A DNA stretch of 64,000 nucleotides from Natronomonas aquatica (GTDB lineage Archaea > Halobacteriota > Halobacteria > Halobacteriales > Haloarculaceae). Location of the stretch: the NCBI RefSeq assembly GCF_024449025.1, contig NZ_JAHLKM010000002.1, positions 124,001-188,000 of the forward strand, written 5' to 3'. The position numbers and the translations under genes were made by a program. Positions 1 to 64,000 of this stretch are shown one piece after another. The notes beneath the pieces were generated by a model. That model was not told the origin of the DNA. It saw nothing but the letters and a program-made list of their open reading frames with translations, and did no database searches. Numbering within the stretch: position 1 is the first letter of the stretch; each line of letters begins with the position of its first letter.

Positions 1-884
1 GGGTCCGCGAGGACATGGAGCGCTACCGCCTCGATCGGACCGGCGATCCGTCGGAACGAACGGCGGAGCTCCGGAACGCCGACGTCGTCGCGGCGACGAC
101 CGCCGCCTGTGGCTCCCGAACACTCAAAACGGAGACTTTCGACGTCGCGGTCGTCGACGAGGCCGGCCAGCTCACCGAACCCGGGACCTTCCTGGCGACG
201 ACGCTCGCCGACCGGTTCGTGCTGATCGGCGACCACCAGCAGCTCCCGCCGGTCGTCAGGGCGGAAAACGACCTGGGGCGATCGCTCTTCGAGCGGCTCA
301 TCGAACGGTACCCCGGGGCGGCGGTGCTTCTCGACAGACAGTACCGGATGAACCAGCGGATCCAGTTCTTCTCGAGTCGGGAGTTCTACGACGGCGCGCT
401 CCGGCCGGCGAACGCCGCGGTGGCGGGTCGTCGACTCGGGGACATCGACGGCGTCGCCCCCGACACGCTCCCGGCGGAACTGCGCGATCCGGTCACCTTC
501 GTCGATCCGGACGGGACCGCGACAGGGAACACGAACGCGGCCGAGGCCGACCGCGTGGCGGACGTCGTCGAATCGTTCCTGAAGGCCGGCGTCGATCCCG
601 ACGACATCGGTGTCATCGCACCCTTCCGTGCACAGGTCGCCGAGATATCCCGGCGACTCTCCGACGTTACGGTCGACACCGTCGATCGGTTTCAGGGGTC
701 CGCAACGGAGGTCATCGTCGTCTCCTTCGTCGCGACCGGCGAGCTTTCCAGCCCGATCTTCGAGGACTACCGCCGGGTCAACGTCGCGCTCACGCGGGCG
801 AAGCGAGCCCTCGTGTTGGTCGGCGATCGGGAGGCACTGGGGAGCGATCCGTTCTATGCCCGGATGCTCGAGTGGGCAGAGTGA
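1..884 (+). CDS. Superfamily 1 helicase, Dna2/Upf1 type, C-terminal part (5' end outside window)
   Basis: C-terminal half of an ATP-dependent superfamily 1 nucleic-acid helicase of the Dna2/Upf1 (AAA_12) type. The frame is open to the left window edge, so the N-terminal part, including Walker A, is not visible; the first ATG at 15 is internal. Motifs seen in order: II (VVDEAGQ), III (GDHQQLPPV), IV (DRQYRMN), V (DRFQGSATEVIVVSFV) and VI (NVALTRAKRALVLVGD). All are intact, so an active motor is expected. Such proteins act in DNA replication or repair. It reads toward the RPA operon, separated by about 150 bp with its own promoter, so co-function with RPA is plausible but only inferred. Confidence 0.9.
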   Translation, partial: VREDMERYRLDRTGDPSERTAELRNADVVAATTAACGSRTLKTETFDVAVVDEAGQLTEPGTFLATTLADRFVLIGDHQQLPPVVRAENDLGRSLFERLIERYPGAAVLLDRQYRMNQRIQFFSSREFYDGALRPANAAVAGRRLGDIDGVAPDTLPAELRDPVTFVDPDGTATGNTNAAEADRVADVVESFLKAGVDPDDIGVIAPFRAQVAEISRRLSDVTVDTVDRFQGSATEVIVVSFVATGELSSPIFEDYRRVNVALTRAKRALVLVGDREALGSDPFYARMLEWAE

Positions 885-1009
885 CTACGCACCGCCCGAC
901 CTGTCGTTTGTTCCGCTCGGGTACATCGCCCAGCGGATCGTCGAACGGTCGCCGGTTCCGGCAACGGTGATCCGGTAACGGTGTTCGGGTAACCCCCCGT
1001 CACGAACGC

Positions 1010-1016
1010 TTTTGAA
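1010..1016 (+). promoter_or_regulatory. TATA-like box of the rpa operon
   Basis: The sequence TTTTGAA lies 23 nt before the ATG at 1039, the spacing expected for a haloarchaeal leaderless promoter. It supports the start at 1039 over the longer frame beginning at 1012, which would overlap the box. Confidence 0.5.
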
Positions 1017-1038
1017 GGGGGACGACCAACCTCAGGCT

Positions 1039-2313
1039 ATGAGCTTGGACGACGCTGCCGAGGAACTCGCCTCCAGCCTCGGCGTGGACAAAACGGAGGT
1101 CAAAGCGGATCTCGAAAAACTCGTCTCGTACTCGGTGCCGATGGACGAGGCGAAACAGAGCCTGCGGCGCAAGTACGGCGACGCCGGCGGCGGGGACGGC
1201 GGGGAAGCTCCCTCGCGGACGGACGTTGCGGATGTCACACCCGAAAGCGGCAACGTCACCGTCACTGCCCGGGTGTTGACGGTCGGGAAACGATCGATAC
1301 GGTACGAGGGCGAAGACCAGGTCATCTTCGAGGGGGAACTCGCCGACGAAACGGGGGGGATCTCCTACACCGCCTGGACCGATTTCTCGTTGTCGCCGGG
1401 AGATACGATCACGGCCGGCAACGCCGGCGTCCGCGAGTGGGACGGCGAACCGGAGCTGAATCTCGGACAGTCGACGACGGTGACACTCGAGGAGGAACCG
1501 CTTTCGGTCCCCCACGAGATCGGCGGCGAGCGCGACCTCATCGATCTCGAGCCTGGCGATCGCGGCAGGACCCTCGAGGTCCGGGTACTGGAGGTCGAAG
1601 AGCGGATCATCGACGGCCGGGACGGAGAAACCGAGATCAAAAGCGGCGTCGTCGGCGACGAGACGACGCGGCTGCCGTTCACCGATTGGGACCCCCACGG
1701 GGCGATCACGGAAGGGGCATCCGTCCGACTCGAGAACGTCTACGTCGACGAGTTCCGCGGCGTTCCGTCGGTGAACGTCACCGAGTTCTCGACCGTCGAG
1801 CCGGCGACCGAAGTTCGGGTTAGCGACTCCGGAACCGAACTCTCGGTTCGGGAGGCGGTCGCAGCCGGCGGCGTCTACGATGCCGTGTTGACCGGCAACG
1901 TGATCGAGGTCCGGGACGGCTCCGGACTCATCCAGCGGTGTCCGGAGTGTGGCCGCGTCGTCCAGAACGACCAGTGTCGGAGCCACGGACAGGTCGACCC
2001 CGAGGACGACATGCGCATCAAGGCGATCCTCGACGACGGGACCGACACGGTGACCGTCATCCTCGGCCGTGAGTTGACCGAGGAGATCTACGGCGGGACG
2101 CTCGAGGACGCGCTGGATCACGCCCGGGACGCGATGGATCGGGACGTGATCGCCGAGGAGATCGCCGAGACACTGGAGGGGCGGGAGTTCAGTGTCCGCG
2201 GCGCACTGTCGGTCGACGAGTACGGCGCGAACCTCGATGCGACCGCCTTCGAGGAAAGCGACGAGGACCCGAAAGCGCGTGCAGAGACGTTCCTTACGGA
2301 GGCAGAGCCATGA
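1039..2313 (+). CDS. rpa1: Replication protein A, large zinc-finger subunit (RPA1 type)
   Basis: Single-stranded DNA-binding protein of 424 aa that protects ssDNA in replication, repair and recombination. The N-terminus (MSLDDAAEELASSLGVDKTE) is helical and is followed by repeated OB-fold segments (FEGELADETGGISYTAW and similar around residues 85-260). A C-terminal zinc finger has ligands C301, C304, C313 and H316, the arrangement of euryarchaeal RPA41-type subunits. The start at 1039 was chosen because the TATA-like box lies 23 nt upstream. The stop overlaps the ATG of the next gene (ATGA), and the gene order rpa, COG3390 partner, COG1407 phosphoesterase matches the Haloferax volcanii rpa1 operon. 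Confidence 0.92.
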   Translation: MSLDDAAEELASSLGVDKTEVKADLEKLVSYSVPMDEAKQSLRRKYGDAGGGDGGEAPSRTDVADVTPESGNVTVTARVLTVGKRSIRYEGEDQVIFEGELADETGGISYTAWTDFSLSPGDTITAGNAGVREWDGEPELNLGQSTTVTLEEEPLSVPHEIGGERDLIDLEPGDRGRTLEVRVLEVEERIIDGRDGETEIKSGVVGDETTRLPFTDWDPHGAITEGASVRLENVYVDEFRGVPSVNVTEFSTVEPATEVRVSDSGTELSVREAVAAGGVYDAVLTGNVIEVRDGSGLIQRCPECGRVVQNDQCRSHGQVDPEDDMRIKAILDDGTDTVTVILGRELTEEIYGGTLEDALDHARDAMDRDVIAEEIAETLEGREFSVRGALSVDEYGANLDATAFEESDEDPKARAETFLTEAEP

Positions 2314-3899
2314 GCGGATCCGGACCGGGACGACGGGAGGTCGCCTACCGCCTTTTCGCCGCCGAGTTCGACGACGCGGAGCTCTCCTACAGCGAGAGCG
2401 ACGAGGAGCGCGCTCCGAACTACGTCGTAACGCCGACCGGCGCCCGCGTCAACCGGCTGTTCGCGGTCGGCGTCCTCACCGAGGTCGAGGACGTCAACCC
2501 CGAGATGGTCCGCGGCCGGGTCGTCGGTCCGACGGGAGCGTTCGTCACCTACGCCGGCCAGTACCAGCCGGAGGCCCTCGCCTTCCTCGAGCGTACCGAG
2601 CCGCCGGCGTTTCTCGCGCTCTCGGGGAAAGCCCGGACCTACGAGCCCGAGGACGGCGACCGGATCTACACGTCGGTCCGTCCGGAGACGGTAAGCGAGG
2701 TCGACAGCGGGACGCGCGACCGGTGGGTCGTGACGGCCGCGGAACGGACCGTAGAACGGATCGGGATCGCCGCCTCGGCCGTCGAATCGGGTCTCTCGGG
2801 CGATCGGCTCCGGGCCGCACTTTCGGAGGCTGGCGTCGACGACCGGCTCGCGGAGGGCGTCGCGCTGGCCCTCGAGCACTACGGCACGACACCGGCGTAT
2901 CTCGAAGCGCTCCGGGGGCTCGCGATCGAGGCCGTCCGGGTCGTCGCGGGCGAACGCGACGAGGTCGGCCGTCTCGAAGTCGCCCCCGACGGGGGAGCCG
3001 GCGATGCGAGCCCGCTCGCGACGCTCGATCTCGAAGGGACCGCCCCGTCGCCGAGGGGACGATCAGAGGAGACGGCCGCGACGGGCGATAACGGCCCCGA
3101 ACCAGCGGCGGAAACGACTGAATCCGCCACAGAAGGCGAGGAACTGGCAGCTGAACCGGATCCCGCGAGGAGCGGGTCGGGGTCCAAGCCGGCCGAAGGG
3201 CGGGACACTGACGACGAAGCGACCCCCGGTGAAGGGAGCGGAGCGGCGGCCGATATCGGCGAAACACCGGAGCCGACGGACGAGCCGTCGTCGACAGAAA
3301 CGGAGACGGCGGAGATGGCGTCGGAGCCGACCGAAGACGGCGAGGGGGCGATGGCCGGGGCCGACGATGGCGAATCCGAGACCCAGTCTCCGGCTTCCGA
3401 AGCGGACGCCGAGGCCGTCGAGGAAGAACTCGATGACTTCGATCCCGGCGAGTTCGAACTCGACGAGGAGGAACGACGGGAGGTCCAAGAGGAGTTCGGC
3501 ACGGAGTTTTCGACCGCCGGGGAGGTCGAACCGTCGGAGTCCGGTTCGGACGAGGACGGGAAAGTAGACCGATCCGAAAGTGTGGACGCGGAAGACGACG
3601 AACTGACAGCGGTCGATACGGAGCCCGCTGGGGCCGATGCCGAACCGGCGACAGAGCCCGAGGCGACCGAGACGGAACCGTCGGCGGGGGCGGCCGACGG
3701 GGACGTCGATCTCACCGACGCGGTGATGGACGCCATGGATCGGCTCGACGACGGCGAGGGAGCCGACCGCGACGCCATCGTTTCGACCGTCGCGGACGAA
3801 CACGGCGCCGAACCCGACGACGTCGAGGCGGCGATCCAGGACGCCCTGATGGGCGGTCGCTGTTACGAACCGACCGACGGCACCCTGAAATCGATCTGA
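2310..3899 (+). CDS. rpap1: RPA-associated protein (COG3390)
   Basis: 529 aa partner of RPA1. In Haloferax the COG3390 proteins bind their cognate RPA and are needed for its function. Three parts are visible: a conserved N-terminal region (about 1-235) that begins with REVAYRLFAAEFDDAELSY; a long acidic, low-complexity linker (about 240-450) of D, E, S, T, P and A; and a small helical C-terminal domain (about 455-529) resembling a winged helix (DLTDAVMDAMDRLDDGEG... to LMGGRCYEPTDGTLKSI). It starts inside the stop of rpa1 (ATGA) and ends directly before the phosphoesterase ATG, so the three are co-translated. The linker is long and probably disordered. Confidence 0.88.
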   Translation: MSGSGPGRREVAYRLFAAEFDDAELSYSESDEERAPNYVVTPTGARVNRLFAVGVLTEVEDVNPEMVRGRVVGPTGAFVTYAGQYQPEALAFLERTEPPAFLALSGKARTYEPEDGDRIYTSVRPETVSEVDSGTRDRWVVTAAERTVERIGIAASAVESGLSGDRLRAALSEAGVDDRLAEGVALALEHYGTTPAYLEALRGLAIEAVRVVAGERDEVGRLEVAPDGGAGDASPLATLDLEGTAPSPRGRSEETAATGDNGPEPAAETTESATEGEELAAEPDPARSGSGSKPAEGRDTDDEATPGEGSGAAADIGETPEPTDEPSSTETETAEMASEPTEDGEGAMAGADDGESETQSPASEADAEAVEEELDDFDPGEFELDEEERREVQEEFGTEFSTAGEVEPSESGSDEDGKVDRSESVDAEDDELTAVDTEPAGADAEPATEPEATETEPSAGAADGDVDLTDAVMDAMDRLDDGEGADRDAIVSTVADEHGAEPDDVEAAIQDALMGGRCYEPTDGTLKSI

Positions 3900-4634
3900 A
3901 TGCTCGAGCCGGTCCCCGGCGAACCCGCCGGGATCGCCGACTGCGGCGCCGAACGCGTCCTCGTCGTCGCGGACTATCACGCCGGCATCGAGGTCGGACT
4001 GCGGCGCGACGGCGTCGAACTCGACAGCCGATCGGACGCGCGGCGCGGATCGCTCCATCGGCTGCTCGAGGACCGTTCGGTCGACCGGATTCTCTTTCTC
4101 GGCGATCTCGGCGACAGCATCGGGAAGCCGAAACGGGCCGAGCGCGCCGAGATCCGGCGGCTGCTCGAATCGGTCACCGAGCGAGTCCCGGTGACGGTCA
4201 CGAAGGGCAACCACGACGGTGGGATCGAGTCGCTGTGTCGGGGTGTCGAGGGCGCCGAGGTGACCTCTGGCGACGGGATCCGGATCGGCGACGTCGGCTT
4301 CTGTCACGGCCACACCTGGCCCAGCGAATCGGTCCTCGGCGCGCCGCTGGTCTGTACTGCCCACGAACACCCGCTCGTTCGGCTCGAAGACGAGGTCGGC
4401 GCTCGACGGACCGAGCGAGTCTGGCTCCGCGGTCGGATCGATCCGACGGGGTTCCCGGAGTATCCGGCCGTCGGCGACCGTCTCGTCGTCTGTCCGGCGT
4501 TCAACGATCTCTCGGGCGGGACGGCGATCAACGAGGGCGGGGAGTTCCTCTCTCCGTTCCTGCCCGACGGCCTCCTCGCGGGGGAGGCGTACCTGCTCGA
4601 CGGGACACGGCTCGGGAACTATCGGACGGTGTAG
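3900..4634 (+). CDS. rpe: RPA-operon calcineurin-like phosphoesterase (COG1407)
   Basis: 244 aa metallophosphoesterase, third gene of the RPA operon; its ATG follows the rpap1 stop with no gap. The metal-binding signature is complete: DYHAGIE, FLGDLGDS, KGNHDGG, FCHGHTW and AHEHP, giving the usual Asp/His/Asn two-metal centre. COG1407 proteins in this position are annotated Rpe (RPA-associated phosphoesterase); the natural substrate is not established, and a role in nucleic-acid end processing is inference from context. It ends 4 bp from the convergent DUF255 gene. Confidence 0.85.
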   Translation: MLEPVPGEPAGIADCGAERVLVVADYHAGIEVGLRRDGVELDSRSDARRGSLHRLLEDRSVDRILFLGDLGDSIGKPKRAERAEIRRLLESVTERVPVTVTKGNHDGGIESLCRGVEGAEVTSGDGIRIGDVGFCHGHTWPSESVLGAPLVCTAHEHPLVRLEDEVGARRTERVWLRGRIDPTGFPEYPAVGDRLVVCPAFNDLSGGTAINEGGEFLSPFLPDGLLAGEAYLLDGTRLGNYRTV

Positions 4635-4638
4635 ACAC

Positions 4639-6753
4639 TCAGGCGTCGGCCTCACCGCGAAGCCACTCGATGGCCGCCGCCATGTCGTGTTTCGGGGGCG
4701 AACAGGCGAAGGACCGGCAGGCGTACACCGTCGGCTCGCCGTCGATCGCCGCCCGACCCTTCCAGATCGGCGGGACCGAATCGAGGCCGAGCGCCTCGAT
4801 CCACGCCTCGAGGGACTCGTCGGTCGGCGGTCGGACGGTGAGGAACCGCGACGGCAGGTAGGTCTCGGCCAGGTCGGCCCGCCACTCCGTCGGGAGCCGT
4901 TCGGCGGCGACAGTCACCTCGGCGGCCCCGACCGCCCGGTCGTGTGCGCCGACGACGAGCGAGGCGTGTTCGAGCGGCCGCGACTCCAGCGTCGAGGCGT
5001 GCGTTTCGAGGACCTGCTCGGCGATTTCGTCGAAGCCCTCTTCGGGGGCGACGTGTGAAAGCGTCGACAGCAACTGGACCGCGACGCCCGTACTGGAGGG
5101 GGTCGAACTGTCAGTGAGTTGCTGTGGTCGGGCGAGAAGCGACTCGCCGTCCGTCGGCGTGAAATACAGCGTTCCCTCGCTCTCGTCGTAGAAGGCTTCC
5201 CGGATCACGCGGGCGAGATCGAGGGCGAAGGCGAGATGCTCGACGTCGCCGGTCGCCTGATAGGTGTCTACGGCCCCGCGGCCGAGAAACGCGTAGTCCT
5301 CGAGGTAGCCCGGGATACCGACGGATCCGTCCTCGAACCGCCTGTCGAGCCGACCTTCGCTTTCGTCCCAGAGGTGTTCCCGGCAGAACGACAGCGCGTC
5401 CTCGGCGGGTTCGGCGTAGGACGCATCGAGGACGAGCGCCCCCTCGGCCAGCGCCGAGATCATCAGCCCGTTCCACCCCGCGAGGATCTTCCCGTCGCGG
5501 GGCGGTCGGCTCCGTTCTTTGCGGGCTTCGAAGAGCTGTCTCCGGGCGTCTTCGAGGCGTTCTTCGACTGATTCGGTGTCCATCACGGAGTCGGCCGCGA
5601 GTTCGCCGACGGGCGTCGATTCGGTGAGTACGGTCGTGTTCCCCTCGAAGTTTCCCGAATCGGTGACGCCGTACCGCTCACAGAACAGGTCCGCGGTCGT
5701 CCCGTCGTCGATCGCCTCGCGGACGGCCTCCGGCGTCCAGACGTAGAAGGCCCCCTCCTCGCGGGACCCGGTGCTGTCTTGGCTTTGGGCATCCAGCGTC
5801 GCGTAGAACCCGCCCTCGGGGTGGGTGAGTTCGCGGTCGACGAACGCGAAGGTCCCCTCGACGACATCGGCGTACCGTTCCTTGCCGGTCACCTGGTAGC
5901 CGGCGAGGAACGCGCGGGGGATCTCGGCGTTGTCGTAGAGCATCTTCTCGAAGTGCGGCACCGTCCACTCGCTGTCGACACAGTACCGGTGAAACCCGCC
6001 GCCGACGTGATCATAGAGCCCACCCGAGACCATCGAATCGAGCGTTTCGGTCGCCACCTCCCGGTAGGTCTCACGCCCCGTCCGCTCGTAGGCGCCCAAC
6101 AGGAGGTGGATCCGGCCGGGATGGGGGAACTTCTGGCCCCGGCCCCAGCCGCCGTGCTCCCGGTCGGCGTTCCGGACGGCCTCGTTTGCCGCCGTATCGA
6201 CGAACGACTCGTCGGGGGCTTCCCCCGGCGTCTCGGGCGTACCCTCGAGTTCGCCGGTCACGGATTCGCTCCACTGTTCGGCCTGTGATTCGAGCCGTCC
6301 GCGTCGTTCGGGATCGTTCCAGGCCTCGGCGATATCCTCGAGAACCGAGCCGAATCCGGGGGTGTTCCCTCTCGGTTCCGGCGGGAAGTAGGTGCCGACG
6401 TGGAACGGCTCACAGTCGGGCGTCAGCCACACCGAAAGCGGCCACCCGCCGGAGCCACGAACCATCTGACAGACGTTCATATAGAGGGTATCGACGTCGG
6501 GGCGCTCCTCGCGGTCGACTTTGATCGGGACGAAGTTCTCGTTGAGCGTTTCGGCGATTTCGTGGTCCTCGAAGCTCTCCTCGGCCATCACGTGACACCA
6601 GTGGCAGGCGGCGTATCCGATCGAAAGGAAGATCGGAACGTCCCGCTCGGCGGCGAGTTCCCGCGCTCGTTCGTCCCACGGCTGCCAGGCGACCGGGTTG
6701 TCGGCGTGCTGGCGGAGGTACGGCGAGGCGGCCTCGTCGAGGCGGTTTTCCAT
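4639..6753 (-). CDS. DUF255 thioredoxin-like/six-hairpin protein (YyaL, SPATA20 family)
   Basis: 704 aa cytoplasmic protein of the widespread YyaL/SPATA20 family. The N-terminal 160 residues form a thioredoxin-fold DUF255 domain with the redox pair C50-H-W-C53 in GYAACHWCHVMAEESF and the family signature KVDREERPDVD. The remainder is an alpha/alpha barrel resembling N-acylglucosamine 2-epimerases (HFEKMLYDNA, GWNGLMISAL). Length is typical (about 700 aa) and the gene looks intact. The biochemical role of the family is unproven; a link to redox or carbohydrate handling is inferred from the folds. It converges on the RPA operon and has no operon partner. Confidence 0.88.
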   Translation of the reverse strand: MENRLDEAASPYLRQHADNPVAWQPWDERARELAAERDVPIFLSIGYAACHWCHVMAEESFEDHEIAETLNENFVPIKVDREERPDVDTLYMNVCQMVRGSGGWPLSVWLTPDCEPFHVGTYFPPEPRGNTPGFGSVLEDIAEAWNDPERRGRLESQAEQWSESVTGELEGTPETPGEAPDESFVDTAANEAVRNADREHGGWGRGQKFPHPGRIHLLLGAYERTGRETYREVATETLDSMVSGGLYDHVGGGFHRYCVDSEWTVPHFEKMLYDNAEIPRAFLAGYQVTGKERYADVVEGTFAFVDRELTHPEGGFYATLDAQSQDSTGSREEGAFYVWTPEAVREAIDDGTTADLFCERYGVTDSGNFEGNTTVLTESTPVGELAADSVMDTESVEERLEDARRQLFEARKERSRPPRDGKILAGWNGLMISALAEGALVLDASYAEPAEDALSFCREHLWDESEGRLDRRFEDGSVGIPGYLEDYAFLGRGAVDTYQATGDVEHLAFALDLARVIREAFYDESEGTLYFTPTDGESLLARPQQLTDSSTPSSTGVAVQLLSTLSHVAPEEGFDEIAEQVLETHASTLESRPLEHASLVVGAHDRAVGAAEVTVAAERLPTEWRADLAETYLPSRFLTVRPPTDESLEAWIEALGLDSVPPIWKGRAAIDGEPTVYACRSFACSPPKHDMAAAIEWLRGEADA

Positions 6754-6873
6754 ACGGGAACATCGGTCCGGAGGATGGTAAGCACGATGGAAGCGACACG
6801 TGGCGACGCGCCGGCGAGACGATGTCGGCCGTCGATAGCACGTTATTTGAGTCGGGGACTGTTCAACCCGGAT

Positions 6874-7653
6874 ATGGAACTCTCTCGCAGGGACGCCATC
6901 CGCGCCGGCGGTGGGATACTCGCCGGGACGGGCGTGGCCGGCTGTGTCGAGGAGCGGGTCACGAACGAGCGGACGCGGGTCGACTCGAGCGGTGTCTGGG
7001 CGCTTTCCCCCGAGACCGCCGACGCCTCGCTCGACAGAGACGCGTTCGAAAGCTACGTCGGACGGATGGAATCGAAGTACGGCGACAGCGGGGTCTGGGG
7101 GCTCGACGCCGAGACAGCCGAAGACTTCGCGGTCGCCTACGTCCAGCGGCTCGCCATCACCCGCGAGACGCCGGGGGATCCCGGCGGCACCGAGACGAGT
7201 CTCGAACCGGACGATATCGACCCCGAAGCGCCGCTTTTGGTCACGAACGCGTGTGTCGCCGTCTACGAGCCAGCCGACGGCCGGCGGCGCTACTGGTTGT
7301 GGGCGGCCGCCGACGCCACGGAGGGGCGGCTGGTCCGGGACGTACGGGTGAGCGAACTCGGCGCGACGCTGCGGCTGCGTGAGGGGATCCTGGCCGACGC
7401 AGCCGAACCGTCAGTCGACGGCGAGGAAGCGTCGGTCGGTCTCGGATCGCCCCCGTCGGGGACGTTCCCGCTCCGTGGCGGACGCCTCCGGAACACCCGG
7501 GTCACCGGCGAACGCGGGATCTACGGCGTCGAGTGGGACGGCGACCTCGACGGCGTCCAGTCGGTAAACGGCGTCTGCGAGGAAGAGACGACTGGCGAGT
7601 ACCGCTTCTTCTGGGAGACGTCGCTGGGTTACAGCTACGAGGAGACGGTCTAG
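6874..7653 (+). CDS. Tat-exported lipoprotein, unknown function
   Basis: 259 aa putative membrane-anchored lipoprotein. The N-terminus has a twin-arginine/lipobox signal (MELSRRDAIRAGGGILAGTG then VAGC, Cys at about residue 24), so export by Tat and lipid anchoring outside the membrane are expected. The start is set at 6874 because TTATTTGA lies 23 nt upstream and the signal begins here; longer frames run back into the divergent gene. The mature part contains paired WALSPETAD/WGLDAETAE-like segments near its N-terminus, suggesting a small internal repeat, and Trp/Tyr-rich strands. I do not recognise a domain family. It converges with the metallo-beta-lactamase remnant downstream. Confidence 0.75.
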   Translation: MELSRRDAIRAGGGILAGTGVAGCVEERVTNERTRVDSSGVWALSPETADASLDRDAFESYVGRMESKYGDSGVWGLDAETAEDFAVAYVQRLAITRETPGDPGGTETSLEPDDIDPEAPLLVTNACVAVYEPADGRRRYWLWAAADATEGRLVRDVRVSELGATLRLREGILADAAEPSVDGEEASVGLGSPPSGTFPLRGGRLRNTRVTGERGIYGVEWDGDLDGVQSVNGVCEEETTGEYRFFWETSLGYSYEETV

Positions 7654-7656
7654 AGG

Positions 7657-8149
7657 TCAGGCGAACCCGTCCCGGAGCGTTTCGGGATCCCGCGGCGCGT
7701 GCCCGCAGACGACCGACGCCCCGTGTCTTCGCTGGAAGTCCTCGATCAGCCGCAGGCTCTCGAACCACTCGCGTTTGCTCCGGAGCAGTCCCCCGCCGAG
7801 CGGGCGCCGTTCCTCGTAGTTCTCGCGGAAGTTCATCGCGGTGGACGAAGACGGGCGTGTCGGTGCCGTCGAAGTGTCGGAGGCCGCCGGCGTGGTCGGG
7901 ATAGAGGTGCGATTGGATCACGTACTCGACGTCGTCGATCCCGTAGCCGATCTCCCCGAGGGCGGTCCCGAGATCCCGCTCGGCGGCGTCGTAGTGTCCG
8001 AACTCGGCGTACAGTGCCGACGGCCAGTACTTGTCCCCGGCGTCGGGGGACGGATCCCCGACCGACGCCGTGGTGTGTCCCTCGATGGCGAAGTTCGGGT
8101 CGGCCCGGATCGTGCCACGACCGACGACGTGTACCGCTGCGTTCACCAT
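7657..8149 (-). pseudogene. Decayed metallo-beta-lactamase-fold hydrolase (lactonase-like)
   Basis: Remnant of an MBL-fold hydrolase of the N-acyl-homoserine-lactonase-like group. The N-terminal frame starts at 8149 (MVNAAVHVVGRGTIRADPNF) and keeps the zinc motif as SHLYPDHAGG, but after VFVHRDEL the frame is lost. The family C-terminus appears in another minus-strand frame (NFRENYEERRPLGGGLLRSK ... VVCGHAPRDPETLRDGFA) and ends at 7657. Between them the stretch holding the GHTPG and GD metal sites, roughly 70-90 residues in relatives, is missing. The segment DPSPDAGDKYWPSALY also looks like an in-frame fusion across a second gap, because relatives carry about 30 more residues (an ILWDTG-type strand) there. 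At least two deletions make it non-functional. Family lengths are from memory. Confidence 0.75.
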
Positions 8150-8364
8150 GCGACCGGGGAACACGCGTCCGGCCCGTATCACCGTTGTCCGTCGGCCGGG
8201 ATTTATTATCGGTTCTATCGAACGATACCTGACAGGCTCATGTACGGAACCGACCACACGCGTTCGGTGTTCGAGGGTGCCTCCGGCCGAGAAAGAAATT
8301 CCGGACGGGAAACGGGGGTCGCGGCATCACCGACGGAGAGAGGATCGACCGGGGACGAAACGCG

Positions 8365-10035
8365 ATGATCGGAAACCGAATCGAAGCGTATCACTTCCAC
8401 GAGGACGACTGGGAGAGCTACGAGGCGCTCCGGTCGGCCTTCGAGTGGGAGGTTCCCGAGCAGTTCAACATCGCCACCTACGTCTGTGATCGGTGGGCCG
8501 ACGAGGAGGGTCGCATCGCGGTCTTCGACGAGCAGTACGGCGAGCGGAACACATACACGTTCTACGAGCTCCGGAACGCGACGAACCGGCTGGCCAACTA
8601 TCTCCGGGCGGCCGGCGTCGGGCGCGGCGATCGGGTCGGTATCAACACGCCACAGCGGGCCGAGACGGTCATCGCTCACATCGCCTGCTGGAAGCTCGGG
8701 GCGGTCTCGATACCGCTCAGTACGCTTTTCGGTCCGGACGCGCTCTCGTATCGGCTCTCCGACGCCGACGCCGTCGCGGCTATCGTCGACGAATCGAACG
8801 TCGAAGATTTCCGTGAGGCCCGCACGGATATCGGAGCGGAGCTTTCGGTGCTGACCGTCGGTGACGTCACGCCCGAGGAAGACGAGGCGGATCTCTGGGC
8901 GGCGATCGACGGCGAACCCCGGACGTTCGACGTCGTCGAAACCGACGCCGAGGAGGACGCGGTCATCATCTACACCTCCGGAACGACCGGCGAACCCAAG
9001 GGCGTCAGACACGCCCACCGGCTGTTGCTCGGCCATCTCCCGCTGTTCGTGACGACGTTCTGTAACATGTCGATCCGGACGGAGGACGTCTTCTGGACGC
9101 CCGCCGAGTGGGCGTGGATCGCGTCGCTTTTCGACGTGGTGTTCTCGGGGCTCTACTACGGACAGCCGATCGTCGCCCACAACGCCGGTGCCTTCGACGC
9201 CGCCGACGCCTTCGGCGTCATCGAGCGCTACGGGGTGACGAACCTCTTTGCTCCGGCGACGGCGCTCCGGATGCTGATGGGGGCCGACGCGTCGGCGTAC
9301 GATCTCGGGTCGGTGCGGTGTATCACGAGCGGCGGCGAATCGCTCGGCGGGAACGTCGCGGCGTGGGCCGACGAGACCTTCGACGGCGCGAGGATCCACG
9401 AAGGATACGGCCAGACGGAGGCGAACGTGTTGGTCGGGGACTGTACGGCACTGTTCCCGTTCCGCGACGGGACGATGGGGCGGGCCGGCGTGGGCCACGA
9501 GATCGCCATCGTGGATCCAGACACCGCCGATGCGACCGTCGAGACTGGCGAGACCGGCGAGATCGCCGTCAGATACGACGGCGACCCGGTGTGTTTCAAG
9601 CGGTATCTGAACCGGCCCGAGGCGACCGACGGGAAGGTACGGAACGGGTGGCTCCTCACCGAGGACCTGGGACGGATCGACGGGGACGGGTACGTCGCCT
9701 TCGAGAGCCGCAAGGACGACGTCATCATCAGTGCGGGCTATCGGATCGGCCCGACGGAGATCGAGGAGTCGCTGACGAGCCACGGCGCCGTCGTCGACAG
9801 CGCCGTGATCGGGATCCCCGACGACGAGCGCGGCGAGGTGCCCAAAGCGTTCGTCGTGTTGTCCGACGGCCGGGCGGGCGATGCGGATCTCCGGACGGAA
9901 CTGACAGCGCACGTCAGAGAGCGGCTCGCCCAGTACGAGTACCCCAGAGAGATCGAGTTCGTCGAGGAGCTTCCGACGACGACGACCGGAAAGGTACGGC
10001 GGACCTCGCTCCGCGAACGGGAGGGCCTCAAGTAG
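8365..10035 (+). CDS. AMP-forming acyl-CoA synthetase (acetyl/medium-chain type)
   Basis: 556 aa ANL-superfamily enzyme that activates a carboxylic acid with ATP to an acyl-adenylate and then to acyl-CoA. The P-loop-like signature IIYTSGTTGEPKGVRHAH lies at about residues 200-217, followed by the A5 region (IHEGYGQTEANVL), the hinge (YVAFESRKDDVIISAGYRIG) and the C-terminal catalytic Lys in TTTTGKVRRTSLRERE. The C-terminal domain resembles acetyl-CoA synthetase-like medium-chain enzymes; the substrate cannot be read from sequence. Length is normal. It stands alone; the upstream MBL gene is broken, and a palindrome and then purD follow. Confidence 0.9.
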   Translation: MIGNRIEAYHFHEDDWESYEALRSAFEWEVPEQFNIATYVCDRWADEEGRIAVFDEQYGERNTYTFYELRNATNRLANYLRAAGVGRGDRVGINTPQRAETVIAHIACWKLGAVSIPLSTLFGPDALSYRLSDADAVAAIVDESNVEDFREARTDIGAELSVLTVGDVTPEEDEADLWAAIDGEPRTFDVVETDAEEDAVIIYTSGTTGEPKGVRHAHRLLLGHLPLFVTTFCNMSIRTEDVFWTPAEWAWIASLFDVVFSGLYYGQPIVAHNAGAFDAADAFGVIERYGVTNLFAPATALRMLMGADASAYDLGSVRCITSGGESLGGNVAAWADETFDGARIHEGYGQTEANVLVGDCTALFPFRDGTMGRAGVGHEIAIVDPDTADATVETGETGEIAVRYDGDPVCFKRYLNRPEATDGKVRNGWLLTEDLGRIDGDGYVAFESRKDDVIISAGYRIGPTEIEESLTSHGAVVDSAVIGIPDDERGEVPKAFVVLSDGRAGDADLRTELTAHVRERLAQYEYPREIEFVEELPTTTTGKVRRTSLREREGLK

Positions 10036-10040
10036 CGCGA

Positions 10041-10060
10041 ATATACACACTCGTGTATAT
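10041..10060. promoter_or_regulatory. Inverted repeat upstream of purD
   Basis: Perfect 8-bp arms ATATACAC and GTGTATAT around a 4-bp spacer (ACTC), just after the acyl-CoA synthetase stop and about 20 bp upstream of the TTTAGG box that precedes purD. It could be an operator for purD or a transcription-end hairpin for the upstream gene; an operator fits its AT-rich symmetry better. Confidence 0.4.
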
Positions 10061-10113
10061 CGTCGCCGTCTCCAAGGGCAACGTTTAGGCGTCTTTGTGC
10101 CCCGACTCCGGAT

Positions 10114-11409
10114 ATGAGCGAGACGGTGCTTCTGGTCGGCGGCGGCGGACGCGAACACGCGATCGCGCGCGCGGTGGCCGACTCGGAACGAGGGGAACTG
10201 TACGCCTGCGCCTCCAACCGCAACCCGGGTATCGCGTCGCTGGCCTCTGGCTACGAGGAGATCGACGAGACCGACGCCGGGGCGATCGTCGAGTACGCCG
10301 ACTCGGTCGGCGCGACGCTGGCGGCGATCGGGCCGGAATCGGCGCTAAACGCGGGTGTCGCGGACGCACTCGACGACGCGGGCGTCTACGCGTTCGGCCC
10401 GCGGGAGGCCGAGGCCCGCATCGAGACGGACAAGGCCTTCCAGCGGGAGTTCATGGCTGAAAAGGCGATCGACGGCTGTCCGGACTTCGAGACGTTCGAG
10501 GATCCGGACGCGGCCGCCGAGTACATCGAGGCCTACGACGGCGATCTCGCGATCAAACCGCAGGGGTTGACCGGCGGGAAGGGCGTCCGGGTGATCGGCG
10601 ATCAGATAACGAAAGCGGAGGGCATCGAGTACGTCCGCGGGAGCGACTACGAGTCGTTCGTCTTGGAAGAACGGCTCGTCGGCGAGGAGTTCACGATCCA
10701 GGCGTTCGTCGCCGGCGGCGAGTACCGCGTCTCGCCTGCAGTTCAGGACCACAAACGCGCCTACGAGGGCGACGAGGGCCCCAACACCGGCGGGATGGGA
10801 TCCTACAGCGACGCCGATTACGCGTTGCCGTTCATGTCCGAAGCCGACTACGAGGCGGCGGTCGGTATCATCGAAGACGTCGTCGGGGCGATGCCCGAGT
10901 ACAAGGGGATCCTCTACGGGCAGTTCATGCTGACCGCCGAGGGGCCGAAGGTCGTCGAGTTCAACGCCCGGTTCGGCGACCCCGAAGCGATGAACACCCT
11001 TCCCGTTCTGGAGACCGACTTCGTCGAGTTCCTCGTCGCCGCCCGCGACGGCAAGGGTCTCCCCGAGCTGTCTTTCGCCGAACGCGCGACCGTCTGTAAG
11101 TACGCCGTCCCGGAGGGGTATCCGACCGATCCCGTCGCCGGCGCGGAAGTGGCCATCGACGCCGACAGCGCGGGCGACGCAGAGCTGTTCTACGCCAGCG
11201 TCGACGCCCGCGAGGACGGTATCTACACGACGACGTCCCGTTCGTTCGCTGTCGTCGGAATTGCCGACTCCATCGCCGACGCCGAGGCCATCGTCGAGGA
11301 CGCCTTCGAGCGGACCGGCACGGACGGCCTCCGTGTCAGACACGACATCGGGACGGCATCGTTGATCGAAAAGCGGATCGACCACACGAGCGAGCTCCGG
11401 GGACAGTAG
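10114..11409 (+). CDS. purD: Phosphoribosylamine--glycine ligase
   Basis: 431 aa GAR synthetase, second step of purine biosynthesis: joins glycine to 5-phosphoribosylamine using ATP. The N-terminal nucleotide fold (ETVLLVGGGGREHAIARAV) and the ATP-grasp core are complete, with KPQGLTGGKGVRV, the signature HKRAYEGDEGPNTGGMGSY and the Mg site VEFNARFGDPEAM. The C-terminal beta domain is present and length is typical. A TTTAGG box near 10083 lies about 25 nt before the ATG. purF is in the same window at 50.4 kb, so purine genes are scattered as in other haloarchaea. Confidence 0.95.
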   Translation: MSETVLLVGGGGREHAIARAVADSERGELYACASNRNPGIASLASGYEEIDETDAGAIVEYADSVGATLAAIGPESALNAGVADALDDAGVYAFGPREAEARIETDKAFQREFMAEKAIDGCPDFETFEDPDAAAEYIEAYDGDLAIKPQGLTGGKGVRVIGDQITKAEGIEYVRGSDYESFVLEERLVGEEFTIQAFVAGGEYRVSPAVQDHKRAYEGDEGPNTGGMGSYSDADYALPFMSEADYEAAVGIIEDVVGAMPEYKGILYGQFMLTAEGPKVVEFNARFGDPEAMNTLPVLETDFVEFLVAARDGKGLPELSFAERATVCKYAVPEGYPTDPVAGAEVAIDADSAGDAELFYASVDAREDGIYTTTSRSFAVVGIADSIADAEAIVEDAFERTGTDGLRVRHDIGTASLIEKRIDHTSELRGQ

Positions 11410-11431
11410 CCCGGCGCCGGTCGGCTACCCC

Positions 11432-11846
11432 ATGATCCGAAGTTTCGAGGGAACCGAGCCGGAGATCGACGAGAGCGTCTACGTCGACCCGACAGCGGTC
11501 GCCATCGGCGAACGTCCAGGACAACGCCGTCCTCTACGAGGGCGTCGAGATCGGCCCCTACGCGACCGTCGGCCACACCGCGATCGTCCACGCCGCGACG
11601 GTCGAAACGCGGGCGCTCGTGGGGATGGGCGCAACCGTCCTCGATGAGTCCGTGATCGGCGAGCGAGCCGTCATCGGCGCCAACAGCCCCGTCACCGAGG
11701 GGACGGACGTAGAGCCGGGAACGCTGTACGCCGGCGCGCCGGCGACGAAACTCAATTACATCGGGGATACCCACTGGACGGAGGCCGGCGACCGGTACGT
11801 CGAACTCGCCCGGCGACACGCCGAAGGCTCCGACAGGATCGATTAA
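11432..11846 (+). pseudogene. Decayed gamma-class carbonic anhydrase-like protein (left-handed beta helix)
   Basis: Broken gamma-carbonic anhydrase/LbH hexapeptide protein. The N-terminus (MIRSFEGTEPEIDESVYVDP then TAVAIGE) is in one frame. From about 11510 the family sequence resumes in another frame (ANVQDNAVLYEGVEIG, GHTAIVHAA, VGMGATVLDESVIGERAVIG, GTLYAGAPATKL) and ends at 11846. Family members carry roughly 28-30 more residues at the junction, including the RGDxxxI loop and the first zinc histidine; here they are gone. The HTAIVH pair of zinc ligands survives. The break therefore removes a metal ligand and shifts frame. It overlaps the convergent nucleotidyltransferase gene by 4 bp. Confidence 0.8.
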
Positions 11847-12562
11847 CCGTTCGTCGACTCGCCCGACAGCCGCCGTTCGGCACGGGCGATGTCCGTCTCC
11901 GTGTTGACGTTCACCCGCCACCCGTCGAGACGAACCGTCTCGATCCGACCGCCGTGATCGAGGAGGTACCCGATCGCGTCGGGGAGATCGTACTCGCCGC
12001 GTTCGGAGGGTTCGATCGCCTCGATCGCCCCGAAGATCCGGGGCGAGAAGGCGAAACAGCCGGTCGTCGAGAGCCGGGTGGGCGGATCATCGGGTTTCTC
12101 GACGATCCCCGCGAGCGTGCCGTCTTCAATCGAGAGGACGCCCCCTCGTCTCGCACGTTCCCGGGAGACGCGTTCGACGAGCAGCGTCGCGTCGGCGTTC
12201 CGTTCGCTGTGGGTTTCGATCACCTCGACGACGTTCCCACGGAGGACGTTGTCGCCGTTGAGCTGGAGGAAATCGTCCTCGACGATCGGTTCCGTCCGTC
12301 CGACAGCGTCCGCGAGCCCCTCACGGCTCGGTTGCTCGACGTACGTGATCGGCGTCCCCTCATAGACGCTCCCGAACCGCTCGTGGATCCGGTCGCCGAG
12401 GTAGCCGACCACGACGACGTACTCGGAGGCACACGGCGCGAGCGAATCGAAGACGTACGAGAGGAGCGGCCGGCCGGCGACCTCGACGAGCGCTTTCGGG
12501 TGGTCGTCGGTCGCCGGCCGGAGCCGGGAGCCGCGGCCCGCTGCCGGGACGATCGCCTGCAC
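11843..12562 (-). CDS. Sugar-1-phosphate nucleotidyltransferase (AglF/RmlA-like)
   Basis: 239 aa nucleotidyltransferase that would couple a sugar 1-phosphate to UTP or dTTP for glycan synthesis. The N-terminal signature AIVPAAGRGSRLRPATDDHP followed by KALVEVAGRPLL gives the nucleotide-binding loop and catalytic Lys; LQLNGDNVL carries the metal-binding Asp. No C-terminal hexapeptide acetyltransferase domain is present, so it is the short AglF/RmlA-like form rather than GlmU. It sits next to the archaellum block, and archaellins are N-glycosylated in haloarchaea, so supplying that pathway is a reasonable but unproven inference. Confidence 0.85.
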   Translation of the reverse strand: MQAIVPAAGRGSRLRPATDDHPKALVEVAGRPLLSYVFDSLAPCASEYVVVVGYLGDRIHERFGSVYEGTPITYVEQPSREGLADAVGRTEPIVEDDFLQLNGDNVLRGNVVEVIETHSERNADATLLVERVSRERARRGGVLSIEDGTLAGIVEKPDDPPTRLSTTGCFAFSPRIFGAIEAIEPSERGEYDLPDAIGYLLDHGGRIETVRLDGWRVNVNTETDIARAERRLSGESTNG

Positions 12563-12607
12563 GCCGACCCGTACCGCCCGGGATCGGAAAAGCCGTTCGC
12601 CGCCCGG

Positions 12608-12769
12608 TTACCGGTCCGCGACGAGGAACGTCCGACCGCCCCGTCGCTCGAAGTGAACCTCGCCCGCGCTCCGGGCGTACCGTCGGACCTCCGACGTCGG
12701 AAGCTCGCTCACTTCGAGGACGCGTGCCCGCGTCGGCCCGTCTCCCTGTCGGGTGGATTCGACTGACAT
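12608..12769 (-). CDS. Small hypothetical protein, 53 aa
   Basis: Short ORF read from the ATG at 12769 (MSVESTRQGDGPTRARVLEV). The body has VSELPTSEVRRYARSAGEVHFERRGGRTFLVADR, with alternating strand-like and helical character and no membrane segment. A further in-frame ATG at 12796 would add nine residues. It lies between the nucleotidyltransferase and the chemotaxis genes on the same strand. I do not recognise the family; the conserved-looking HFERRGGRTFLVADR tail suggests a real protein. Confidence 0.5.
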   Translation of the reverse strand: MSVESTRQGDGPTRARVLEVSELPTSEVRRYARSAGEVHFERRGGRTFLVADR

Positions 12770-12815
12770 ACCTGTTCGTTGTACGGACGGGGACAAAACG
12801 CCCGGCCATCCCCGG

Positions 12816-12857
<42 letters not shown>

Positions 12858-12892
12858 CACGATCGACACCGCAGAAACCTGTATCCGAACGG

Positions 12893-13396
12893 CTATAGCT
12901 CCGTTTCGACGCCGTCGGTTCGTTTGACTGTGACGGTCCCCGTTTCGGCGTCGACGTGGACGGTCCGCCCGCAGTCGCCACCGACCTCCTCGGCGACGAC
13001 CTCGATCCCTCGGTCAGCGAGCACCGTGCGGGCGACCGCGACGTTTCGGTCCCCGATCGACTCGTCGTCGTTCCCGAAGTCTACGACCGCGGCGCCGCCC
13101 GTTATCTTCGCCCGCAGAGCCGACTCGTCGGCCCCCGCCGCGAGCAGCTCCTCGACGAGGAGTTCGATGCCCGAATCGACGAACCGCTCGGCGGGACGGC
13201 TCTCCGCCTCGTTCCGGCGGGGGAGCATCGGGTGAACGAGCCCGCTGATGCCGCGTTCCGGATGGTAGATCACGACCCCGAGACACGATCCGAGCCCGCT
13301 CGTCGTCAACAGCCCTTCGGAGCCGACCGCGTGATCGGCGATCGAGATTTTGACCCGGTCGGTGAGGCCGGCCCGTCCCTCGACGAGCCTCGCCAC
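12893..13396 (-). CDS. cheD: Chemoreceptor glutamine deamidase CheD
   Basis: 167 aa enzyme that deamidates (and can demethylate) glutamine residues of chemotaxis transducers and binds CheC. The catalytic triad is visible: Cys38 in TSGLGSCLGV, His55 in SGLVHPMLP and Thr99 in AKITGGAAVV. The start is a GTG at 13396, three bases after the cheC stop, so cheY-cheC-cheD form one transcription unit. This is the last gene of the motility block on this strand. Confidence 0.93.
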   Translation of the reverse strand: MARLVEGRAGLTDRVKISIADHAVGSEGLLTTSGLGSCLGVVIYHPERGISGLVHPMLPRRNEAESRPAERFVDSGIELLVEELLAAGADESALRAKITGGAAVVDFGNDDESIGDRNVAVARTVLADRGIEVVAEEVGGDCGRTVHVDAETGTVTVKRTDGVETEL

Positions 13397-13399
13397 GTC

Positions 13400-14596
13400 T
13401 CAGAACACCTCGCTCGGGTCTACCTGGGTCCTGTCCGCCCGCTCGACGAGCAGTTCCCGTAACACCTCCCGGAGCTCGGATTCGTCCGGCAAAGCGAGGA
13501 TCTCACAGTGGAAGGCACCGTCCCCGTCTGTGTGGATCATCGAATCCAGCAGGAAGGCGTGTTCCTGGGTCCGGGCCATCCGCCCGACGATCGGGCTCAT
13601 GATCGAGGATCCCATATCGGAGACGAACTCCGGCGGCGAGTGGTCGATCGAACTCTCCAGGACGTTCGCCCATCCGTCGATGAAGCCGCTCGTCATGATG
13701 TTGCCGAGTTCCTTGACCGCGCTCTGTTCCATCTCCGACCACTCGCCCTCCGTTTCCATCGGCACCAGGGCGTCGACGACGGCCTCCGCGGAGGGTTGAT
13801 CGAAGAGGATGGCGAGATAGCCACTCGGCTTGCCGGTGTACTCCATCACTGTCCCGATGTAGCGCCGGTCGCCGACCGTGGCGGGGACGTCGTCGATCGG
13901 CACGAAGCTCATGCGGTTGACCTCGACGTCCGTCTCCAGGCCCGTCATCGTCGTGATGTTCTCGGCGGCCTGCTCGGCGCCGTGTTTCGTCATCTCGTTG
14001 AATACCTCCAGTTTTTCGAAGGAGACACTCTCCTCGCCCGTCGGGCCGAGGGCCTCGATGAGACTGTCGCGCTCCGGGACGAACAGGATGTGGAAATCGA
14101 TCGACTCGGCGGCGGATTCCACCCGGCTCCGGAAGACGAACACCTGTTCGTCCTCGGCTGCGGCCGACGCCGCCAGCACGTCCGCACCCGACCCCGAGAG
14201 GAACGTCGGCGGCGAGATGTCGATCGTCGTCTGGAGGTGGTCGGCCCACCCGTCGATGAAGCCGCTCGTCATGATGTTGCCGACCTCCTCGATGGAGCTC
14301 CGGCGTATGTCGGTGGGCTCTTCGGGTGCGAGCGTCCCGGCGATGACGCTCCGGGCCGCCTCGTCGAAGGTCAAAAGCGTCTCGCCCGTGAGCGCACCCC
14401 CGAGTTCGATCCGGACACCGGAGAACTCGCTTCCGACGTACTCGTACTCGAGATCGCCCGGCGTCATGAGCGAGACGTTCGTCACCTCGACGTGGGTGTC
14501 GATCCCGGTCAGCTGCGAGAGCGACTCGGCGGCCGACTGTGCACCGTCCCGCGCGAGAGTATTGTACGTCTCCAGGGAGTCGATATCGATCTGCAT
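13400..14596 (-). CDS. cheC: CheC-family CheY-P phosphatase, tandem double-domain
   Basis: 398 aa protein made of two CheC units. Each unit keeps the phosphatase signature [DS]xxxExxN...P: SSIEEVGNIMTSGFIDGW in the first and SAVKELGNIMTSGFIDGW in the second, each followed 22 residues on by the SPP proline. CheC removes phosphate from CheY and is stimulated by CheD, both of which are neighbours. The near-identical IMTSGFIDGWA cores suggest an internal duplication. A second double-CheC is encoded at 44422-45594. The ATG lies 2 bp after the cheY stop. Confidence 0.92.
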   Translation of the reverse strand: MQIDIDSLETYNTLARDGAQSAAESLSQLTGIDTHVEVTNVSLMTPGDLEYEYVGSEFSGVRIELGGALTGETLLTFDEAARSVIAGTLAPEEPTDIRRSSIEEVGNIMTSGFIDGWADHLQTTIDISPPTFLSGSGADVLAASAAAEDEQVFVFRSRVESAAESIDFHILFVPERDSLIEALGPTGEESVSFEKLEVFNEMTKHGAEQAAENITTMTGLETDVEVNRMSFVPIDDVPATVGDRRYIGTVMEYTGKPSGYLAILFDQPSAEAVVDALVPMETEGEWSEMEQSAVKELGNIMTSGFIDGWANVLESSIDHSPPEFVSDMGSSIMSPIVGRMARTQEHAFLLDSMIHTDGDGAFHCEILALPDESELREVLRELLVERADRTQVDPSEVF

Positions 14597-14598
14597 GC

Positions 14599-14955
14599 CT
14601 ATCCGGCCACCACGTTCTCGATCTCATCGAGGACGCTCGGCTTCTGGAACGGTTTCGTGATGTACCCCTCCGCCCCCGCCTGGATGGCGCTTTTCATCTT
14701 CTGCTCTTGGCCGACGCTCGTACACATGATGACTTTCGCTCCGGGATCCGTATCGGTGATCTCGTCGGTCGCCTCGATCCCGTCCCTGATGGGCATCACG
14801 ATGTCCATCATCACGAGATCGGGGTCGTACTCGTCGTACAGCTCGATCGCCTCGACGCCGTTTTCGGCTTCGTCGACGATCGAGTACTCACCTTCGAGGA
14901 TCTCCCGGAGGAGGCTGCGCATGAACTCTGAATCGTCCGCGATCAGGACGTCCAT
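14599..14955 (-). CDS. cheY: Chemotaxis response regulator CheY
   Basis: 118 aa single receiver domain that carries the phosphoryl signal from CheA to the archaellum motor through adaptor proteins. The acidic pocket D7/D8, phosphoacceptor D51 (VMMDIVMP), T79/S80 switch (IMCTSVG) and K101 (YITKPF) are all present. It is the first gene of the cheY-cheC-cheD group and lies downstream of the arlF/arlG genes on the same strand. cheA, cheW, cheB and cheR are not in this window. Confidence 0.95.
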   Translation of the reverse strand: MDVLIADDSEFMRSLLREILEGEYSIVDEAENGVEAIELYDEYDPDLVMMDIVMPIRDGIEATDEITDTDPGAKVIMCTSVGQEQKMKSAIQAGAEGYITKPFQKPSVLDEIENVVAG

Positions 14956-15036
14956 CTCTACCGGAGTTTGTCCCAGCCAGTATGTGAACCTAGCCGTCCA
15001 CTCAGCGTTCGAAACAGAGACGAAACCGTACCGGCG

Positions 15037-15687
15037 TCAGTCCCGGGCGCTCTCCTTGCGGATCGCGGCGACGAGATCGGCGATCGAGTCCGACCGATCG
15101 AGGTCGTGTGCCTCGAGCAGTTTCGCGAGGTTCGGCGTCTCCGTCTCGGCGAGCCCGGACTCCCGGAGTAGGATGTCGATGACCTCGTCGGCCGGCGTCC
15201 CGTCGGTGACGTGTCTGGCGTACCACTGGACGAGGTTCTCGAAGGTCGCGATCACGTCGTCGGAGGCCGTCCGGTGACGGACCGGGTCGCCGTCGAAGCG
15301 GGCGACGATGTCGATCCCATAGCGGGCGTTCGACCGGCCCAGCTCCTCGGAGAGCAGCGTCCGGGCTGCCTCCGGGCTTCGGGCCCTCTGTGGCTGTCGA
15401 TCCCCGCCCGACGCTTCCGACCCACTCGGAGCGCGACGGCGCCCGCCGTCGCCGTCGGCCGGATCGCTCTCCGGCGTCGGATCCGGGACGTTCGGCGGCC
15501 CGCCGCCGGGCGAGACGACGTATCTACCCTCGTCGTCGAGCGGTTCGACGTACTCGCTGTCGCTGATGTCGAGTTCCTCGGGGGAGAGTACTTTCCCCCC
15601 TTCGTCGGCGGCATCCGGTTCGGTCGGGACCTCCGGATCGACGTACTCGCCGTCGCGGTCGTGATCGTCGGGTCTGTCTTGGGTCAT
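15037..15687 (-). CDS. Acidic protein of the archaellum/chemotaxis cluster, unknown function
   Basis: 216 aa soluble, very acidic protein. The N-terminal 50 residues are Asp/Glu-rich and lead into a conserved-looking segment (KVLSPEELDISDSEYVEPLD then DEGRYVVSPGG). A Pro/Ser/Arg low-complexity linker follows (about 65-110), then a compact helical C-terminal domain (about 110-216: RTLLSEELGRSNARYGIDIV ... LVQWYARHV ... IADLVAAIRKE). It lies 10 bp after arlG and before cheY, so a role linking motor and chemotaxis genes is possible. I do not see the CheF or ArlCDE signatures and do not assign a function. Confidence 0.65.
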   Translation of the reverse strand: MTQDRPDDHDRDGEYVDPEVPTEPDAADEGGKVLSPEELDISDSEYVEPLDDEGRYVVSPGGGPPNVPDPTPESDPADGDGGRRRAPSGSEASGGDRQPQRARSPEAARTLLSEELGRSNARYGIDIVARFDGDPVRHRTASDDVIATFENLVQWYARHVTDGTPADEVIDILLRESGLAETETPNLAKLLEAHDLDRSDSIADLVAAIRKESARD

Positions 15688-15697
15688 TGGTCTGTGT

Positions 15698-16156
15698 TCA
15701 GGCGCGGAACTGGATCGTGTCCTCGTTTCCCTCGACGGTGACCGTCACACGGGTCGGCCCGTCGATATCGACGCCCTCGACGGTGATCTCGACGACCGAT
15801 CCGGGCGGCCAGATCGCTCCGTTGCCGCCGTCGACGCGGGTTACGTTCGCCGGGGATTTAAAACGTCCCTCCACGAGAACGTCGACGTCGTCCGGAGTGG
15901 GATCCAGCTCGCTGTCCCCCGTGTTTTTTACGTACAGTGTGAGGCTCCCGCTTTCGCTGTCGTAGATCGAGCCGCTATTGCCGGTGTCGCTTATGATTTG
16001 AACGTCGGCGTCGATCTGCTCTTCGATACCCTCGCTCTGTTCGGTAATCGACTGGCTGACCCGATCGACCTGCGTCACGAGGGTGCCGGCGACGCCCGCT
16101 GCGACGACGATGCTCGCGATGAAGATTACCAGATGGGAGGCCGAAACGCCGCTCAT
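15698..16156 (-). CDS. arlG: Archaellar protein ArlG (FlaG), copy 1
   Basis: 152 aa stator-associated protein of the archaellum. It has one N-terminal membrane helix (MSGVSASHLVIFIASIVVAA) and an extracytoplasmic beta-sandwich domain rich in Thr/Val strands (YVKNTGDSELDPTPDDVDVL). ArlG forms filaments with ArlF between the motor and the S-layer. The first 28 residues are almost identical to those of the next gene upstream (16271-16753), showing a duplication. The ATG overlaps no annotated gene; a 114-bp gap separates the two copies. Confidence 0.85.
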   Translation of the reverse strand: MSGVSASHLVIFIASIVVAAGVAGTLVTQVDRVSQSITEQSEGIEEQIDADVQIISDTGNSGSIYDSESGSLTLYVKNTGDSELDPTPDDVDVLVEGRFKSPANVTRVDGGNGAIWPPGSVVEITVEGVDIDGPTRVTVTVEGNEDTIQFRA

Positions 16157-16270
16157 CGTCGGTCACCCCTCGATCCGGGAGAGTTCCGGCCGTCCGGTCG
16201 ACCGATCGCTCGACGCGTTCCGTCGCCCCGCGATCGATCCGTTCCGGCCGTCTTTCTTTCTCTCATTGGT

Positions 16271-16753
16271 CTATCCGTCCGCGTTGAATTCCAGCGAGCG
16301 TTCGGCGCCGCCCGTCCTGACCGTCAGGCGGTTGCCGCTGCCGTCGAGCTGTTCGTCGAGTTCGATCTCGATCTCGATCACCTCGTCTTCGGCCCACGCC
16401 GATCCGGTATCGCCGTTCATCGACGTCACGTTCAGGTTTCCGTTCTGGACGAACAGTCCGTTGACGAGGACGTCGAGTTCGTCGGGATCCTTCGATAGCG
16501 TCGTCGTGCCGGTGTTTCGGACGTACACGGTTACGTTGGCGGTCCCGTCGCCGTTCTCGGTATAAAAGTCCGCGCCGCCGCCGTCGTTGAGCAGTTCGAT
16601 CTCCGCGTCGATCGAATCGGTGATCTCGTCGCCCTTCGTCTCGGCCGAAGTCGAGATCTCCCCGACGGTCGTGACGAGGGTGCCGGCGACGCCCGCCGCG
16701 ACGACGATGCTCGCGATGAATATCACGAGCGTCGAGGCCGAAACGCCGCTCAT
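16271..16753 (-). CDS. arlG: Archaellar protein ArlG (FlaG), copy 2
   Basis: 160 aa paralog of the adjacent ArlG with the same N-terminal membrane helix (MSGVSASTLVIFIASIVVAA) and a diverged beta-rich extracytoplasmic domain (YVRNTGTTTLSKDPDELDVL). It contains two or three N-glycosylation-type sequons (for example NVT) and is strongly acidic. It lies directly after arlF (1-bp gap). Having two arlG genes in tandem suggests either hetero-oligomeric stators or subfunctionalisation; this is inference. Confidence 0.85.
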   Translation of the reverse strand: MSGVSASTLVIFIASIVVAAGVAGTLVTTVGEISTSAETKGDEITDSIDAEIELLNDGGGADFYTENGDGTANVTVYVRNTGTTTLSKDPDELDVLVNGLFVQNGNLNVTSMNGDTGSAWAEDEVIEIEIELDEQLDGSGNRLTVRTGGAERSLEFNADG

Positions 16754-16754
16754 C

Positions 16755-17195
16755 TCAGCCCCCGACCTCCGCGGTTTCGGCGATGCCGTTTCCGGTGACG
16801 ACCTTCACCCGTCCGGGATCGGCGATGTTCCCGACCGTGACGTTGAGCGTCTCGCCGGGGAGCCAAAGCTCCGCGCCCGTATCCCCCTCGACGTCGGTCG
16901 TGACGTCCCCCGCCGGCGGAACCGTTCCGTCGACCAGCACGCTCGTTTTGTTGACCGACAGGGTCGTGCTCCCGGTGTTCCGCAGCCGGACGTCGAGTTC
17001 GCCGTCCGTCGCGTTGTGGCTGGCGTTCTCGATCTCGATGGCGGTGTTCAGCGCTTCGACCCCCCTGTCGGTCTGGTCCCCCTGTGCGCTGGCCATCGAT
17101 TCGAAACTGCCGACAGCGGAGGGGATCGCGATCCCGGCGGCGACGATCAGCCCGATAAAGACGATCGCCGCCGAGCCGCTGACGCTAAAGCCCAC
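16755..17195 (-). CDS. arlF: Archaellar stator protein ArlF (FlaF)
   Basis: 146 aa protein with an N-terminal membrane helix (MGFSVSGSAAIVFIGLIVAA) and an extracytoplasmic beta-sandwich (RLRNTGSTTLSVNKTSVLVD, LWLPGETLNVTV). ArlF binds the S-layer and anchors the archaellum motor. The start is a GTG at 17195. It is the first archaellum motor gene on this strand here, followed immediately by two arlG copies. arlH, arlI and arlJ, usually next in haloarchaea, are absent from the window. Confidence 0.85.
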   Translation of the reverse strand: MGFSVSGSAAIVFIGLIVAAGIAIPSAVGSFESMASAQGDQTDRGVEALNTAIEIENASHNATDGELDVRLRNTGSTTLSVNKTSVLVDGTVPPAGDVTTDVEGDTGAELWLPGETLNVTVGNIADPGRVKVVTGNGIAETAEVGG

Positions 17196-17387
17196 GCCCG
17201 ATCACCCCCTCGTTCCGATCGGGAGAGACGACGCTCGGGGCCGCGTCCGCCCTGCCCTGTCGTCGCCTTTGGTCGTCTGCTGTCATCGTCGGATTCCTCG
17301 GTTTGCGGTGCCGGACGCCCGAGAGTGACGCCCACACGACTAAGTCGTCGGTCGGTTCGCTCCTGTCTCTAGCTACCTCTGTGAACC

Positions 17388-17396
17388 ACTAAAGCC
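17388..17396 (-). promoter_or_regulatory. Shared element GGCTTTAGT upstream of arlF
   Basis: On the minus strand the 9-mer GGCTTTAGT lies about 190 nt before arlF. The same 9-mer lies about 90 nt before the first archaellin (20058-20066). It resembles a BRE/TATA element (CTTTAGT). Its occurrence upstream of both archaellum transcription units suggests a common promoter type; this is inference. Confidence 0.3.
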
Positions 17397-17476
17397 AGCA
17401 GTTCGTTTCAGCCCCCGAAACCGGCCGTGATTCACTCGGTGTCGGTCGCCGCCGGGAGCGGACGGTCCCGGACCTG

Positions 17477-17911
17477 CTACTCTTCGGCGTCGAGTACCTG
17501 TGACAGTGTTCCCCTGAGCCGTTCGCCGTACTCCTCGGGGCCGATCTCGCCGTCGGCGTACGCCCGGGCCCACTCGGCTTTCGCGTGCCACGCCCAGTCG
17601 TTGCCCTCCTCATCCTGGAGATACCCTTCGAGCCGTTCGACGTCCCATTCGTCGGCGATCCGTTCGACGAACGCCATCGCGACGTTGGCGATCGCGTCGT
17701 TGGGCTCCCCGTCGTAGCCGTGTTCGACCTCGACGACGTCCTCGGCGAGCTGGATGTCGATCACCTCGACGTCACGGTCGGCGATCTCCGCCTGGAGCGC
17801 GTCGACGTGTTCGTCGTCGGTTCGGGGCTGTTCTTCGTTTCCGCCGAGACAGCCGGCCAACCCGAGGGTGGCGACGGTAGCCGTCCCGGTAACGAAGGTG
17901 CGTCGTTTCAT
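17477..17911 (-). CDS. Tat-exported lipoprotein within the motility block, unknown function
   Basis: 144 aa putative lipoprotein: the N-terminus MKRRTFVTGTATVATLGLAG is followed by Cys21, a twin-arginine signal with a lipobox. The mature part is short and acidic, with helical segments (HVDALQAEIADRDVEVID; DAIANVAMAFVERIADEWDV) and a Trp-containing tail (DWAWHAKAEWARAYADGEIG). It lies between the archaellin genes and arlF on the same strand, about 180 bp after the last archaellin. I do not recognise the family; surface location next to the archaellum is the only functional hint. Confidence 0.75.
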   Translation of the reverse strand: MKRRTFVTGTATVATLGLAGCLGGNEEQPRTDDEHVDALQAEIADRDVEVIDIQLAEDVVEVEHGYDGEPNDAIANVAMAFVERIADEWDVERLEGYLQDEEGNDWAWHAKAEWARAYADGEIGPEEYGERLRGTLSQVLDAEE

Positions 17912-18095
17912 CCTTGTTTGTATGGACGGCGCTTACTCGTATAATCGGCGGAGGTGTTTCAGCCGTCGAATCCGAGCGTGAAGCACGGTCTTCACACACG
18001 ACAACGGTCCGTCGATTCAACGAACGGTGCTGCGGCTACCGCTCCGATATTCCGTCAAGAAGAAAGGAGGTCAGGATCCGAGCGACGAAGTCCGA

Positions 18096-18725
18096 TTAGT
18101 CGAGTCTGATCTCGTCGCCTGCGGAGAGTTGCGGATCGAGCGGGCTTTCGATAATGAAGCTCGTCTCGGCCTGCGTGCCCTCCGCGGTCGTGATCACGAT
18201 ATCGACTGTCGTCCCTGCGTCGAACTGGTCGGGAGTGATCGAATCGCCGTTCGATTGGTTGCCGTCGAGATCGAACACGATCGTCGCGGTCGCGTCGGAA
18301 TCCGACGAATCCGTGCTCAGGACAGTGTTGGTCTGTCCGTCCAGGTAGATCGCGCCGCTAGTTCCTTCGCCGTCTTCAACGCCGTTGAATTCGGCCGAGC
18401 TTCCGGCATCAGTGAAGACGGAGACGGTCGAGTCGTTGAGATCGATGGAGCTCGATCCCGGTCCCAACTGCACTGTCGTCTTGACCTCGTTGACGCCGTC
18501 TTCGTTGCTGGAGACGTTCCCCGTCGCGCTGAGGAAGACGAGGTTGGTGGAGACCTGTTCGGTTGATTCTTCGCCGGTACTCTGTGCCTGCGTCTGGAGG
18601 AACCCGGCGGTGTTGATCAGCACACCTGCCGCGATGGCCGCGACCAACACGAGGGCGATGAAGACGATCAGGGTACCGATGCCCACCTGACCGCGTTCCT
18701 CACTGTCTGTGAATAGTTCGAACAT
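18096..18725 (-). CDS. Archaellin (third of three tandem copies)
   Basis: 209 aa major filament subunit of the archaellum. The class III signal peptide ends ERG before QVGIG, the site for the prepilin-like peptidase, and is followed by the hydrophobic polymerising helix ([20 protein letters not shown]). The globular part has several N-x-S/T sequons (NDS, NQS). The start is taken at 18725 ([17 protein letters not shown]) rather than nine codons earlier, because this matches the other two copies. The 5' third is almost identical in DNA to the middle copy. Confidence 0.93.
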
Positions 18726-18729
18726 TGTT

Positions 18730-19344
18730 TTAATCGAGTCTGATCTCCTCACCGTCGTTGAGTTGCGGATCGAGCGGGCTTTCGATGATGAAGCTCGTCT
18801 CGGCCTGCGTGCCCTCTGCCGTGGTGATCACGATGTCGACCGTCGTTCCAGACTCGAACTCACCGGCGGTGGTTGCATCGGCAGCACTGAACTGGAGCGT
18901 CGCCGTCGCTTCCGAGTCAGACGAATCCGTACTTAGGACCGTGTCATCCGAAGAGCGTTCGGCGAGGGAGAGTTCGGGGCTGTTATCTACACCGTCGTAT
19001 TCGGCGGAGAACCCGGAATCAGTGAAGATGGAGACGGTCGAGTCGTTGAGATCGATCGCGCTCGATCCCGGCCCGAGCTGGACCGTCGTATTGAACTCGC
19101 TGACTCCAGTCGGCGAGCCATCAGTCGCGTTTACTGTCCCCGTCGTACTGAGGAAGACGAGGTTGGTGGAGACCTGTTCGGTCGATTCTTCCCCGGTGGA
19201 CTGTGCTTGCGTCTGGAGGAACCCGGCGGTGTTGATCAGCACACCTGCCGCGATGGCCGCGACCAACACGAGGGCGATGAAGACGATCAGGGTACCGATG
19301 CCCACCTGACCGCGCTCCTCACCGTCTGTGAATAGTTCTATCAT
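18730..19344 (-). CDS. Archaellin (second of three tandem copies)
   Basis: 204 aa archaellin beginning [17 protein letters not shown], with cleavage expected after ERG. The N-terminal helix and the [17 protein letters not shown] tail are shared with both flanking copies, while the middle region (about residues 65-165) is the variable surface. A run of 107 bp (19208-19314) is identical to 18589-18695 in the next gene, so the copies are recently duplicated or kept similar by gene conversion. It starts 5 bp after the first archaellin. Confidence 0.93.
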
Positions 19345-19349
19345 GGTTC

Positions 19350-19970
19350 TCAGTCAAGTCTGATTTGGTCACCCGAAGAGAGCTGCGGGTCGAGCGGGCT
19401 TTCGATGATGAAACTCGTCTCAGCCTGCGTGCCCTCTGCTGTGGTGATCACGATGTCGACCGTTGTCCCCGCGTCAAATCGATTATTGCTTATATCACTG
19501 AACTGACCTGCAGTGAGGTCAAACTCGATCGTTGCGGTTGCATCAGTGTCGCTCGAATCCGTGCTCAACACGTTCGAGCCTTCGACGATGGATATTCCGG
19601 AATCAGTGGAGTCAGCACCATTAAATTCTGCGGAGACACCGTCGTCAGTGAACACGGAGACGGTCGAATCGTTGAGATTAATTGCATCCGATCCCGGTCC
19701 CAGCTGAACCGTCGTGTTGAAACTATCTATACCGACTGGCTCATCGCCACTCTCAACGACACTACCGGTCGTACTCAGATACACCAAGTTAGTCGAGACC
19801 TGTTCGGTTGATTCTTCGCCGGTGGACTGTGCTTGCGTCTGCAGGAAGCCTGCGGTGTTGATGAGGACACCGGCCGCGATCGCCGCCACTAACACGAGGG
19901 CGATGAAGACGATGAGCGTCCCGATGCCCACCTGACCGCGGTCCTGCGTTTCGGTTTCTGTGTCGAACAT
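19350..19970 (-). CDS. Archaellin (first of three tandem copies)
   Basis: 206 aa archaellin, the promoter-proximal copy, beginning [17 protein letters not shown]. It shares the membrane/polymerisation helix and the C-terminal strand with the other two but has more DNA divergence and a lower GC content in the variable middle (for example codons for [13 protein letters not shown]). Three-gene archaellin operons of this kind are typical of haloarchaea; copies can differ in filament role. The whole operon reads toward arlF. Confidence 0.93.
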
Positions 19971-20057
19971 GCTTTCTATTGCACGCCCGCCGACCCCCCT
20001 GCGTCACCGCGTCGGGGATTCGCCTCGGACGTTACCGGGTAGTACATGTCCACCCCT

Positions 20058-20066
20058 ACTAAAGCC
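20058..20066 (-). promoter_or_regulatory. Shared element GGCTTTAGT upstream of the archaellin operon
   Basis: Same 9-mer as upstream of arlF, here about 88 nt before the first archaellin ATG and followed on the minus strand by AGGGGTGG. It is a candidate BRE/TATA element with a leader of roughly 60 nt. Confidence 0.3.
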
Positions 20067-20236
20067 GAGACGCGACTCCGACCCCGTATCCCGTCTCGAA
20101 TTGGTGACTAACACGGCCGAAGAGTATAAGTACGGCTTGCGGTCCGGGCGGCGATTGTGAAACGATCATTCACTAGAGATGCCTGAATACCGTGTATTGT
20201 TTTCACACTACGGAGACGGGCCGACGTTCGAAGGGC

Positions 20237-20241
20237 TTATA
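20237..20241 (+). promoter_or_regulatory. TATA-like box of the cold-shock gene
   Basis: TTATA ends 27 nt before the ATG at 20269, fitting a leaderless haloarchaeal transcript. It argues against the in-frame ATG at 20179 as the translation start. Confidence 0.45.
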
Positions 20242-20268
20242 CCCGTCCGCGGACTGCGTCTATTCGTA

Positions 20269-20463
20269 ATGGCAGACGGCAAGGTTGATTTCTTCAACGA
20301 CACTGGCGGCTACGGTTTCATCGATACTGAGGACTCCGACGAGGACGTGTTCTTCCACATGGAGGACGTCGGCGGCGAGGACCTGACCGAAGGGACCGAG
20401 ATCGAGTTCGAAATCGAGGACGCCCCCAAGGGCCCGCGCGCGAAGAACGTCGTTCGGCTGTAA
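20269..20463 (+). CDS. cspA: Cold-shock domain protein (CspA family)
   Basis: 64 aa single cold-shock domain, a small beta-barrel that binds single-stranded RNA and DNA. RNP1 (GGYGFID) and RNP2 (DVFFHMED) are intact. The first residues MADGKVDFFNDTGGYGFI match haloarchaeal CspA proteins. The start was chosen at 20269 because the longer in-frame extension from 20179 has no family support and spans the TATA-like box. It is acidic as expected for a haloarchaeon and stands alone between the archaellins and eIF1A. Confidence 0.93.
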   Translation: MADGKVDFFNDTGGYGFIDTEDSDEDVFFHMEDVGGEDLTEGTEIEFEIEDAPKGPRAKNVVRL

Positions 20464-20653
20464 TCCCGGCCCGTTCTCCCGCCCTCGGCTCGTACTGTAC
20501 CCGAACGAATCCTCCCTTTGTTTTCACGCCCTGTAGCCGGAGCTACGCGGTGCCGGGAGATAACACTCCGGCGTCCGGTAGAACTCTCGGAGAATAGATC
20601 GAAATGCCGGCCGATCGGCTATCCGGTGTGTGGGCGGTCCGAAAGGGCGTCGG

Positions 20654-20938
20654 TTACTCGATGTGGCCTTCGCGGCGCAGCTGTTCGGCGTCCTGGCTGT
20701 CGTAGCGCCACTCGATGTTGGCTTTCTCGTCCTGCCAGTCCCAGGGTTCGACGAGGACGGTGTCGCCCTCGTTGATCCAGACCCGGTACTTCATGCGGCC
20801 GGGGATCCGGCCCATCCGGCTTTTGCCGTCCTCACACTGGACGCGCACGTGGTTCCCGCCGTCGTGTTGGGTCACGACCGCGAACAGCTCGTCGTCGTTG
20901 GGCATCCGAAGGTTTCGACGCCCTGTCTCTTCGCTCAC
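20654..20938 (-). CDS. eif1A: Translation initiation factor eIF-1A
   Basis: 94 aa S1/OB-fold factor that binds the 30S A site during initiation. Conserved segments are [32 protein letters not shown] and [20 protein letters not shown] followed by [12 protein letters not shown]. The start is a GTG at 20938 ([16 protein letters not shown]), matching the usual archaeal N-terminus; an internal ATG at 20905 would cut it. The very long open frame upstream of it on this strand is a shadow of the YchF gene. Confidence 0.93.
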
Positions 20939-21097
20939 ACCTAATCTACGCGCCGCACGTAATAAAAAGATGCGGGAGGGACGCCACCGGGTGACACGAT
21001 CGATAGTAGCACTGGTATCGAGACCCTGCGAGAGAGAAACACCCAACGGAGGCGGGTTTGACAACGTTTTAACGGACCGTTCGACTTCACGGTTGTA

Positions 21098-22285
21098 ATG
21101 AGCTACACGATCGGGCTCGTCGGCAAACCTTCCGTCGGCAAGTCCACGTTTTTCAACGCGGCGACGATGAACGACGTCCCCGAGGGTGCGTACCCGTTTA
21201 CCACCATCGATCCGACCGTCGGGGAGGCGTACGCCCGCGTCGAGTGTGCGGCCCCGGAGTTCGGACATACCTGCACTCCGAACCACGGGTACTGCGAGGA
21301 CGGGGTCCGGTTCGTTCCGACGAAGCTCGTCGACGTCGCAGGGCTCGTTCCCGGCGCCAACGAGGGCAAGGGCCTCGGCAATCAGTTCCTGACGGATCTC
21401 AACGAGGCCGACGTGTTGCTCCACGTTGTCGATTTCACCGGTAAAACCGACCTCGAGGGGGAACCCACGGAGGACCACGACCCCCGGGAGGACATCGATT
21501 TTCTCGAAAGCGAACTCGACATGTGGTATCTCGACATCCTGAAGAAGGGTATCGAGCGCTACGAGTCGGGCTATCACGGCGCCGAGCGGGACATCGAGGC
21601 CGATCTCGCCGAACAGATGTCGGCGTTCGGCATCGACGATGACGAACTCAAGCAGGTCATACTCGCGCTCGAGCTGCCCTTGGCTCCCGAGCCGTGGGAC
21701 GAGGCCGACCGCCGGCGGCTCGCTCGCGAGATCCGCATCCGGACGAAGCCGATGGTCGTCGCAGCCAACAAGATGGACACCGAGGCGGCACAGGCAAACT
21801 GGGGGCCGATCACGAACGATCCCGGCTACGAGCACCTGACCTTCGTGCCGGTGTCGGCCCACGCCGAGAAGGCGCTGAAACAGGGCGACGAGGCGGGCGT
21901 CCTCGAGTACCGGCCGGGAGATAACGGCTTCGAGGTGACCGCCGACCTGCCCGCAGAGAAGGCGGCCGGTCTCGAACGGATCCGTGGTTTTCTCGACGAG
22001 TTCGGCGGGACCGGCGTCCAACGCGCCGTCGAGACGGCGCTTTTCGAGGAACTGGGCGCCGTCGCTGTCTTCCCCGGCGCACACAAACCGCAGGATGACG
22101 GGACGTTCCTGCAGGATTGTTTCGTCTTTCCGGGGGGATCGACCGCCGAGGAGTTCGCCTACTTTCTCCATACCGACATCGGTGAGGGCTTTCTCCATGC
22201 CCACGACGTCCGGTCCGATCGGCAGATCGGCGCCGACACCGAACTCGCACACCGGGACGTGATCGAGATCACGACGACGAACTGA
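21098..22285 (+). CDS. ychF: YchF/OLA1-family P-loop GTPase/ATPase
   Basis: 395 aa OBG-family nucleotide hydrolase with G1 ([16 protein letters not shown]), G3 ([20 protein letters not shown]) and the NKMD specificity motif ([12 protein letters not shown]). A C-terminal TGS domain ([40 protein letters not shown]) follows. It is the archaeal form of the ribosome-associated YchF/OLA1 group. The box TTTTAA near 21069 is 25 nt before the ATG, consistent with a leaderless transcript. Length and motifs are normal. Confidence 0.93.
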
Positions 22286-22375
22286 CCGCCCTCGACGCCA
22301 TCCCCTGCACGATCGAGAGCCGGACGGCGCTGCCGGGCGCGAAAACCCCAATAGCGTTCGACCCCTCAATACAGT

Positions 22376-23716
22376 ATGGTACGCTCTCTCCCCGAGCCAC
22401 CGGAGGCCGGCGTCGTCAACGCTCTCCGGTTCGGGACCGATACTGTCCGGTTCCTCGAGGGGATTCAGGCCCGCTTCGAGGACGGCACGGCGGTCTCGAT
22501 CCCCGGCCGGCCGCCGCTCGTCGTCCTGACCGGGCCGGACCTCGTCGCCGAAGCCCTCGAACGTCCGGACGACTTCCCCCGGGTTCCCGCGGGGGGTGCG
22601 GCCGCGATGATCGCCGAAAACGGGCTGGTACAGAGCGAGGGCGATCTCTGGGCACAGCAGCGCTCGATCGTGGCTCCCGCCTTCGGCGGTCGGCAGGTCA
22701 CCGCCTACGCGAACACGACCGGCCGCCGGATCCACGAGCGGGCTGCTCGGTGGGCCGAAAACGGGACACACGGGACAGATCTTCACCGGCAGATGACGTC
22801 GCTGACCGTCCGGGTCGCCTCGGAAATCATCCTCGGCACGGACATCGGCAAGGCGCGAGCCGACCAGTTCCACGAGTGGATGCGGATCGCCGGCGAGGAG
22901 TTCGAGTTCGGCCTCGAGACGGTCCTTCCGGAATGGGTGCCGACGCCGACCTCACAGGAATTCCGCGAGGCGGCGACGGGGATCCGAGAGCTGAGCGAGG
23001 AACTCATCGACCGGCGACGGGAAGCCCTCGCCGCCGGGGACGAACCGGAGCATACTGACATGCTGACCATGCTGTTGCGGGCCGAGGACGATCCCGACAT
23101 CGAGTACCCCGACAACCAGATCCGCGACGAGGTCGCGACCTTCCTTATCGCCGGCCACGAGACGACGGCGTTGAGTCTCACCTACACCTTGAGCTTGCTG
23201 TCCCGGAACCCCGACGCGCGCGAGCGGGTCAGGGCCGAGGCGGTCGAGGTCCTCGGCGGCGGGCCGCCGACCCACGACGATCTCGTCGACCTCGAGTACA
23301 CGAAGCGTGCCTACCGGGAGGCGCTCCGGCTGTATCCGCCCGCGTGGGCCGTCTTCCGGCGAGCGAACGGCGACGCCGAACTCGGCGAATACGTCATCGA
23401 GGACGGGTCCGCGATCGTTATGCCGCTGTGGACGATCCACCGAGACAGTCGGTACTTCGAGAACCCCGGGGCGTTCGATCCCGACCGTTGGGGGCGTCGG
23501 GATCCAAAACGTGTCGCCGCCTATCGGCCGTTCTCCAGCGGACCACATGCCTGCATCGGACAGGGGTTCGCCATGGCCGGCGCGACACTCGTGTTGGCTC
23601 GTCTGGTTCGGGATTTCGACATCGACGTGTCGGAGACGGCCCTGGACGATCTCCGATTGACGCCGACGCTACGGCCGGCCGACGGTGTTCCGGCGACGAT
23701 CACGCCCGTTCGGTAA
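22376..23716 (+). CDS. Cytochrome P450
   Basis: 446 aa soluble P450 mono-oxygenase. The I-helix oxygen-activation motif ([15 protein letters not shown]), the K-helix ExxR ([12 protein letters not shown]) and the heme ligand Cys393 ([20 protein letters not shown]) are all present, and the N-terminus lacks a membrane anchor. It resembles haloarchaeal CYP174-type enzymes described from Halobacterium; substrate unknown. No ferredoxin or reductase gene lies next to it, so electrons must come from a partner elsewhere. Confidence 0.92.
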
Positions 23717-23756
23717 CCGACCGGAGTGTCCAGAGTTCGTCGCCTTCCCGGTGTCG

Positions 23757-24878
23757 TCAGTGGTCCTCTAGGAGTGCCTCGTCGCCGTATTCCTCCCGGA
23801 GCCGTCGGAGATACTCGCGTTGTTCCTCGATATCTTCGGGGAGTTCGGCGTAGGCGTCGGCGAAGAGGTCCTCCGGATCCGGTTCGATATCGGTCCCCTG
23901 ATCGATCGCTTCGGCGACAGTTTCCGTGACCTCCGTCTCGATCGTGTCGATCGTTTCGTCGTCTAGCGTTCCCCGCTCTCTGAGATACGTCTCCATCCGC
24001 GGGATCGGATCCCAGCGCTTCCAGTATTCGACCTCCTCGTCCTCCCGGTACACCGTCGGATCGTCGGCGGTCGTATGCGCGCCGAAACGGTACTGGACGG
24101 CCTCGACGAGCGTCGGTCGCGTCGCCCGCCCGCTCGTTCCCTCGGGCGGCGCTCTCTCCGGGTCCTTGGCCCGCTCGACCGCCTCGGTAACGACCTCGAA
24201 GGTCGCGAGCGGATCCATGCCGTCGACTCTGATACCGGGGAAACCGTAGGCGTCGGCCTTCTCGGCGAACGTTCGGCTCGCCGTCTGTTGGTCCGCCGGG
24301 ACGGAGATCGCCCACTGGTTGTTGTTGCACATGAGTACTGCCGGCACGTCGAAGACGCCGGCAAAGTTCGCGGCCTCGTGGAAATCCCCCTGGCTCGTCG
24401 CCCCGTCGCCGAAGTGACAGATGATCGCGTTTTCGTCCCCGCGGAGCTTCGACGCCCAGGCCATCCCGACCGCGTGGGGGATGTGTGAGCCGATGCCGAT
24501 GTTCAGCGGCGCGATGTGGTGTTCGGTCAGTTCGGCGTTGCCCTCCTCGTAGCCCAGCCAGTAGCTGACGTACTCCGCGAGTCCGCCACGGTCGATGACC
24601 GAGCCGTGCTCGCGGTACTGATACAGCACCCAGTCATCCTCGGCGAGGGCGTACATCGAGCCGAACTGTGACCCCTCCTGTCCGGCCGAGGAGGCGTAGG
24701 TACCGAGTCTGCCCTGCCGCTGGAGGCTTATCATTCGCTCGTCGAAGTGTCTGGCGAGCCGCATGTCCCGATACAGTTCACGCATCCGGTCGTCGGACAG
24801 TGGCGGTTCGTAGTCCCCATCGAGGGGACGGCCGTCGACGTCGAGCCGCCGGTGAACGTCTGCGTCCTCGAATTCCAT
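23757..24878 (-). CDS. 2-oxoacid dehydrogenase E1 component, alpha subunit
   Basis: 373 aa thiamine-pyrophosphate-dependent subunit that decarboxylates a 2-oxoacid in a PDH-type complex. The TPP motif is intact (CHFGDGATSQGDFHEAANFA ending in NNNQWAIS) and the phosphorylation-loop region is present (YRFGAHTTADDPTVYR). The substrate entry region (LARHFDERMISLQRQGRLGT) is typical of the pyruvate/branched-chain group. No E1 beta, E2 or E3 gene is beside it, which is unusual because these normally form an operon; it may be a paralog working with a complex encoded elsewhere. Confidence 0.9.
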   Translation of the reverse strand: MEFEDADVHRRLDVDGRPLDGDYEPPLSDDRMRELYRDMRLARHFDERMISLQRQGRLGTYASSAGQEGSQFGSMYALAEDDWVLYQYREHGSVIDRGGLAEYVSYWLGYEEGNAELTEHHIAPLNIGIGSHIPHAVGMAWASKLRGDENAIICHFGDGATSQGDFHEAANFAGVFDVPAVLMCNNNQWAISVPADQQTASRTFAEKADAYGFPGIRVDGMDPLATFEVVTEAVERAKDPERAPPEGTSGRATRPTLVEAVQYRFGAHTTADDPTVYREDEEVEYWKRWDPIPRMETYLRERGTLDDETIDTIETEVTETVAEAIDQGTDIEPDPEDLFADAYAELPEDIEEQREYLRRLREEYGDEALLEDH

Positions 24879-25014
24879 ACTCGATTACCCGAACGCCGGG
24901 GATATAGCTTTAGGGAACGCGACCCCGATCCGAGTTCGGTGTGGCCGACGCGGGATCGCAAAGCGCTACCAATAAGTGCCCTCACGGCGCAGAAGACAGT
25001 AATCGAACCCGACT

Positions 25015-25137
25015 ATGGCTGATTACATCATCGAAGAACAAGAACATCTATCGCCAGTCGTCGTCGGCACGACCGTCGTCCTCGTCGCGATCTTCGGGAT
25101 CGGATTCCTCTATCAGCTCGTTTCGCTTCTGTTGTGA
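25015..25137 (+). CDS. Tiny single-span membrane protein, 40 aa
   Basis: ORF of 40 codons beginning MADYIIEEQEHLSPVVVGTT and continuing as one hydrophobic helix (VVLVAIFGIGFLYQLVSLLL) to the stop at 25137. The hydrophobic helix directly after a charged N-terminus and the clean ATG suggest a real small membrane protein. It is divergent from the E1 alpha gene. No family recognised. Confidence 0.5.
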   Translation: MADYIIEEQEHLSPVVVGTTVVLVAIFGIGFLYQLVSLLL

Positions 25138-25207
25138 CGACTCCGGGGCACACCGGTCTGCCCCGTAGGACCGGCTGGGGCGTCGAACACGCGTATCCGA
25201 TCGGTTG

Positions 25208-25546
25208 TCATGGTGCTCCCACGATGACGAGAAGGTTCCACGCCGTCACGACCGCACCGACGACCGCGAGCGCGAACGGGACCGCGATCCGCCCCGGAGT
25301 TCGGAGCGCCCGCCACACGAGGTAAAACGACGGGAAGACGACCGTTTTGATGCCGAGAATCGCAGCGTGACCGTACGCCGCGATGAGCGGCTTTGCGACC
25401 GGCCCGGCTTCGGTGACTCCGCCAGTCGAGAGCCCCCAGAGGGTAGTTACCGTGTCACCGACCCCATAGAGGAGGAGTGCGGCGATCCAGACCCACCGGT
25501 CGTTTCCCCCCACCACCGGAACGGCGCGTTCGTCGTTCACACCCAT
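25208..25546 (-). CDS. Small integral membrane protein, 112 aa
   Basis: 112 aa protein with about three membrane helices: WVWIAALLLYGVGDTVTTLW, GHAAILGIKTVVFPSFYLVW and IAVPFALAVVGAVVTAWNLL. The segment GDTVTTLWGL followed by a Gly-rich loop is seen in a group of small haloarchaeal membrane proteins of unknown function. It starts 10 bp after the stop of the next small membrane protein on the same strand and may be co-transcribed with it. Confidence 0.65.
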   Translation of the reverse strand: MGVNDERAVPVVGGNDRWVWIAALLLYGVGDTVTTLWGLSTGGVTEAGPVAKPLIAAYGHAAILGIKTVVFPSFYLVWRALRTPGRIAVPFALAVVGAVVTAWNLLVIVGAP

Positions 25547-25555
25547 CCCGTGAAC

Positions 25556-25702
25556 TCACGGAAGTATAACTGCAACGGCGGCGAAGGCGAGAATCGACAC
25601 GAAAACGGCCAGAACGACGAAATCGACGACCGGGGAGATATACGCCTCCTCGACCGGCTCGGTCGCCATCGGATCGGTCGTGTGTGGGTTGTCCGCGGCC
25701 AT
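25556..25702 (-). CDS. Small single-span membrane protein, 48 aa
   Basis: Read from the ATG at 25702 (MAADNPHTTDPMATEPVEEA), giving an acidic cytoplasmic N-terminus and one C-terminal helix (SPVVDFVVLAVFVSILAFAA). A longer frame back to 25888 overlaps the divergent UspA gene and has atypical composition, so it was not used. TATA-like sequence (ATACGGGTATAC on the minus strand) precedes it. Function unknown. Confidence 0.5.
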   Translation of the reverse strand: MAADNPHTTDPMATEPVEEAYISPVVDFVVLAVFVSILAFAAVAVILP

Positions 25703-25841
25703 ACCCGCGGGTACGGTATACCCGTATTTCAATATCGGAGTCGTTTCGAGCGCTGAGTCGGATCGCCCCGGTGTCGACACAACCGTCTCGTCCCCCTCGG
25801 AGACGGGTCGTTTCAAGTAGGTGGCCCTCCGAGACGGGGGC

Positions 25842-26273
25842 ATGTACGATTCGATCCTCTTGCCGACCGACGGCAGCGAGGGTGCCACGGAGGCTCTCGA
25901 ACACGCTCTCGCCGCCGCCGATGCCTACGGGGCAGATCTGCACCTCGTCTCGGTCGTCGACCGCCGGGTCGTTCTCGCCGCCGATACCGACGAAAAATCG
26001 TCGGTTCGAAGGGAACTCTCTGAGGACGCCGCGGCCGCGGTCGACCGGCTGGCGACTCGCGCCGCCGAGGCTGGCATCCCGACCACGACCGCGACACCCG
26101 AAGGCGTCCCATACCGGGAGATTCTCTCGTACGCCGACGGGGAGGCGATCGACCTCATCGTGATCGGCACCCAGGGTCGGACCGGACGCGAAAAGCGACT
26201 CAATCTCGGGAGCACGACCGAGCGGATCGTCAAGAAGGCCGAACGGCCGATCCTCGTCGTCGATATCGGGTAA
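25842..26273 (+). CDS. Universal stress protein (UspA family)
   Basis: 143 aa single Usp domain, an ATP-binding alpha/beta protein acting in stress or signalling. N-terminal strand YDSILLPTDGSEGATEALEH and the nucleotide-binding signature VIGTQGRTGREKRLNLGSTT (GxxGx9GS) are both present, so it is the ATP-binding subtype. The start at 25842 (MYDSILLPTD) fits the family better than the upstream in-frame ATG at 25821. Haloarchaea carry many paralogs; no specific stimulus can be read here. Confidence 0.9.
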   Translation: MYDSILLPTDGSEGATEALEHALAAADAYGADLHLVSVVDRRVVLAADTDEKSSVRRELSEDAAAAVDRLATRAAEAGIPTTTATPEGVPYREILSYADGEAIDLIVIGTQGRTGREKRLNLGSTTERIVKKAERPILVVDIG

Positions 26274-26279
26274 CCGCGA

Positions 26280-26990
26280 TCACGCGACGGCGTTTCGGAG
26301 GGTACCGATGCCTTCGTAGTGGATCTCGATCTCGTCGCCGCGTTCGAGTAGCCCCGGATTCGCGGGGCTCCCGAAGCTGACGACGTCCCCCGGTTTGAGC
26401 GTCACCCGATCGGAGAGAAACGAGACGATCTGCCGTGGCTTGATTAGCATACTCTCGGTGGTGTCCTCCTGTCGGAGTTCGCCGTCGATGTGGGTCGTCA
26501 TCTCGACGCCGACCGGTTCGATATCGGCGATGACGGGACCGAGCGGTCCAGAGGCGTCGAACGCCTTCCGCGCCGACAGCGATTCCTGGTCGAGGCAGTC
26601 GAGGTCGTTGAGGATCGTGTACCCTCGGACGACGTCGTCGACGTCGCCTTCCTCGATTCCCTTGCACTCGGTGCCGATGACCGCGGCCAACTCACCAGCG
26701 TACGTCAACTCCGAGGAAAACTCCGGGTACGGGATCGGCCGTTCGGGCGGATGCAACGACACCGGTGGCTTGATAAAGAACGTCGGATCGTCCGGCGTCT
26801 CATAGCCCATCTGATCGATCGTCTCGTCGTAGTTCCTCCCGGTACAGTAGAGCGCCGACGGTTCACACGGTGCGAGCAGGTCGTACTCCTCGGGGACGTA
26901 GGTCCCGTCGTCGGTGTGGACCGTCCCGTCGTCGTCGTCGTATTCTCCCTCCAGAATCCCGGCCGGTGTCTCGATGCGTGCGTGCTTCAT
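26280..26990 (-). CDS. Fumarylacetoacetate hydrolase family protein
   Basis: 236 aa FAH-fold enzyme (hydrolase/isomerase acting on 2-oxo-enol acids). The metal-binding pattern is visible in FFIKPPVSLHPPERPIPYPE, ELTYAGELAAVIGTECKGIE (E-x-E-like metal ligands) and GYTILNDLDCLD. The C-terminal loop LKPGDVVSFGSPANPGLLER is typical. The start at 26990 (MKHARIETPAGILEG) is preferred over 27029 by family N-terminus. Substrate unknown; it converges on the uspA gene with a 6-bp gap. Confidence 0.85.
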   Translation of the reverse strand: MKHARIETPAGILEGEYDDDDGTVHTDDGTYVPEEYDLLAPCEPSALYCTGRNYDETIDQMGYETPDDPTFFIKPPVSLHPPERPIPYPEFSSELTYAGELAAVIGTECKGIEEGDVDDVVRGYTILNDLDCLDQESLSARKAFDASGPLGPVIADIEPVGVEMTTHIDGELRQEDTTESMLIKPRQIVSFLSDRVTLKPGDVVSFGSPANPGLLERGDEIEIHYEGIGTLRNAVA

Positions 26991-27050
26991 ACGGACGACG
27001 GCGACCGCCGCTTCCTTACGTGTTGCCATCGTCCGGCTCTACCGCAACGG

Positions 27051-27737
27051 TCACTCGACGGGGCGAACCAGCTCCGGGCGATCGTTTGACGGATCGTTCA
27101 CCGCCGTCGACACCGGGTACGATCGGAACGGCTCCGGGGACGCCGGCTCGAAGGCGACATCCTCGCCGTCGAGCCACACCTCCTCTCTCCTTGGCGGGAG
27201 TATGACGGCCATCCGGTGGTGGAGGGGCTCGACGACCTCGTTCGGTTCCGTCGTCAGAACGGTGAACGTCTCGATCGGCTCCGCTTCCGACGTGGCGAGC
27301 GAACTCCCGCCGAAATCATCGAGACCGGTCTGGTGGGTCGGTGGCGTCCAGCGTTCCCAGAGCCCGGCCATCGCGAAGGGGCGGTCGTCCTCGAGGGCGA
27401 CCCGATACGGCCGCGTCCCGTCGGCGGTCTCGACCCACTCGTAGAACCCGTCGGCTAACACGAGACACCGGCGGCTCTCGTAGGCCTCGGCGAAGGCCGG
27501 TTTGTCGGCGACCGTCTCCGACCGTGCGTTGATGTGGCGTTCGTTCGCGTCGTCGGCCCACCGCGGAACGAGTCCCCACTCCAGCCGCCGGACGCTGTCG
27601 GGATCAGCGTCGGTGATGACCGGAAGCGCCTGCCCCGGAGCGGCGTTGTACCGCGGCTCGAACGCGAACTCGAAGGTCGCATCGAACCGCGCTTCGAGAT
27701 CGGGACGGTCGGCGAAGAGACTGTAGCGGCCACACAT
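27051..27737 (-). CDS. SRAP-domain protein (HMCES/YedK family)
   Basis: 228 aa SOS-response-associated peptidase domain protein, which forms a covalent thiazolidine crosslink with abasic sites in single-stranded DNA through its N-terminal cysteine. After Met removal Cys2 is exposed (MCGRYSLF). The other catalytic residues are visible: Asn in RYNAAPG, NARSETV with its Glu, and His in LHHRMAVIL. The start at 27737 is fixed by the need for Cys2; upstream in-frame codons are not used. The protein looks complete. Confidence 0.92.
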   Translation of the reverse strand: MCGRYSLFADRPDLEARFDATFEFAFEPRYNAAPGQALPVITDADPDSVRRLEWGLVPRWADDANERHINARSETVADKPAFAEAYESRRCLVLADGFYEWVETADGTRPYRVALEDDRPFAMAGLWERWTPPTHQTGLDDFGGSSLATSEAEPIETFTVLTTEPNEVVEPLHHRMAVILPPRREEVWLDGEDVAFEPASPEPFRSYPVSTAVNDPSNDRPELVRPVE

Positions 27738-27905
27738 GCCGACAGCTACGGCCTCGCGATCGATATAGGTGGCGAACAGGTGGAACGCGGTCGATCCGAC
27801 GGCGGTGTTCCACACGACTGCCCCGGCCGCCGTCGGCGATCCGTTACGTCACGGGGCCTCTGGTCCCGGGATGGTACTTAAACCATCGTGTCGATCGACC
27901 GCGAA

Positions 27906-27911
27906 TTTAAA
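27906..27911 (+). promoter_or_regulatory. TATA box TTTAAA upstream of 27935 gene
   Basis: TTTAAA ends 23 nt before the GTG at 27935, the standard leaderless spacing, and supports the GTG start. Confidence 0.5.
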
Positions 27912-27934
27912 CGATATCACGACGTACAACCCGT

Positions 27935-28318
27935 GTGGCCGACGAGGAAACGCCGACATTCGCCATTCCGAAGCGTCCGACCCGGCGGTACCTGCGGCGC
28001 GGCGGCGTCGAATACGATGGCGAAACCGTGTTCTCGCTGTCTCCTCACACGAGGCGCGACGACGAATCGCTTCGGGAGCTCGTCGAGCGGGTCCTCGAGG
28101 AGGGGCCCTACCGGTACGGCGACTGGTTCGACCTCCCGATGCCGCTGTATCTCGTCCACGACGACCGAACGGGGGATACGTTCCGGGTCGCCGTCCGTGA
28201 CGACACCGTCGAACTGCACGTCCTCCCGGAGACCGGTACCGATGGGCTCCGTGCGTTCTACCGGCGGACCGACGCGCGTTCGGAGACGGGCTGGGACGTG
28301 ACTTGCCGAACCGATTGA
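27935..28318 (+). CDS. Conserved-looking haloarchaeal hypothetical protein, 127 aa
   Basis: 127 aa soluble acidic protein from a GTG at 27935, chosen because a TTTAAA box lies 23 nt upstream. Segments: [60 protein letters not shown] and [20 protein letters not shown]. The pattern of short beta strands around a helix suggests a small compact domain. I do not recognise a family or function. It precedes gcvPA by about 100 bp on the same strand. Confidence 0.65.
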
Positions 28319-28416
28319 TCGGCTCTAGGCGACGATCCGGCCGATCGATGGTTCCCGGTCGAAACCTCTCACAACCACTATTAGCGACGCGGTGCAACAC
28401 CGGTATAACGTTTCTC

Positions 28417-29745
28417 ATGACAGCAAACGGCAGCCCCTACGCGTCACACACCGACGCCGAGACGGAGGCGATGCTCTCGGCGATCGGAGCCGAAAGCGAG
28501 GCCGAACTCTTCGATATTCCCGAGTCGGTCCGGTTCGACGAATCACTCGGGATCGAACAGCGGGGCGAACAGGCGGTCCGATCGCTCATCGACCGGACGC
28601 TCGAGCGAAACGACGATCTTATCGAGTTTCTCGGGCGCGGACACTACGATCACTACGTTCCTTCGATGGTCGACCAACTGTCGTCTCGATCGGAGTTCCT
28701 GACGAGCTATACCCAGTACCAACCCGAGGTAGCCCAGGGTTTCCTGCAGGCGCTTTTCGAGTATCAATCGATGCTCGTCGAGCTAACCGGGCTCCCGGTC
28801 GCGAACTGCTCGATGTACGACGCGGCGACGGCGCTCGGTGAGGCCGCGACGCTCGCGATCCGCGTGCGGGCGGTCGACGGGGACCGGGTACTCGTCCCCG
28901 AACGGCTCCAAGAGGGGCGCCGCCGAACGCTCGAGAGTTATCTCGTCGGCCACGATGTCGGGATCGAAACGTATCCGATGGCCGACGGGATCGCCGACGT
29001 CGAGGCGCTCTCCGAACGGATGGGCGAGGAGACGCTTCTGGTGTACGCCGAAACACCGACAGTCCGGGGAACGATCGAGGAACGACTCGACGCGATCGGG
29101 GATCTGGCGGCCGACAGCGGCGCGCTATTCGTCGTCGGCTCCGATCCGGTCGCGCTCTCGGTACTCGAACGGCCGGCAGATGTGGGCGCCGACGTCGCCA
29201 TCGGCGAGGCTGCAACGCTCGGACTACCGGCGGCGTACGGCATGGGAACGGGACTGTTCGCCTGCCGGGAGGAGTTTCTCAGACAGGTTCCCGGACGCCT
29301 CGTCGGCGCCAGCGAGGACGCGAGCGGTCGTCGCGCGTACACTCTGACGCTTCAGACCCGCGAACAGCATATCCGACGCGAGCGGGCGACTTCCAACATC
29401 TGTACCAATCAGGCGTGGGTCGCGTTGCGGACCGCGATGCATCTCGCCTGGCTCGGACCGGACGGACTGATCGATCTCGCGGAAGACTGTGTGACCCGAC
29501 CGAAAGAACTCGCCGCCCGGATCGACGACATCCGGGGTATCGGGGCACCGGTCCACGACCGACACCACTTCAGGGAGTTCGTCGCCCGCACCGACCAGCC
29601 CGCCGCCGCCGTCGCGGCCGACCTCGAACGCGACGGCTACGCTGTCCACGTCCTCGACGAACACGAGATTCAGATCTGTACGACCGAGACGAACGAGGAC
29701 GCGATCGACGGCTTCCTCGAGGCGCTCCGGGAGGCGGCACGATGA
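28417..29745 (+). CDS. gcvPA: Glycine dehydrogenase (decarboxylating) subunit 1
   Basis: 442 aa N-terminal half of the split P-protein of the glycine cleavage system; with GcvPB it decarboxylates glycine and passes the aminomethyl group to lipoylated GcvH. Typical segments: [60 protein letters not shown] and [20 protein letters not shown]. The ATG at 28417 matches the family N-terminus. The stop overlaps the gcvPB ATG (ATGA). gcvT and gcvH are not adjacent. Confidence 0.94.
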
Positions 29746-31196
29746 CCGGGTCCGACGGGGGCCCCGATCCCGACGATCCACTCGAATACGACCAGGCTCG
29801 CTGGAGCGTCGACGACTCCCGGTACGAGCCGCTTCTGTCCGAGAAGAACACCGACCGAGTGACCGTCGAATCCTCGCTTCCGGACGGGCTGACACGCGAT
29901 GAGCTGACGCTCCCGTCGCTCCCGGAACCCGCGCTCGCCCGCCACTACACCCGGCTCTCGGAGATGAACTACGGCGTCGAGTCGGGTCCGTTCCCGCTCG
30001 GCTCCTGTACGATGAAGTACAACCCGAAGTTCACCGAGGACGTCGCCGCCCGTCGCGAGGCGTCGGTCCACCCCGATCGGTCGGAACGATCCGTTCAGGG
30101 TCTCCTCGAGATCCAACACCGCCTGCAGGAGCAACTCGCGACGATCGGCGGTATGGACGCCGTCACGCTACAGCCGCCGGCCGGCGCCGCCGGCGAGTTC
30201 ACGGGGATCCTCATCGCGAAGGCCTATCACGAGGCCAACGGTGACGATCGGACGGAGGTCGTGGTTCCCGATTCCGCACACGGGACCAACTTCGCGAGCG
30301 CGGCGATGGCGGGGTACGACGTGGTCGAGTTGCCGAGCGGCGACGACGGCCGGGTCGATCTCGAGGCGCTTTCGGCGGCCCTCTCGGAGCGAACGGCGGC
30401 GTTGATGCTGACGAACCCCAACACCCTCGGGCTGTTCGAACGCAATATCACCGAGATCGCCCAAATGGTCCACGAGGTCGGCGGCCTGCTGTACTACGAC
30501 GGGGCGAACCTCAACGCCCTGCTCGGGCGCGGCCGCCCCGGGGACATGGGGTTCGACCTTATGCATTACAACGTCCACAAGACCTTCGCGACACCCCACG
30601 GCGGCGGCGGCCCGGGAGCCGGTCCCGTCGGCGTGACCGAGGAACTCGCGGAGTTCCTCCCGGATCCGCACGTTCGACGGGCGGACGGCGGGTACGAACG
30701 GTATACCCCGGTCCGTTCGATCGGGAAGGTCCACGGCTACGAGGGAAACTGGCTCGTATTGCTGAAGGCATACGCGTACATTACCCGCCTGGGCGGGGCG
30801 GGACTGACCGACGCGAGCGCGAAAGCCGTGCTCAACGCGAACTACCTCGCCGAGCGGATCGAATACGAGGTCCCCTTCGGGCCCTTCCACCACGAGTTCG
30901 TCGCGAGCGCGGGCGAGCAGGACGCTGCCGACGCCGCGAAACGGATGCTCGATTACGGCGTCCATCCCCCGACGACGAAGTGGCCGGAGACCGTCGACGA
31001 GGCGCTGATGACCGAACCGACCGAGATAGAGCGCAAACGAACCCTCGAACAACTCGCCGCGGCGTTCAACGCTGCTCGGGCGGACGACACGGAAACGCTC
31101 GAGGACGCTCCACAGCGGACGGCCGCCCGACGGATCGATCAGGCGTCGGCAGCGCGAAACCCCCGGCTCTCCTGGCAGGCGCTGGACGACGAATAG
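29742..31196 (+). CDS. gcvPB: Glycine dehydrogenase (decarboxylating) subunit 2
   Basis: 484 aa PLP-binding half of the split P-protein. The pyridoxal phosphate Lys is K280 in [20 protein letters not shown]; the typical [20 protein letters not shown] and [20 protein letters not shown] regions are intact. Its ATG lies inside the gcvPA stop, so translation is coupled. The C-terminal 40 residues are acidic and variable. Length agrees with archaeal GcvPB. Confidence 0.94.
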
Positions 31197-31508
31197 AACG
31201 ATCGATACGATTCTCGCCGTCTTTTTCGCTCCGCTGATCCGTATAGCTATACCCCCATCTGGTCGATTCTATATCGTTTTATACGATTTATGTATGTTCG
31301 CGCTACAGAAGTTGAGACCGGCCAGCCCGATGCGTAGTTGGTAGTGAGGGAACGAAACGGTCGTGTGAATACCGTACTCTATCGATCGAAAGCGTAGCTA
31401 CAATCATCGCGACTGAGAAACCGGACAAACACTTAATATACGCCGTATGACGACACCTGTGGTCTGATAATAACAGTGTTTATTACCTATCCCGAATTAC
31501 ATAGTATT
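31197..31508. other. AT-rich non-coding gap between gcvPB and the nickel region
   Basis: 312 bp with clearly lower GC than its flanks. A TATA-like TTAATATA near 31434 probably serves the membrane protein at 31509. A short symmetric stretch (ATCGTTTTATACGAT) near 31272 is visible. No ORF with coding character was found. It marks the left edge of a region of different composition. Confidence 0.5.
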
Positions 31509-31895
31509 GTGACGGACGAACAAAATAATTCCACGAGTTGGATAGGTTCACTCACCCGATTTCAGTGGCTAGCAGTTGCATTAGTCGTTATCACTGGCGT
31601 TCTCCACGTCTATGCTGGTATCGTCGAGGGACGGATTCCCGTTGCACTCGCAGGTGTCGGCTACGCCGGTGCTCTCGTGCTCTTTCTGTTCGACTACCGG
31701 CGGCGATTGCTCTATCTGATCGGGATTCCGTATACGGCCGTGCAGTTCCCCCTCTGGATCGTGGCCAAGTCAGAATACGGGACGATTGACTACGTTGACA
31801 AGGCGGTTCAGGTCGCCTTGATCCTCGTGTTTATCTATCTTTATCTGAACACACCGTCGGAGCCAGCCGGGAACACGGCAACGGCAGCGGACTGA
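31509..31895 (+). CDS. Membrane protein, four predicted helices, unknown function
   Basis: 128 aa from a GTG at 31509 (VTDEQNNSTSWIGSL). Helices: FQWLAVALVVITGVLHVYAG, IPVALAGVGYAGALVLFLFD, LLYLIGIPYTAVQFPLWIVA and AVQVALILVFIYLYL. The pattern HVYAGI...FDYRRRLLYLIGIP is seen in a set of small haloarchaeal membrane proteins of unknown role. GC is lower than in neighbouring genes. It lies beside nikR and the nickel transporter, but nothing in the sequence shows metal binding beyond one helix His. Confidence 0.7.
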   Translation: MTDEQNNSTSWIGSLTRFQWLAVALVVITGVLHVYAGIVEGRIPVALAGVGYAGALVLFLFDYRRRLLYLIGIPYTAVQFPLWIVAKSEYGTIDYVDKAVQVALILVFIYLYLNTPSEPAGNTATAAD

Positions 31896-31925
31896 ACGTG
31901 CGCATTAACGCGACGTCTATCGCGG

Positions 31926-32289
31926 TCAGTTATCCCGAATCACCATAATTTTCACCCGATTCACGCCGTCGAAGTCACGAAGGCGGTAGGTCAATTCCCG
32001 AACGCGTTCGCCGGTCCCCTGGCAAAACAAGGATTCGAGACACCACTCCCCTTGGTGTGTGTGAGTCGTGCTGGACACCGTGGAGTTCCCCGATCACCTC
32101 GTGATGGCGGTAGTCGAAGGCGACGAGCGCGATAACGTCCTCGCTGAGGTCTTCGAGTCGGGAATGCGACTCGATGTACTCCTGCATCGCTTCACGGACG
32201 GCCCGGGATCGGTTGTCCAACCCCTCATCCTGCCAGACCTGATCGAACTCGTCAATCACCGTATCGGGAATATTGAAACTCGTTCGCAT
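31926..32289 (-). pseudogene. nikR: NikR nickel-responsive repressor, frameshifted in the metal-binding site
   Basis: Ribbon-helix-helix regulator of nickel uptake. The N-terminal DNA-binding part is intact from the ATG at 32289 (MRTSFNIPDTVIDEFDQVWQ, NRSRAVREAMQEYIESH), as is the start of the ACT-like metal domain (VIGELHGVQHDSHT). There the frame is lost in a CA run (CACACACACC on the minus strand). Family sequence resumes in another frame as QGEWCLESLFCQGTGERVRE and then LTYRLRDFDGVNRVKIMVIR, ending at 31926. Adding one CA unit restores the full protein with the His-x-His...Cys nickel site. As given, the gene makes a protein without that site. It is divergent from a NicO transporter. Confidence 0.85.
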
Positions 32290-32389
32290 ACGGTCATATT
32301 TGATATCCGGACACAAGAGTCCCGAGTATGATGGTTCCCCCAATCAGGTATTAACAACCGTTATTCGGCGCTCTTTCCGATTTCAGGGT

Positions 32390-33235
32390 ATGACGATGGT
32401 GTCTGGCGACACGTTCGGCCTACTGCTCGGTGCGGTCGCACTTGGCGCTGTCCACGGGGTCGAGCCCGGTCATGGGTGGCCCGTCGCCGCCTCATACGCG
32501 CTGGATCAGACGAACAAGTGGCTCTACGGCCTTGCGGCGGGGTTCATCATCGGTATCGGCCACCTCATCAGTAGTCTCACGATGGTTGGCGCGTTCTTCT
32601 ACGCGAAATCCTATTTCAGTCTCACACAGATAAACGAGCCCGTCACGGTTCTCAATACTATCCAGATCGGTGGCCCAGTCAGCCTGGCTGCGGGCGTATT
32701 GCTAATCGGTCTTGGGATCCGAGAGTACCGCCACGGCCACTCGCATGGCAGTCCCGATGGCGATCACTCTCACCCGCACGGGGGTCACGACCACGAGTCG
32801 ACGAACCACTCGGTACACGGCCACAGCCACGGTGATATTCACGAATATTCGAATCCACAGGACGACGAGGGAGTTCGTTCGCGCCTGAAACGCACTGTTC
32901 CGTTCATCGGGGGGCACTCACATACCCATGGGGACTCCGATGATGTCGCCGAGAGGGGATTGTTCGGAATCGCCTGGTTCGCCTTCCTGCTCGGGTTCGC
33001 TCACGAGGAGGAGTTCGAGATTATCGCCCTCTGTGCCGGGTCGAACTACTGTCTCGAACTGATGAGTGCGTACGCAATTACTGTTATTATCGGCATCGTG
33101 GGACTGACGATGTTACTGGTCGCGGGCTATCAGCACCACGAGGAGACTGTTAAACAGTACACACCGTATTTACCAGCCTTTTCGGCTGTGATCCTCATCA
33201 TCATGGGCGTTGGATTCATCATCGGCGTGTTCTGA
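32390..33235 (+). CDS. NicO/RcnA-type nickel or cobalt transporter
   Basis: 281 aa membrane transporter. Helix 1 holds the family motif GAVHGVEPGHGWPVAASYAL (His and Asp/Glu metal path), and further helices include LAAGFIIGIGHLISSLTMVG, VSLAAGVLLIGLGIREY and AYAITVIIGIVGLTMLLVAG. A cytoplasmic or external loop between helices 3 and 4 (about residues 118-185) is very rich in histidine (HGHSHGSPDGDHSHPHGGHD and similar), a metal-binding feature of Ni/Co carriers. Whether it imports or exports cannot be decided from sequence. It is divergent from nikR with a 100-bp shared control region, which predicts NikR regulation. GC is lower than average. Confidence 0.85.
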   Translation: MTMVSGDTFGLLLGAVALGAVHGVEPGHGWPVAASYALDQTNKWLYGLAAGFIIGIGHLISSLTMVGAFFYAKSYFSLTQINEPVTVLNTIQIGGPVSLAAGVLLIGLGIREYRHGHSHGSPDGDHSHPHGGHDHESTNHSVHGHSHGDIHEYSNPQDDEGVRSRLKRTVPFIGGHSHTHGDSDDVAERGLFGIAWFAFLLGFAHEEEFEIIALCAGSNYCLELMSAYAITVIIGIVGLTMLLVAGYQHHEETVKQYTPYLPAFSAVILIIMGVGFIIGVF

Positions 33236-33388
33236 ACATATTTCTGTCATCGGTCGTCGATCGGGAGATCGAGATCCCGCGCGAACTGCCGGATGCCTGC
33301 GTCCCCGGTGGGGTGTCAGTACGTTCCGGCGCGTCCGATCGAAAGACACCTCTTCGATTGCGGTTTTACCACTGACTCCGATCGCATA

Positions 33389-33547
33389 TCAGGCCGAGGT
33401 GTCGATCCCGTTGATCGTGACGAACCCGTACTCGCAGTTGGTACAGTGCCACTTTTTTTTCGTTCCGAGCTGGATCCGCATGCTCGCCGCTTTGTAGAAC
33501 TCCGATGCATCACATCGGGGACAGTCGTCTTCCAGCGAGAGGCTCAT
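33389..33547 (-). CDS. Small zinc-ribbon protein, 52 aa
   Basis: 52 aa protein from the ATG at 33547 (MSLSLEDDCPRCDASEFYKA) with two Cys pairs: CPRC near the start and CTNC in KKKWHCTNCEYGFVTINGID. This is a compact zinc ribbon of a kind common in haloarchaea, with unknown partners. Longer upstream frame has no conservation cues and crosses a promoter-like stretch. It may contact nucleic acid or protein; function unknown. Confidence 0.75.
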   Translation of the reverse strand: MSLSLEDDCPRCDASEFYKAASMRIQLGTKKKWHCTNCEYGFVTINGIDTSA

Positions 33548-33728
33548 GCATACCGGTAACGACTCCAAGGAATTGTACTTTTCTGGTTTCGTCCTCCCCC
33601 GTCGCACTAATATACCACATATGGCGATATAGAAACAACGGACTCGTCCGATCGACCTCCGTGTCGATAGTTCCGGATTCGACGATTGGACGCCAACGGT
33701 TTTTGAGTTCAGGCGTCTGGATTCGATT

Positions 33729-33782
33729 ATGTCGGCTCCCGACAACGTATCGACGACCGCCGAGCACTACACAGATCTATGA
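33729..33782 (+). CDS. 17-codon leader ORF coupled to the next gene
   Basis: ATG at 33729, reading MSAPDNVSTTAEHYTDL and stopping at 33782 inside the start of the next gene (TATGA overlap). A TATA-like TTTTTGAG stretch lies about 25 nt before this ATG, so transcription should begin here rather than at 33779. It could be a leader peptide or the true N-terminus of the next gene displaced by a frameshift. Confidence 0.3.
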   Translation: MSAPDNVSTTAEHYTDL

Positions 33783-34066
33783 CGCTCGCGGCGCTTCTCG
33801 AACAGTACGTCAGTCTCGGTATCTTCCTGGTCGCCGGAGCGCTGAGTGTTTTCAGTTACCTCGCGTGGCGACGGGAGCGAGATTCGCGGATGCGGATCGT
33901 CACTGCCGGCTACGCGATGTTCGCGGTATACGGACTCGTTGTCTTCCTCGAGTACCCGCTAATGCCATATCTCGGCGCCGAGACAGTCGAACTACTCGAA
34001 CACGGGGGAGCGATCCTCATCCTCGGTGGCCTGTTGACGTTTTTCATCGCCCTGACACGGGATTGA
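33779..34066 (+). CDS. Small membrane protein partnered with an HTH regulator
   Basis: 95 aa protein with three predicted helices: LEQYVSLGIFLVAGALSVFS, IVTAGYAMFAVYGLVVFLEY and ELLEHGGAILILGGLLTFFI. It starts within the stop of the 17-codon ORF and ends 3 bp before the HTH regulator, so the set is an operon. Small three-helix membrane proteins next to a two-domain winged-helix regulator recur in haloarchaea; they may sense the membrane state for the regulator. That role is inference. Confidence 0.7.
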   Translation: MTLAALLEQYVSLGIFLVAGALSVFSYLAWRRERDSRMRIVTAGYAMFAVYGLVVFLEYPLMPYLGAETVELLEHGGAILILGGLLTFFIALTRD

Positions 34067-34069
34067 GAG

Positions 34070-34591
34070 ATGCCGGAGCCAGATCTGGAACTGGATTCGC
34101 GGCGGGCTATCTACCAGCGGATAGCCGACACGCCCGGCATTCACTTCCGTGCGCTGCTTGAGGAACTCGATTACGCACAGGGAACGCTCCAGTACCAGCT
34201 CCGGTGGCTCGCCGACCGAGGGCTGATCGCGGTCTCCGACGACGGAAAGTACACTCGATACTATCCCGAAGCGGACTTCGACGAGGCGGACCAGACCGTC
34301 ATGAACGCGCTCCGTCGGGAGTACAGCCGCCGGATCCTCGCTCATCTCCTCGCGGACGGACCGTTTTCAACGAAGGAATTGAGCGACCGGATCGGAAAGG
34401 CGAACTCGACCGTCTCGTGGCATCTCTCGAATCTCGCCGACGCCGACCTCGTCACGAAAGAGCGGGACGGACGAAGCGTCGTTTACGAGGTCACAGACCC
34501 CGACCGGGTCGCGTACCTGTACACCGTCCATCGACAGTCCTTCACTGACCGAGTCGTGGATCGGCTCCTCGGACTCTGGGAGAGCTACTAG
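34070..34591 (+). CDS. Transcriptional regulator with two winged-helix domains
   Basis: 173 aa cytoplasmic regulator with two winged helix-turn-helix domains: residues about 10-75 (RAIYQRIADTPGIHFRALLE, GTLQYQLRWLADRGLIAV) and about 90-150 (RRILAHLLADGPFSTKELSD, NSTVSWHLSNLADADLVTKE). The C-terminal tail is helical. Such twin-HTH proteins pair with a small membrane protein, as here (3-bp gap). It ends with a 4-bp overlap with the convergent ferric-reductase-like gene. Target genes unknown; the neighbouring ApbE operon is one candidate. Confidence 0.8.
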   Translation: MPEPDLELDSRRAIYQRIADTPGIHFRALLEELDYAQGTLQYQLRWLADRGLIAVSDDGKYTRYYPEADFDEADQTVMNALRREYSRRILAHLLADGPFSTKELSDRIGKANSTVSWHLSNLADADLVTKERDGRSVVYEVTDPDRVAYLYTVHRQSFTDRVVDRLLGLWESY

Positions 34592-35130
34592 TTCGGGGCG
34601 GCGACGGACACGAGGTCTTTCAGGATCAACGCTCGCAACAGGAGCACGTAGGCGAGAAACGCGAGCGTCGGGCCCAGCAGGGGACGGATCAGACCGGTCA
34701 CGTCAGTGCCGATCGCGGCGGCGTGGATCGTCCCGAAGGCGAACCCGCCGTAGGCGAGCGAGTGGACGACCCTGGGTCCCCACGGCCGTGAGAACCGCTT
34801 CGCGTCGACGAACCCGAACACGGCAACGACGAGCAAGAGCAACGCGCCGACTCCGACGACGACCCCGCCGACGAAGTACGATCGAGAGTAGGCCGGCAAG
34901 GGAGCCTCTCCGGTAACGACGAACCACGTGTCGAGTATCCCCAACAGCGCGTGAAGGAGTGTCACGACCATCGCAAAGACCGAGAGTTCGATATGGACGC
35001 GCTGGGCCGCCTCGTGTAGTACGCCGAACGGCTCGGTGTTATAGAAGATCCCGGTGAGTACAGCGAGATAGAGCGTGGGGTACGCGACGAGGGCGGCACC
35101 GCGATCAAGCAGCCACACGAGTTCGGACAT
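34588..35130 (-). CDS. Bis-heme membrane protein of ferric-reductase type
   Basis: 180 aa integral membrane protein with about five helices. Histidines are spaced as in ferric reductase/NOX transmembrane domains: H46 and H60 in one pair of turns (RVHIELSVFAMVVTLLH), H123 and H136 in another (RVVHSLAYGGFAFGTIH), giving two b-type hemes stacked across the membrane. There is no fused FAD/NAD domain, so electrons must come from or go to a separate flavoprotein; ApbE two genes upstream points to a covalent FMN partner. The ATG overlaps the stop of the preceding gene (ATGA). Start at 35130 chosen over 35166 for this coupling. Confidence 0.75.
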   Translation of the reverse strand: MSELVWLLDRGAALVAYPTLYLAVLTGIFYNTEPFGVLHEAAQRVHIELSVFAMVVTLLHALLGILDTWFVVTGEAPLPAYSRSYFVGGVVVGVGALLLLVVAVFGFVDAKRFSRPWGPRVVHSLAYGGFAFGTIHAAAIGTDVTGLIRPLLGPTLAFLAYVLLLRALILKDLVSVAAPN

Positions 35131-35417
35131 CACGAGGCCCCCGTCGTTTCGACGACGTCCGGACAACCGTCCGAATCCTGGAACCCGTTGTCCGTCTCCG
35201 GGCGGGTCGGACAGCGGTCATTCGAGTCGTTGATTCCGTCCCCATCGTAGTCGTTCGAAGCCTGTCGTTCCGGAACGGTCCGGTTAGTGAGATCAGCCTG
35301 CTCTTCTTCGGCGGCCTGGGCCGTCCGGACGCTCGCGATCTGCCACAGCAATGGGGTCGTTACGACCAGCATGACGATCGCGACGACAGTGATTCGCTGC
35401 TTATTCGTCCAGGACAT
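35130..35417 (-). CDS. Secreted or anchored protein with thrombospondin type-3 calcium repeat
   Basis: 95 aa protein. N-terminal helix (QRITVVAIVMLVVTTPLLWQ) serves as signal or anchor, followed by an external region ending in a TSP type-3 repeat: DYDGDGINDSNDRCP and a partial second turn NGFQDSDGCPDVV. These Asp-rich loops bind calcium and the two Cys can pair. The extreme C-terminus is ETTGAS, which resembles but does not fully match the Dxx[ST]GAT flavinylation motif used by ApbE. It starts inside the end of apbE (17-bp overlap) and ends on the ATG of the heme protein, so it is tightly coupled to both. Confidence 0.7.
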   Translation of the reverse strand: MSWTNKQRITVVAIVMLVVTTPLLWQIASVRTAQAAEEEQADLTNRTVPERQASNDYDGDGINDSNDRCPTRPETDNGFQDSDGCPDVVETTGAS

Positions 35418-36267
35418 GATGCTTGAATCCCTCCGTTCGATGGAAGACGCCGTCGTGTACGACGAGCGCCTCAAGCCCATCCCAGTCCTCGGCAAGCGAG
35501 CGTCCGTCGGCGAGCGGAAGCGCCGCGAGCGTCGTCGCGAGCGCGTCGGCTTCCATGCAGTCCCGCCGCGCGAGGACGGTTACGGACTCGTGGCGGGCCC
35601 CGATGTGCTCTGTCGTCGGGTCATAGACGTGGTCGACACCGTCGCGTTCGCGGCGATAGTCACCCGAAGTCGCGATCGACCACCCGGTATCAAGCGTTTT
35701 CAGCAGCGTCTCGTCGCCGTACGGGCTTTCGATGGCAATCGGACCGGTCGGCGGAGACATATCACCGCCGCCGCTGACGAACCCCCGTCGGCCGATCCCG
35801 TCGAGTGCGTCCGCGGCCCGATCGACGATATACCCCTTGGCGAGGCCGTTGAGATCGAGGGGAACGTCCGTCTCGACGGTGTCGCCGTCGACGGTCACCG
35901 TCCCCGTATCGAACGATCGTGGAAGCGAATCGCTGTCGCCCCGGAGATACGCCTTGAGGTCGTGTTCGGTCCGGCCCTGATGGATATCGAAGACACCGTC
36001 GGTACGGTGGAAGTATTCGATGCCTCGGCGGACGAGGCGGGCGACTTGCTGGTTCGTGACGCAGCCAGCCTCGTTAAGTCGATATACGGCGCTCGCTGAG
36101 TCGAAGGCATCGAGTTGAGCGCGGAGTCGTTCGGCGGTTCGCTGAGCAGTATCGGCTGCGGTGGTTGTCGCGATTCCCGCCGCGTGCACACGGAACGACG
36201 TGTCACAGCAGCGGAACGTGCGCTGTGCGTCTCCGAGCCGTTCGTAGGCTAAAGAGAGAGCTACCAT
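35401..36267 (-). CDS. apbE: FAD:protein FMN transferase ApbE
   Basis: 288 aa enzyme that moves FMN from FAD onto a Ser/Thr of a target protein. Signatures: FVSGGGDMSP (near residue 165), PLDLNGLAKGYIVDRAADAL (about 136-155), HVYDPTTEH (213-221) and the Mg-site segment CMEADALATTLAAL with D241 and T245. No signal peptide is visible, so it acts in the cytoplasm or is exported atypically. The start at 36267 lies 8 bp after the acidic-protein stop. No classical FMN-binding domain protein is in the window, so its substrate is probably one of its operon partners. Confidence 0.85.
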   Translation of the reverse strand: MVALSLAYERLGDAQRTFRCCDTSFRVHAAGIATTTAADTAQRTAERLRAQLDAFDSASAVYRLNEAGCVTNQQVARLVRRGIEYFHRTDGVFDIHQGRTEHDLKAYLRGDSDSLPRSFDTGTVTVDGDTVETDVPLDLNGLAKGYIVDRAADALDGIGRRGFVSGGGDMSPPTGPIAIESPYGDETLLKTLDTGWSIATSGDYRRERDGVDHVYDPTTEHIGARHESVTVLARRDCMEADALATTLAALPLADGRSLAEDWDGLEALVVHDGVFHRTEGFKHHVLDE

Positions 36268-36275
36268 ATCGGGAG

Positions 36276-36689
36276 TCAGTCTTCGTACCCCTCGTTCTCT
36301 TCGTGCTCTTCTTCGCCGTTTTCTTCGTATTCCTCCTCGTGTTCGTCTTCGTATTCTTCTTCGCCGTGTTCGTCTTCGTATTCTTCCTCGTGGTCTTCGT
36401 ACTCTTCTTCGCCGTGTTCGTCTTCGTATTCTTCTTCCTCGTGGTCTTCGTGTTCCTCGTAGCCAGATTGTGTTCGGACTTCGGGCGTGAAGTTCTGGTT
36501 CGGTTCGGGGGCGTCGGCGGCGAGCTGTCGACCGGTATCGGTGCCTGCTCCGGTCGCTTCTCCGGGTGAATCGGCCGTCAGACCGGGGACGAGAACGGGG
36601 AACGCGAGTCCACCGGCTACGACGGCAGTCAAGAGTGCGCCCACGAGCGTGAACGCGACGAGTCGATTGGTTGGAACTGGAACGCGCAT
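36276..36689 (-). CDS. Exported Glu/Tyr/His-rich repeat protein
   Basis: 137 aa protein. The N-terminal helix (RLVAFTLVGALLTAVVAGGL) is a signal or anchor, then a short linker, then about 60 residues made almost only of E, D, Y and H in repeats of EEEYEDEHG and EEYEDHE. Such a chain would bind many cations and, with its roughly ten His residues, transition metals. It is the first gene of the four-gene operon; TTATAT at about 36725 on the minus strand lies about 33 nt before the ATG. The DNA repeat (TCTTCGTATTCTTC units) could expand or shrink. Confidence 0.75.
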   Translation of the reverse strand: MRVPVPTNRLVAFTLVGALLTAVVAGGLAFPVLVPGLTADSPGEATGAGTDTGRQLAADAPEPNQNFTPEVRTQSGYEEHEDHEEEEYEDEHGEEEYEDHEEEYEDEHGEEEYEDEHEEEYEENGEEEHEENEGYED

Positions 36690-36856
36690 GGTTGTTCGCG
36701 TCCGGTCGGAATCGTTCCCCGATATAATGCGTTCGCGTCCAGCTGTCGAATCGTCGTACAGCCGTCGAATCCGGTGCGTCTTGCGGGACCTTTCTCACCC
36801 GAAGGGACCGATCCCGATAGCAGCAGCCGACGTTTGCTCTCGACCGACGGATTGGA

Positions 36857-36870
36857 TTAGATTAATCTAA
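36857..36870. promoter_or_regulatory. Perfect 14-bp palindrome TTAGATTAATCTAA, DtxR-like operator
   Basis: TTAGATTAATCTAA is fully self-complementary and resembles DtxR/MntR/IdeR-family boxes (TTAGG...CCTAA pattern). It lies 20 bp upstream of the TATA box of the metal ABC transporter and about 170 bp from the divergent operon start. A metal-dependent repressor or activator is expected to bind here; the regulator gene is not in the window. Confidence 0.6.
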
Positions 36871-36889
36871 TTTTTTGATTTGGTGGGTA

Positions 36890-36897
36890 AAATATAA
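36890..36897 (+). promoter_or_regulatory. TATA box of the metal ABC transporter operon
   Basis: AAATATAA lies 17 nt before GTG 36915 and 26 nt before GTG 36924. Spacing for a leaderless transcript favours the second GTG as the real start. Confidence 0.45.
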
Positions 36898-36914
36898 CCT
36901 CGGTCGTCACGAAC

Positions 36915-37961
36915 GTGGCGGTAGTGAAACCAGAATCAACTATCCGGAACGAGCCGGGACGGCTCCCCCGCAGGGCGTTCCTCGGACTATCGGCCGGTGC
37001 GCTCGCGACGGGGACCGCCGGCTGTATCGGGAGCGCCTCGGACGACAACGACGGGGATGAATACGTCGCTGTCGCGTCCTTTTTCACGTTCTACGATTTC
37101 GCACGACAGATCGCACAGGAAACGTCCATGACGGTTGAGAACCTGATCCCGGCCGGACTACACGGCCACGGCTGGGATCCGGATCCGTCGATCACCCGCG
37201 ACATCGTCGACGCGGACGCCTTCGTCAACGTCGGCCCGGAGTTTCAGCCGTGGGCCGATCGCGCACTCGAGACCGTCAGAGACGACGGGGCGGGGACGCG
37301 TTCGATAAACGTCCGCGAGGGGATCGAGTTGATCGATCTGGACGAAACCGTCGACGAAGAGGAGGCGATCCAGGGCGGGAAGGATCCTCACTTCTGGCTC
37401 GATCCGGAGCTGGCGAAGGGGGCCGTTGACAACATCGTCGAGGGGCTCTCGGCGGTCGCGCCCGAACACGAGGGGACCTTCGGGGACAACGCCGCCGACA
37501 TCAAACAGCGACTCGACGATCTCGACGCCGACTGGGAAGGTATCTTCGAGCGCGCCGCGCGCGATAACGTCTTTCTGGCGGCGCACAACGCCTTCGGATA
37601 CGTCGCCGACCGATACGACGTGAACATCCAGCCGCTGATCACGAACCTCGCCGCGGCCGACGACGTCCGGACGAGTGACATGCAGTTCGCCCAGGACATG
37701 ATCGCCGAACACGACATCCGGTATATCGGGGCGGCGATCTTCGAGCCTAACGGCTGGGCCCGCCAGTTGGTCGATGAGACCGACGCGGAGGCGTACTACC
37801 CCGTCACCCCGTACGCGGGCGTCACTGAAAAGTGGAGCCGGGAGGAATGGAGCTACTTCGATATCGCCCGCAGCATCAACATGCCGACCTTCGAGATCGT
37901 TCTGGGCTCGACAGCCCCCGAAGAGACCACGCTCGAGGAGGAGTGGCGAAACTTCGAATGA
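36915..37961 (+). CDS. Metal ABC transporter substrate-binding lipoprotein (ZnuA/TroA family)
   Basis: 348 aa cluster A-1 binding protein for Zn, Mn or Fe. A Tat lipoprotein signal (LPRRAFLGLSAGALATGTAG then Cys) anchors it outside. Metal ligand candidates: His in GLHGHGWDPDPS, His in KDPHFWLDPELAKGAV, His in LAAHNAFGYVADRYDV and an acidic residue near the C-terminus. There is no long His-rich loop of the ZnuA zinc type, so metal identity is open. GTG start at 36915; GTG at 36924 is an alternative nine bases on. It leads the three-gene transporter operon. Confidence 0.88.
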   Translation: MAVVKPESTIRNEPGRLPRRAFLGLSAGALATGTAGCIGSASDDNDGDEYVAVASFFTFYDFARQIAQETSMTVENLIPAGLHGHGWDPDPSITRDIVDADAFVNVGPEFQPWADRALETVRDDGAGTRSINVREGIELIDLDETVDEEEAIQGGKDPHFWLDPELAKGAVDNIVEGLSAVAPEHEGTFGDNAADIKQRLDDLDADWEGIFERAARDNVFLAAHNAFGYVADRYDVNIQPLITNLAAADDVRTSDMQFAQDMIAEHDIRYIGAAIFEPNGWARQLVDETDAEAYYPVTPYAGVTEKWSREEWSYFDIARSINMPTFEIVLGSTAPEETTLEEEWRNFE

Positions 37962-37989
37962 GACCGATCAGTCCGCGATTCATTGTTCA

Positions 37990-38730
37990 ATGTCACACAT
38001 ATCTGTAGAGAACGTTTCGTTCGGATACACGGCGACTCCGGTGGTTCGAGACGTATCGTTCACGATCGACGGCGGAGAGTACGTCGGGCTGGTCGGACCG
38101 AACGGGTCCGGAAAGAGTACCCTACTCCAGTTGCTCCTCGGGCTGTACGAACCCGACCGTGGCGACATCCGGCTCTTCGATCGGCCGACACGAGCGTTCG
38201 TCGACCGCGAGCGTGTCGGTTACGTCGCCCAAGACGTCACAACGAACACGAAGGAGATGCCGATCACCGTCGAGGAGGTCGTCCTGATGGGCCGGTTCCC
38301 GCATGCCGGGTTCGGCCGTATCACGGCCGACGACCGGGAACGGGCCCGAAAAGCGCTCCGGAAAGCCGGGATCGCCCACCTCGCCGGAAAGCGAATCACG
38401 AGGCTCTCGGGCGGCCAGCGCCAGCGAACCTACATCGCGCGGGCTCTCGCCGGGGAGGCGGACCTGTTGGTCTTCGACGAGCCAACCGTCGGGGTCGACG
38501 CAGAGTCCGTCGGGGAGTTCTTTTCGCTTCTGGACGAACTCAACCGTGACGGGATGTCGGTTCTGCTGGTCGAACACGACATCGAGGCGGTCATCGAACA
38601 CACCGATCGCGTTCTCTGTCTCAACGGGGAACTGTACTTCGACGGACCCTCCGAAGCGTTCCCCGAGAGCGACGCTCTCGAACGTGCCTACGGGATCACC
38701 ACCGGCGAGCGAGCCGGGGTGACACGATGA
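37990..38730 (+). CDS. Metal ABC transporter ATP-binding protein
   Basis: 246 aa ABC ATPase of the ZnuC/MntA group. Walker A GLVGPNGSGKSTLLQLLLGL, Q-loop YVAQDV, signature RLSGGQRQRTYIARAL, Walker B LLVFDEPTVGVD and the H-switch VLLVEHDIE are intact. The start at 37990 (MSHISVENVSFGY) follows the binding-protein stop by 28 bp; the stop overlaps the permease ATG (ATGA). It energises metal uptake with its two neighbours. Confidence 0.92.
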   Translation: MSHISVENVSFGYTATPVVRDVSFTIDGGEYVGLVGPNGSGKSTLLQLLLGLYEPDRGDIRLFDRPTRAFVDRERVGYVAQDVTTNTKEMPITVEEVVLMGRFPHAGFGRITADDRERARKALRKAGIAHLAGKRITRLSGGQRQRTYIARALAGEADLLVFDEPTVGVDAESVGEFFSLLDELNRDGMSVLLVEHDIEAVIEHTDRVLCLNGELYFDGPSEAFPESDALERAYGITTGERAGVTR

Positions 38731-39695
38731 TCGCGGACGTAGCGCGCGTGTTCACCCGGCCGGCTGGGTGGCTCATCGACGCCTGGAGCTATCTGCTCTC
38801 TTTAGTCGCTGGCTTTACCGGCATCGAGATGCTCCAGTACGCATTCATGCACCGGGCGTTTCTGGTCGGAATACTGATCGCGGTGATCGCCCCGCTGATC
38901 GGCACGTTTCTGGTCCACCGACAGCTCGCATTGATCGGTGACGCGCTCGCCCACACTGCCTTCGCCGGCGTCGCGGTCGGCCTGTTCGTCAACGCGACCC
39001 TCGGAACGGGAGTCTCGCCGTATCTCACCGCCGTCGTCGTGGCGATCGTGGCCGCGCTCGCGATCGAACTGATATCGGAGGTCACCGACGCCTACAACGA
39101 CGTCTCGATGGCGATCGTGCTCTCGACCGGCTTCGCGCTCGGGGCGGTTCTCATAAGTCTCAACGCCGGCGGGCTCGCGGTCGGCGTCAATCAGTACCTC
39201 TTCGGGAGTCTGGCAACCGTTTCACGCTCGAACACGATCATCCTGATCGGGCTGTTCGCGATCATCTCGCTCGTCGTCGGCACGACGTACAAACAACTGC
39301 TGTACGTAACGTTCGACGAGACGGCTGCCAGGGTAGCGGGGCTCAACGTCCCCTGGTACAACCGGATCATGACGATGCTCACCGCGATGGTCGTGGTGGG
39401 AGCGATGCAGATCATGGGCGTGATCCTCGTCGCGGCGATGCTCGTCGTCCCGGTCGCCGGCGCGGCACAGCTCGCCCGGAGCTTCCGGGAAGCGCTGCTC
39501 GCCTCGGTGATCCTCGCGGAAATCGCGGTGCTCGTCGGCATCACGCTCTCGTTTCATTACGAGGCGACCGCCGGCGGTACTATCGTCCTCGTCGCGGTGG
39601 CGGTCTACATCGCCGCCGTCCTGTTCGGGAAAGTACGGACGAACCGGAGCGCTGCCGACGCGCCCGCGACTGCGGACGAATCTACGGCCGATTGA
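38727..39695 (+). CDS. Metal ABC transporter permease (ABC-3/ZnuB family)
   Basis: 322 aa membrane component with about eight helices, for example FLVGILIAVIAPLIGTFLVH, YLTAVVVAIVAALAIELISE and IMGVILVAAMLVVPVAGAAQ. The cytoplasmic coupling segment (TFDETAARVAGLNVPWYNRI in essence) is typical of ABC-3 permeases. It begins in the ATPase stop. Its N-terminal 30 residues before the first helix are slightly longer than usual. Specificity among Zn, Mn and Fe cannot be read. Confidence 0.9.
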   Translation: MIADVARVFTRPAGWLIDAWSYLLSLVAGFTGIEMLQYAFMHRAFLVGILIAVIAPLIGTFLVHRQLALIGDALAHTAFAGVAVGLFVNATLGTGVSPYLTAVVVAIVAALAIELISEVTDAYNDVSMAIVLSTGFALGAVLISLNAGGLAVGVNQYLFGSLATVSRSNTIILIGLFAIISLVVGTTYKQLLYVTFDETAARVAGLNVPWYNRIMTMLTAMVVVGAMQIMGVILVAAMLVVPVAGAAQLARSFREALLASVILAEIAVLVGITLSFHYEATAGGTIVLVAVAVYIAAVLFGKVRTNRSAADAPATADESTAD

Positions 39696-39717
39696 GGTGG
39701 ATCCCGCCTGCGGGCGG

Positions 39718-40818
39718 TCAGAACTCGTCGATTCGCGTCTGGCTCGGTGGCGGCCCCTCCTCGGGCCGATCGCCCCCGAGCAGCCGTGGCAACGCCGTAT
39801 CGGCGAACGTCAGCCCCAACACGAGCACGATAGGAGCGAAAAAGAGCCCGTAGAACCCGAACACCACCGGACCGAAGATGTACGCGAGCATCAGCAGGCC
39901 GACGTGGGTACGATCGCCGCTGAGGTACGGCCGGAGGACGAGATCGGGTATCGTATCGACGACCACGATCACCAACACCAGAAAGCCGACGATATACGCG
40001 AAAAGCTCGGGGGTTCCGTCGAGCAGGATCGGAACCGCGGCGATCCCGGCGAGCGGCAGATAGATTACCTTCATCCCGACGACGGGGATCAGACTGGCGA
40101 TCCCGGTCAGCGCGCCGGCGAGTGCGGGGTAGGGAACCTCGACTGCCGAGGGAACGGCGGCGTTGTATCCCATAAAAACCGCGATCGCGACGAGCGAGAT
40201 GACGATGACGTTGAGCAGGTTTCCGAAAAGTACCGCCTCGAGTTCCTTGTCGGCGGCCTCGAAGTACTCCCTGACGATATCACCGTCGTCGAACCGAAGC
40301 AACCACGAGCGGAACGCCGTACCGTCGATCAGGAGATAATAGGTCACGATCCCGACGATAAGGAGGTTCATGAAGAGACCGGTGATGATGCTCGTCACGA
40401 ACGCCGCGTGTTGGGTGGCGAAATCGATGAACGTGTCCAGTTCACCGGCTCGATACGCCTCGGCGATGCCGGCGATGGTCGGTTCGGGAAGGTCCTCGAT
40501 CCCCTGGAACCACGCCACGCTTTCGGGGACGGACTCGACGATCGGATACGTCTCGATGAACGCCCGGGCTTCGACCGCGAGCAGGACCACGGTATAGCTG
40601 AGGAGCAAGACGAGCGGCAGCGCGAGCAAGGAGATCGTGAGCATCGCACGGATCCGCTTTGGGAGGTGGAGTTGCCCCAACGCGTCGTAGAACCGCCGCG
40701 TCGAGTAATACAGAAAGACTGCCACGGTGAACGCCGCGATGAACTGATAGACGATGTAGCCTACCGCCACGCCGACGATAACGCCGAACACTGCGACGAC
40801 GAGACGCTTTTCGTTCAT
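39718..40818 (-). CDS. AI-2E family (UPF0118/PerM-like) membrane protein
   Basis: 366 aa permease-like protein with about seven or eight helices. N-terminal helices (RLVVAVFGVIVGVAVGYIVY) are followed by a soluble helical insert (about 100-150) and a conserved C-terminal half with GALTGIASLIPVVGMKVIYL and VLRPYLSGDRTHVGLLMLAY (the family PxxxSxxxxxHP-like region). Members export diverse small molecules or ions such as AI-2 or Na/H; no substrate can be assigned. The start at 40818 excludes a long upstream frame without family character. It converges with the metal permease. Confidence 0.85.
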   Translation of the reverse strand: MNEKRLVVAVFGVIVGVAVGYIVYQFIAAFTVAVFLYYSTRRFYDALGQLHLPKRIRAMLTISLLALPLVLLLSYTVVLLAVEARAFIETYPIVESVPESVAWFQGIEDLPEPTIAGIAEAYRAGELDTFIDFATQHAAFVTSIITGLFMNLLIVGIVTYYLLIDGTAFRSWLLRFDDGDIVREYFEAADKELEAVLFGNLLNVIVISLVAIAVFMGYNAAVPSAVEVPYPALAGALTGIASLIPVVGMKVIYLPLAGIAAVPILLDGTPELFAYIVGFLVLVIVVVDTIPDLVLRPYLSGDRTHVGLLMLAYIFGPVVFGFYGLFFAPIVLVLGLTFADTALPRLLGGDRPEEGPPPSQTRIDEF

Positions 40819-41187
40819 ATGTACATCCTCCACGAGGGAGAAAATAAACGCCACGACGACCCAGAGTAGCGATCGAAGGCCAGTGCACACTCGATCGCAC
40901 TGCAGTCGTACGATCGACGAAATAGTTGCGGTGGTTACTATAGGGCCGTTCGCTTCGCTCCTGGAAACGAATCGGTCGCCGACCGAACGGACGGCGGTGT
41001 GTAACGATGTCGCATCGATCGCCACCGATTTGTAGTCCCCACGGCGAATGCCCGGTAATGAGCGAGTCAGCCGTCCCGGTAGCCGAACACGAACGGAACG
41101 GGAGCATCCGAGATCCAGCGTCACCGCGACGGCGCGGCCGAGATCCGATCCGACCGGTGATCCTCGGCATCATCACGGAGGGATACC
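40819..41187. other. Intergenic gap without supported gene
   Basis: 369 bp between the divergent AI-2E gene and chorismate mutase. Scattered CGATCG sites and an ORF ending GIITEGYHG that overlaps the chorismate mutase ATG are visible, but the ORF has weak coding character and no family match I recognise. No terminator or RNA gene was seen. Confidence 0.4.
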
Positions 41188-41508
41188 ATGGCTGACGAGG
41201 ACGCCGACAGGGAGGTATCGGTCCGGGGCGACCCGGCCGAGATGGACCTCGAGGAACTCCGCGAGGAGATCAGGGACATCGACCGCGAGATCGTCGAACA
41301 GATCGCCCAGCGGACCTACGTCGCCGACAGCATCGCCGCAGTCAAGCGCGAAAGAGGGTTACCGACGACCGACGAATCCCAGGAACAGGCGGTCATGGAA
41401 CGCGCCGGAGAGAACGCCGAACAGTTCGACGTGGACGCGAACCTCGTCAAGGCGATATTCCGGCTGTTGATCGAACTGAACAAAGTGGAGCAGCGGGAGT
41501 CTCGATAG
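41188..41508 (+). CDS. Chorismate mutase (AroQ class)
   Basis: 106 aa all-helical enzyme converting chorismate to prephenate for Phe/Tyr synthesis. The AroQ pattern is clear: DLEELREEIRDIDREIVEQI with the active-site Arg, RTYVADSIAAVKRERGLPTT with its Lys, and VMERAGENAEQFDVD, ending FRLLIELNKVEQRESR. The first 18 residues are an acidic extension. Length is right for the single-domain archaeal enzyme. The last 33 bp have a diverged second copy about 1 kb downstream, beyond a toxin-antitoxin module. Confidence 0.9.
   Translation: MADEDADREVSVRGDPAEMDLEELREEIRDIDREIVEQIAQRTYVADSIAAVKRERGLPTTDESQEQAVMERAGENAEQFDVDANLVKAIFRLLIELNKVEQRESR
41476..41508 (+). repeat. Direct repeat, left copy (3' end of chorismate mutase gene)
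   Basis: Encodes LNKVEQRESR and stop. Pairs with 42536-42566; the two copies agree at about 25 of 31 aligned positions plus a 2-bp gap, and most differences are at codon third positions. Together they bracket the VapBC module. Confidence 0.55.
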
Positions 41509-41707
41509 GTCGAAATATGTCGATATAGGCCGTATAACCCGCGTTTAGTCCTTGAAGTACTCTTCTGGTAGCTGCTCCTTCGATTAGGATTCGATGAAAA
41601 GCGCCACATCCACTCTCGCTGGCTCTAACACCATCAGCAGCCCCCTGTATTGCCACGAATTGAGGTCTAGACGGGTTCGTTCTGTCCGGTAGGCTCTATC
41701 CACCGTA

Positions 41708-41727
41708 AGACACAGTAATCTGTGTCT
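41708..41727. promoter_or_regulatory. Operator-like inverted repeat upstream of vapB
   Basis: Perfect 8-bp arms AGACACAG and CTGTGTCT around TAAT, ending 14 bp before the vapB ATG. Type II antitoxins with ribbon-helix-helix N-termini bind such palindromes to repress their own operon, so this is the likely autoregulatory site. Confidence 0.6.
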
Positions 41728-41741
41728 CAATAGTATTCTGT

Positions 41742-41972
41742 ATGCCCACTATCACGGTTAACGTGGACGACGCACTCAAAGAGCGGATGGAGAAGCACCC
41801 AGAGATCAACTGGAGCGAAGTGACTCGGCAGGCGATTCGAGACAAAATCGAGACACTCGAAGTGATGGACGAACTCACGTCCGAGAGTGAACTCACCGAG
41901 AGCGACGTCGTCGATATCGCCGACAAAATCAACGAGAGCGCACGCGAGCGCGTCGAAAAAGAGTCGGAGTAG
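41742..41972 (+). CDS. vapB: VapB-type antitoxin
   Basis: 76 aa antitoxin. Residues 1-45 fit a ribbon-helix-helix DNA-binding domain (PTITVNVDDALKERMEKHPE, NWSEVTRQAIRDKIE); the acidic, helical C-terminal part (VMDELTSESELTESDVVDIA) would wrap the toxin. It precedes vapC by 9 bp. The palindrome at 41708-41727 is the probable operator. GC is lower than in flanking genes, in keeping with acquisition. Confidence 0.85.
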   Translation: MPTITVNVDDALKERMEKHPEINWSEVTRQAIRDKIETLEVMDELTSESELTESDVVDIADKINESARERVEKESE

Positions 41973-41981
41973 CCTCGACGA

Positions 41982-42398
41982 ATGAAGCTGGTGGTCGATG
42001 CCAACGTCGTCATCTCCGCGCTCATCGCTGACTCGAAAACTCGTGAACTCATCGTCACGCTCGAACCCGACCTCCTGACACCCAAATTCGTCTACGACGA
42101 GATCGAGAACTACACCGAGTTGATCGTCGAGAAGTCCGGCATGAGTCCAGAGCGAGTCGCACAGTTTGTCGACCTCCTGTTTCAGTACATCGAGGTCGTC
42201 CCCGCCGAGGAGTTCTATCCGCACATCGAAGAGGCCGAAGCAGCGATCGGTGAAACTGATCCCGACGACGTGCTGTATGTCGCGTGCGCCTTGGCCAAAG
42301 ACGCAGACGTCTGGAGCGACGATACCGATTTCAACGAACAAAATCTCGTCGAGACACATTCGACGAGCGACGTGATCAACTCATTCGACACGCTCTAG
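41982..42398 (+). CDS. vapC: VapC-type PIN-domain ribonuclease toxin
   Basis: 138 aa PIN-domain endoribonuclease. The acidic centre is visible: D6 in KLVVDANVVISALI, Glu in KFVYDEIENYTELI, Asp in ETDPDDVLYVACALAKDADV and SDDTDF near the C-terminus. It is expected to cleave tRNA or other RNA when free and to be silenced by the upstream antitoxin. Length is normal and the catalytic residues are intact, so the module is probably active. Confidence 0.87.
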   Translation: MKLVVDANVVISALIADSKTRELIVTLEPDLLTPKFVYDEIENYTELIVEKSGMSPERVAQFVDLLFQYIEVVPAEEFYPHIEEAEAAIGETDPDDVLYVACALAKDADVWSDDTDFNEQNLVETHSTSDVINSFDTL

Positions 42399-42535
42399 CC
42401 GATCGGAACAACCGCCTGTAGAGCAAGCTATCTCTACTTATATATGCCATCTATAGACACCTTCTATATCTCGAATTCAGGGGAGATGGTTTTCGCGAAA
42501 TCAATTTAATCGTATATATGGTGGATTTCAGCTAT

Positions 42536-42566
42536 CTGAACAAGGTCGAACAAAGAGAGTCGATAG
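42536..42566 (+). repeat. Direct repeat, right copy (relic of chorismate mutase 3' end)
   Basis: Reads FSYLNKVEQRES in frame, like the chorismate mutase C-terminus, then loses the stop through a 2-bp difference. No gene reads through it. It lies just right of the VapBC module and before the CNNM gene end. Confidence 0.55.
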
Positions 42567-42584
42567 ACCACGGCTCCTCTCCGA

Positions 42585-43664
42585 TCACGCCGACGACGGT
42601 CGATCCTGCCGTTCGAGATCGAGCGGATCCTCGATCTCGCCCATCACCGCCTCGAGGGCGTCCGTCGCGGTGACGAGGCCGACGACGGGGCCCTCGGATC
42701 CGTCTTGGACGAGCGCGAGTTCCTGGTGCTTTCGCTGGAACCGATCGACGACCTCGCTGATCGGCGTCTCCGCCCGGATCGTCATCGGATCGACCGCGAT
42801 CTCCTCGAAAGTGATCTCGCCGTTTCGGAGTTCCTCGAACCGATCGACGACCGCGGGCACGTAGACGATGCCCCGGAAGTCGGCCGGGTCCTCGCCGACC
42901 AGCGGGAAGCGAGTGTGGGGGCTGTCGCCGATCCGGTCGAGGTTCTCCTCGGGTGGAACGGTCGTCGAGAGGAAGACGATGTCCTCGCGGTCGGTCATCA
43001 CCTCACTCGTCGGTCGCTCGCCGACGGTGAAGGCGTTGAGGATCTCCGTTTTCCGTTCCTCGGGGAGGTCGCTCCGATCCAGCGTCGACCCGAGTCGGTG
43101 CCGGAGTTCCGCCCGCGATTCGATGCGGTCCGTCTCCGTCTCCAGCCACGCGCCGGTCATCTCGACGCCGAAACGCCGGAGCGTCCACTTTGCGACGCCA
43201 TCCCCGATCATGATGGCCGGATAGATGAGCTTGGCGAACCAGTACAGCGGCGTCGCGCCGTATCGGGCGACGAACCGCGTTCGCTCGACGCCGAGATACG
43301 TGGGCGTCTGTTCGCCGTGTGTCAAATGGAGCAGGTTGATGATCAGAAACCCGACGAGGCCGCCGGCCCCGATCGAGGCCAAGAGCGTGTTTTCGAAGAG
43401 CGGATCGAGAAGCGCCGCAAGCGCCGGTTCCGCGACGATCCCGACGGCGATGCTGGTCGCGGAGATCCCGACCTGACAGCTCGTGAGATAGATCTCGAGA
43501 TCCTCGGTCATCTCCCAGGCCCGGCGCAGGCCCGGAACGTCGAACTCCGATTCCGGGTACTGACGGACGCGGGTCAGCGCGAACTCGATCGCGACGAAAA
43601 AGCCGTTGGCCAGGATCAAGCACACTCCGGCGAACACACGAAGCCCGATCTCGAGTCCGTTCAT
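42585..43664 (-). CDS. CNNM/DUF21-CBS membrane protein (CorC/HlyC-like)
   Basis: 359 aa protein with an N-terminal DUF21 transmembrane domain (about 1-170: VFAGVCLILANGFFVAIEFA, TSCQVGISATSIAVGIVAEP, GLVGFLIINLLHLTHGEQTP) and a cytoplasmic CBS pair (about 205-345: VMTDREDIVFLS, ELALVQDGSEGPVVGLVTAT). Related proteins move or sense Mg2+ and bind adenine nucleotides through the CBS modules. It lacks the small C-terminal CorC domain. It stands alone on this strand. Confidence 0.88.
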   Translation of the reverse strand: MNGLEIGLRVFAGVCLILANGFFVAIEFALTRVRQYPESEFDVPGLRRAWEMTEDLEIYLTSCQVGISATSIAVGIVAEPALAALLDPLFENTLLASIGAGGLVGFLIINLLHLTHGEQTPTYLGVERTRFVARYGATPLYWFAKLIYPAIMIGDGVAKWTLRRFGVEMTGAWLETETDRIESRAELRHRLGSTLDRSDLPEERKTEILNAFTVGERPTSEVMTDREDIVFLSTTVPPEENLDRIGDSPHTRFPLVGEDPADFRGIVYVPAVVDRFEELRNGEITFEEIAVDPMTIRAETPISEVVDRFQRKHQELALVQDGSEGPVVGLVTATDALEAVMGEIEDPLDLERQDRPSSA

Positions 43665-43785
43665 CGCCGACGCTTGAGTTCCGGATGGCCGGGGCTTTCA
43701 AGCTTCGGTTGCCGGCCCGGATCGACGATCGGGTGGTGATCGACCGCGATCGGACGGGGTCTCCTCGGAGAAACGCTCCTGACGG

Positions 43786-44046
43786 TCAGGCCGTGGCGGT
43801 CCCGGTTCCCGGTTCGTCGGCGTCGGCGATCCGGTAGTTCGATTTCCGGGCGTCCATGAGATAGACGGATTCTTCGACGGCGTCGGCGTCGTCGAGCTTT
43901 TTGAGGGCGTGGCGGACGGTTCGCTGGGGGAGCAGGGAGGTCTCGGCCAGCTGTGCCTGTGTCATCGGTCCCTCGTACTGGAGCGTCTTGTAGACGAGCT
44001 TTGCGCTCGGCGGAAGCGACGCGACCGCCGACTCGATCTCTGACAT
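43786..44046 (-). CDS. Winged-helix regulator, MarR/TrmB-like, 86 aa
   Basis: 86 aa single winged-helix domain from the ATG at 44046: SAKLVYKTLQYEGPMTQAQL, AETSLLPQRTVRHALKKLDD, and wing AVEESVYLMDARKSNYRIAD. The second helix (LLPQRTVRHALKKL) is the recognition helix. Upstream in-frame ATGs at 44070 and further would extend it without family support. Small one-domain regulators of this kind are common in haloarchaea; targets unknown. Confidence 0.8.
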   Translation of the reverse strand: MSEIESAVASLPPSAKLVYKTLQYEGPMTQAQLAETSLLPQRTVRHALKKLDDADAVEESVYLMDARKSNYRIADADEPGTGTATA

Positions 44047-44153
44047 TACTGTCTCGAACACACGGTGGGTCATTAATCGTCCGTCGCTTCGACCAGACCC
44101 ACGCAATTTCGCGGTGAGTTTATATAGGTCTAATCGGCGAGGTGCCCGGCCCC

Positions 44154-44375
44154 TCACTCCTCGAGCAGCCCGAGATCCGCCGCGACGTAGTCGGCGAGCT
44201 GATCGAACACGTCGGGATCGACCGCGGCGACCGCCTCACCGTCGTGTACCCCCTCGTTGTGGCGGGCGACCGTCTTCTCGACCTCCGGGAACGGCACGTA
44301 CGTCCGGGTGTCACACTCGGGACAGACGATCGGGATCTCCGGGAGGTCCGACTTCGATTCCGATTCGTCGCTCAT
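44154..44375 (-). CDS. Small zinc-binding protein, 73 aa
   Basis: 73 aa acidic protein: MSDESESKSDLPEIPIVCPE begins it, then CxxC (VCPECDTRTYVPFPE) and later His pair (ARHNEGVHDGEAVAA), together a possible C2H2 zinc site. The tail DPDVFDQLADYVAADLGLLE is helical. No enzyme motif is present and the role is unknown. It is transcribed away from the second cheC, 46 bp after that gene's end. Confidence 0.7.
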   Translation of the reverse strand: MSDESESKSDLPEIPIVCPECDTRTYVPFPEVEKTVARHNEGVHDGEAVAAVDPDVFDQLADYVAADLGLLEE

Positions 44376-44421
44376 GGTTCCTCACTGTGCCCCGGACGAA
44401 TAAAACCGCCCCGGTTCCCCG

Positions 44422-45594
44422 TCAGGCCGCCTCCGCCGGGAGCGCCGAAAGCGCCCGCGTGAGTTCGCGGGTATCCGGCAACACGTACAGCTGTACCTCC
44501 GCCTCCCGGTCGGCGATCTCGATCGTCGTATCGATGGTGAAAGCGTACTCCTGGTCCTTCGAGAGGCGGTTTTGAACCGTCCGTATGACGTTCGCACCCG
44601 AATCGCGGACGAACTCCGGAGGGGTGTGTTCGATGCTGCTCTGGAGGGTGTTCGCCCAGCTGTCGATGAACCCGCTCGTGATGATGTTCCCGAGTTCCTT
44701 TATCGCCGCTTCCGTCATGCCGTCCCCGCCGGAATCGACGCCCCCGGGCGTCATCGCGGCGGCGATCCGATCGGCGGAGCCTTCGCTGAACATGGCGACG
44801 AAGTAGCCGCTCGGCAGCCCGGTCAGCTCGAAGACGACGCTGACGTAGGTATCGGTTCCGACCTCGGCGGACATATCCGAAAACGAGAGAAACCGCAGCT
44901 GGCTCACGCTCACGTCGGTCCGGAGCCCGGTCAGCTGGGCGATCTGCTCGGAGGCCCGGCTCGCGCTCCGGCTGGCGAAGCCGTTGAAGACGGTGAGCTT
45001 CTGGGCCGGGACGGCGAGCCCGTCCGGCTGTCCCTCGAGGAGCTTGACGAACTCGCTGTACTCGGGGATCAGATAGATCGGGACCGAGAGGTCCCCGTCG
45101 ACGGCTTCCAGACGGCTCTCGAAGAGGAACGCGCCGTACTCCTCGGCGTCCCGGCGCGTCAGTCGGGGCAGGATCCGGGTGCCGCTCGCCTCGATGTACG
45201 TCGGCGGCGTGATGTCGACCGAGGTGTTCAGATGGTTCGCCCACCCGTCGACGAAGCCGCCGATCATGATGTTGCCGAGTTCCGCGAACGCGCCGCCGAC
45301 GAGCGAGCCGTCCGCTCCCCTTGCCTCGAGTCGCTTCCGGAGGCGTCCGGCCGACTCCGGATCGAAAATCAACACCGTCTCTCCGGAGAGGCCGCCGCTC
45401 AGCCCGACCTGGACGCCGACGTACTGCCGGCCGGTGAAGATCTCCCCCAGCGTGTCGTCGGTGACCAGACTGACGCCGGTCACGTCGTGACGCATCCGGA
45501 CGCCAGCGATCTGGGACAGCGCCCGCGCGGCCTGGTTCGCGCCGCGGGAGGCGAGGTGGTTGTACGCCTCCAGTTGGTTGATCGCGATCTTCAT
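44422..45594 (-). CDS. Second tandem CheC-family protein
   Basis: 390 aa, again two CheC units like the protein at 13400-14596, but more diverged. The catalytic Glu and Asn are kept in both halves (AELGNIMIGGFVDGWANHLN and KELGNIITSGFIDSWANTLQ, each followed by the TPP proline). The Asp/Ser four residues before the Glu is Gly in the first half and Ala in the second. It may act on a different response regulator or as a binding protein. It sits 30 kb from the che genes with no che neighbour. Confidence 0.88.
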   Translation of the reverse strand: MKIAINQLEAYNHLASRGANQAARALSQIAGVRMRHDVTGVSLVTDDTLGEIFTGRQYVGVQVGLSGGLSGETVLIFDPESAGRLRKRLEARGADGSLVGGAFAELGNIMIGGFVDGWANHLNTSVDITPPTYIEASGTRILPRLTRRDAEEYGAFLFESRLEAVDGDLSVPIYLIPEYSEFVKLLEGQPDGLAVPAQKLTVFNGFASRSASRASEQIAQLTGLRTDVSVSQLRFLSFSDMSAEVGTDTYVSVVFELTGLPSGYFVAMFSEGSADRIAAAMTPGGVDSGGDGMTEAAIKELGNIITSGFIDSWANTLQSSIEHTPPEFVRDSGANVIRTVQNRLSKDQEYAFTIDTTIEIADREAEVQLYVLPDTRELTRALSALPAEAA

Positions 45595-45723
45595 CGCTAG
45601 CTGTGGGCGAGTCTGTCTGCGGTCGGTCGATCCGGGGTCGGGACACGGGCGATACGGGCGGTCATACGCTCGCTTCGTGGCGCCGTATAGTAACCTTCGG
45701 GGCCGACACAGCGCTCGAAAGCG

Positions 45724-46713
45724 CTATTCGAACATTCCGGTCGACATGTAGCGTTCGCCGGAATCCCAAAAGACAGTCACGACGAGCGGACACGCCTCCG
45801 GGATCGGGTCGGGCGATCGGGGTTCGTCCGCCAGGATTCCGACGTCGTTGGTCGGACCGGGACACCGGTCGGGATCGACGTCGTGCTCCTCGGCCAGCCG
45901 CTCGGCGACGCGCTTTGCCGCCAGAAGCGACCCGCCGGAGGACTGGCCGACGAGGATCCCCTCCTCGCGGGCGAGCCGCCGACACTCGGCCTCGGCGGCC
46001 TCGATCCCGACGGTTTCGACGTCGTCCAGCAGGTCCCGATCGAGGTTCGGCGAGACGAACCCCGGACCCATCCCCTGGAAGTCGTCGTCGCCGGGATCGC
46101 CCCCCGAGAGGACGGCGTTCGCCTCCGGTTCGACGCCCACGATCGACACGTCGGGATGCTCCTCCCGCAGCCGGCGGCCGATCCCCGAGACCGTCCCGCC
46201 GGTCCCGATCCCGGCGACCAGGGCATCGACCCGGTGGCCCTCGACCTGTCGGAGGATCTCCTCGCCGGTCGTCCGGTAGTGCGATTCGGGGTTGGCCGGG
46301 TTCTCGAACTGTCTGAGCTGTACCATCCCCGCCTCGGCTTCGAGTTCGTCCGCCCGCTCTTTCGCGTCGGAGATCGTCCCCTCGACCAGTTCCAGGTCGG
46401 CCCCGTAGGCGGCCATTAGTTGCCGCCTTTCGGGCGATTTCGAGGCCGGCATGACGACCGTGAGGTCGTAGCCCTTCGCGGCGGCGGCGACCGCAAGGCC
46501 GATCCCCGTGTTTCCGGATGTCGGCTCGACGATCCGATCGTCGGGGGTGAGCTCGCCGGCCGCCTCCGCCGCCTCGACCATCGCCAGCGCCGGGCGGTCC
46601 TTCGCGGAGCCGCCGGGGTTCTTCGATTCGATCTTCGCGGCGATGACCGATCCGGGCGGCGACTGGACCTGTACCAGCGGCGAGCCGATCGTTCCGAGGA
46701 TACCCCGCTTCAT
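45724..46713 (-). CDS. cysK: Cysteine synthase (O-acetylserine sulfhydrylase)
   Basis: 329 aa PLP enzyme making cysteine from O-acetylserine and sulfide. PLP Lys is K38 in IESKNPGGSAKDRPALAMVE; the substrate loop EPTSGNTGIGLA and the PLP-phosphate glycine loop GIGTGGTVSGIGR are intact. The C-terminal 20 residues (VVTVFWDSGERYMSTGMFE) are typical of CysK. It stands alone. Confidence 0.93.
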   Translation of the reverse strand: MKRGILGTIGSPLVQVQSPPGSVIAAKIESKNPGGSAKDRPALAMVEAAEAAGELTPDDRIVEPTSGNTGIGLAVAAAAKGYDLTVVMPASKSPERRQLMAAYGADLELVEGTISDAKERADELEAEAGMVQLRQFENPANPESHYRTTGEEILRQVEGHRVDALVAGIGTGGTVSGIGRRLREEHPDVSIVGVEPEANAVLSGGDPGDDDFQGMGPGFVSPNLDRDLLDDVETVGIEAAEAECRRLAREEGILVGQSSGGSLLAAKRVAERLAEEHDVDPDRCPGPTNDVGILADEPRSPDPIPEACPLVVTVFWDSGERYMSTGMFE

Positions 46714-46855
46714 CGGCTCCGGGTTCGGGATACTGGTATAAAACGTCGATGGAGCGGGATCGGTGGAACGACCGGGTCGTGCCAGTGGACCGGGCGGGGT
46801 GGGTCGTGAGGTCTCCGAACGCGGCGCTTAAAATAACGCGACGCGTACCCCCGGT

Positions 46856-47227
46856 ATGGAACTGGAAACGATGCGACCCAATCCCGTCTGGGACGCCGAC
46901 GCATACGAGGAGGCGGTCGGGGTCTTCGAATCGCGGTCCGACGAGGTCGTCGTGGAGGTGTGGGGCGGCGACTGGTGTCCCGACTGTCGATCGCAGCTAC
47001 CGGATTTCGGCGCGGCCATGGAGGCGGCGGGCGTCGAGCGCGTCGAGCACTACCCCGTCGAGAAGGCCGACGACGGCTCGAAGGTCGGCACCGGCGTCGA
47101 GGAGTACGGCATCGAGCTGATCCCGACGGTGATCGTCGAGGACGCGGAGACCGGGACGGAACTGGCCCGCTTCGTCGAGGACGCCGACGCCCCGATCGTC
47201 GTCCACCTGGCCGAACAGCTGGTCTGA
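46856..47227 (+). CDS. Thioredoxin-like protein with CPDC motif
   Basis: 123 aa thioredoxin-fold protein with active pair C41-P-D-C44 (VWGGDWCPDCRSQLPDFG) and the cis-Pro segment ELIPTVIVED. The N-terminus (MRPNPVWDADAYEEAVGVFE) is longer than in classic thioredoxin. Reducing cytoplasmic disulfides or scavenging peroxide with a partner is expected; the partner is not visible. It is divergent from cysK. Confidence 0.85.
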   Translation: MELETMRPNPVWDADAYEEAVGVFESRSDEVVVEVWGGDWCPDCRSQLPDFGAAMEAAGVERVEHYPVEKADDGSKVGTGVEEYGIELIPTVIVEDAETGTELARFVEDADAPIVVHLAEQLV

Positions 47228-47269
47228 GAGCTCCCGACCGCGTTCCGGACGCGTGCCCGTCGGGCTCGC

Positions 47270-48541
47270 TCAGGGCTGACTCACCGCGACGCGTTCGACG
47301 GCGTCGCTCACCACGTCGACAGCGAGGCCGAGCGATTCCTCGTCGACGTCGAACGTCGCGGTGTGGTGACCGCCGGGATGGTCGGTTCCGACCGCGAGAT
47401 ACGTCGCCAGCCCGCCGTTGTTCTGGACGCGCTGCATGAGGAACGTGGCGTCCTCGCTGCCGCCGATCTCGCCGCGCCGGGTCGCCCGCTCGACGTCGGG
47501 GTGCGATCGGGCGGCCTCCCGGATGATCTCGACCAGTTCAGCGTCGCTTTCGGCCGACGGGGCCTCGCCCTCGACGGTCACGTCGAACTCACAGTCGTGT
47601 GAGATCGCCGCCCCCTCGAAGACGGCCCCGGCGCGCTCGAAGACGTGATCGCGGATCGCCGTCGTGGCGCCCCGCGCTTCGCCGTGGATGAACGCCTCCT
47701 CGGGGATGATGTTGGTCGCGGTGCCGCCGCCGACCCGACCGGCGTTGATCCGGGAGGGCCCCTCGCTGTGGCGCTCGATCCCATAGAGGTTCGAGACCGC
47801 CGTCACCATCGCCTGGACGGCGTTGCGTCCCGCCTCGGGCCTGGCGCCGGCGTGTCCGGGTTCGCCCTCGAACGTCGTGTAGAACTGTGTCACTGCGAGG
47901 AAGTCGTCGATCCCACAGACGATCTCGCCCGTCGGGTAATCGAGGCCGATATGGAGCGCAAAGAGATACCCGACGTCGTCGAGGTGTCCCGATTCGGCCA
48001 TCGGTCTGCCGCCGCCGATGGTCTCCTCGGCGGGCTGGAAAAAGATCTTCAGCGTCCCCGAGAAGTCACTCCTCTTGATCGCTTCGATGACGCCGAGCCC
48101 GATCGTGATGTGGGCGTCGTGGCCACAGGCGTGCATCGCCCCCGTCTCCGATCGGAACCCCTCCCGGGCGGGGTGGTGTTCGTCGTCGGTCGCCTCCTCT
48201 CGCGGGAGCCCGTCGATGTCGACCCGGAGCCCGACGGTCGGACCCTCGCCGCGCTCGAGGACGGCCACGGCGCCGGTCCAGCCGCCCGAAAGCGCCCCGA
48301 GGACGTCGGGGTCGGCGCCGGCTTCGCGGGCCCGCTGCATCCACGGTTCGAGTTCGTCGTCGTCGGGGACGGCGAGTCGTTCCCCGGCCAGCGCCTCGCG
48401 GCCGACGTGGAGTTCGTCGACGCCGATCGTCTCGAGTTCCTCGACGATGCGGGCCGTCGTCCAGAACTCCCGCCAGGCCGGTTCCGGGTGGCGGTGAAAC
48501 TCCCTGCGCAGTTCGATCAACCGGTCGCGGTCGACGCTCAT
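47270..48541 (-). CDS. M20-family amidohydrolase (peptidase/aminoacylase type)
   Basis: 423 aa zinc amidohydrolase of the AbgA/IAA-amino-acid hydrolase group. Metal ligands: HACGHDAHITIGLGVIEAIK, FQPAEETIGGGRPMAE (general-base Glu) and the C-terminal GTDHPGGHHTATF. The dimerisation insert lies about 200-330. It would remove an acyl group from an amino acid or similar amide; substrate not readable. Length is normal. Confidence 0.9.
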   Translation of the reverse strand: MSVDRDRLIELRREFHRHPEPAWREFWTTARIVEELETIGVDELHVGREALAGERLAVPDDDELEPWMQRAREAGADPDVLGALSGGWTGAVAVLERGEGPTVGLRVDIDGLPREEATDDEHHPAREGFRSETGAMHACGHDAHITIGLGVIEAIKRSDFSGTLKIFFQPAEETIGGGRPMAESGHLDDVGYLFALHIGLDYPTGEIVCGIDDFLAVTQFYTTFEGEPGHAGARPEAGRNAVQAMVTAVSNLYGIERHSEGPSRINAGRVGGGTATNIIPEEAFIHGEARGATTAIRDHVFERAGAVFEGAAISHDCEFDVTVEGEAPSAESDAELVEIIREAARSHPDVERATRRGEIGGSEDATFLMQRVQNNGGLATYLAVGTDHPGGHHTATFDVDEESLGLAVDVVSDAVERVAVSQP

Positions 48542-48610
48542 ATAACTCGATCCGTCCCGATCGATATAAGTCCACGCTGTCAGACCGGCGAATCCGGGGA
48601 AAACCAGCCG

Positions 48611-48940
48611 TCAGTTGCTGCCGGGGGTCGAGACCCGCTCTACCTCGACGTCCAGGCGGATCCCGTCGGGGAACTCCTGTTCGGTGACCGCCCGTGCGAA
48701 GTCGTCGTGGCCGACGACCTCCATCCGCCGTTCGTAGACCGTGTACTGCCAGTGTTTGAACGACCGGTCGTCGGCGTCGAGCCGCTTGGCCTGCGGGACC
48801 GAGACGTCGATCGGCGATTCGGCGTGGGGGCCCCGGAGTTCGACGCCTTTCCGTTCCGCCCGGTGTTTGATCCCCCCCACGACGCGTTCGAGGACGTCCC
48901 GGTCCCCGCTCTGGAGTGTCAGCGTAGTGACGAACGGCAT
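48611..48940 (-). CDS. uS10-like ribosomal-protein paralog
   Basis: 109 aa protein resembling ribosomal protein uS10 (S10p/mL48 family): the core KGVELRGPHAESPIDVSVPQ and HWQYTVYERRMEVVGHDDFA match the S10 fold, but the normal haloarchaeal uS10 start (VRLAGTSPEDL) is absent and replaced by MPFVTTLTLQSGDRDVLERV. It is therefore a paralog, not rpsJ. The start at 48940 gives the compact fold; 48979 is an alternative. A role in a modified ribosome or in transcription antitermination, as for NusE/S10, is conceivable but unproven. Confidence 0.75.
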   Translation of the reverse strand: MPFVTTLTLQSGDRDVLERVVGGIKHRAERKGVELRGPHAESPIDVSVPQAKRLDADDRSFKHWQYTVYERRMEVVGHDDFARAVTEQEFPDGIRLDVEVERVSTPGSN

Positions 48941-49062
48941 GTACACCCGTGGACGCTCGAGGGTGAAAAACGCATCCATCGGTCTCCCCCGGTCCGGACG
49001 GTGGGGATTCGCCGACGGGTGGTCCGACACCCATTTATTAGACGGCTGTTTACCATGGGCTA

Positions 49063-49488
49063 ATGATAGAGGCCACGAGCGCGGGAGCCATCCTCTTTCG
49101 CGATACGCGTGGCCGGCGCGAGTACCTGCTGCTCAAGTCCCGCCCCGGCGACTGGGAGTTCCCCAAGGGCGGGGTCGAGGGCGACGAGGAGCTCCAGCAG
49201 ACCGCTATCCGGGAAGTAAAAGAGGAGGCCGGGATCGAGGACTTCCGGCTGTTGAACGGCTTCCGTGAAGACTACGACTACGTGTTCGAGGCGAACGGGG
49301 ACACCATCCACAAGACGGTCCACCTGTTCATCGCCAAATCCTACGAGGCGTCGGCGGAGCTCTCCTCGGAGCACCGCGATCTGCAGTGGCGCGACTACGA
49401 ACAGGCGGTCAACACGATCACCCAGGACGGGCCGCGGGAGATCTTCGAGGAGGCCCACGAGTTCATCGACGAGGAAATCGAGGAGTAG
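49063..49488 (+). CDS. Nudix hydrolase, Ap4A hydrolase type
   Basis: 141 aa Nudix enzyme with an intact box GGVEGDEELQQTAIREVKEE (GX5EX7REUXEEXG) in residues about 33-55. N-terminus MIEATSAGAILFRDTRGRRE and context fit the asymmetric diadenosine tetraphosphatase group, which hydrolyses Ap4A to ATP and AMP. It lies just upstream of the convergent kinase-like gene (1-bp gap). Substrate preference is inference. Confidence 0.88.
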   Translation: MIEATSAGAILFRDTRGRREYLLLKSRPGDWEFPKGGVEGDEELQQTAIREVKEEAGIEDFRLLNGFREDYDYVFEANGDTIHKTVHLFIAKSYEASAELSSEHRDLQWRDYEQAVNTITQDGPREIFEEAHEFIDEEIEE

Positions 49489-49489
49489 A

Positions 49490-50302
49490 TCAGGCGGCTA
49501 TCTTCTCGATTTCGCCTTTGACGAGCGTCGTATCGAAGTCGTGGTCGGGTCTGAGACCGACGAAATCGAGGAACTCGCGGGCGGCCAGCAGATCGTCGGC
49601 ACGGTACACCGCCGCGGCAGCCGCGACTGCGACCCCCGAACCGATAGCGGGCGCGAGCGACGCGAGCGCACACGCGATGTCGTAGGCTTTCGCGTCGTCG
49701 ATCGCCTCCGCCCGCACGCTCGTTGCGTCGATGAAATACAGCGTCTCGACGCCCTCGTCGTTCGGGGCGACGAGGACGTTTTCGGCACGCAGATCCCCGT
49801 GGGCGAGGCTGGCCTCGTGCATCGACGCGAGGTGCTCGAAGAGGACCGGCGCGAACGATTCGGTCCGATCGTCCGGAAGCTCGCCGAGCGTCCGGAAGTC
49901 CGGGAGGTACTCGAGAACGAGCACGCCGAACCCCTCGTGTTCGAAGGCCTCGATCGGCTCGGGAGCGTCGATGCCCAGCTCGCACATCCGCTCGGTGGCT
50001 GCCAGTTCGTGTTCGGCCATCTCCAGCGGTGTCGAGAACCGCTCAAAGAACCCTTCGGTCCCCGAGGAGACGGCGCCGATGTTCCGACCGGCCGTCAAAA
50101 GCGCGTGCATCAGCAGGTGTTGATCGGCGATCACCTTCACGAACCACCGGTCCTCGACCACACAGGGTACCGAAAGCCAATTGTCCGCCTCCAGACGCTC
50201 GAATGCCGCCGACGAGCCCCCGAAGCGGCGCGTCACTTCGCCGGCGACCGAGGACAGTTGCGACTCGGGGACGCTCGCCCGAAGCAACCCTCGGATGGCC
50301 AT
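49490..50302 (-). CDS. RIO1-like protein kinase fold protein
   Basis: 270 aa protein with a kinase-like fold. Visible: WFVKVIADQHLLMHALL (Lys of strand beta3), LVLEYLPDFRTLGEL hinge, catalytic loop AHGDLRAENVLV with HGD-N, and metal loop LYFIDATSVRAEA (IDxT). The N-terminal 50 residues resemble a wHTH (MAIRGLLRASVPESQLSSVA). This set is like archaeal RIO-type ATPases in ribosome maturation, but it is not RIO1 or RIO2 proper. Start at 50302. Confidence 0.8.
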   Translation of the reverse strand: MAIRGLLRASVPESQLSSVAGEVTRRFGGSSAAFERLEADNWLSVPCVVEDRWFVKVIADQHLLMHALLTAGRNIGAVSSGTEGFFERFSTPLEMAEHELAATERMCELGIDAPEPIEAFEHEGFGVLVLEYLPDFRTLGELPDDRTESFAPVLFEHLASMHEASLAHGDLRAENVLVAPNDEGVETLYFIDATSVRAEAIDDAKAYDIACALASLAPAIGSGVAVAAAAAVYRADDLLAAREFLDFVGLRPDHDFDTTLVKGEIEKIAA

Positions 50303-50384
50303 ACAGCCCGGCCTAGTGGCTCTCCCGATATAAGTTATCCCCCTCGCGGGGGTGATCGGAGCGGAACCGCCCGAACCGGCGGAT

Positions 50385-51869
50385 TTAGTCGTCCGAGCCG
50401 GCGACCCCGGTATCGCCCGCCGCATCGCCGATGTCCGGCCTGATGACGTCCCTGTCGGTGGATTCGCCCTGGATGTCGTAGGGGTACTCGCCGGTAACAC
50501 AGCCGAGACACAGGTCCGCGCGGGTCGAATCCAGCGCCTCCGCGACGGCGTCGATCGACAGATACGCGAGCGAGTCGGCGTCGATGTCCTCACGGATCGC
50601 GTCGGTCTCGCAGCCGGCGGCGATGAGTTCCTCCCGGGATGCCATGTCGATCCCCATATAGCAGGGGGCGACGATCGGCGGCGCGCCGATCCGCATGTGG
50701 ACTTCCTCGGCGCCGACGTCCCGGAGCAGTTCGACCAGCTGTGTCGACGTGGTCCCGCGGACGATCGAGTCGTCGATGACGGTGACGGTTTTGCCCTCGA
50801 CGACGTCCCGGATCGGATTGAGCTTGAGCCGGACGGCCCGCTCGCGGGCGTCCTGTGTCGGCATGATGAAGGTCCGACCGACGTAGCGGTTCTTCATCAG
50901 CCCCTCCGCGAAGGAGACCTCGGCTCCCTCGGCCTGGGCCGCCTCGGCGTAGCCGGAGGCGAAGGCACGCCCCGAGTCCGGAACCGGGAGGACGACATCG
51001 CTCTCGACGCCGGACTCGACCCACAGCTGTCGGCCCAGTTCCCGGCGGACGTCGTAGACTAGCTGTCCGTCGATGCGGGAATCCGGACGGGCGAAATAGA
51101 CGTGTTCGAAGAAACAGTGGGCGGTGTTGTCGCGTTCGACGAGCTGATACGAGTCGAACCCGGCGCCGTCGCCCTCGAGGACGACGAGTTCGCCGGGGCG
51201 GACGTCCCGGACGAGTTCGCCGTCGAGGACGTCGATCGCCGCCGACTCGGAGGCGAGGATGTACCCGTCGTCGAGCTCCCCGATACAGAGCGGCCGGTTG
51301 CCCTGTGGGTCCCGGACCCCGAGTACGGTATCGTCGTGGGCGATCGTCAACGAGTAGGAGCCGTGGATGCGGTTCATCGTCCGCTTGACCGCCCGGATCA
51401 GGTCGGCCTCCAGCAGGTTGCGCGCGAGTTCGTGTGCGATGACCTCGGTGTCGCCGTCGCTCGTGAAGGCGTGGCCGCTTGCCGCCAGTTCCTCGCGGAG
51501 TTCGGCGGTGTTGACGAGGTTGCCGTTGTGGCTCAACCCCAGCGAACCCGACTTGAACGACACTGAAAAAGGCTGTGCACAGGAGGAGTTGACGCTGCCT
51601 GCCGTCGGATAGCGGACGTGTCCGACGCCAGTCGCCCCTTTCAGCGTCTCCAGGTCCTCGGCTTCGAAGGCGTCGCCGACCAGCCCCATCTCGACGTGGC
51701 TGTGCTGCTGGAAGCCGTCGTGGGTGACGATCCCGGCGGATTCCTGTCCACGGTGTTGCAGCGCATAAAGCGCGTAGTACAGCGGCCGTGCGGCGTCCCG
51801 TTCGTCCAGCGAGACACCGACCACGCCGCATTTTTCAGTCGGCCCGTCCGGATGCCGCCCGTCTGGCAT
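50385..51869 (-). CDS. purF: Amidophosphoribosyltransferase
   Basis: 494 aa first enzyme of purine synthesis, making phosphoribosylamine from PRPP and glutamine. Maturation of a 13-residue propeptide exposes Cys14 (EKCGVVGVSL). The glutaminase domain (HRGQESAGIV, VGHVRYPTAGS) and the PRPP loop VIDDSIVRGTTSTQLVELL are intact. C-terminal Cys residues (CLGCVTGEYPYD) are as in type-II PurF with an FeS or structural role. Length and context normal. Confidence 0.94.
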   Translation of the reverse strand: MPDGRHPDGPTEKCGVVGVSLDERDAARPLYYALYALQHRGQESAGIVTHDGFQQHSHVEMGLVGDAFEAEDLETLKGATGVGHVRYPTAGSVNSSCAQPFSVSFKSGSLGLSHNGNLVNTAELREELAASGHAFTSDGDTEVIAHELARNLLEADLIRAVKRTMNRIHGSYSLTIAHDDTVLGVRDPQGNRPLCIGELDDGYILASESAAIDVLDGELVRDVRPGELVVLEGDGAGFDSYQLVERDNTAHCFFEHVYFARPDSRIDGQLVYDVRRELGRQLWVESGVESDVVLPVPDSGRAFASGYAEAAQAEGAEVSFAEGLMKNRYVGRTFIMPTQDARERAVRLKLNPIRDVVEGKTVTVIDDSIVRGTTSTQLVELLRDVGAEEVHMRIGAPPIVAPCYMGIDMASREELIAAGCETDAIREDIDADSLAYLSIDAVAEALDSTRADLCLGCVTGEYPYDIQGESTDRDVIRPDIGDAAGDTGVAGSDD

Positions 51870-52063
51870 ACCTACCTATGGAACGTCCACGGACAAAAAC
51901 CCACTCCATCGTGTGTGCTGGTGCGTCGTTTTCACACGGCAGTATACATGATCGTGGATACCAACGGTGTTCCGGAGGCATCGATCGGCGCGACACTGTC
52001 GTTTCCGGAGACACACTCGGTCCGACGGCGTCGCTATCGAAACGACGAAACAAACGGGAAACG

Positions 52064-52237
52064 TTACTCGCCCTGCTTGGACTGCCAGGCGTAGTCGCGC
52101 CGCTTTGCGGTCTTGCCGAACCCACAGGACGCACAGACCTTCTTTCGGCTGTGATACGATTTCTCGCCGCAGCGTCGACACTTGACGTGCGTCGTTTTGT
52201 TCTTCTTCCCTTGGCTCGGAGTCCCGGAACCGGTCAT
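52064..52237 (-). CDS. rpl37e: Ribosomal protein eL37 (L37e)
   Basis: 57 aa zinc-ribbon protein of the large ribosomal subunit: [20 protein letters not shown] then C20/C23 with [10 protein letters not shown] and [20 protein letters not shown]. Too short for usual ORF cut-offs. The ATG overlaps the Lsm stop (ATGA), the conserved archaeal Lsm-L37e gene pair, so both are co-translated. Confidence 0.95.
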
Positions 52238-52419
52238 GGTTGTATCGAGACGACGTTATCGCCGCGGATAATCGTTACGTTGTCGTCCTCGCCCAACACG
52301 AGGTTCATATGCTGGTCGTACCCCGAGAGGGTACCCTCGTACGTCTTCCCGTCCTTGAGCGTGACCTGGACTTCCGCACCGAGCGTTTCCTCGAGTACAT
52401 CGAGCGGACGGCTAGTCAT
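52234..52419 (-). CDS. Lsm/Sm-like archaeal RNA-binding protein
   Basis: 61 aa, the short haloarchaeal Lsm form. Sm1 motif [20 protein letters not shown] and HMNLVL with Sm2 [10 protein letters not shown] are intact; the loop between them is very short (about ten residues shorter than in other Lsm), as known for haloarchaea. It forms a heptameric ring that binds U-rich RNA and affects tRNA processing. Start at 52419; stop overlaps the L37e start. Confidence 0.95.
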
Positions 52420-52498
52420 ACAGGGACGGCACGCGGGGACGGCATAAACGCACCGGCATCTGTCCGCAGTCCGCGCCGCGTGATCGGTCCGAAACGCG

Positions 52499-53563
52499 CT
52501 ATAGATCGACCCCAAAGGGGGCGAACTCCTCGAGGCGGGCGGCGAAAGCCGACAGGAGTTCGGCGGCCGCCTCGAGGTCCTGGAGGTCGACCACCTCGAC
52601 GGGCGTGTGCATGTACCGGTTCGGGATGCCGAGGTTGAGCGACGGGATCCCGCCGGCGGAGGTATAGAAGGCGTCAGCGTCGGTGCCGGTCCGGCTGCCC
52701 GCCGCCGCGAGCTGGAGGTCGGTCCCGGTGTCCTCGCCGACGGAGCGGACGGCCTCGACGAGCGCCGGATGGTTGACGCTGCCGCGGGCGACGACCGGCC
52801 CGCCGCCGAGATCGACGTCGCTTCCCTTATCGCCGGGCGATTCGGGCCCGTCGGTCGCGTGAGTGACGTCGACGGCGACGACCGCGTCCGGATCGAGATC
52901 GAAGCCGACCATCTGTGCGCCCTTGAATCCGACCTCCTCTTGAACCGTCGAGACGGCGTATACCGTCGCCTCCGGGTCGGCCTCGACCGCACGCCGGAAC
53001 GTCTCGGCTGCCGTCCAGACCCCGACGCGGTTGTCCATTCCCCGGGCAGCGACCCGGTCGCCCGCCAGCTCGCTCACGCGGGTCCTCAGCGTGATCGGAT
53101 CGCCAACGTCGACGCGCTTTTCGGCCGCCTCGCCGTCCTCGGCACCGATGTCGACGTGCTGTTCTGCGATCTCGTCGTATTCGTCGGCGGCGGAATCGCG
53201 GAGGTGGATCGCCACCTGCCCGATGACGCCGTCGACCGGCCCCTCGTCGGTATGAACCGTGACGTGCTGGCCGCGGGTGACCGTCCGGTCCGAGCCGCCG
53301 ATGCGTGTCAGTTTCAGGAAGCCGTCGTCGGTGACATCCCGGATCATCAGCCCGATCTCGTCGCCGTGGCCGGCGACGGCGATGCTCGGCGCGTCGTCGT
53401 CTCCTGCCGACACTGCGACGGCGTTGCCGTAGGCGTCGACGTGGGTCTCGTCGGCGTGGGCTTCGACGTACTCGAGCCAGCGTCGCTGGCCGGCTGTCTC
53501 GAACCCGGAAGGGGTCGACTGCGAGAGCAGATCGTCGAGAAAGGCCCGACGTTCGGTGTCCAT
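52499..53563 (-). CDS. M42-family metallo-aminopeptidase (TET-like)
   Basis: 354 aa zinc/cobalt aminopeptidase of the M42 family, which builds a tetrahedral TET particle. Metal ligands can be seen: His in AVAGHGDEIGLMIR, Asp in RGMDNRVGVWTA, EE in VSTVQEEVGFKGAQ, Asp in AVDVTHATD and His in NRYMHTPVEVVD. Start at 53563 (MDTERRAFLDDLL), which fits the family better than 53605. It degrades peptides in the cytoplasm. Confidence 0.9.
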   Translation of the reverse strand: MDTERRAFLDDLLSQSTPSGFETAGQRRWLEYVEAHADETHVDAYGNAVAVSAGDDDAPSIAVAGHGDEIGLMIRDVTDDGFLKLTRIGGSDRTVTRGQHVTVHTDEGPVDGVIGQVAIHLRDSAADEYDEIAEQHVDIGAEDGEAAEKRVDVGDPITLRTRVSELAGDRVAARGMDNRVGVWTAAETFRRAVEADPEATVYAVSTVQEEVGFKGAQMVGFDLDPDAVVAVDVTHATDGPESPGDKGSDVDLGGGPVVARGSVNHPALVEAVRSVGEDTGTDLQLAAAGSRTGTDADAFYTSAGGIPSLNLGIPNRYMHTPVEVVDLQDLEAAAELLSAFAARLEEFAPFGVDL

Positions 53564-53655
53564 ATGCCTTTCGCGGGCGGCCGGCCATATGAACGTCCCG
53601 ACCAATCGCGCTTTTTCCCCGGTGCGTATAAGTTCGCTCCCGGCGAAACCTCAGT

Positions 53656-53910
53656 ATGGTCGAACTCACGTTTCTGGAGGTCCACTTCGAGGACGCGGAC
53701 CTGACGGCGAACGCCCCGTACAGCTCCGGCGACGCGGACGGTGTCCCGGACCAGAACCCCCGCTCGCCAAAGGGGACGGTTCTCGCGTTGCTCGTCGGAT
53801 TGGCCTTCTCGATCGCCGTCGCGTATCTCGTCCGAAAGAAGGTCTTCGGCGGCGAGAACCGAAACGGGAACGGGGACGGGGACGGATCCGGATCCGCTCC
53901 CGAAGCGTAA
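53656..53910 (+). CDS. Single-span membrane protein, 84 aa
   Basis: 84 aa with an N-terminal soluble segment (MVELTFLEVHFEDADLTANA, PYSSGDADGVPDQNPRSPKG), one helix (TVLALLVGLAFSIAVAYLVR) and a basic-then-acidic tail (KKVFGGENRNGNGDGDGSGS). The conserved-looking N-terminus makes it a real haloarchaeal family; function unknown. It is divergent from the M42 gene. Confidence 0.7.
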   Translation: MVELTFLEVHFEDADLTANAPYSSGDADGVPDQNPRSPKGTVLALLVGLAFSIAVAYLVRKKVFGGENRNGNGDGDGSGSAPEA

Positions 53911-54003
53911 TCGCTCCCGGCTTCGTGCCGACGGTCCGATCGACCGACGCCGTCCGGACACGATTCCCGGAAGAGCTATGACCGACGATCGGCTAGCTCG
54001 GTT

Positions 54004-54948
54004 GTGAATCTCTTTCGTGCCGCACTCGCCGTCGCCGACTCGGAGGGTGACGCCCCCGTCGACTGGACCGCCGTCGGTAGCGCCGCCTGCGCCGCGACCG
54101 ACCCCGGCGATCTGACGCTCTCGGCGGCCGATCGGGACGCCTACGCCGACGACGTCGCCGACGCACGCGACGGGATCCGGGCGGCGGCCGGCGTCGATTT
54201 CGAGTTGCCGGAGACCGTCCAGATCCAGCACCGCCACCACTGGATCGACGCGAACGTCGATACGTTCCGGCGACTGCTGGCGCCTCTCGAAGGACAGGGA
54301 ATGTTAGTCCCGTCGATCGCCCGCACCGCGAACACCGGTTCGATGGCGGTCACGCTCGGCTTTCTTGCCAACAACGTCCTCGGTCAGTACGATCCGCTGC
54401 TGTTGGGCGACGGCGATCACGGCCTGTACTTCGTGCATCCGAACATCGTCTCGATCGCCGAGGCGCTCGACGTCGGGTTGCCCCGGTTCCGGCGCTGGAT
54501 CGCCTTCCACGAGGTCGCCCACGCCGCCGAGTTCGGGACGGCGCCGTGGCTCTCGACGCACCTCGAGAGCCACATGGAAGAGACGGTCGCCGAACTGGCC
54601 GCCGGCCGCTTCGACCGGAGCGCGCTCGCGGAACTCAACGCGACGATGACGGCCGTCGAGGGGTACGCGGAACTGGTCATGGACCGGGCTTTCGACCGCG
54701 AATACGCTGATTTGCGTACGAAACTCGACGACAGACGGCGGAACGTCGGACCCGTCTCGCGGCTCGTCCGGCGGCTGCTCGGTTTCGGTATGAAGCGCCG
54801 ACAGTACGAACGTGGGAAGGCGTTCTTCGATGCTGTCGCGGACGCACGCGGGGTCTCCGGCGCCGCCGCCGTCTGGGAGGCTCCCGAGAACCTCCCGAGC
54901 GACGAGGAACTCGACGATCCCGAAAAGTGGCTCGCCCGGGTCGCCTGA
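54004..54948 (+). CDS. Putative zinc metalloprotease (DUF2342/Zincin_2 family)
   Basis: 314 aa protein of the Zincin_2 (DUF2342) group, sometimes named coenzyme F420 biosynthesis-associated. The metalloprotease site is FHEVAHAAEFGTAPW (HExxH), with a further acidic Glu in HMEETVAELAAGRFD. A GTG at 54004 starts it. Whether it is a protease is unknown; it has no signal peptide. It ends about 120 bp before tRNA-Arg. Confidence 0.85.
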   Translation: MNLFRAALAVADSEGDAPVDWTAVGSAACAATDPGDLTLSAADRDAYADDVADARDGIRAAAGVDFELPETVQIQHRHHWIDANVDTFRRLLAPLEGQGMLVPSIARTANTGSMAVTLGFLANNVLGQYDPLLLGDGDHGLYFVHPNIVSIAEALDVGLPRFRRWIAFHEVAHAAEFGTAPWLSTHLESHMEETVAELAAGRFDRSALAELNATMTAVEGYAELVMDRAFDREYADLRTKLDDRRRNVGPVSRLVRRLLGFGMKRRQYERGKAFFDAVADARGVSGAAAVWEAPENLPSDEELDDPEKWLARVA

Positions 54949-55067
54949 TACTGTCGGCTATCGGGGTTTCGAGATATCCGCGCCGCGCGCGGTCTCCCTC
55001 CGAACGTATCGCCGACGATGCACGTACCGCGATCGGACGCGATCTTCGCTGTACCGGATGGCGATAC

Positions 55068-55140
55068 GGGCGTGACGGGATTCGAACCCGCGCTCTAGAG
55101 GTTAGGAACCTCTCGCCTTGATCCGCTAGGCCACACGCCC
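55068..55140 (-). tRNA. tRNA-Arg (anticodon CCT)
   Basis: 73-nt minus-strand tRNA. Acceptor GGGCGTG pairs with CACGCCC, the anticodon stem is AGAGG/CCTCT and the loop TTCCTAA gives anticodon CCT. The T-arm has GGTTCGAATCC. No CCA is encoded and no intron is seen. It reads tRNA-Arg for the AGG codon. Confidence 0.93.
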
Positions 55141-55231
55141 ACGAACCACAACTACCCGTGGCGGACGGGCCACCGATCGGTCCGAAAAGCGCCACACTGA
55201 CCGCGCAGCTCGGCTATGGGGATTCCCAGCC

Positions 55232-55621
55232 TCAGGTATTCGACGTCTCCTCGGCCTCCGTCTCGGCGTCGTCGATCTCGAGGTCTCCGCCGTCTTCGGG
55301 TTCCGTTTCGGCGTCGGATACGTCCGTTTCCGTTTTCGTTTCCGTCTCCGCTTCCGCTTCCGTCGCCGGTTCGGTCGCCGCATCGTCGGTCTCGACCGTC
55401 GGCTCGCTGCCCATCTCTTCGTCGGCCGGCTCGCCATCGCGCATCTCCTGGAGCTCCTGTTCGACCTCCTCGCGGCCCTTCTGGAACTCGCCCATCGCCT
55501 CGCCGGTCGAGCGAGCGAGCTTCGGGATCTTGTTCGCGCCGAAAAGCAAAACGGCGATCAACAGGATGACGAGCAGCTCCGGTCCGCCGGGGATACCGAA
55601 CTGCAGTGGGGGTAATACCAT
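55232..55621 (-). CDS. tatA: Twin-arginine translocase subunit TatA (long acidic tail)
   Basis: 129 aa Tat channel subunit: short N-terminus, one membrane helix (ELLVILLIAVLLFGANKIPK) and an amphipathic helix (LARSTGEAMGEFQKGREEVE). The C-terminal 75 residues are nearly all D, E, T and A (for example TEPATEAEAETETKTETDVS), typical for halophiles. A second tatA lies just upstream, so TatA is duplicated; tatC is not in the window. Tat is the main export path here, as the many RR-signal proteins show. Confidence 0.88.
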   Translation of the reverse strand: MVLPPLQFGIPGGPELLVILLIAVLLFGANKIPKLARSTGEAMGEFQKGREEVEQELQEMRDGEPADEEMGSEPTVETDDAATEPATEAEAETETKTETDVSDAETEPEDGGDLEIDDAETEAEETSNT

Positions 55622-55705
55622 CGCTACCGGACCTAACCAACTGTCGATTATAGGCTTTTTCCTCGCCGTCGAAACGAACGACGCGGTCGGTACCGGCGGC
55701 CCGCT

Positions 55706-56011
55706 CTAAGCGCCGGTCTGTTCGGCGTCCGGATCCGGCTCGCGGTCGGCCTCGTCGTCGGTCTGTGGTTCCGTACCCGTACTTTGGGTCGTGGTGTCGG
55801 GTTCGATGTCCGCGGTCGGGTCGACCCCCTTCTGGATCTCCTCGAGTTCCTCCTCGACCTGCTGGCGGCCCTTTTTGAACTCTCCCGTCGCCGATCCCAT
55901 CGATCGGGCGAGCTTCGGGAGCTTGCTCGCGCCGAAAAGCAGGATCAAAACCCCGGCGATCAACAGCAGTTCGGGTGGCCCGAGCCCACCGATGAACAGT
56001 AACGTTGTCAT
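55706..56011 (-). CDS. tatA: Twin-arginine translocase subunit TatA (second copy)
   Basis: 101 aa TatA with the helix ELLLIAGVLILLFGASKLPK and amphipathic helix (LARSMGSATGEFKKGRQQVE). Its tail is shorter and rich in T, D and E. It lies 84 bp upstream of the other tatA on the same strand and shares the FGA-K-PKLARS hinge, showing duplication. Two TatA copies may assemble into distinct pores. Confidence 0.88.
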   Translation of the reverse strand: MTTLLFIGGLGPPELLLIAGVLILLFGASKLPKLARSMGSATGEFKKGRQQVEEELEEIQKGVDPTADIEPDTTTQSTGTEPQTDDEADREPDPDAEQTGA

Positions 56012-56149
56012 ACGTCGTCGTTCGTGCGGGTACTTGTATGCTTTTCGTCCCTGTCGAACCGGGCGATATCGACCTCGAGCTGTCGCGGGCGGATCCGGGT
56101 CACGATACCGAACCGAAAAGGACAGGTGGGGGGCAGGCGATCACCCGGT

Positions 56150-56632
56150 ATGGTATCAGAAGGCGACACGGCCCCCGAGTTCACGGCACCGATGCGGACA
56201 CCGGACGGCGACATCACCGAATTCACGCTGTCGTCGGCGCTCGAGGACGGCCCCGTCGTTTTGGCCACCTTCCCGGGCGCGTTCACGAGCGTCTGTACCG
56301 GCGAGATGCGGACGTTCCGCGATCGGCTCGACGTGATCGACGACGCCGGGGCGTCGCTGTACGGGGTCAGTATCGACTCCCCGTTCTCGCTCGGCGAGTT
56401 CGCCGAACAGAACGACCTCAATTTCCCGCTCGTCAGCGATACGAACAAGGAGGTCATCGACGCCTACGACGTCGTCATGGACTTCGATGACCTCGGGATC
56501 TCCGGCGTCGCCAAACGCGCCGTTTTCGTCGTCGACGAGGACGGAACGGTCACCTATGCGTGGGTCTCGGACGATCCCGGCGTCGAACCCGATTACGACG
56601 AGGTCGAAACGGCGGCAGCCGACGCGGCCTGA
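56150..56632 (+). CDS. Peroxiredoxin, single-cysteine type
   Basis: 160 aa AhpC/TSA-fold peroxidase that reduces peroxides. Peroxidatic Cys49 sits in FPGAFTSVCTGEMRTF with the expected Pro-x-x-x-Thr. No other Cys exists in the protein, so it is a 1-Cys type that depends on an external thiol or an undetected partner. Start at 56150 (MVSEGDTAPEFTAP). Confidence 0.9.
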   Translation: MVSEGDTAPEFTAPMRTPDGDITEFTLSSALEDGPVVLATFPGAFTSVCTGEMRTFRDRLDVIDDAGASLYGVSIDSPFSLGEFAEQNDLNFPLVSDTNKEVIDAYDVVMDFDDLGISGVAKRAVFVVDEDGTVTYAWVSDDPGVEPDYDEVETAAADAA

Positions 56633-56691
56633 GCCAAGCTCGGTCGATCCCTGTCGGATACTTTTTTCCCGGTCACGCCCACGATACGGGT

Positions 56692-57510
56692 ATGAGTGAC
56701 CGCACTGACCCCGAGACTGACCTGCGATACGACCCCGACGCCGACCACGCGTTCCCGGACGGACCCGTCAACGAGGTTCTAGAGTCGGTTCGGACCGACG
56801 AGGTCATCCACGCCTATCTCGAAGCCCAGAACGTCAATCCGGTCACGCGGATGGGGTACAACGATCACGGCGCCAAACACGTCGAAATCGTTCGCGCGGC
56901 CGGGCTCCGGCTGTACGATCTCCTGAAAGCGGGTGGCGTTGAGTTCAACGGGGCCTCGGACCAAGGGCTCGAGGAGGCTGACGAGGCGGTGATCATCGCG
57001 CTGGCCGCGACGCTTCACGACATCGGTCACGTGGTCCACCGACACGACCACTCCCACTATTCGATCCCGCTCGCGGCCGATGTTCTCGACCGACTCCTCG
57101 GCGAACTCGACCGATACGGACCCGCCGATGCCGTCCGACTCAAGGGTGAGGTTCTGCACGCGATCCTCTGTCATCACAGCAGCGAGACACCCCTGACGGG
57201 GGAGGCTGGCGTCGTCCGCGTCGCCGACGCGCTCGATATGGAACGCGGCCGGTCGCGGATCCCTTACGAGAAGGGCCGTCGGGGGATCAACACGCTGTCG
57301 AGCCAGGCGATCCGGCAGGTATCGCTTCGTCCCGGCGATCGGACGGCCGCGATGGTCGAAATCGAGATGACCGACGCGGTCGGCGTATACCAGGTTGACG
57401 AACTCTTAAAACACAAACTGAACGACTCGGGATTAGAGGACCATGTCAGGATCGTCGCGATCAACACTCACGCCGACACCGAAGGGTTGGTCGAGCGGAT
57501 AGAGATGTAA
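56692..57510 (+). CDS. HD-domain phosphohydrolase
   Basis: 272 aa HD-superfamily hydrolase. HD motif: YNDHGAKHVEIV, ATLHDIGHVVHRHDHSHYSI (metal His-Asp pair) and LHAILCHHSSETPL. Such enzymes hydrolyse phospho-esters of nucleotides or cyclic nucleotides; the substrate cannot be read. It starts at 56692, 60 bp after the peroxiredoxin. C-terminal part (QVSLRPGDRTAAMVEIEMTD) is a beta-rich add-on of unknown role. Confidence 0.88.
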   Translation: MSDRTDPETDLRYDPDADHAFPDGPVNEVLESVRTDEVIHAYLEAQNVNPVTRMGYNDHGAKHVEIVRAAGLRLYDLLKAGGVEFNGASDQGLEEADEAVIIALAATLHDIGHVVHRHDHSHYSIPLAADVLDRLLGELDRYGPADAVRLKGEVLHAILCHHSSETPLTGEAGVVRVADALDMERGRSRIPYEKGRRGINTLSSQAIRQVSLRPGDRTAAMVEIEMTDAVGVYQVDELLKHKLNDSGLEDHVRIVAINTHADTEGLVERIEM

Positions 57511-57546
57511 CTCCCGGTCGAATCCTGTTTTCGCCGGAAATCCAAG

Positions 57547-58137
57547 TTATTCGAACCCGGTCCCCGAAACGCTGATCCCGTCTTCGTCGACGTCAGCTTC
57601 GCAGTCGAACACCGCACGGATCGTGTTGTGGGCTTTCTCTTCGTGCATCGTCGGATCCAAAGCGAAGGTACCGAACATGCCACCCGACCGGATGCGGGCA
57701 GTAAAGACGTGCAGAAACCGGAACATCGTTCGCAGTTCGGTATACATTAGCGCGGTCGAAACCGACGCGAACCCGACCCGAGCGCGGACCGATTCGTCGT
57801 CCATGTCCCGATCGAACAGTTTTGCGAACTCGAGGCTGATCCCGGTCAGGTCTCCCGGAGAACTCAGGGTTCGGACCGGAACGTCTTCAATCTCGCTGTC
57901 GGCGTTGGTACAGTCGATAATACCGATCTGTTCGCGGTCAGCTCCGCGCCGTTCGAGTTCCTTGAGGACGGTTGCGGCGCCGGTGTTCGTAGTGATGACC
58001 ACCGACCGTTCGTCAGCCTTCGGCGTGACTGCATCGAGCAACCGCTGATTGGTCTCGGTCGAAGTACCGCTCATCAACAGACTCACACCGTCGTCGAACG
58101 ACGTCACGTCGCCGAAGGAATCGACCCGGTAACTCAC
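57547..58137 (-). CDS. RecA-fold KaiC/RadA-like protein without Walker A
   Basis: 196 aa RecA/KaiC-fold protein of a haloarchaeal family. The usual P-loop position reads LMSGTSTETNQRLLDAV, with no GKT/S, so ATP binding is likely lost or altered. Other strands fit KaiC folds (SVVITTNTGAATVLKELERR, IGIIDCTN, RFLHVFTARIRSGGMFGTFA). It starts on a GTG that overlaps the stop of the HalX regulator (GTGA), so the pair is one operon. It may be the output or adaptor partner of that regulator. Confidence 0.75.
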   Translation of the reverse strand: MSYRVDSFGDVTSFDDGVSLLMSGTSTETNQRLLDAVTPKADERSVVITTNTGAATVLKELERRGADREQIGIIDCTNADSEIEDVPVRTLSSPGDLTGISLEFAKLFDRDMDDESVRARVGFASVSTALMYTELRTMFRFLHVFTARIRSGGMFGTFALDPTMHEEKAHNTIRAVFDCEADVDEDGISVSGTGFE

Positions 58138-58742
58138 TCGAAATCACCCGGTAGATCGTCGCTGTCTTCGCCTCCCTCGATATCGCGTACCATCGCGACG
58201 AAATCGTCGTCGTCCATTCCGGGGAGCGTCGTGTCGAGTTCACCCCTGAGCTCATCGATACGGTGCTGGAGTTCACGGAACTCCTCGTTTTCTTCGAGTT
58301 CCTCTTTCGGCTTCGAGGACCGCAGTGCGGCCTGCTTCGAGGAAAGCGCGTACAGTTCCTGTTCGATGTCGTCGAACTGCGATCTGGATAGCAACCGCTG
58401 TATCGTCTCGAGGAGCTCTTCGCGCTCGACGGGTTTCGTCAGGTAATCGTCGAAACCCATCGTGATCACGTCGAAGTCGGGTTCGACGGCCGTCACCATC
58501 GCGACCTTACAGTCCGGGATCCGCCGTCGGATCTCCTCTAGCACCTCGTCACCGCTCATTCCGGGCATGAGCCGGTCGAGCAATACGACGTCGATACCCT
58601 CGTCGAGCTGCTCGAGTGCTTCCTCGCCGCCGTCGGCCGTCAACACCCGGTAGTCGTCCTCCAGCCACCGAACGTACAGCTCGATGAGGGCGCGCTCGTC
58701 TTCGACGACGAGAACTGTCGGTTGATCATCTCCATCGGCCAT
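58134..58742 (-). CDS. Response regulator with HalX domain
   Basis: 202 aa protein: receiver domain (about 8-120; DEEL-like acidic pocket in VLVVEDERALIELYVRWLED, phospho-Asp in VVLLDRLMPGMSGDEVLEEI, Lys in DDYLTKPVEREELLE) followed by the haloarchaeal HalX helical domain (about 125-190: FDDIEQELYALSSKQAALRS and following). It works with an unseen histidine kinase. Start at 58742; the downstream RecA-fold gene overlaps its stop. Confidence 0.88.
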   Translation of the reverse strand: MADGDDQPTVLVVEDERALIELYVRWLEDDYRVLTADGGEEALEQLDEGIDVVLLDRLMPGMSGDEVLEEIRRRIPDCKVAMVTAVEPDFDVITMGFDDYLTKPVEREELLETIQRLLSRSQFDDIEQELYALSSKQAALRSSKPKEELEENEEFRELQHRIDELRGELDTTLPGMDDDDFVAMVRDIEGGEDSDDLPGDFE

Positions 58743-58897
58743 TCTATGCTCACCGTTTTGTGGGTCTCTCTGATATGTATTCCGGGAAACTCTCGTCCCG
58801 AGTGGCTGGATTGAGGGCAGACGGCCTCCACAACGACGGCGATTCAGTTTACCCGTACTCTCGGAAACCTCCAACCGTCGGCGTGAGAGACGCTTCT

Positions 58898-60053
58898 ATG
58901 CCCAGGCTTCCGGGTATCGAGCCGCCCGAACAAATCGTCTGTCACGTCGATATGGACTGTTTCTATGCAGCCTGTGAACGGCTCCGCGAGCCCGATCTGG
59001 AAGGCGAACTGCTCGCCGTGGGGATGAGATACGAGCCGGGAGAGACACACGGCGCGGTGGCCACGGCGAGTTACGAGGCTCGCGAGTGCGGCGTCGAGTC
59101 CGCAATAACGATCTCGACCTAAAGCGCCTCCCGTGGCGGAGCGAGGCCGACGATCCGACGGGTACCGGGTTCTACCGTCCGGCCGACCTGGAGTCCTATG
59201 AGTCAGTCAGCGATGACGTACGGTCGGTCCTCGACAGCGTCGCGGAGACCGTTCGAACCGTTTCGATAGACGAAGCGTACCTCGATCTCGACGGCGTCAC
59301 CTGGGACGACGCCGCGGCGTTCGGACGGTCGCCAAAACGCGATATCGAGGCCGCGACCGGCGTTCGCGCCTCCGTTGCGCCCCCGGCATGACGACCGCAA
59401 AGCTCGCCTCGGACGCCGAGAAACCGGACGGGCTGGTCGTCCTCGGACCCGCCGAGGTCCCGTCGTTTCTCGCACCGATGGCGATCGAATCGCTGCACGG
59501 CGTCGGTCCGGTGACGGCGAGAAAACTCCAAAGGATTGGGTTCGAAACCGCCAGCGAGATCGCCGCCGCGGACGTTTCGGTCCTCGTCGACGCCCTCGGC
59601 GAGCGTAGGCGGGTGCTTTAGACCCAAGCGCGTGGCGAAGACGATCGAACGGTCGAACCGAAGGGACAACCGAAGAGCCTCTCGGCCGAGTCGGCCTTCG
59701 TGGACCCGACGGCCGATCGTGAGCGAAAACGCGAGACGATAGAGACGCTCGCATCGGGGGTAACCGGCCGGGCATCCGAGAAGAACGCCCTGTACAAGAC
59801 TATCGGCGTCAAGATAGTCCGGCCGCCGTTCGAGGTCCCCACCCGATCCCGGTCGCTTCCCGGTCCGGTCGAGGATCCGGAGTTGGTCGGGACGGTCGCC
59901 GCCGAGCTCCTCGCCGAGTTCGACGGGCGCGGGCAGGCGACGATCGGGGAGTGGAACCACGACGAGGACGGACAGACACCGGAGCCTTTCTGCACGGGGC
60001 CGTCCGACGAGACGCAGGGGAAACGACAGACCAAACTCGCGCGGTTCGAGTGA
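58898..60053 (+). pseudogene. dinB: Decayed DNA polymerase IV (DinB, Y family)
   Basis: Remnant of a translesion DNA polymerase. N-terminal Asp site intact (CHVDMDCFYAACERLREPDL), then breaks: near 59117 the frame changes (about 4 bp lost, since GVESAITIST is followed by LKRLPWRSEADDP in another frame), near 59386 it changes again after VRTVSIDEAYLDLDG...VRASV, and at 59619 there is a TAG in frame with GERRRVL. The following VEPKGQPKSLSAESAFVDPT is in the same frame, so that stop is a point nonsense. The C-terminus still ends in a PCNA-type box (RQTKLARF). It cannot make a full polymerase. Confidence 0.9.
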
Positions 60054-60108
60054 GCCTCCCGAAGGGGCGCGAGTACAGGCTTTTCTCTGTTCGCCACCGA
60101 GCGGACGT

Positions 60109-60408
60109 ATGAACCGTCTCGCTCCTGGTCCCGGTGGTGACCGAACGTGGTTGCTCCCCGGACACGCCCACGTCGTCGTCCACGGGACGGATGACGGGAG
60201 GGAGTTCGTCACCGTCTACGATTGTGGAGCCGCACAGAAGCCGCCGTCCGCTCAGCTTATCGGAGACTCCGTCCGCGTCGAGGCCGATCACGAACTCGTC
60301 TCCCAGCCGACGGGCTACATCGCGAAGCTCCGGGAACCGTCGGTGCTCGAACGGCGGGGCGAACGCCGCTGGCTCGTCCGACCGGACGGTAGTAACGGTT
60401 GGCGGTAG
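60109..60408 (+). CDS. Small hypothetical protein, 99 aa
   Basis: 99 aa acidic protein, beginning MNRLAPGPGGDRTWLLPGHA and continuing HVVVHGTDDGREFVTVYDCG, QLIGDSVRVEADHELVSQPT, ending with a basic tail. Strands alternate as in a small beta domain. Coding character fits the genome but I recognise no family. It is a same-strand gene 55 bp after the dinB relic. Confidence 0.55.
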   Translation: MNRLAPGPGGDRTWLLPGHAHVVVHGTDDGREFVTVYDCGAAQKPPSAQLIGDSVRVEADHELVSQPTGYIAKLREPSVLERRGERRWLVRPDGSNGWR

Positions 60409-60538
60409 GTACAAACCAGTCGCTACAGTAGCTCGAACAGGCGGAGCATGCCCCCGAGACCGGTGTCGGCGCTCCGCACAACCGCCACGACCGACGACCG
60501 GCCCGATTCAGGTCATGGGGTGTCTGGTCGTGGTCTCA

Positions 60539-60546
60539 TATATAAA
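60539..60546 (+). promoter_or_regulatory. TATA box TATATAAA upstream of HerA-like gene
   Basis: A near-ideal TATA box 88 nt before the ATG at 60634, implying a leader of roughly 60 nt, unusual in haloarchaea where most mRNAs are leaderless. Either the leader is real or the start is earlier. Confidence 0.45.
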
Positions 60547-60633
60547 TCTCCGGAACGGACGGCCGCTCTAAGACAGGACGTCCGACGCCCGTCTGACGGA
60601 GAACTATGTGGGCCGGGCGTCTGTCCTCCGGTG

Positions 60634-62448
60634 ATGGGCGAGGAAACGATCACGGTCGGCGAGGTGAGCGCGGGCGAGAACGCGGGCGCCGCGATCGAAC
60701 TTCCGGTCGTCGACGTGCTCACGGGGCGGGGGTTCGTCACCGGCAAGAGCGGTAGCGGGAAATCGAACTCCGCGAGCGTCGTCTGTGAGAAACTGCTCGA
60801 CGACAGTTACGGCATTCTGATCGTCGACATCGACGGGGAGTATTACGGCCTCAAAGAGGAGTACGAGATCCTCCACGTCGGCGCCGACGAGGAGTGTGAC
60901 CTCCGTGTCGGGGTCGAACACGCCGAAAAGATCGCCGAACTCGCCTTAGAAGGGAACGTTCCGATCATCCTCGACGTGTCGTCGTTCCTCGACGAATCGA
61001 AGGCCCGTGAACTTCTGACCGAGGTGACGAAACAGCTTTTCGCCAAGGAGAAGAAGCTGAAACAGCCGTTCTTGATGCTCGTCGAGGAGGTCCACGAGTA
61101 CATCCCCGAGGGCGGTGGCATCGACGAGTGCGGTCGAATGTTGATCAAGGTCTCGAAGCGCGGCCGGAAACACGGCCTCGGGATCGTCGGTATCAGCCAG
61201 CGCCCGGCGGACGTAAAGAAGGACTTCATAACCCAGTGTGACTGGCTCGTCTGGCACCGGCTGACGTGGAACAACGACACGAAGGTCGTCGGCCGGATCC
61301 TCGGCAACGACTACGCCGACGCCATCGAGGATATGGGCGACGGCGAGGGCTTTCTGATGACCGACTACGACGAGTCGATCCGCCGCATCCAGTTCGAACG
61401 CAAACGGACCTTCGACGCCGGCGCGACGCCCGGCCTGGAGGACTTCGAACGGCCGGAACTGAAAAGCGTCAGCGGCGAACTCGTCGACGAACTCCAGGAG
61501 ATCACCGACGAACGGAACCGACGGGAGAACCGGATCGAGGAACTCGAACGGGAACTACAGCGGCGGGACGAGCGGATCCGGGACCTCGAACGACAGCTCT
61601 CGGAGGCCAGGGACCTCAAACAGATGGCGGATCGGTTCTCGCGGGCGATGATGGAGCAAGCGACCGGCCGACCGCTGTCGGCCGCCCCCGGACGCCAGAG
61701 CGAACTCGACGAGACGGCCGCCGGCCCGGTCCGGCGCGACCCCGAACTTGAGTCCGAACTCGAGGCGGTCCGGAACGGCGAATCGGAGCCGACGCCCCCG
61801 CCGATCCCGGACGCAAAAGCGGAGTGGGAGGCCGACGACGATCCGACAACCGAACGGGATCCCGCGGATGGGGAGACGGCCGCCGAAGCTCCGGAGCGAG
61901 CCGATAGTTCCGATCCTTCCGATCGGACCGGGTCCTCGGATAGCACGGCGTCGGACCCCGGAGCGCCGACGATCAGCGGGGAACCGATGAGCGAAGCGGC
62001 CGACACCGGCGGGTCGGATACCGACGCCGATCGGATCGCCTCGCGGCTCCGCCGGGAGATCGACCGTCTCGACGAACGCGCCGTCGGGATGCTCCGGCAG
62101 TACCGGAGGTACGGTCCGGCGACGCCACAGGAGATCCACGCCGCGGCCGGCGGATCCGGTGATCGCGGACCCGCGTACGCGACGAACAGAGCCCTCCGCC
62201 AGCGCGGGCTGATCGCCCACGTCGGTTGCGGGCAGTACGATTACGCGCTGGCGGAACTCGTCCGCGAGGAACTGTCCGACCCTCTTCACCCCGAAATCTC
62301 GCCCGACGACGACGCCGTCGCCGACCTCGTATCGGCCGTCGAGACGGCGCTCGATGACGAATCCGGCGACGGCGGTGCCGAAACGACGGGTTCGGCCGCG
62401 CGTTCGGAGGTCGGATCGGACGCCGCCGAACCGTGGCCGACGCTATAG
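60634..62448 (+). CDS. HerA-like bipolar-type helicase/ATPase with coiled coil and winged helix
   Basis: 604 aa protein. Walker [21 protein letters not shown] at 36-55 and Walker [18 protein letters not shown] near 150, with sensor TISQRP-like [12 protein letters not shown], mark a HerA/FtsK-type DNA translocase. Unlike HerA it lacks the N-terminal HAS barrel. After about residue 295 a coiled coil ([20 protein letters not shown]) is followed by an acidic linker and a C-terminal winged helix ([36 protein letters not shown]). No nurA neighbour is present. Function as a DNA-anchored ATPase is inferred. Confidence 0.85.
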
Positions 62449-63078
62449 CGGTTCGACGAGCGCTTCGAGGGCGGCCCGCGGGTCGTCAGCCTTGGCGACC
62501 CCCGAGGCGAGCAACACGCCTTCGGCGCCGAGCTCTGCCGCCGCGAGGAGGTCCTCGCCGGTCGAGATCCCTGCCCCACAGAGGACCGGGACCTCGTCTC
62601 CGGCTGCCGCGACTGAATCGGTGACGATTTCCGGGTCGGCCTTCGAGACGGGCGTTCCGGTCCCGATCAGTTCGGGCGGTTCGACGGCTACGGCGTCCGG
62701 CTCCAGCCGTGCCGCCGCGGCGATCTGTCGCGGATTGTTCGCACAGACGACCGTCTCCAGGCCGGCCCGCTCCGCCGCGCGGATCCCGGCATCGATGTCG
62801 GCCAGCCGGCGGCGCCGCTCGGAGTGGTTGAGCAGCGTCCCCGTCGCGCCCGCGTCCGCGACCGCCTCCGCGAGCGTCGATCCGGTGTGTGAGCCGGATC
62901 CGACCCCGGAGACGTGCTGGGCCCACGTTTCGACGCCGGTTTCGGCGACCCGCCCGATCGCCGCCGTCTGGGGTGCCACCGCGACCCGGACGCCCGTCTC
63001 GTCGGCGACATCGGCCGCCGCCGCCGCGATCTCGACCGGGTCACACGCGTACGCCTTGAGGTTGAGTAGAACGAACAT
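62443..63078 (-). CDS. tpiA: Triosephosphate isomerase
   Basis: 211 aa archaeal-type TIM interconverting DHAP and glyceraldehyde 3-phosphate. Catalytic residues N6 and K8 (LLNLKAY), H85 (TLLNHSERR) and E133 ([11 protein letters not shown]) are all present, as is the phosphate loop [20 protein letters not shown]. Length is the short archaeal form. Its end overlaps the convergent HerA-like gene by 6 bp. Confidence 0.95.
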
Positions 63079-63188
63079 ACCGATCGGCCGGCGCCCACCG
63101 AAAAATAGCTGTCCATCACGATGCGAAGCGGTGTCGATCCAAACCCTGCTTCGGGAGGTTCTTACCCGGACCGATCGATGTACCCGGT

Positions 63189-64000
63189 ATGGAGCCGGTC
63201 GTGAGACGTCGGACCGTACTCGCGGGTCTCGGTGTCGCCCTCGCCGGCTGTGGGACCGACGACGGCGAATCCGGTCGGACGCCGACCCCGGACGAAGAGC
63301 GTGAACCGCTGTCGGGATCGTGGCCGATGTTCGCCCACGACGCGGCGAACACCGGCTACGCGCCGACGATCGACGGACCCTACACCGAGATCGGTCGGGA
63401 ATGGACCTTCGAGACAGGCGACGCCGTCACCGCCAGTCCCGCGATCGAGGGTAACACCCTCTACGTCGGGTCTATCGACGGAACCGTGTACGCTTTGGAT
63501 CCGTACGTCGGCGCCGAACTCTGGTCGTTCGAGACGGAGGGCCCGGTGGCCACCACCCCCGCAGTCGTCGACGGGACGGTCTACGTCGGGTCCGGCGACG
63601 GCCGTCTGTACGCGCTGAGTGCCGACGACGGAACCGAGCAGTGGCGCTTCGATACCGACGGCCGGATCGACGCGAGCCCGACTGTCGACGAGGGGACGGT
63701 CTACCTCGGCTCGGTTAGCAGTGCCGTCATCGCCGTCGACAGCGAGAGCGGCGATCGTCAGTGGCGTTTCGGAACCGGCGCCTCGGTTCTCGGCGCCCCG
63801 GCAGCCGTCGACGGGACGGTGTACGCCGGCTCCGGCGATCAGCGCGTCTACGCGATCGACGCGGCCGACGGCGTCGAACGCTGGTCGTTCGGGACCCGTG
63901 GAAGCGTCGCCGGCAGCCCGACCGTCACGGACGGAACGGTGTACGTCGGGTCCCGCGACGGCAACGTCTACGCGCTCGACGCCGGGGAGGGGAGCCGACG
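63189..64000 (+). CDS. PQQ-type beta-propeller lipoprotein, 5' part
   Basis: First 270 codons of a Tat lipoprotein, still open at the window edge. Signal [20 protein letters not shown] then Cys, then a Thr/Glu-rich linker ([20 protein letters not shown]). Repeats of about 40 residues follow, each with a [VL]YVGSxDGxVYALDxxxGxExW core and a WxFxT turn; at least five blades are visible. Such BamB-like propellers are surface scaffolds or bind small ligands; the exact role is unknown. Confidence 0.88.

Follow-up and report, generated by a model that had tools for sequence, protein, structure and literature searches.

Chorismate mutase 3′ ends as a probable docking site for arrays of toxin-antitoxin cassettes in haloarchaea

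A VapBC pair between two copies of the chorismate mutase 3′ end

In a stretch of 64,000 nucleotides from Natronomonas aquatica (hereafter, the window), a toxin-antitoxin (TA) gene pair lies between two copies of the 3′ end of a chorismate mutase (CM) gene, raising the question of how the pair came to be there and what the repeated gene end is for. The CM gene, of the AroQ class, occupies positions 41188-41508 of the plus strand (Pfam CM_2, E 1.5e-18), and its last 33 bp (41476-41508) form the left copy. The right copy on the same strand (42536-42566) has the sequence CTGAACAAGGTCGAACAAAGAGAGTCGATAG, reads LNKVEQRES in frame and carries a 2-bp deletion directly 5′ of the old stop codon (GAGTC--GATAG); the differences between the two copies are almost all synonymous. 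Scored with a weight matrix for the repeat, the left and right copies reached 47.3 and 31.1, respectively, and the next best score in the 64 kb, on either strand, was 1.0. The recurrence of the CM end in diverged form at 42536-42566, as proposed in an earlier note on this DNA, was thereby confirmed, and no third CM-end copy was found by the matrix on either strand of the window; a third, decayed repeat considered between a membrane protein gene and an HTH gene of the window was rejected on the same matrix search. Taken as sites, the left copy extends over 41463-41508 of the plus strand, with a left arm that codes for CM, a core TGAACAA at 41477-41483 and a right half reaching the CM stop codon. 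The core of the right site is at 42537-42543, and the 13 plus-strand positions before this site (42523-42535, GGATTTCAGCTAT) form a left arm of a cassette type common to other arrays.

The DNA between the two sites opens with a low-GC leader (41509-41741, assigned to neither strand), which has diverged to an identity of ~0.68 from the homologous cassette of Natrinema versiforme. It is followed on the plus strand by a VapB-like antitoxin gene (41742-41972, 76 aa), called from its adjacency to VapC and from a match to NCBIfam TA_anti_VapB_Sulfo (E 4.9e-08) that lies below the model cut-off, and, after a spacing of 9 bp, by the gene of a 138-aa VapC toxin with a PIN domain (41982-42398, plus strand; Pfam PIN_2, E 2.5e-36). 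With a PIN toxin gene beside a small antitoxin gene, the pair is by sequence a type II VapBC, whose toxin is predicted to be an RNase and whose antitoxin is predicted to neutralize it. The GC content of the cargo (0.52, against 0.65 for the window) and the VapB and PIN_2 matches bear out the low-GC toxin-antitoxin cargo of the earlier note.

The right flank begins with a membrane protein gene on the minus strand (42585-43664), beyond which an HTH-CheC-CysK block (43786-46713) also occurs 3′ of the array at L154 in a second Natronomonas genome, G013. The membrane protein gene is missing from that genome, the HTH gene there standing directly after the last repeat. Shikimate kinase, usually encoded just upstream of CM, is 67 kb away in the window genome (window 41188 versus G000:C29:232855), so that the unit of CM and array is here separated from it.

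Repeats, cargo and empty sites across haloarchaea

CM-end repeats proved to be widespread. Further copies of the CM end, one to four per locus, were present at 56 of 86 haloarchaeal CM loci, and all 81 of these extra copies lay downstream on the CM strand, with none on the minus strand of the 86 loci; the sole upstream match was a pair of CM paralogues in Halococcus. Because the matrix had been trained on downstream copies, the fair control is provided by the minus strand and the upstream DNA, in which the best scores were 9.8 (minus strand, over 1.55 Mb) and 7.3 (upstream, the paralogue apart), the copies themselves mostly scoring 30-57. A separate scan of named genomes yielded 80 haloarchaeal CM loci, the majority with further copies, and within the genus Natronomonas CM loci had up to four CM-end copies. 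By a pattern census, the site occurs in 245 of the 293 genomes of the order, in many of them at two to four copies; the reversed control pattern occurred in none of the 293.

Eighty cassettes were delimited by successive copies, with a median length of 953 bp and a mean GC content of 0.545 versus 0.67 upstream, the cassette being the lower in 79 of the 80. At least 50 of the 80 contained a TA pair from one of six families (PIN/VapC types, MazF, RelE/ParE), Pfam supporting PIN, PemK/MazF and ParE toxins; further cassettes carried a HicA toxin or a HepT-nucleotidyltransferase pair, and the remainder encoded acetyltransferases, cupins, transporters and other genes, this non-TA cargo being named by eye from the sequence or through related annotated records. 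The TA genes are members of the VapBC, RelE-ParE, MazF, HicA and HepT-MNT families and differ from known TA modules in being packaged here as mobile cassettes at one site. They were found in either orientation and so do not depend on a single shared promoter. The VapBC type of the window was also found on plasmids devoid of repeats.

Comparison of empty and filled sites revealed what the repeats enclose. Three species of Haloarcula have a carbonic anhydrase gene directly after CM. A VapBC cassette and a repeat stand between CM and the same carbonic anhydrase gene in H. sebkhae, and an acetyltransferase (GNAT) cassette and a repeat in two other Haloarcula. Aligned to an empty relative, the sequence after the last site was 0.83-0.88 identical for H. 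sebkhae and 0.91 for Halosimplex, and Natronomonas loci agreed at 0.91-0.99 after the last site whether they held one cassette, two or three; the right flanks of the GNAT-filled Haloarcula and of Natrinema gave a weaker match (0.57-0.75). Similarly, the site on Haloterrigena turkmenica pHTUR04 is near-empty and that on Haloterrigena salifodinae pHTS171 holds 4.4 kb in two cassettes, with a 95% identical flank. By these comparisons the attachment repeats bound the element and reconstitute the target gene. Sites that lack a cassette but share the right flank, and alternative cargo between the same repeats, both of which the earlier note had suggested looking for, thus exist, and its view that an element joined the gene at its 3′ end and supplied a replacement end is supported by the comparison. 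That note had also held that relatives keeping both repeats without VapBC would count against its idea; such relatives do occur, and are read here as the result of cargo exchange, leaving the idea standing.

Several loci departed from the common layout. In Halococcus morrhuae (L141, ~10274-12071), two CM-like ends are 870 bp apart and the second retains a CM-coding left arm, unlike the other repeats examined. One Natronomonas (G008) has a CM gene without the usual end, reading LNKIEQNQHGINDGQQSNWDSDEG (L152, G008:C1:275000-292000), and, at a distance of 400 kb, a repeat-bearing TA array on the opposite strand (L155, G008:C1:680410-684710), an arrangement that would fit an inversion with its breakpoint at the junction of CM and array. 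Repeats with no CM gene beside them were seen at L199 (G279:C4), L203 (G096:C2) and L151 (G005:C1, near 1875933); two of these have TA cassettes, one lies on a second replicon and another is close to a TnpB-like gene, and we read them as putative secondary sites or relocated arrays. In G239 (L196 and L197; G239:C48:296596-323199), 26.5 kb separate CM from the next repeat, and phmmer detected no integrase in this interval. Finally, several Natrialbaceae (L206, L243-L247) carry the shikimate kinase-CM locus and an array on a replicon of 160-400 kb labelled as a plasmid, which is therefore likely to be essential.

The exchange point and the movement of cassettes

When copies of one cassette from different contexts were compared, identity on the right continued as far as repeat position -1 and no further, and identity on the left was clear from about position 17, the wobble positions 8, 11 and 14 at the left boundary not clearly travelling with the cassette. 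These limits place the exchange within CTGAACAARGTNGARCA and fix it only to ~16 bp. Most simply, the exchange point would be TGAACAA, at repeat positions 1-7. This heptamer is invariant in CM but for one rare base change, and dyad symmetry is maximal at its centre in CM sites and cassette sites alike. The left arms of the two kinds of site are unlike each other, the cassette arms sharing a common motif that is absent from CM, yet both have an A at -2 and a T at -8, the partners of the T at 10 and the A at 16. Such a layout is that of a tyrosine-recombinase core site and suggests the type of enzyme. Section 19 of a review of archaeal tyrosine recombinases (PMC8371274) asks whether protein-coding targets contain dyad symmetry, and the CM target does. 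That the sites differ mostly at wobble positions would be a consequence of purifying selection acting on the gene end.

Cassettes have changed position and host. Haloterrigena alkaliphila has four single-TA cassettes after CM, the first being of the VapBC type of the window, and its third and fourth cassettes are 91.7% identical to a block that Haloterrigena sp. KLK7 carries fused to CM, the homology beginning at the repeat in both. Two cassettes thus intervene in H. alkaliphila between CM and a block that in KLK7 adjoins it. Likewise, a two-gene cassette that is internal in Haloterrigena salifodinae stands at CM in Haloarcula salina, with 89% identity versus 73% for CM. The same block was at CM in one locus and internal in the other in 54 locus pairs, not independent of one another, and in these the left ends lay within 25 bp of a repeat in both loci, against a chance fraction of ~0.08 per side. 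The VapC gene of the window is 92% identical at the DNA level to that of Natrinema versiforme, as compared to 80% for CM, and along the alignment of the two loci identity climbs within the TA genes and drops beyond the right repeat. For the larger TA families, cassettes are on average about as similar as the CM genes, and transfer is therefore claimed for particular pairs only. The assemblies, the only data searched, contained neither an excised circle nor a mixed population.

Taken together, we regard it as very likely that the CM 3′ end is the chromosomal attachment site of a gene-cassette array built by site-specific recombination. A circular cassette would carry a short site made up of a left arm of its own, TGAACAA as the core, and a right half encoding the CM residues VEQRE(S/N)R and a stop codon. 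Upon recombination with the CM site, the gene would receive the 3′ end of the cassette, and the old CM end would be shifted to the far side of the cassette and persist there as a site. Further insertions, each at CM or close to it, would yield tandem arrays running from newest to oldest away from the gene. The right copy of the window is accordingly best read as a former CM end, as the earlier note had it, but one that was displaced and also serves as a recombination site rather than a decaying relic; that right copies look coding would, on the anatomy of the sites, be due to the need for the cassette adjoining CM to supply a working end. The TA cassettes would be transcription units of their own, in either orientation. 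Loss of a cassette with a TA system would be punished, and this could make TA cassettes self-stabilizing.

Candidate recombinases, competing explanations and related systems

A tyrosine recombinase acting in trans probably moves the cassettes, a step that we infer because none of the arrays examined yielded a recombinase gene, whether among the cassettes themselves, the 20 arrays fetched or the seven plasmid loci. The absence of an integrase from the window, remarked upon in the earlier note, thus holds, but simple decay does not account for it when none of these arrays has one. The loci examined earlier contained three integrases only, all in Haloarcula, ~1 kb beyond the array and outside the cassettes; lying past the carbonic anhydrase gene and missing from other arrays, they were rejected as a linked integrase. 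A neighbouring tRNA element behind them was rejected as well, ARAGORN reporting no tRNA there. The site was absent from virus and phage records in the collections searched: a viral attP was rejected after exact patterns gave no match in viral contigs and none in phage records, and those above threshold among 20 later matches look like coincidental coding sequence.

One lead toward the enzyme is an XerA-like core gene (G000:C78:62127-63167), a candidate for the recombinase acting in trans whose nearest NCBIfam model is archaeal XerA, at a score below its cut-off. Within our preferred explanation, it is conceivable, and we propose it tentatively, that this chromosomal Xer-type recombinase moves the cassettes much as XerCD moves dif modules. 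Every good genome searched, 64 of 64 in the order and 11 of 11 in the genus, has this gene as a single best match, and the arrays never have a recombinase of their own; such universal presence, however, makes co-occurrence uninformative, and the host genome has 20 PF00589 matches to choose from. We know of no haloarchaeal dif, a paper on archaeal Xer/dif makes no mention of haloarchaea, and a dif-like site elsewhere in the host was rejected, since the dyad-core pattern has no match in the 3.2 Mb of that genome apart from the two window sites. The nearest likeness is with the dif (pdif) modules of Acinetobacter, which are likewise TA-rich, driven by XerCD, small, bounded by short recombinase sites, devoid of a recombinase and extensively shuffled (PMC13141974). 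A dif site measures 28 bp, with two 11-bp arms for XerC and XerD and a 6-bp spacer, whereas the dyad core here has an apparent spacer of 7 bp. Moreover, the sites here consist of the 3′ end of a metabolic gene, repeated directly at one chromosomal locus and all on the same strand, without the alternating inverted C/D orientation of pdif, and the recombinase is postulated.

Homologous or microhomology-mediated recombination between short duplications of the CM end, requiring no dedicated recombinase, is in our estimation unlikely. Haloarchaea possess microhomology repair, the repeats are short and imperfect, and no recombinase is linked to them; yet this explanation leaves without account the restriction of the copies to one gene and one orientation, the left-arm motif of the cassettes that is absent from CM, and the dyad contacts shared by both kinds of site.

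The earlier note's own picture, a single ancient integrative element or provirus that entered at CM and decayed to a TA module, suits the two repeats, low-GC cargo and missing integrase of the window, but is rendered very improbable by the many unrelated cargoes found in tandem between the same repeats across the order and by cassettes shared at different positions; such permutation led us to replace it with a reading of the window module as a single cassette within a family of arrays that spans the class. Integrative elements of archaea do target the 3′ ends of genes, tRNA genes or protein genes such as that of HMG-CoA reductase used by virus BJ1 (PMC8371274), and they too supply a replacement 3′ end and leave the old one at the far side; CM is not among the targets listed in that review. 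They differ from the ~1-kb cassettes described here, which form arrays and, unlike a site-specific element with its own integrase gene, contain no integrase.

Least probable, to the point of being hardly tenable, is a true integron, in which IntI acts on folded attC sites: tandem single-function cassettes beside a fixed point, the newest probably next to it, and frequent TA cargo recall integrons, including those of archaea (PMC9668308), but there is no integrase beside the array, attC-type hairpin folding was rejected (seven strands, z -2.2 to 1.0, six of them between -1.2 and 1.0 and one at a modest -2.2), and the text of the archaeal integron survey does not mention Halobacteria. With no IntI and no attC-type fold, the arrays are not integrons by the tests made, and they further differ in the lack of a common-promoter logic and in an attachment site located inside a coding gene.

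Whether the arrays amount to a class-wide archaeal system of cassette capture distinct from integrons, in which a core metabolic gene offers its 3′ end as the platform, every cassette brings a functional replacement end, and selfish, recombinase-less TA cassettes spread between families by means of a recombinase acting in trans, is a proposal on which we are evenly divided. No prior report of a CM-linked TA cassette system was found among the open-access papers searched. It is commonly accepted that TA modules pass from genome to genome, but the way in which a single module travels is in most cases obscure. In the arrays described here, dozens of sequenced haloarchaea, cultured species among them, display the mobile unit together with its ends and its docking site, and both the movement of the cassettes and the addiction that they may impose are therefore directly testable.
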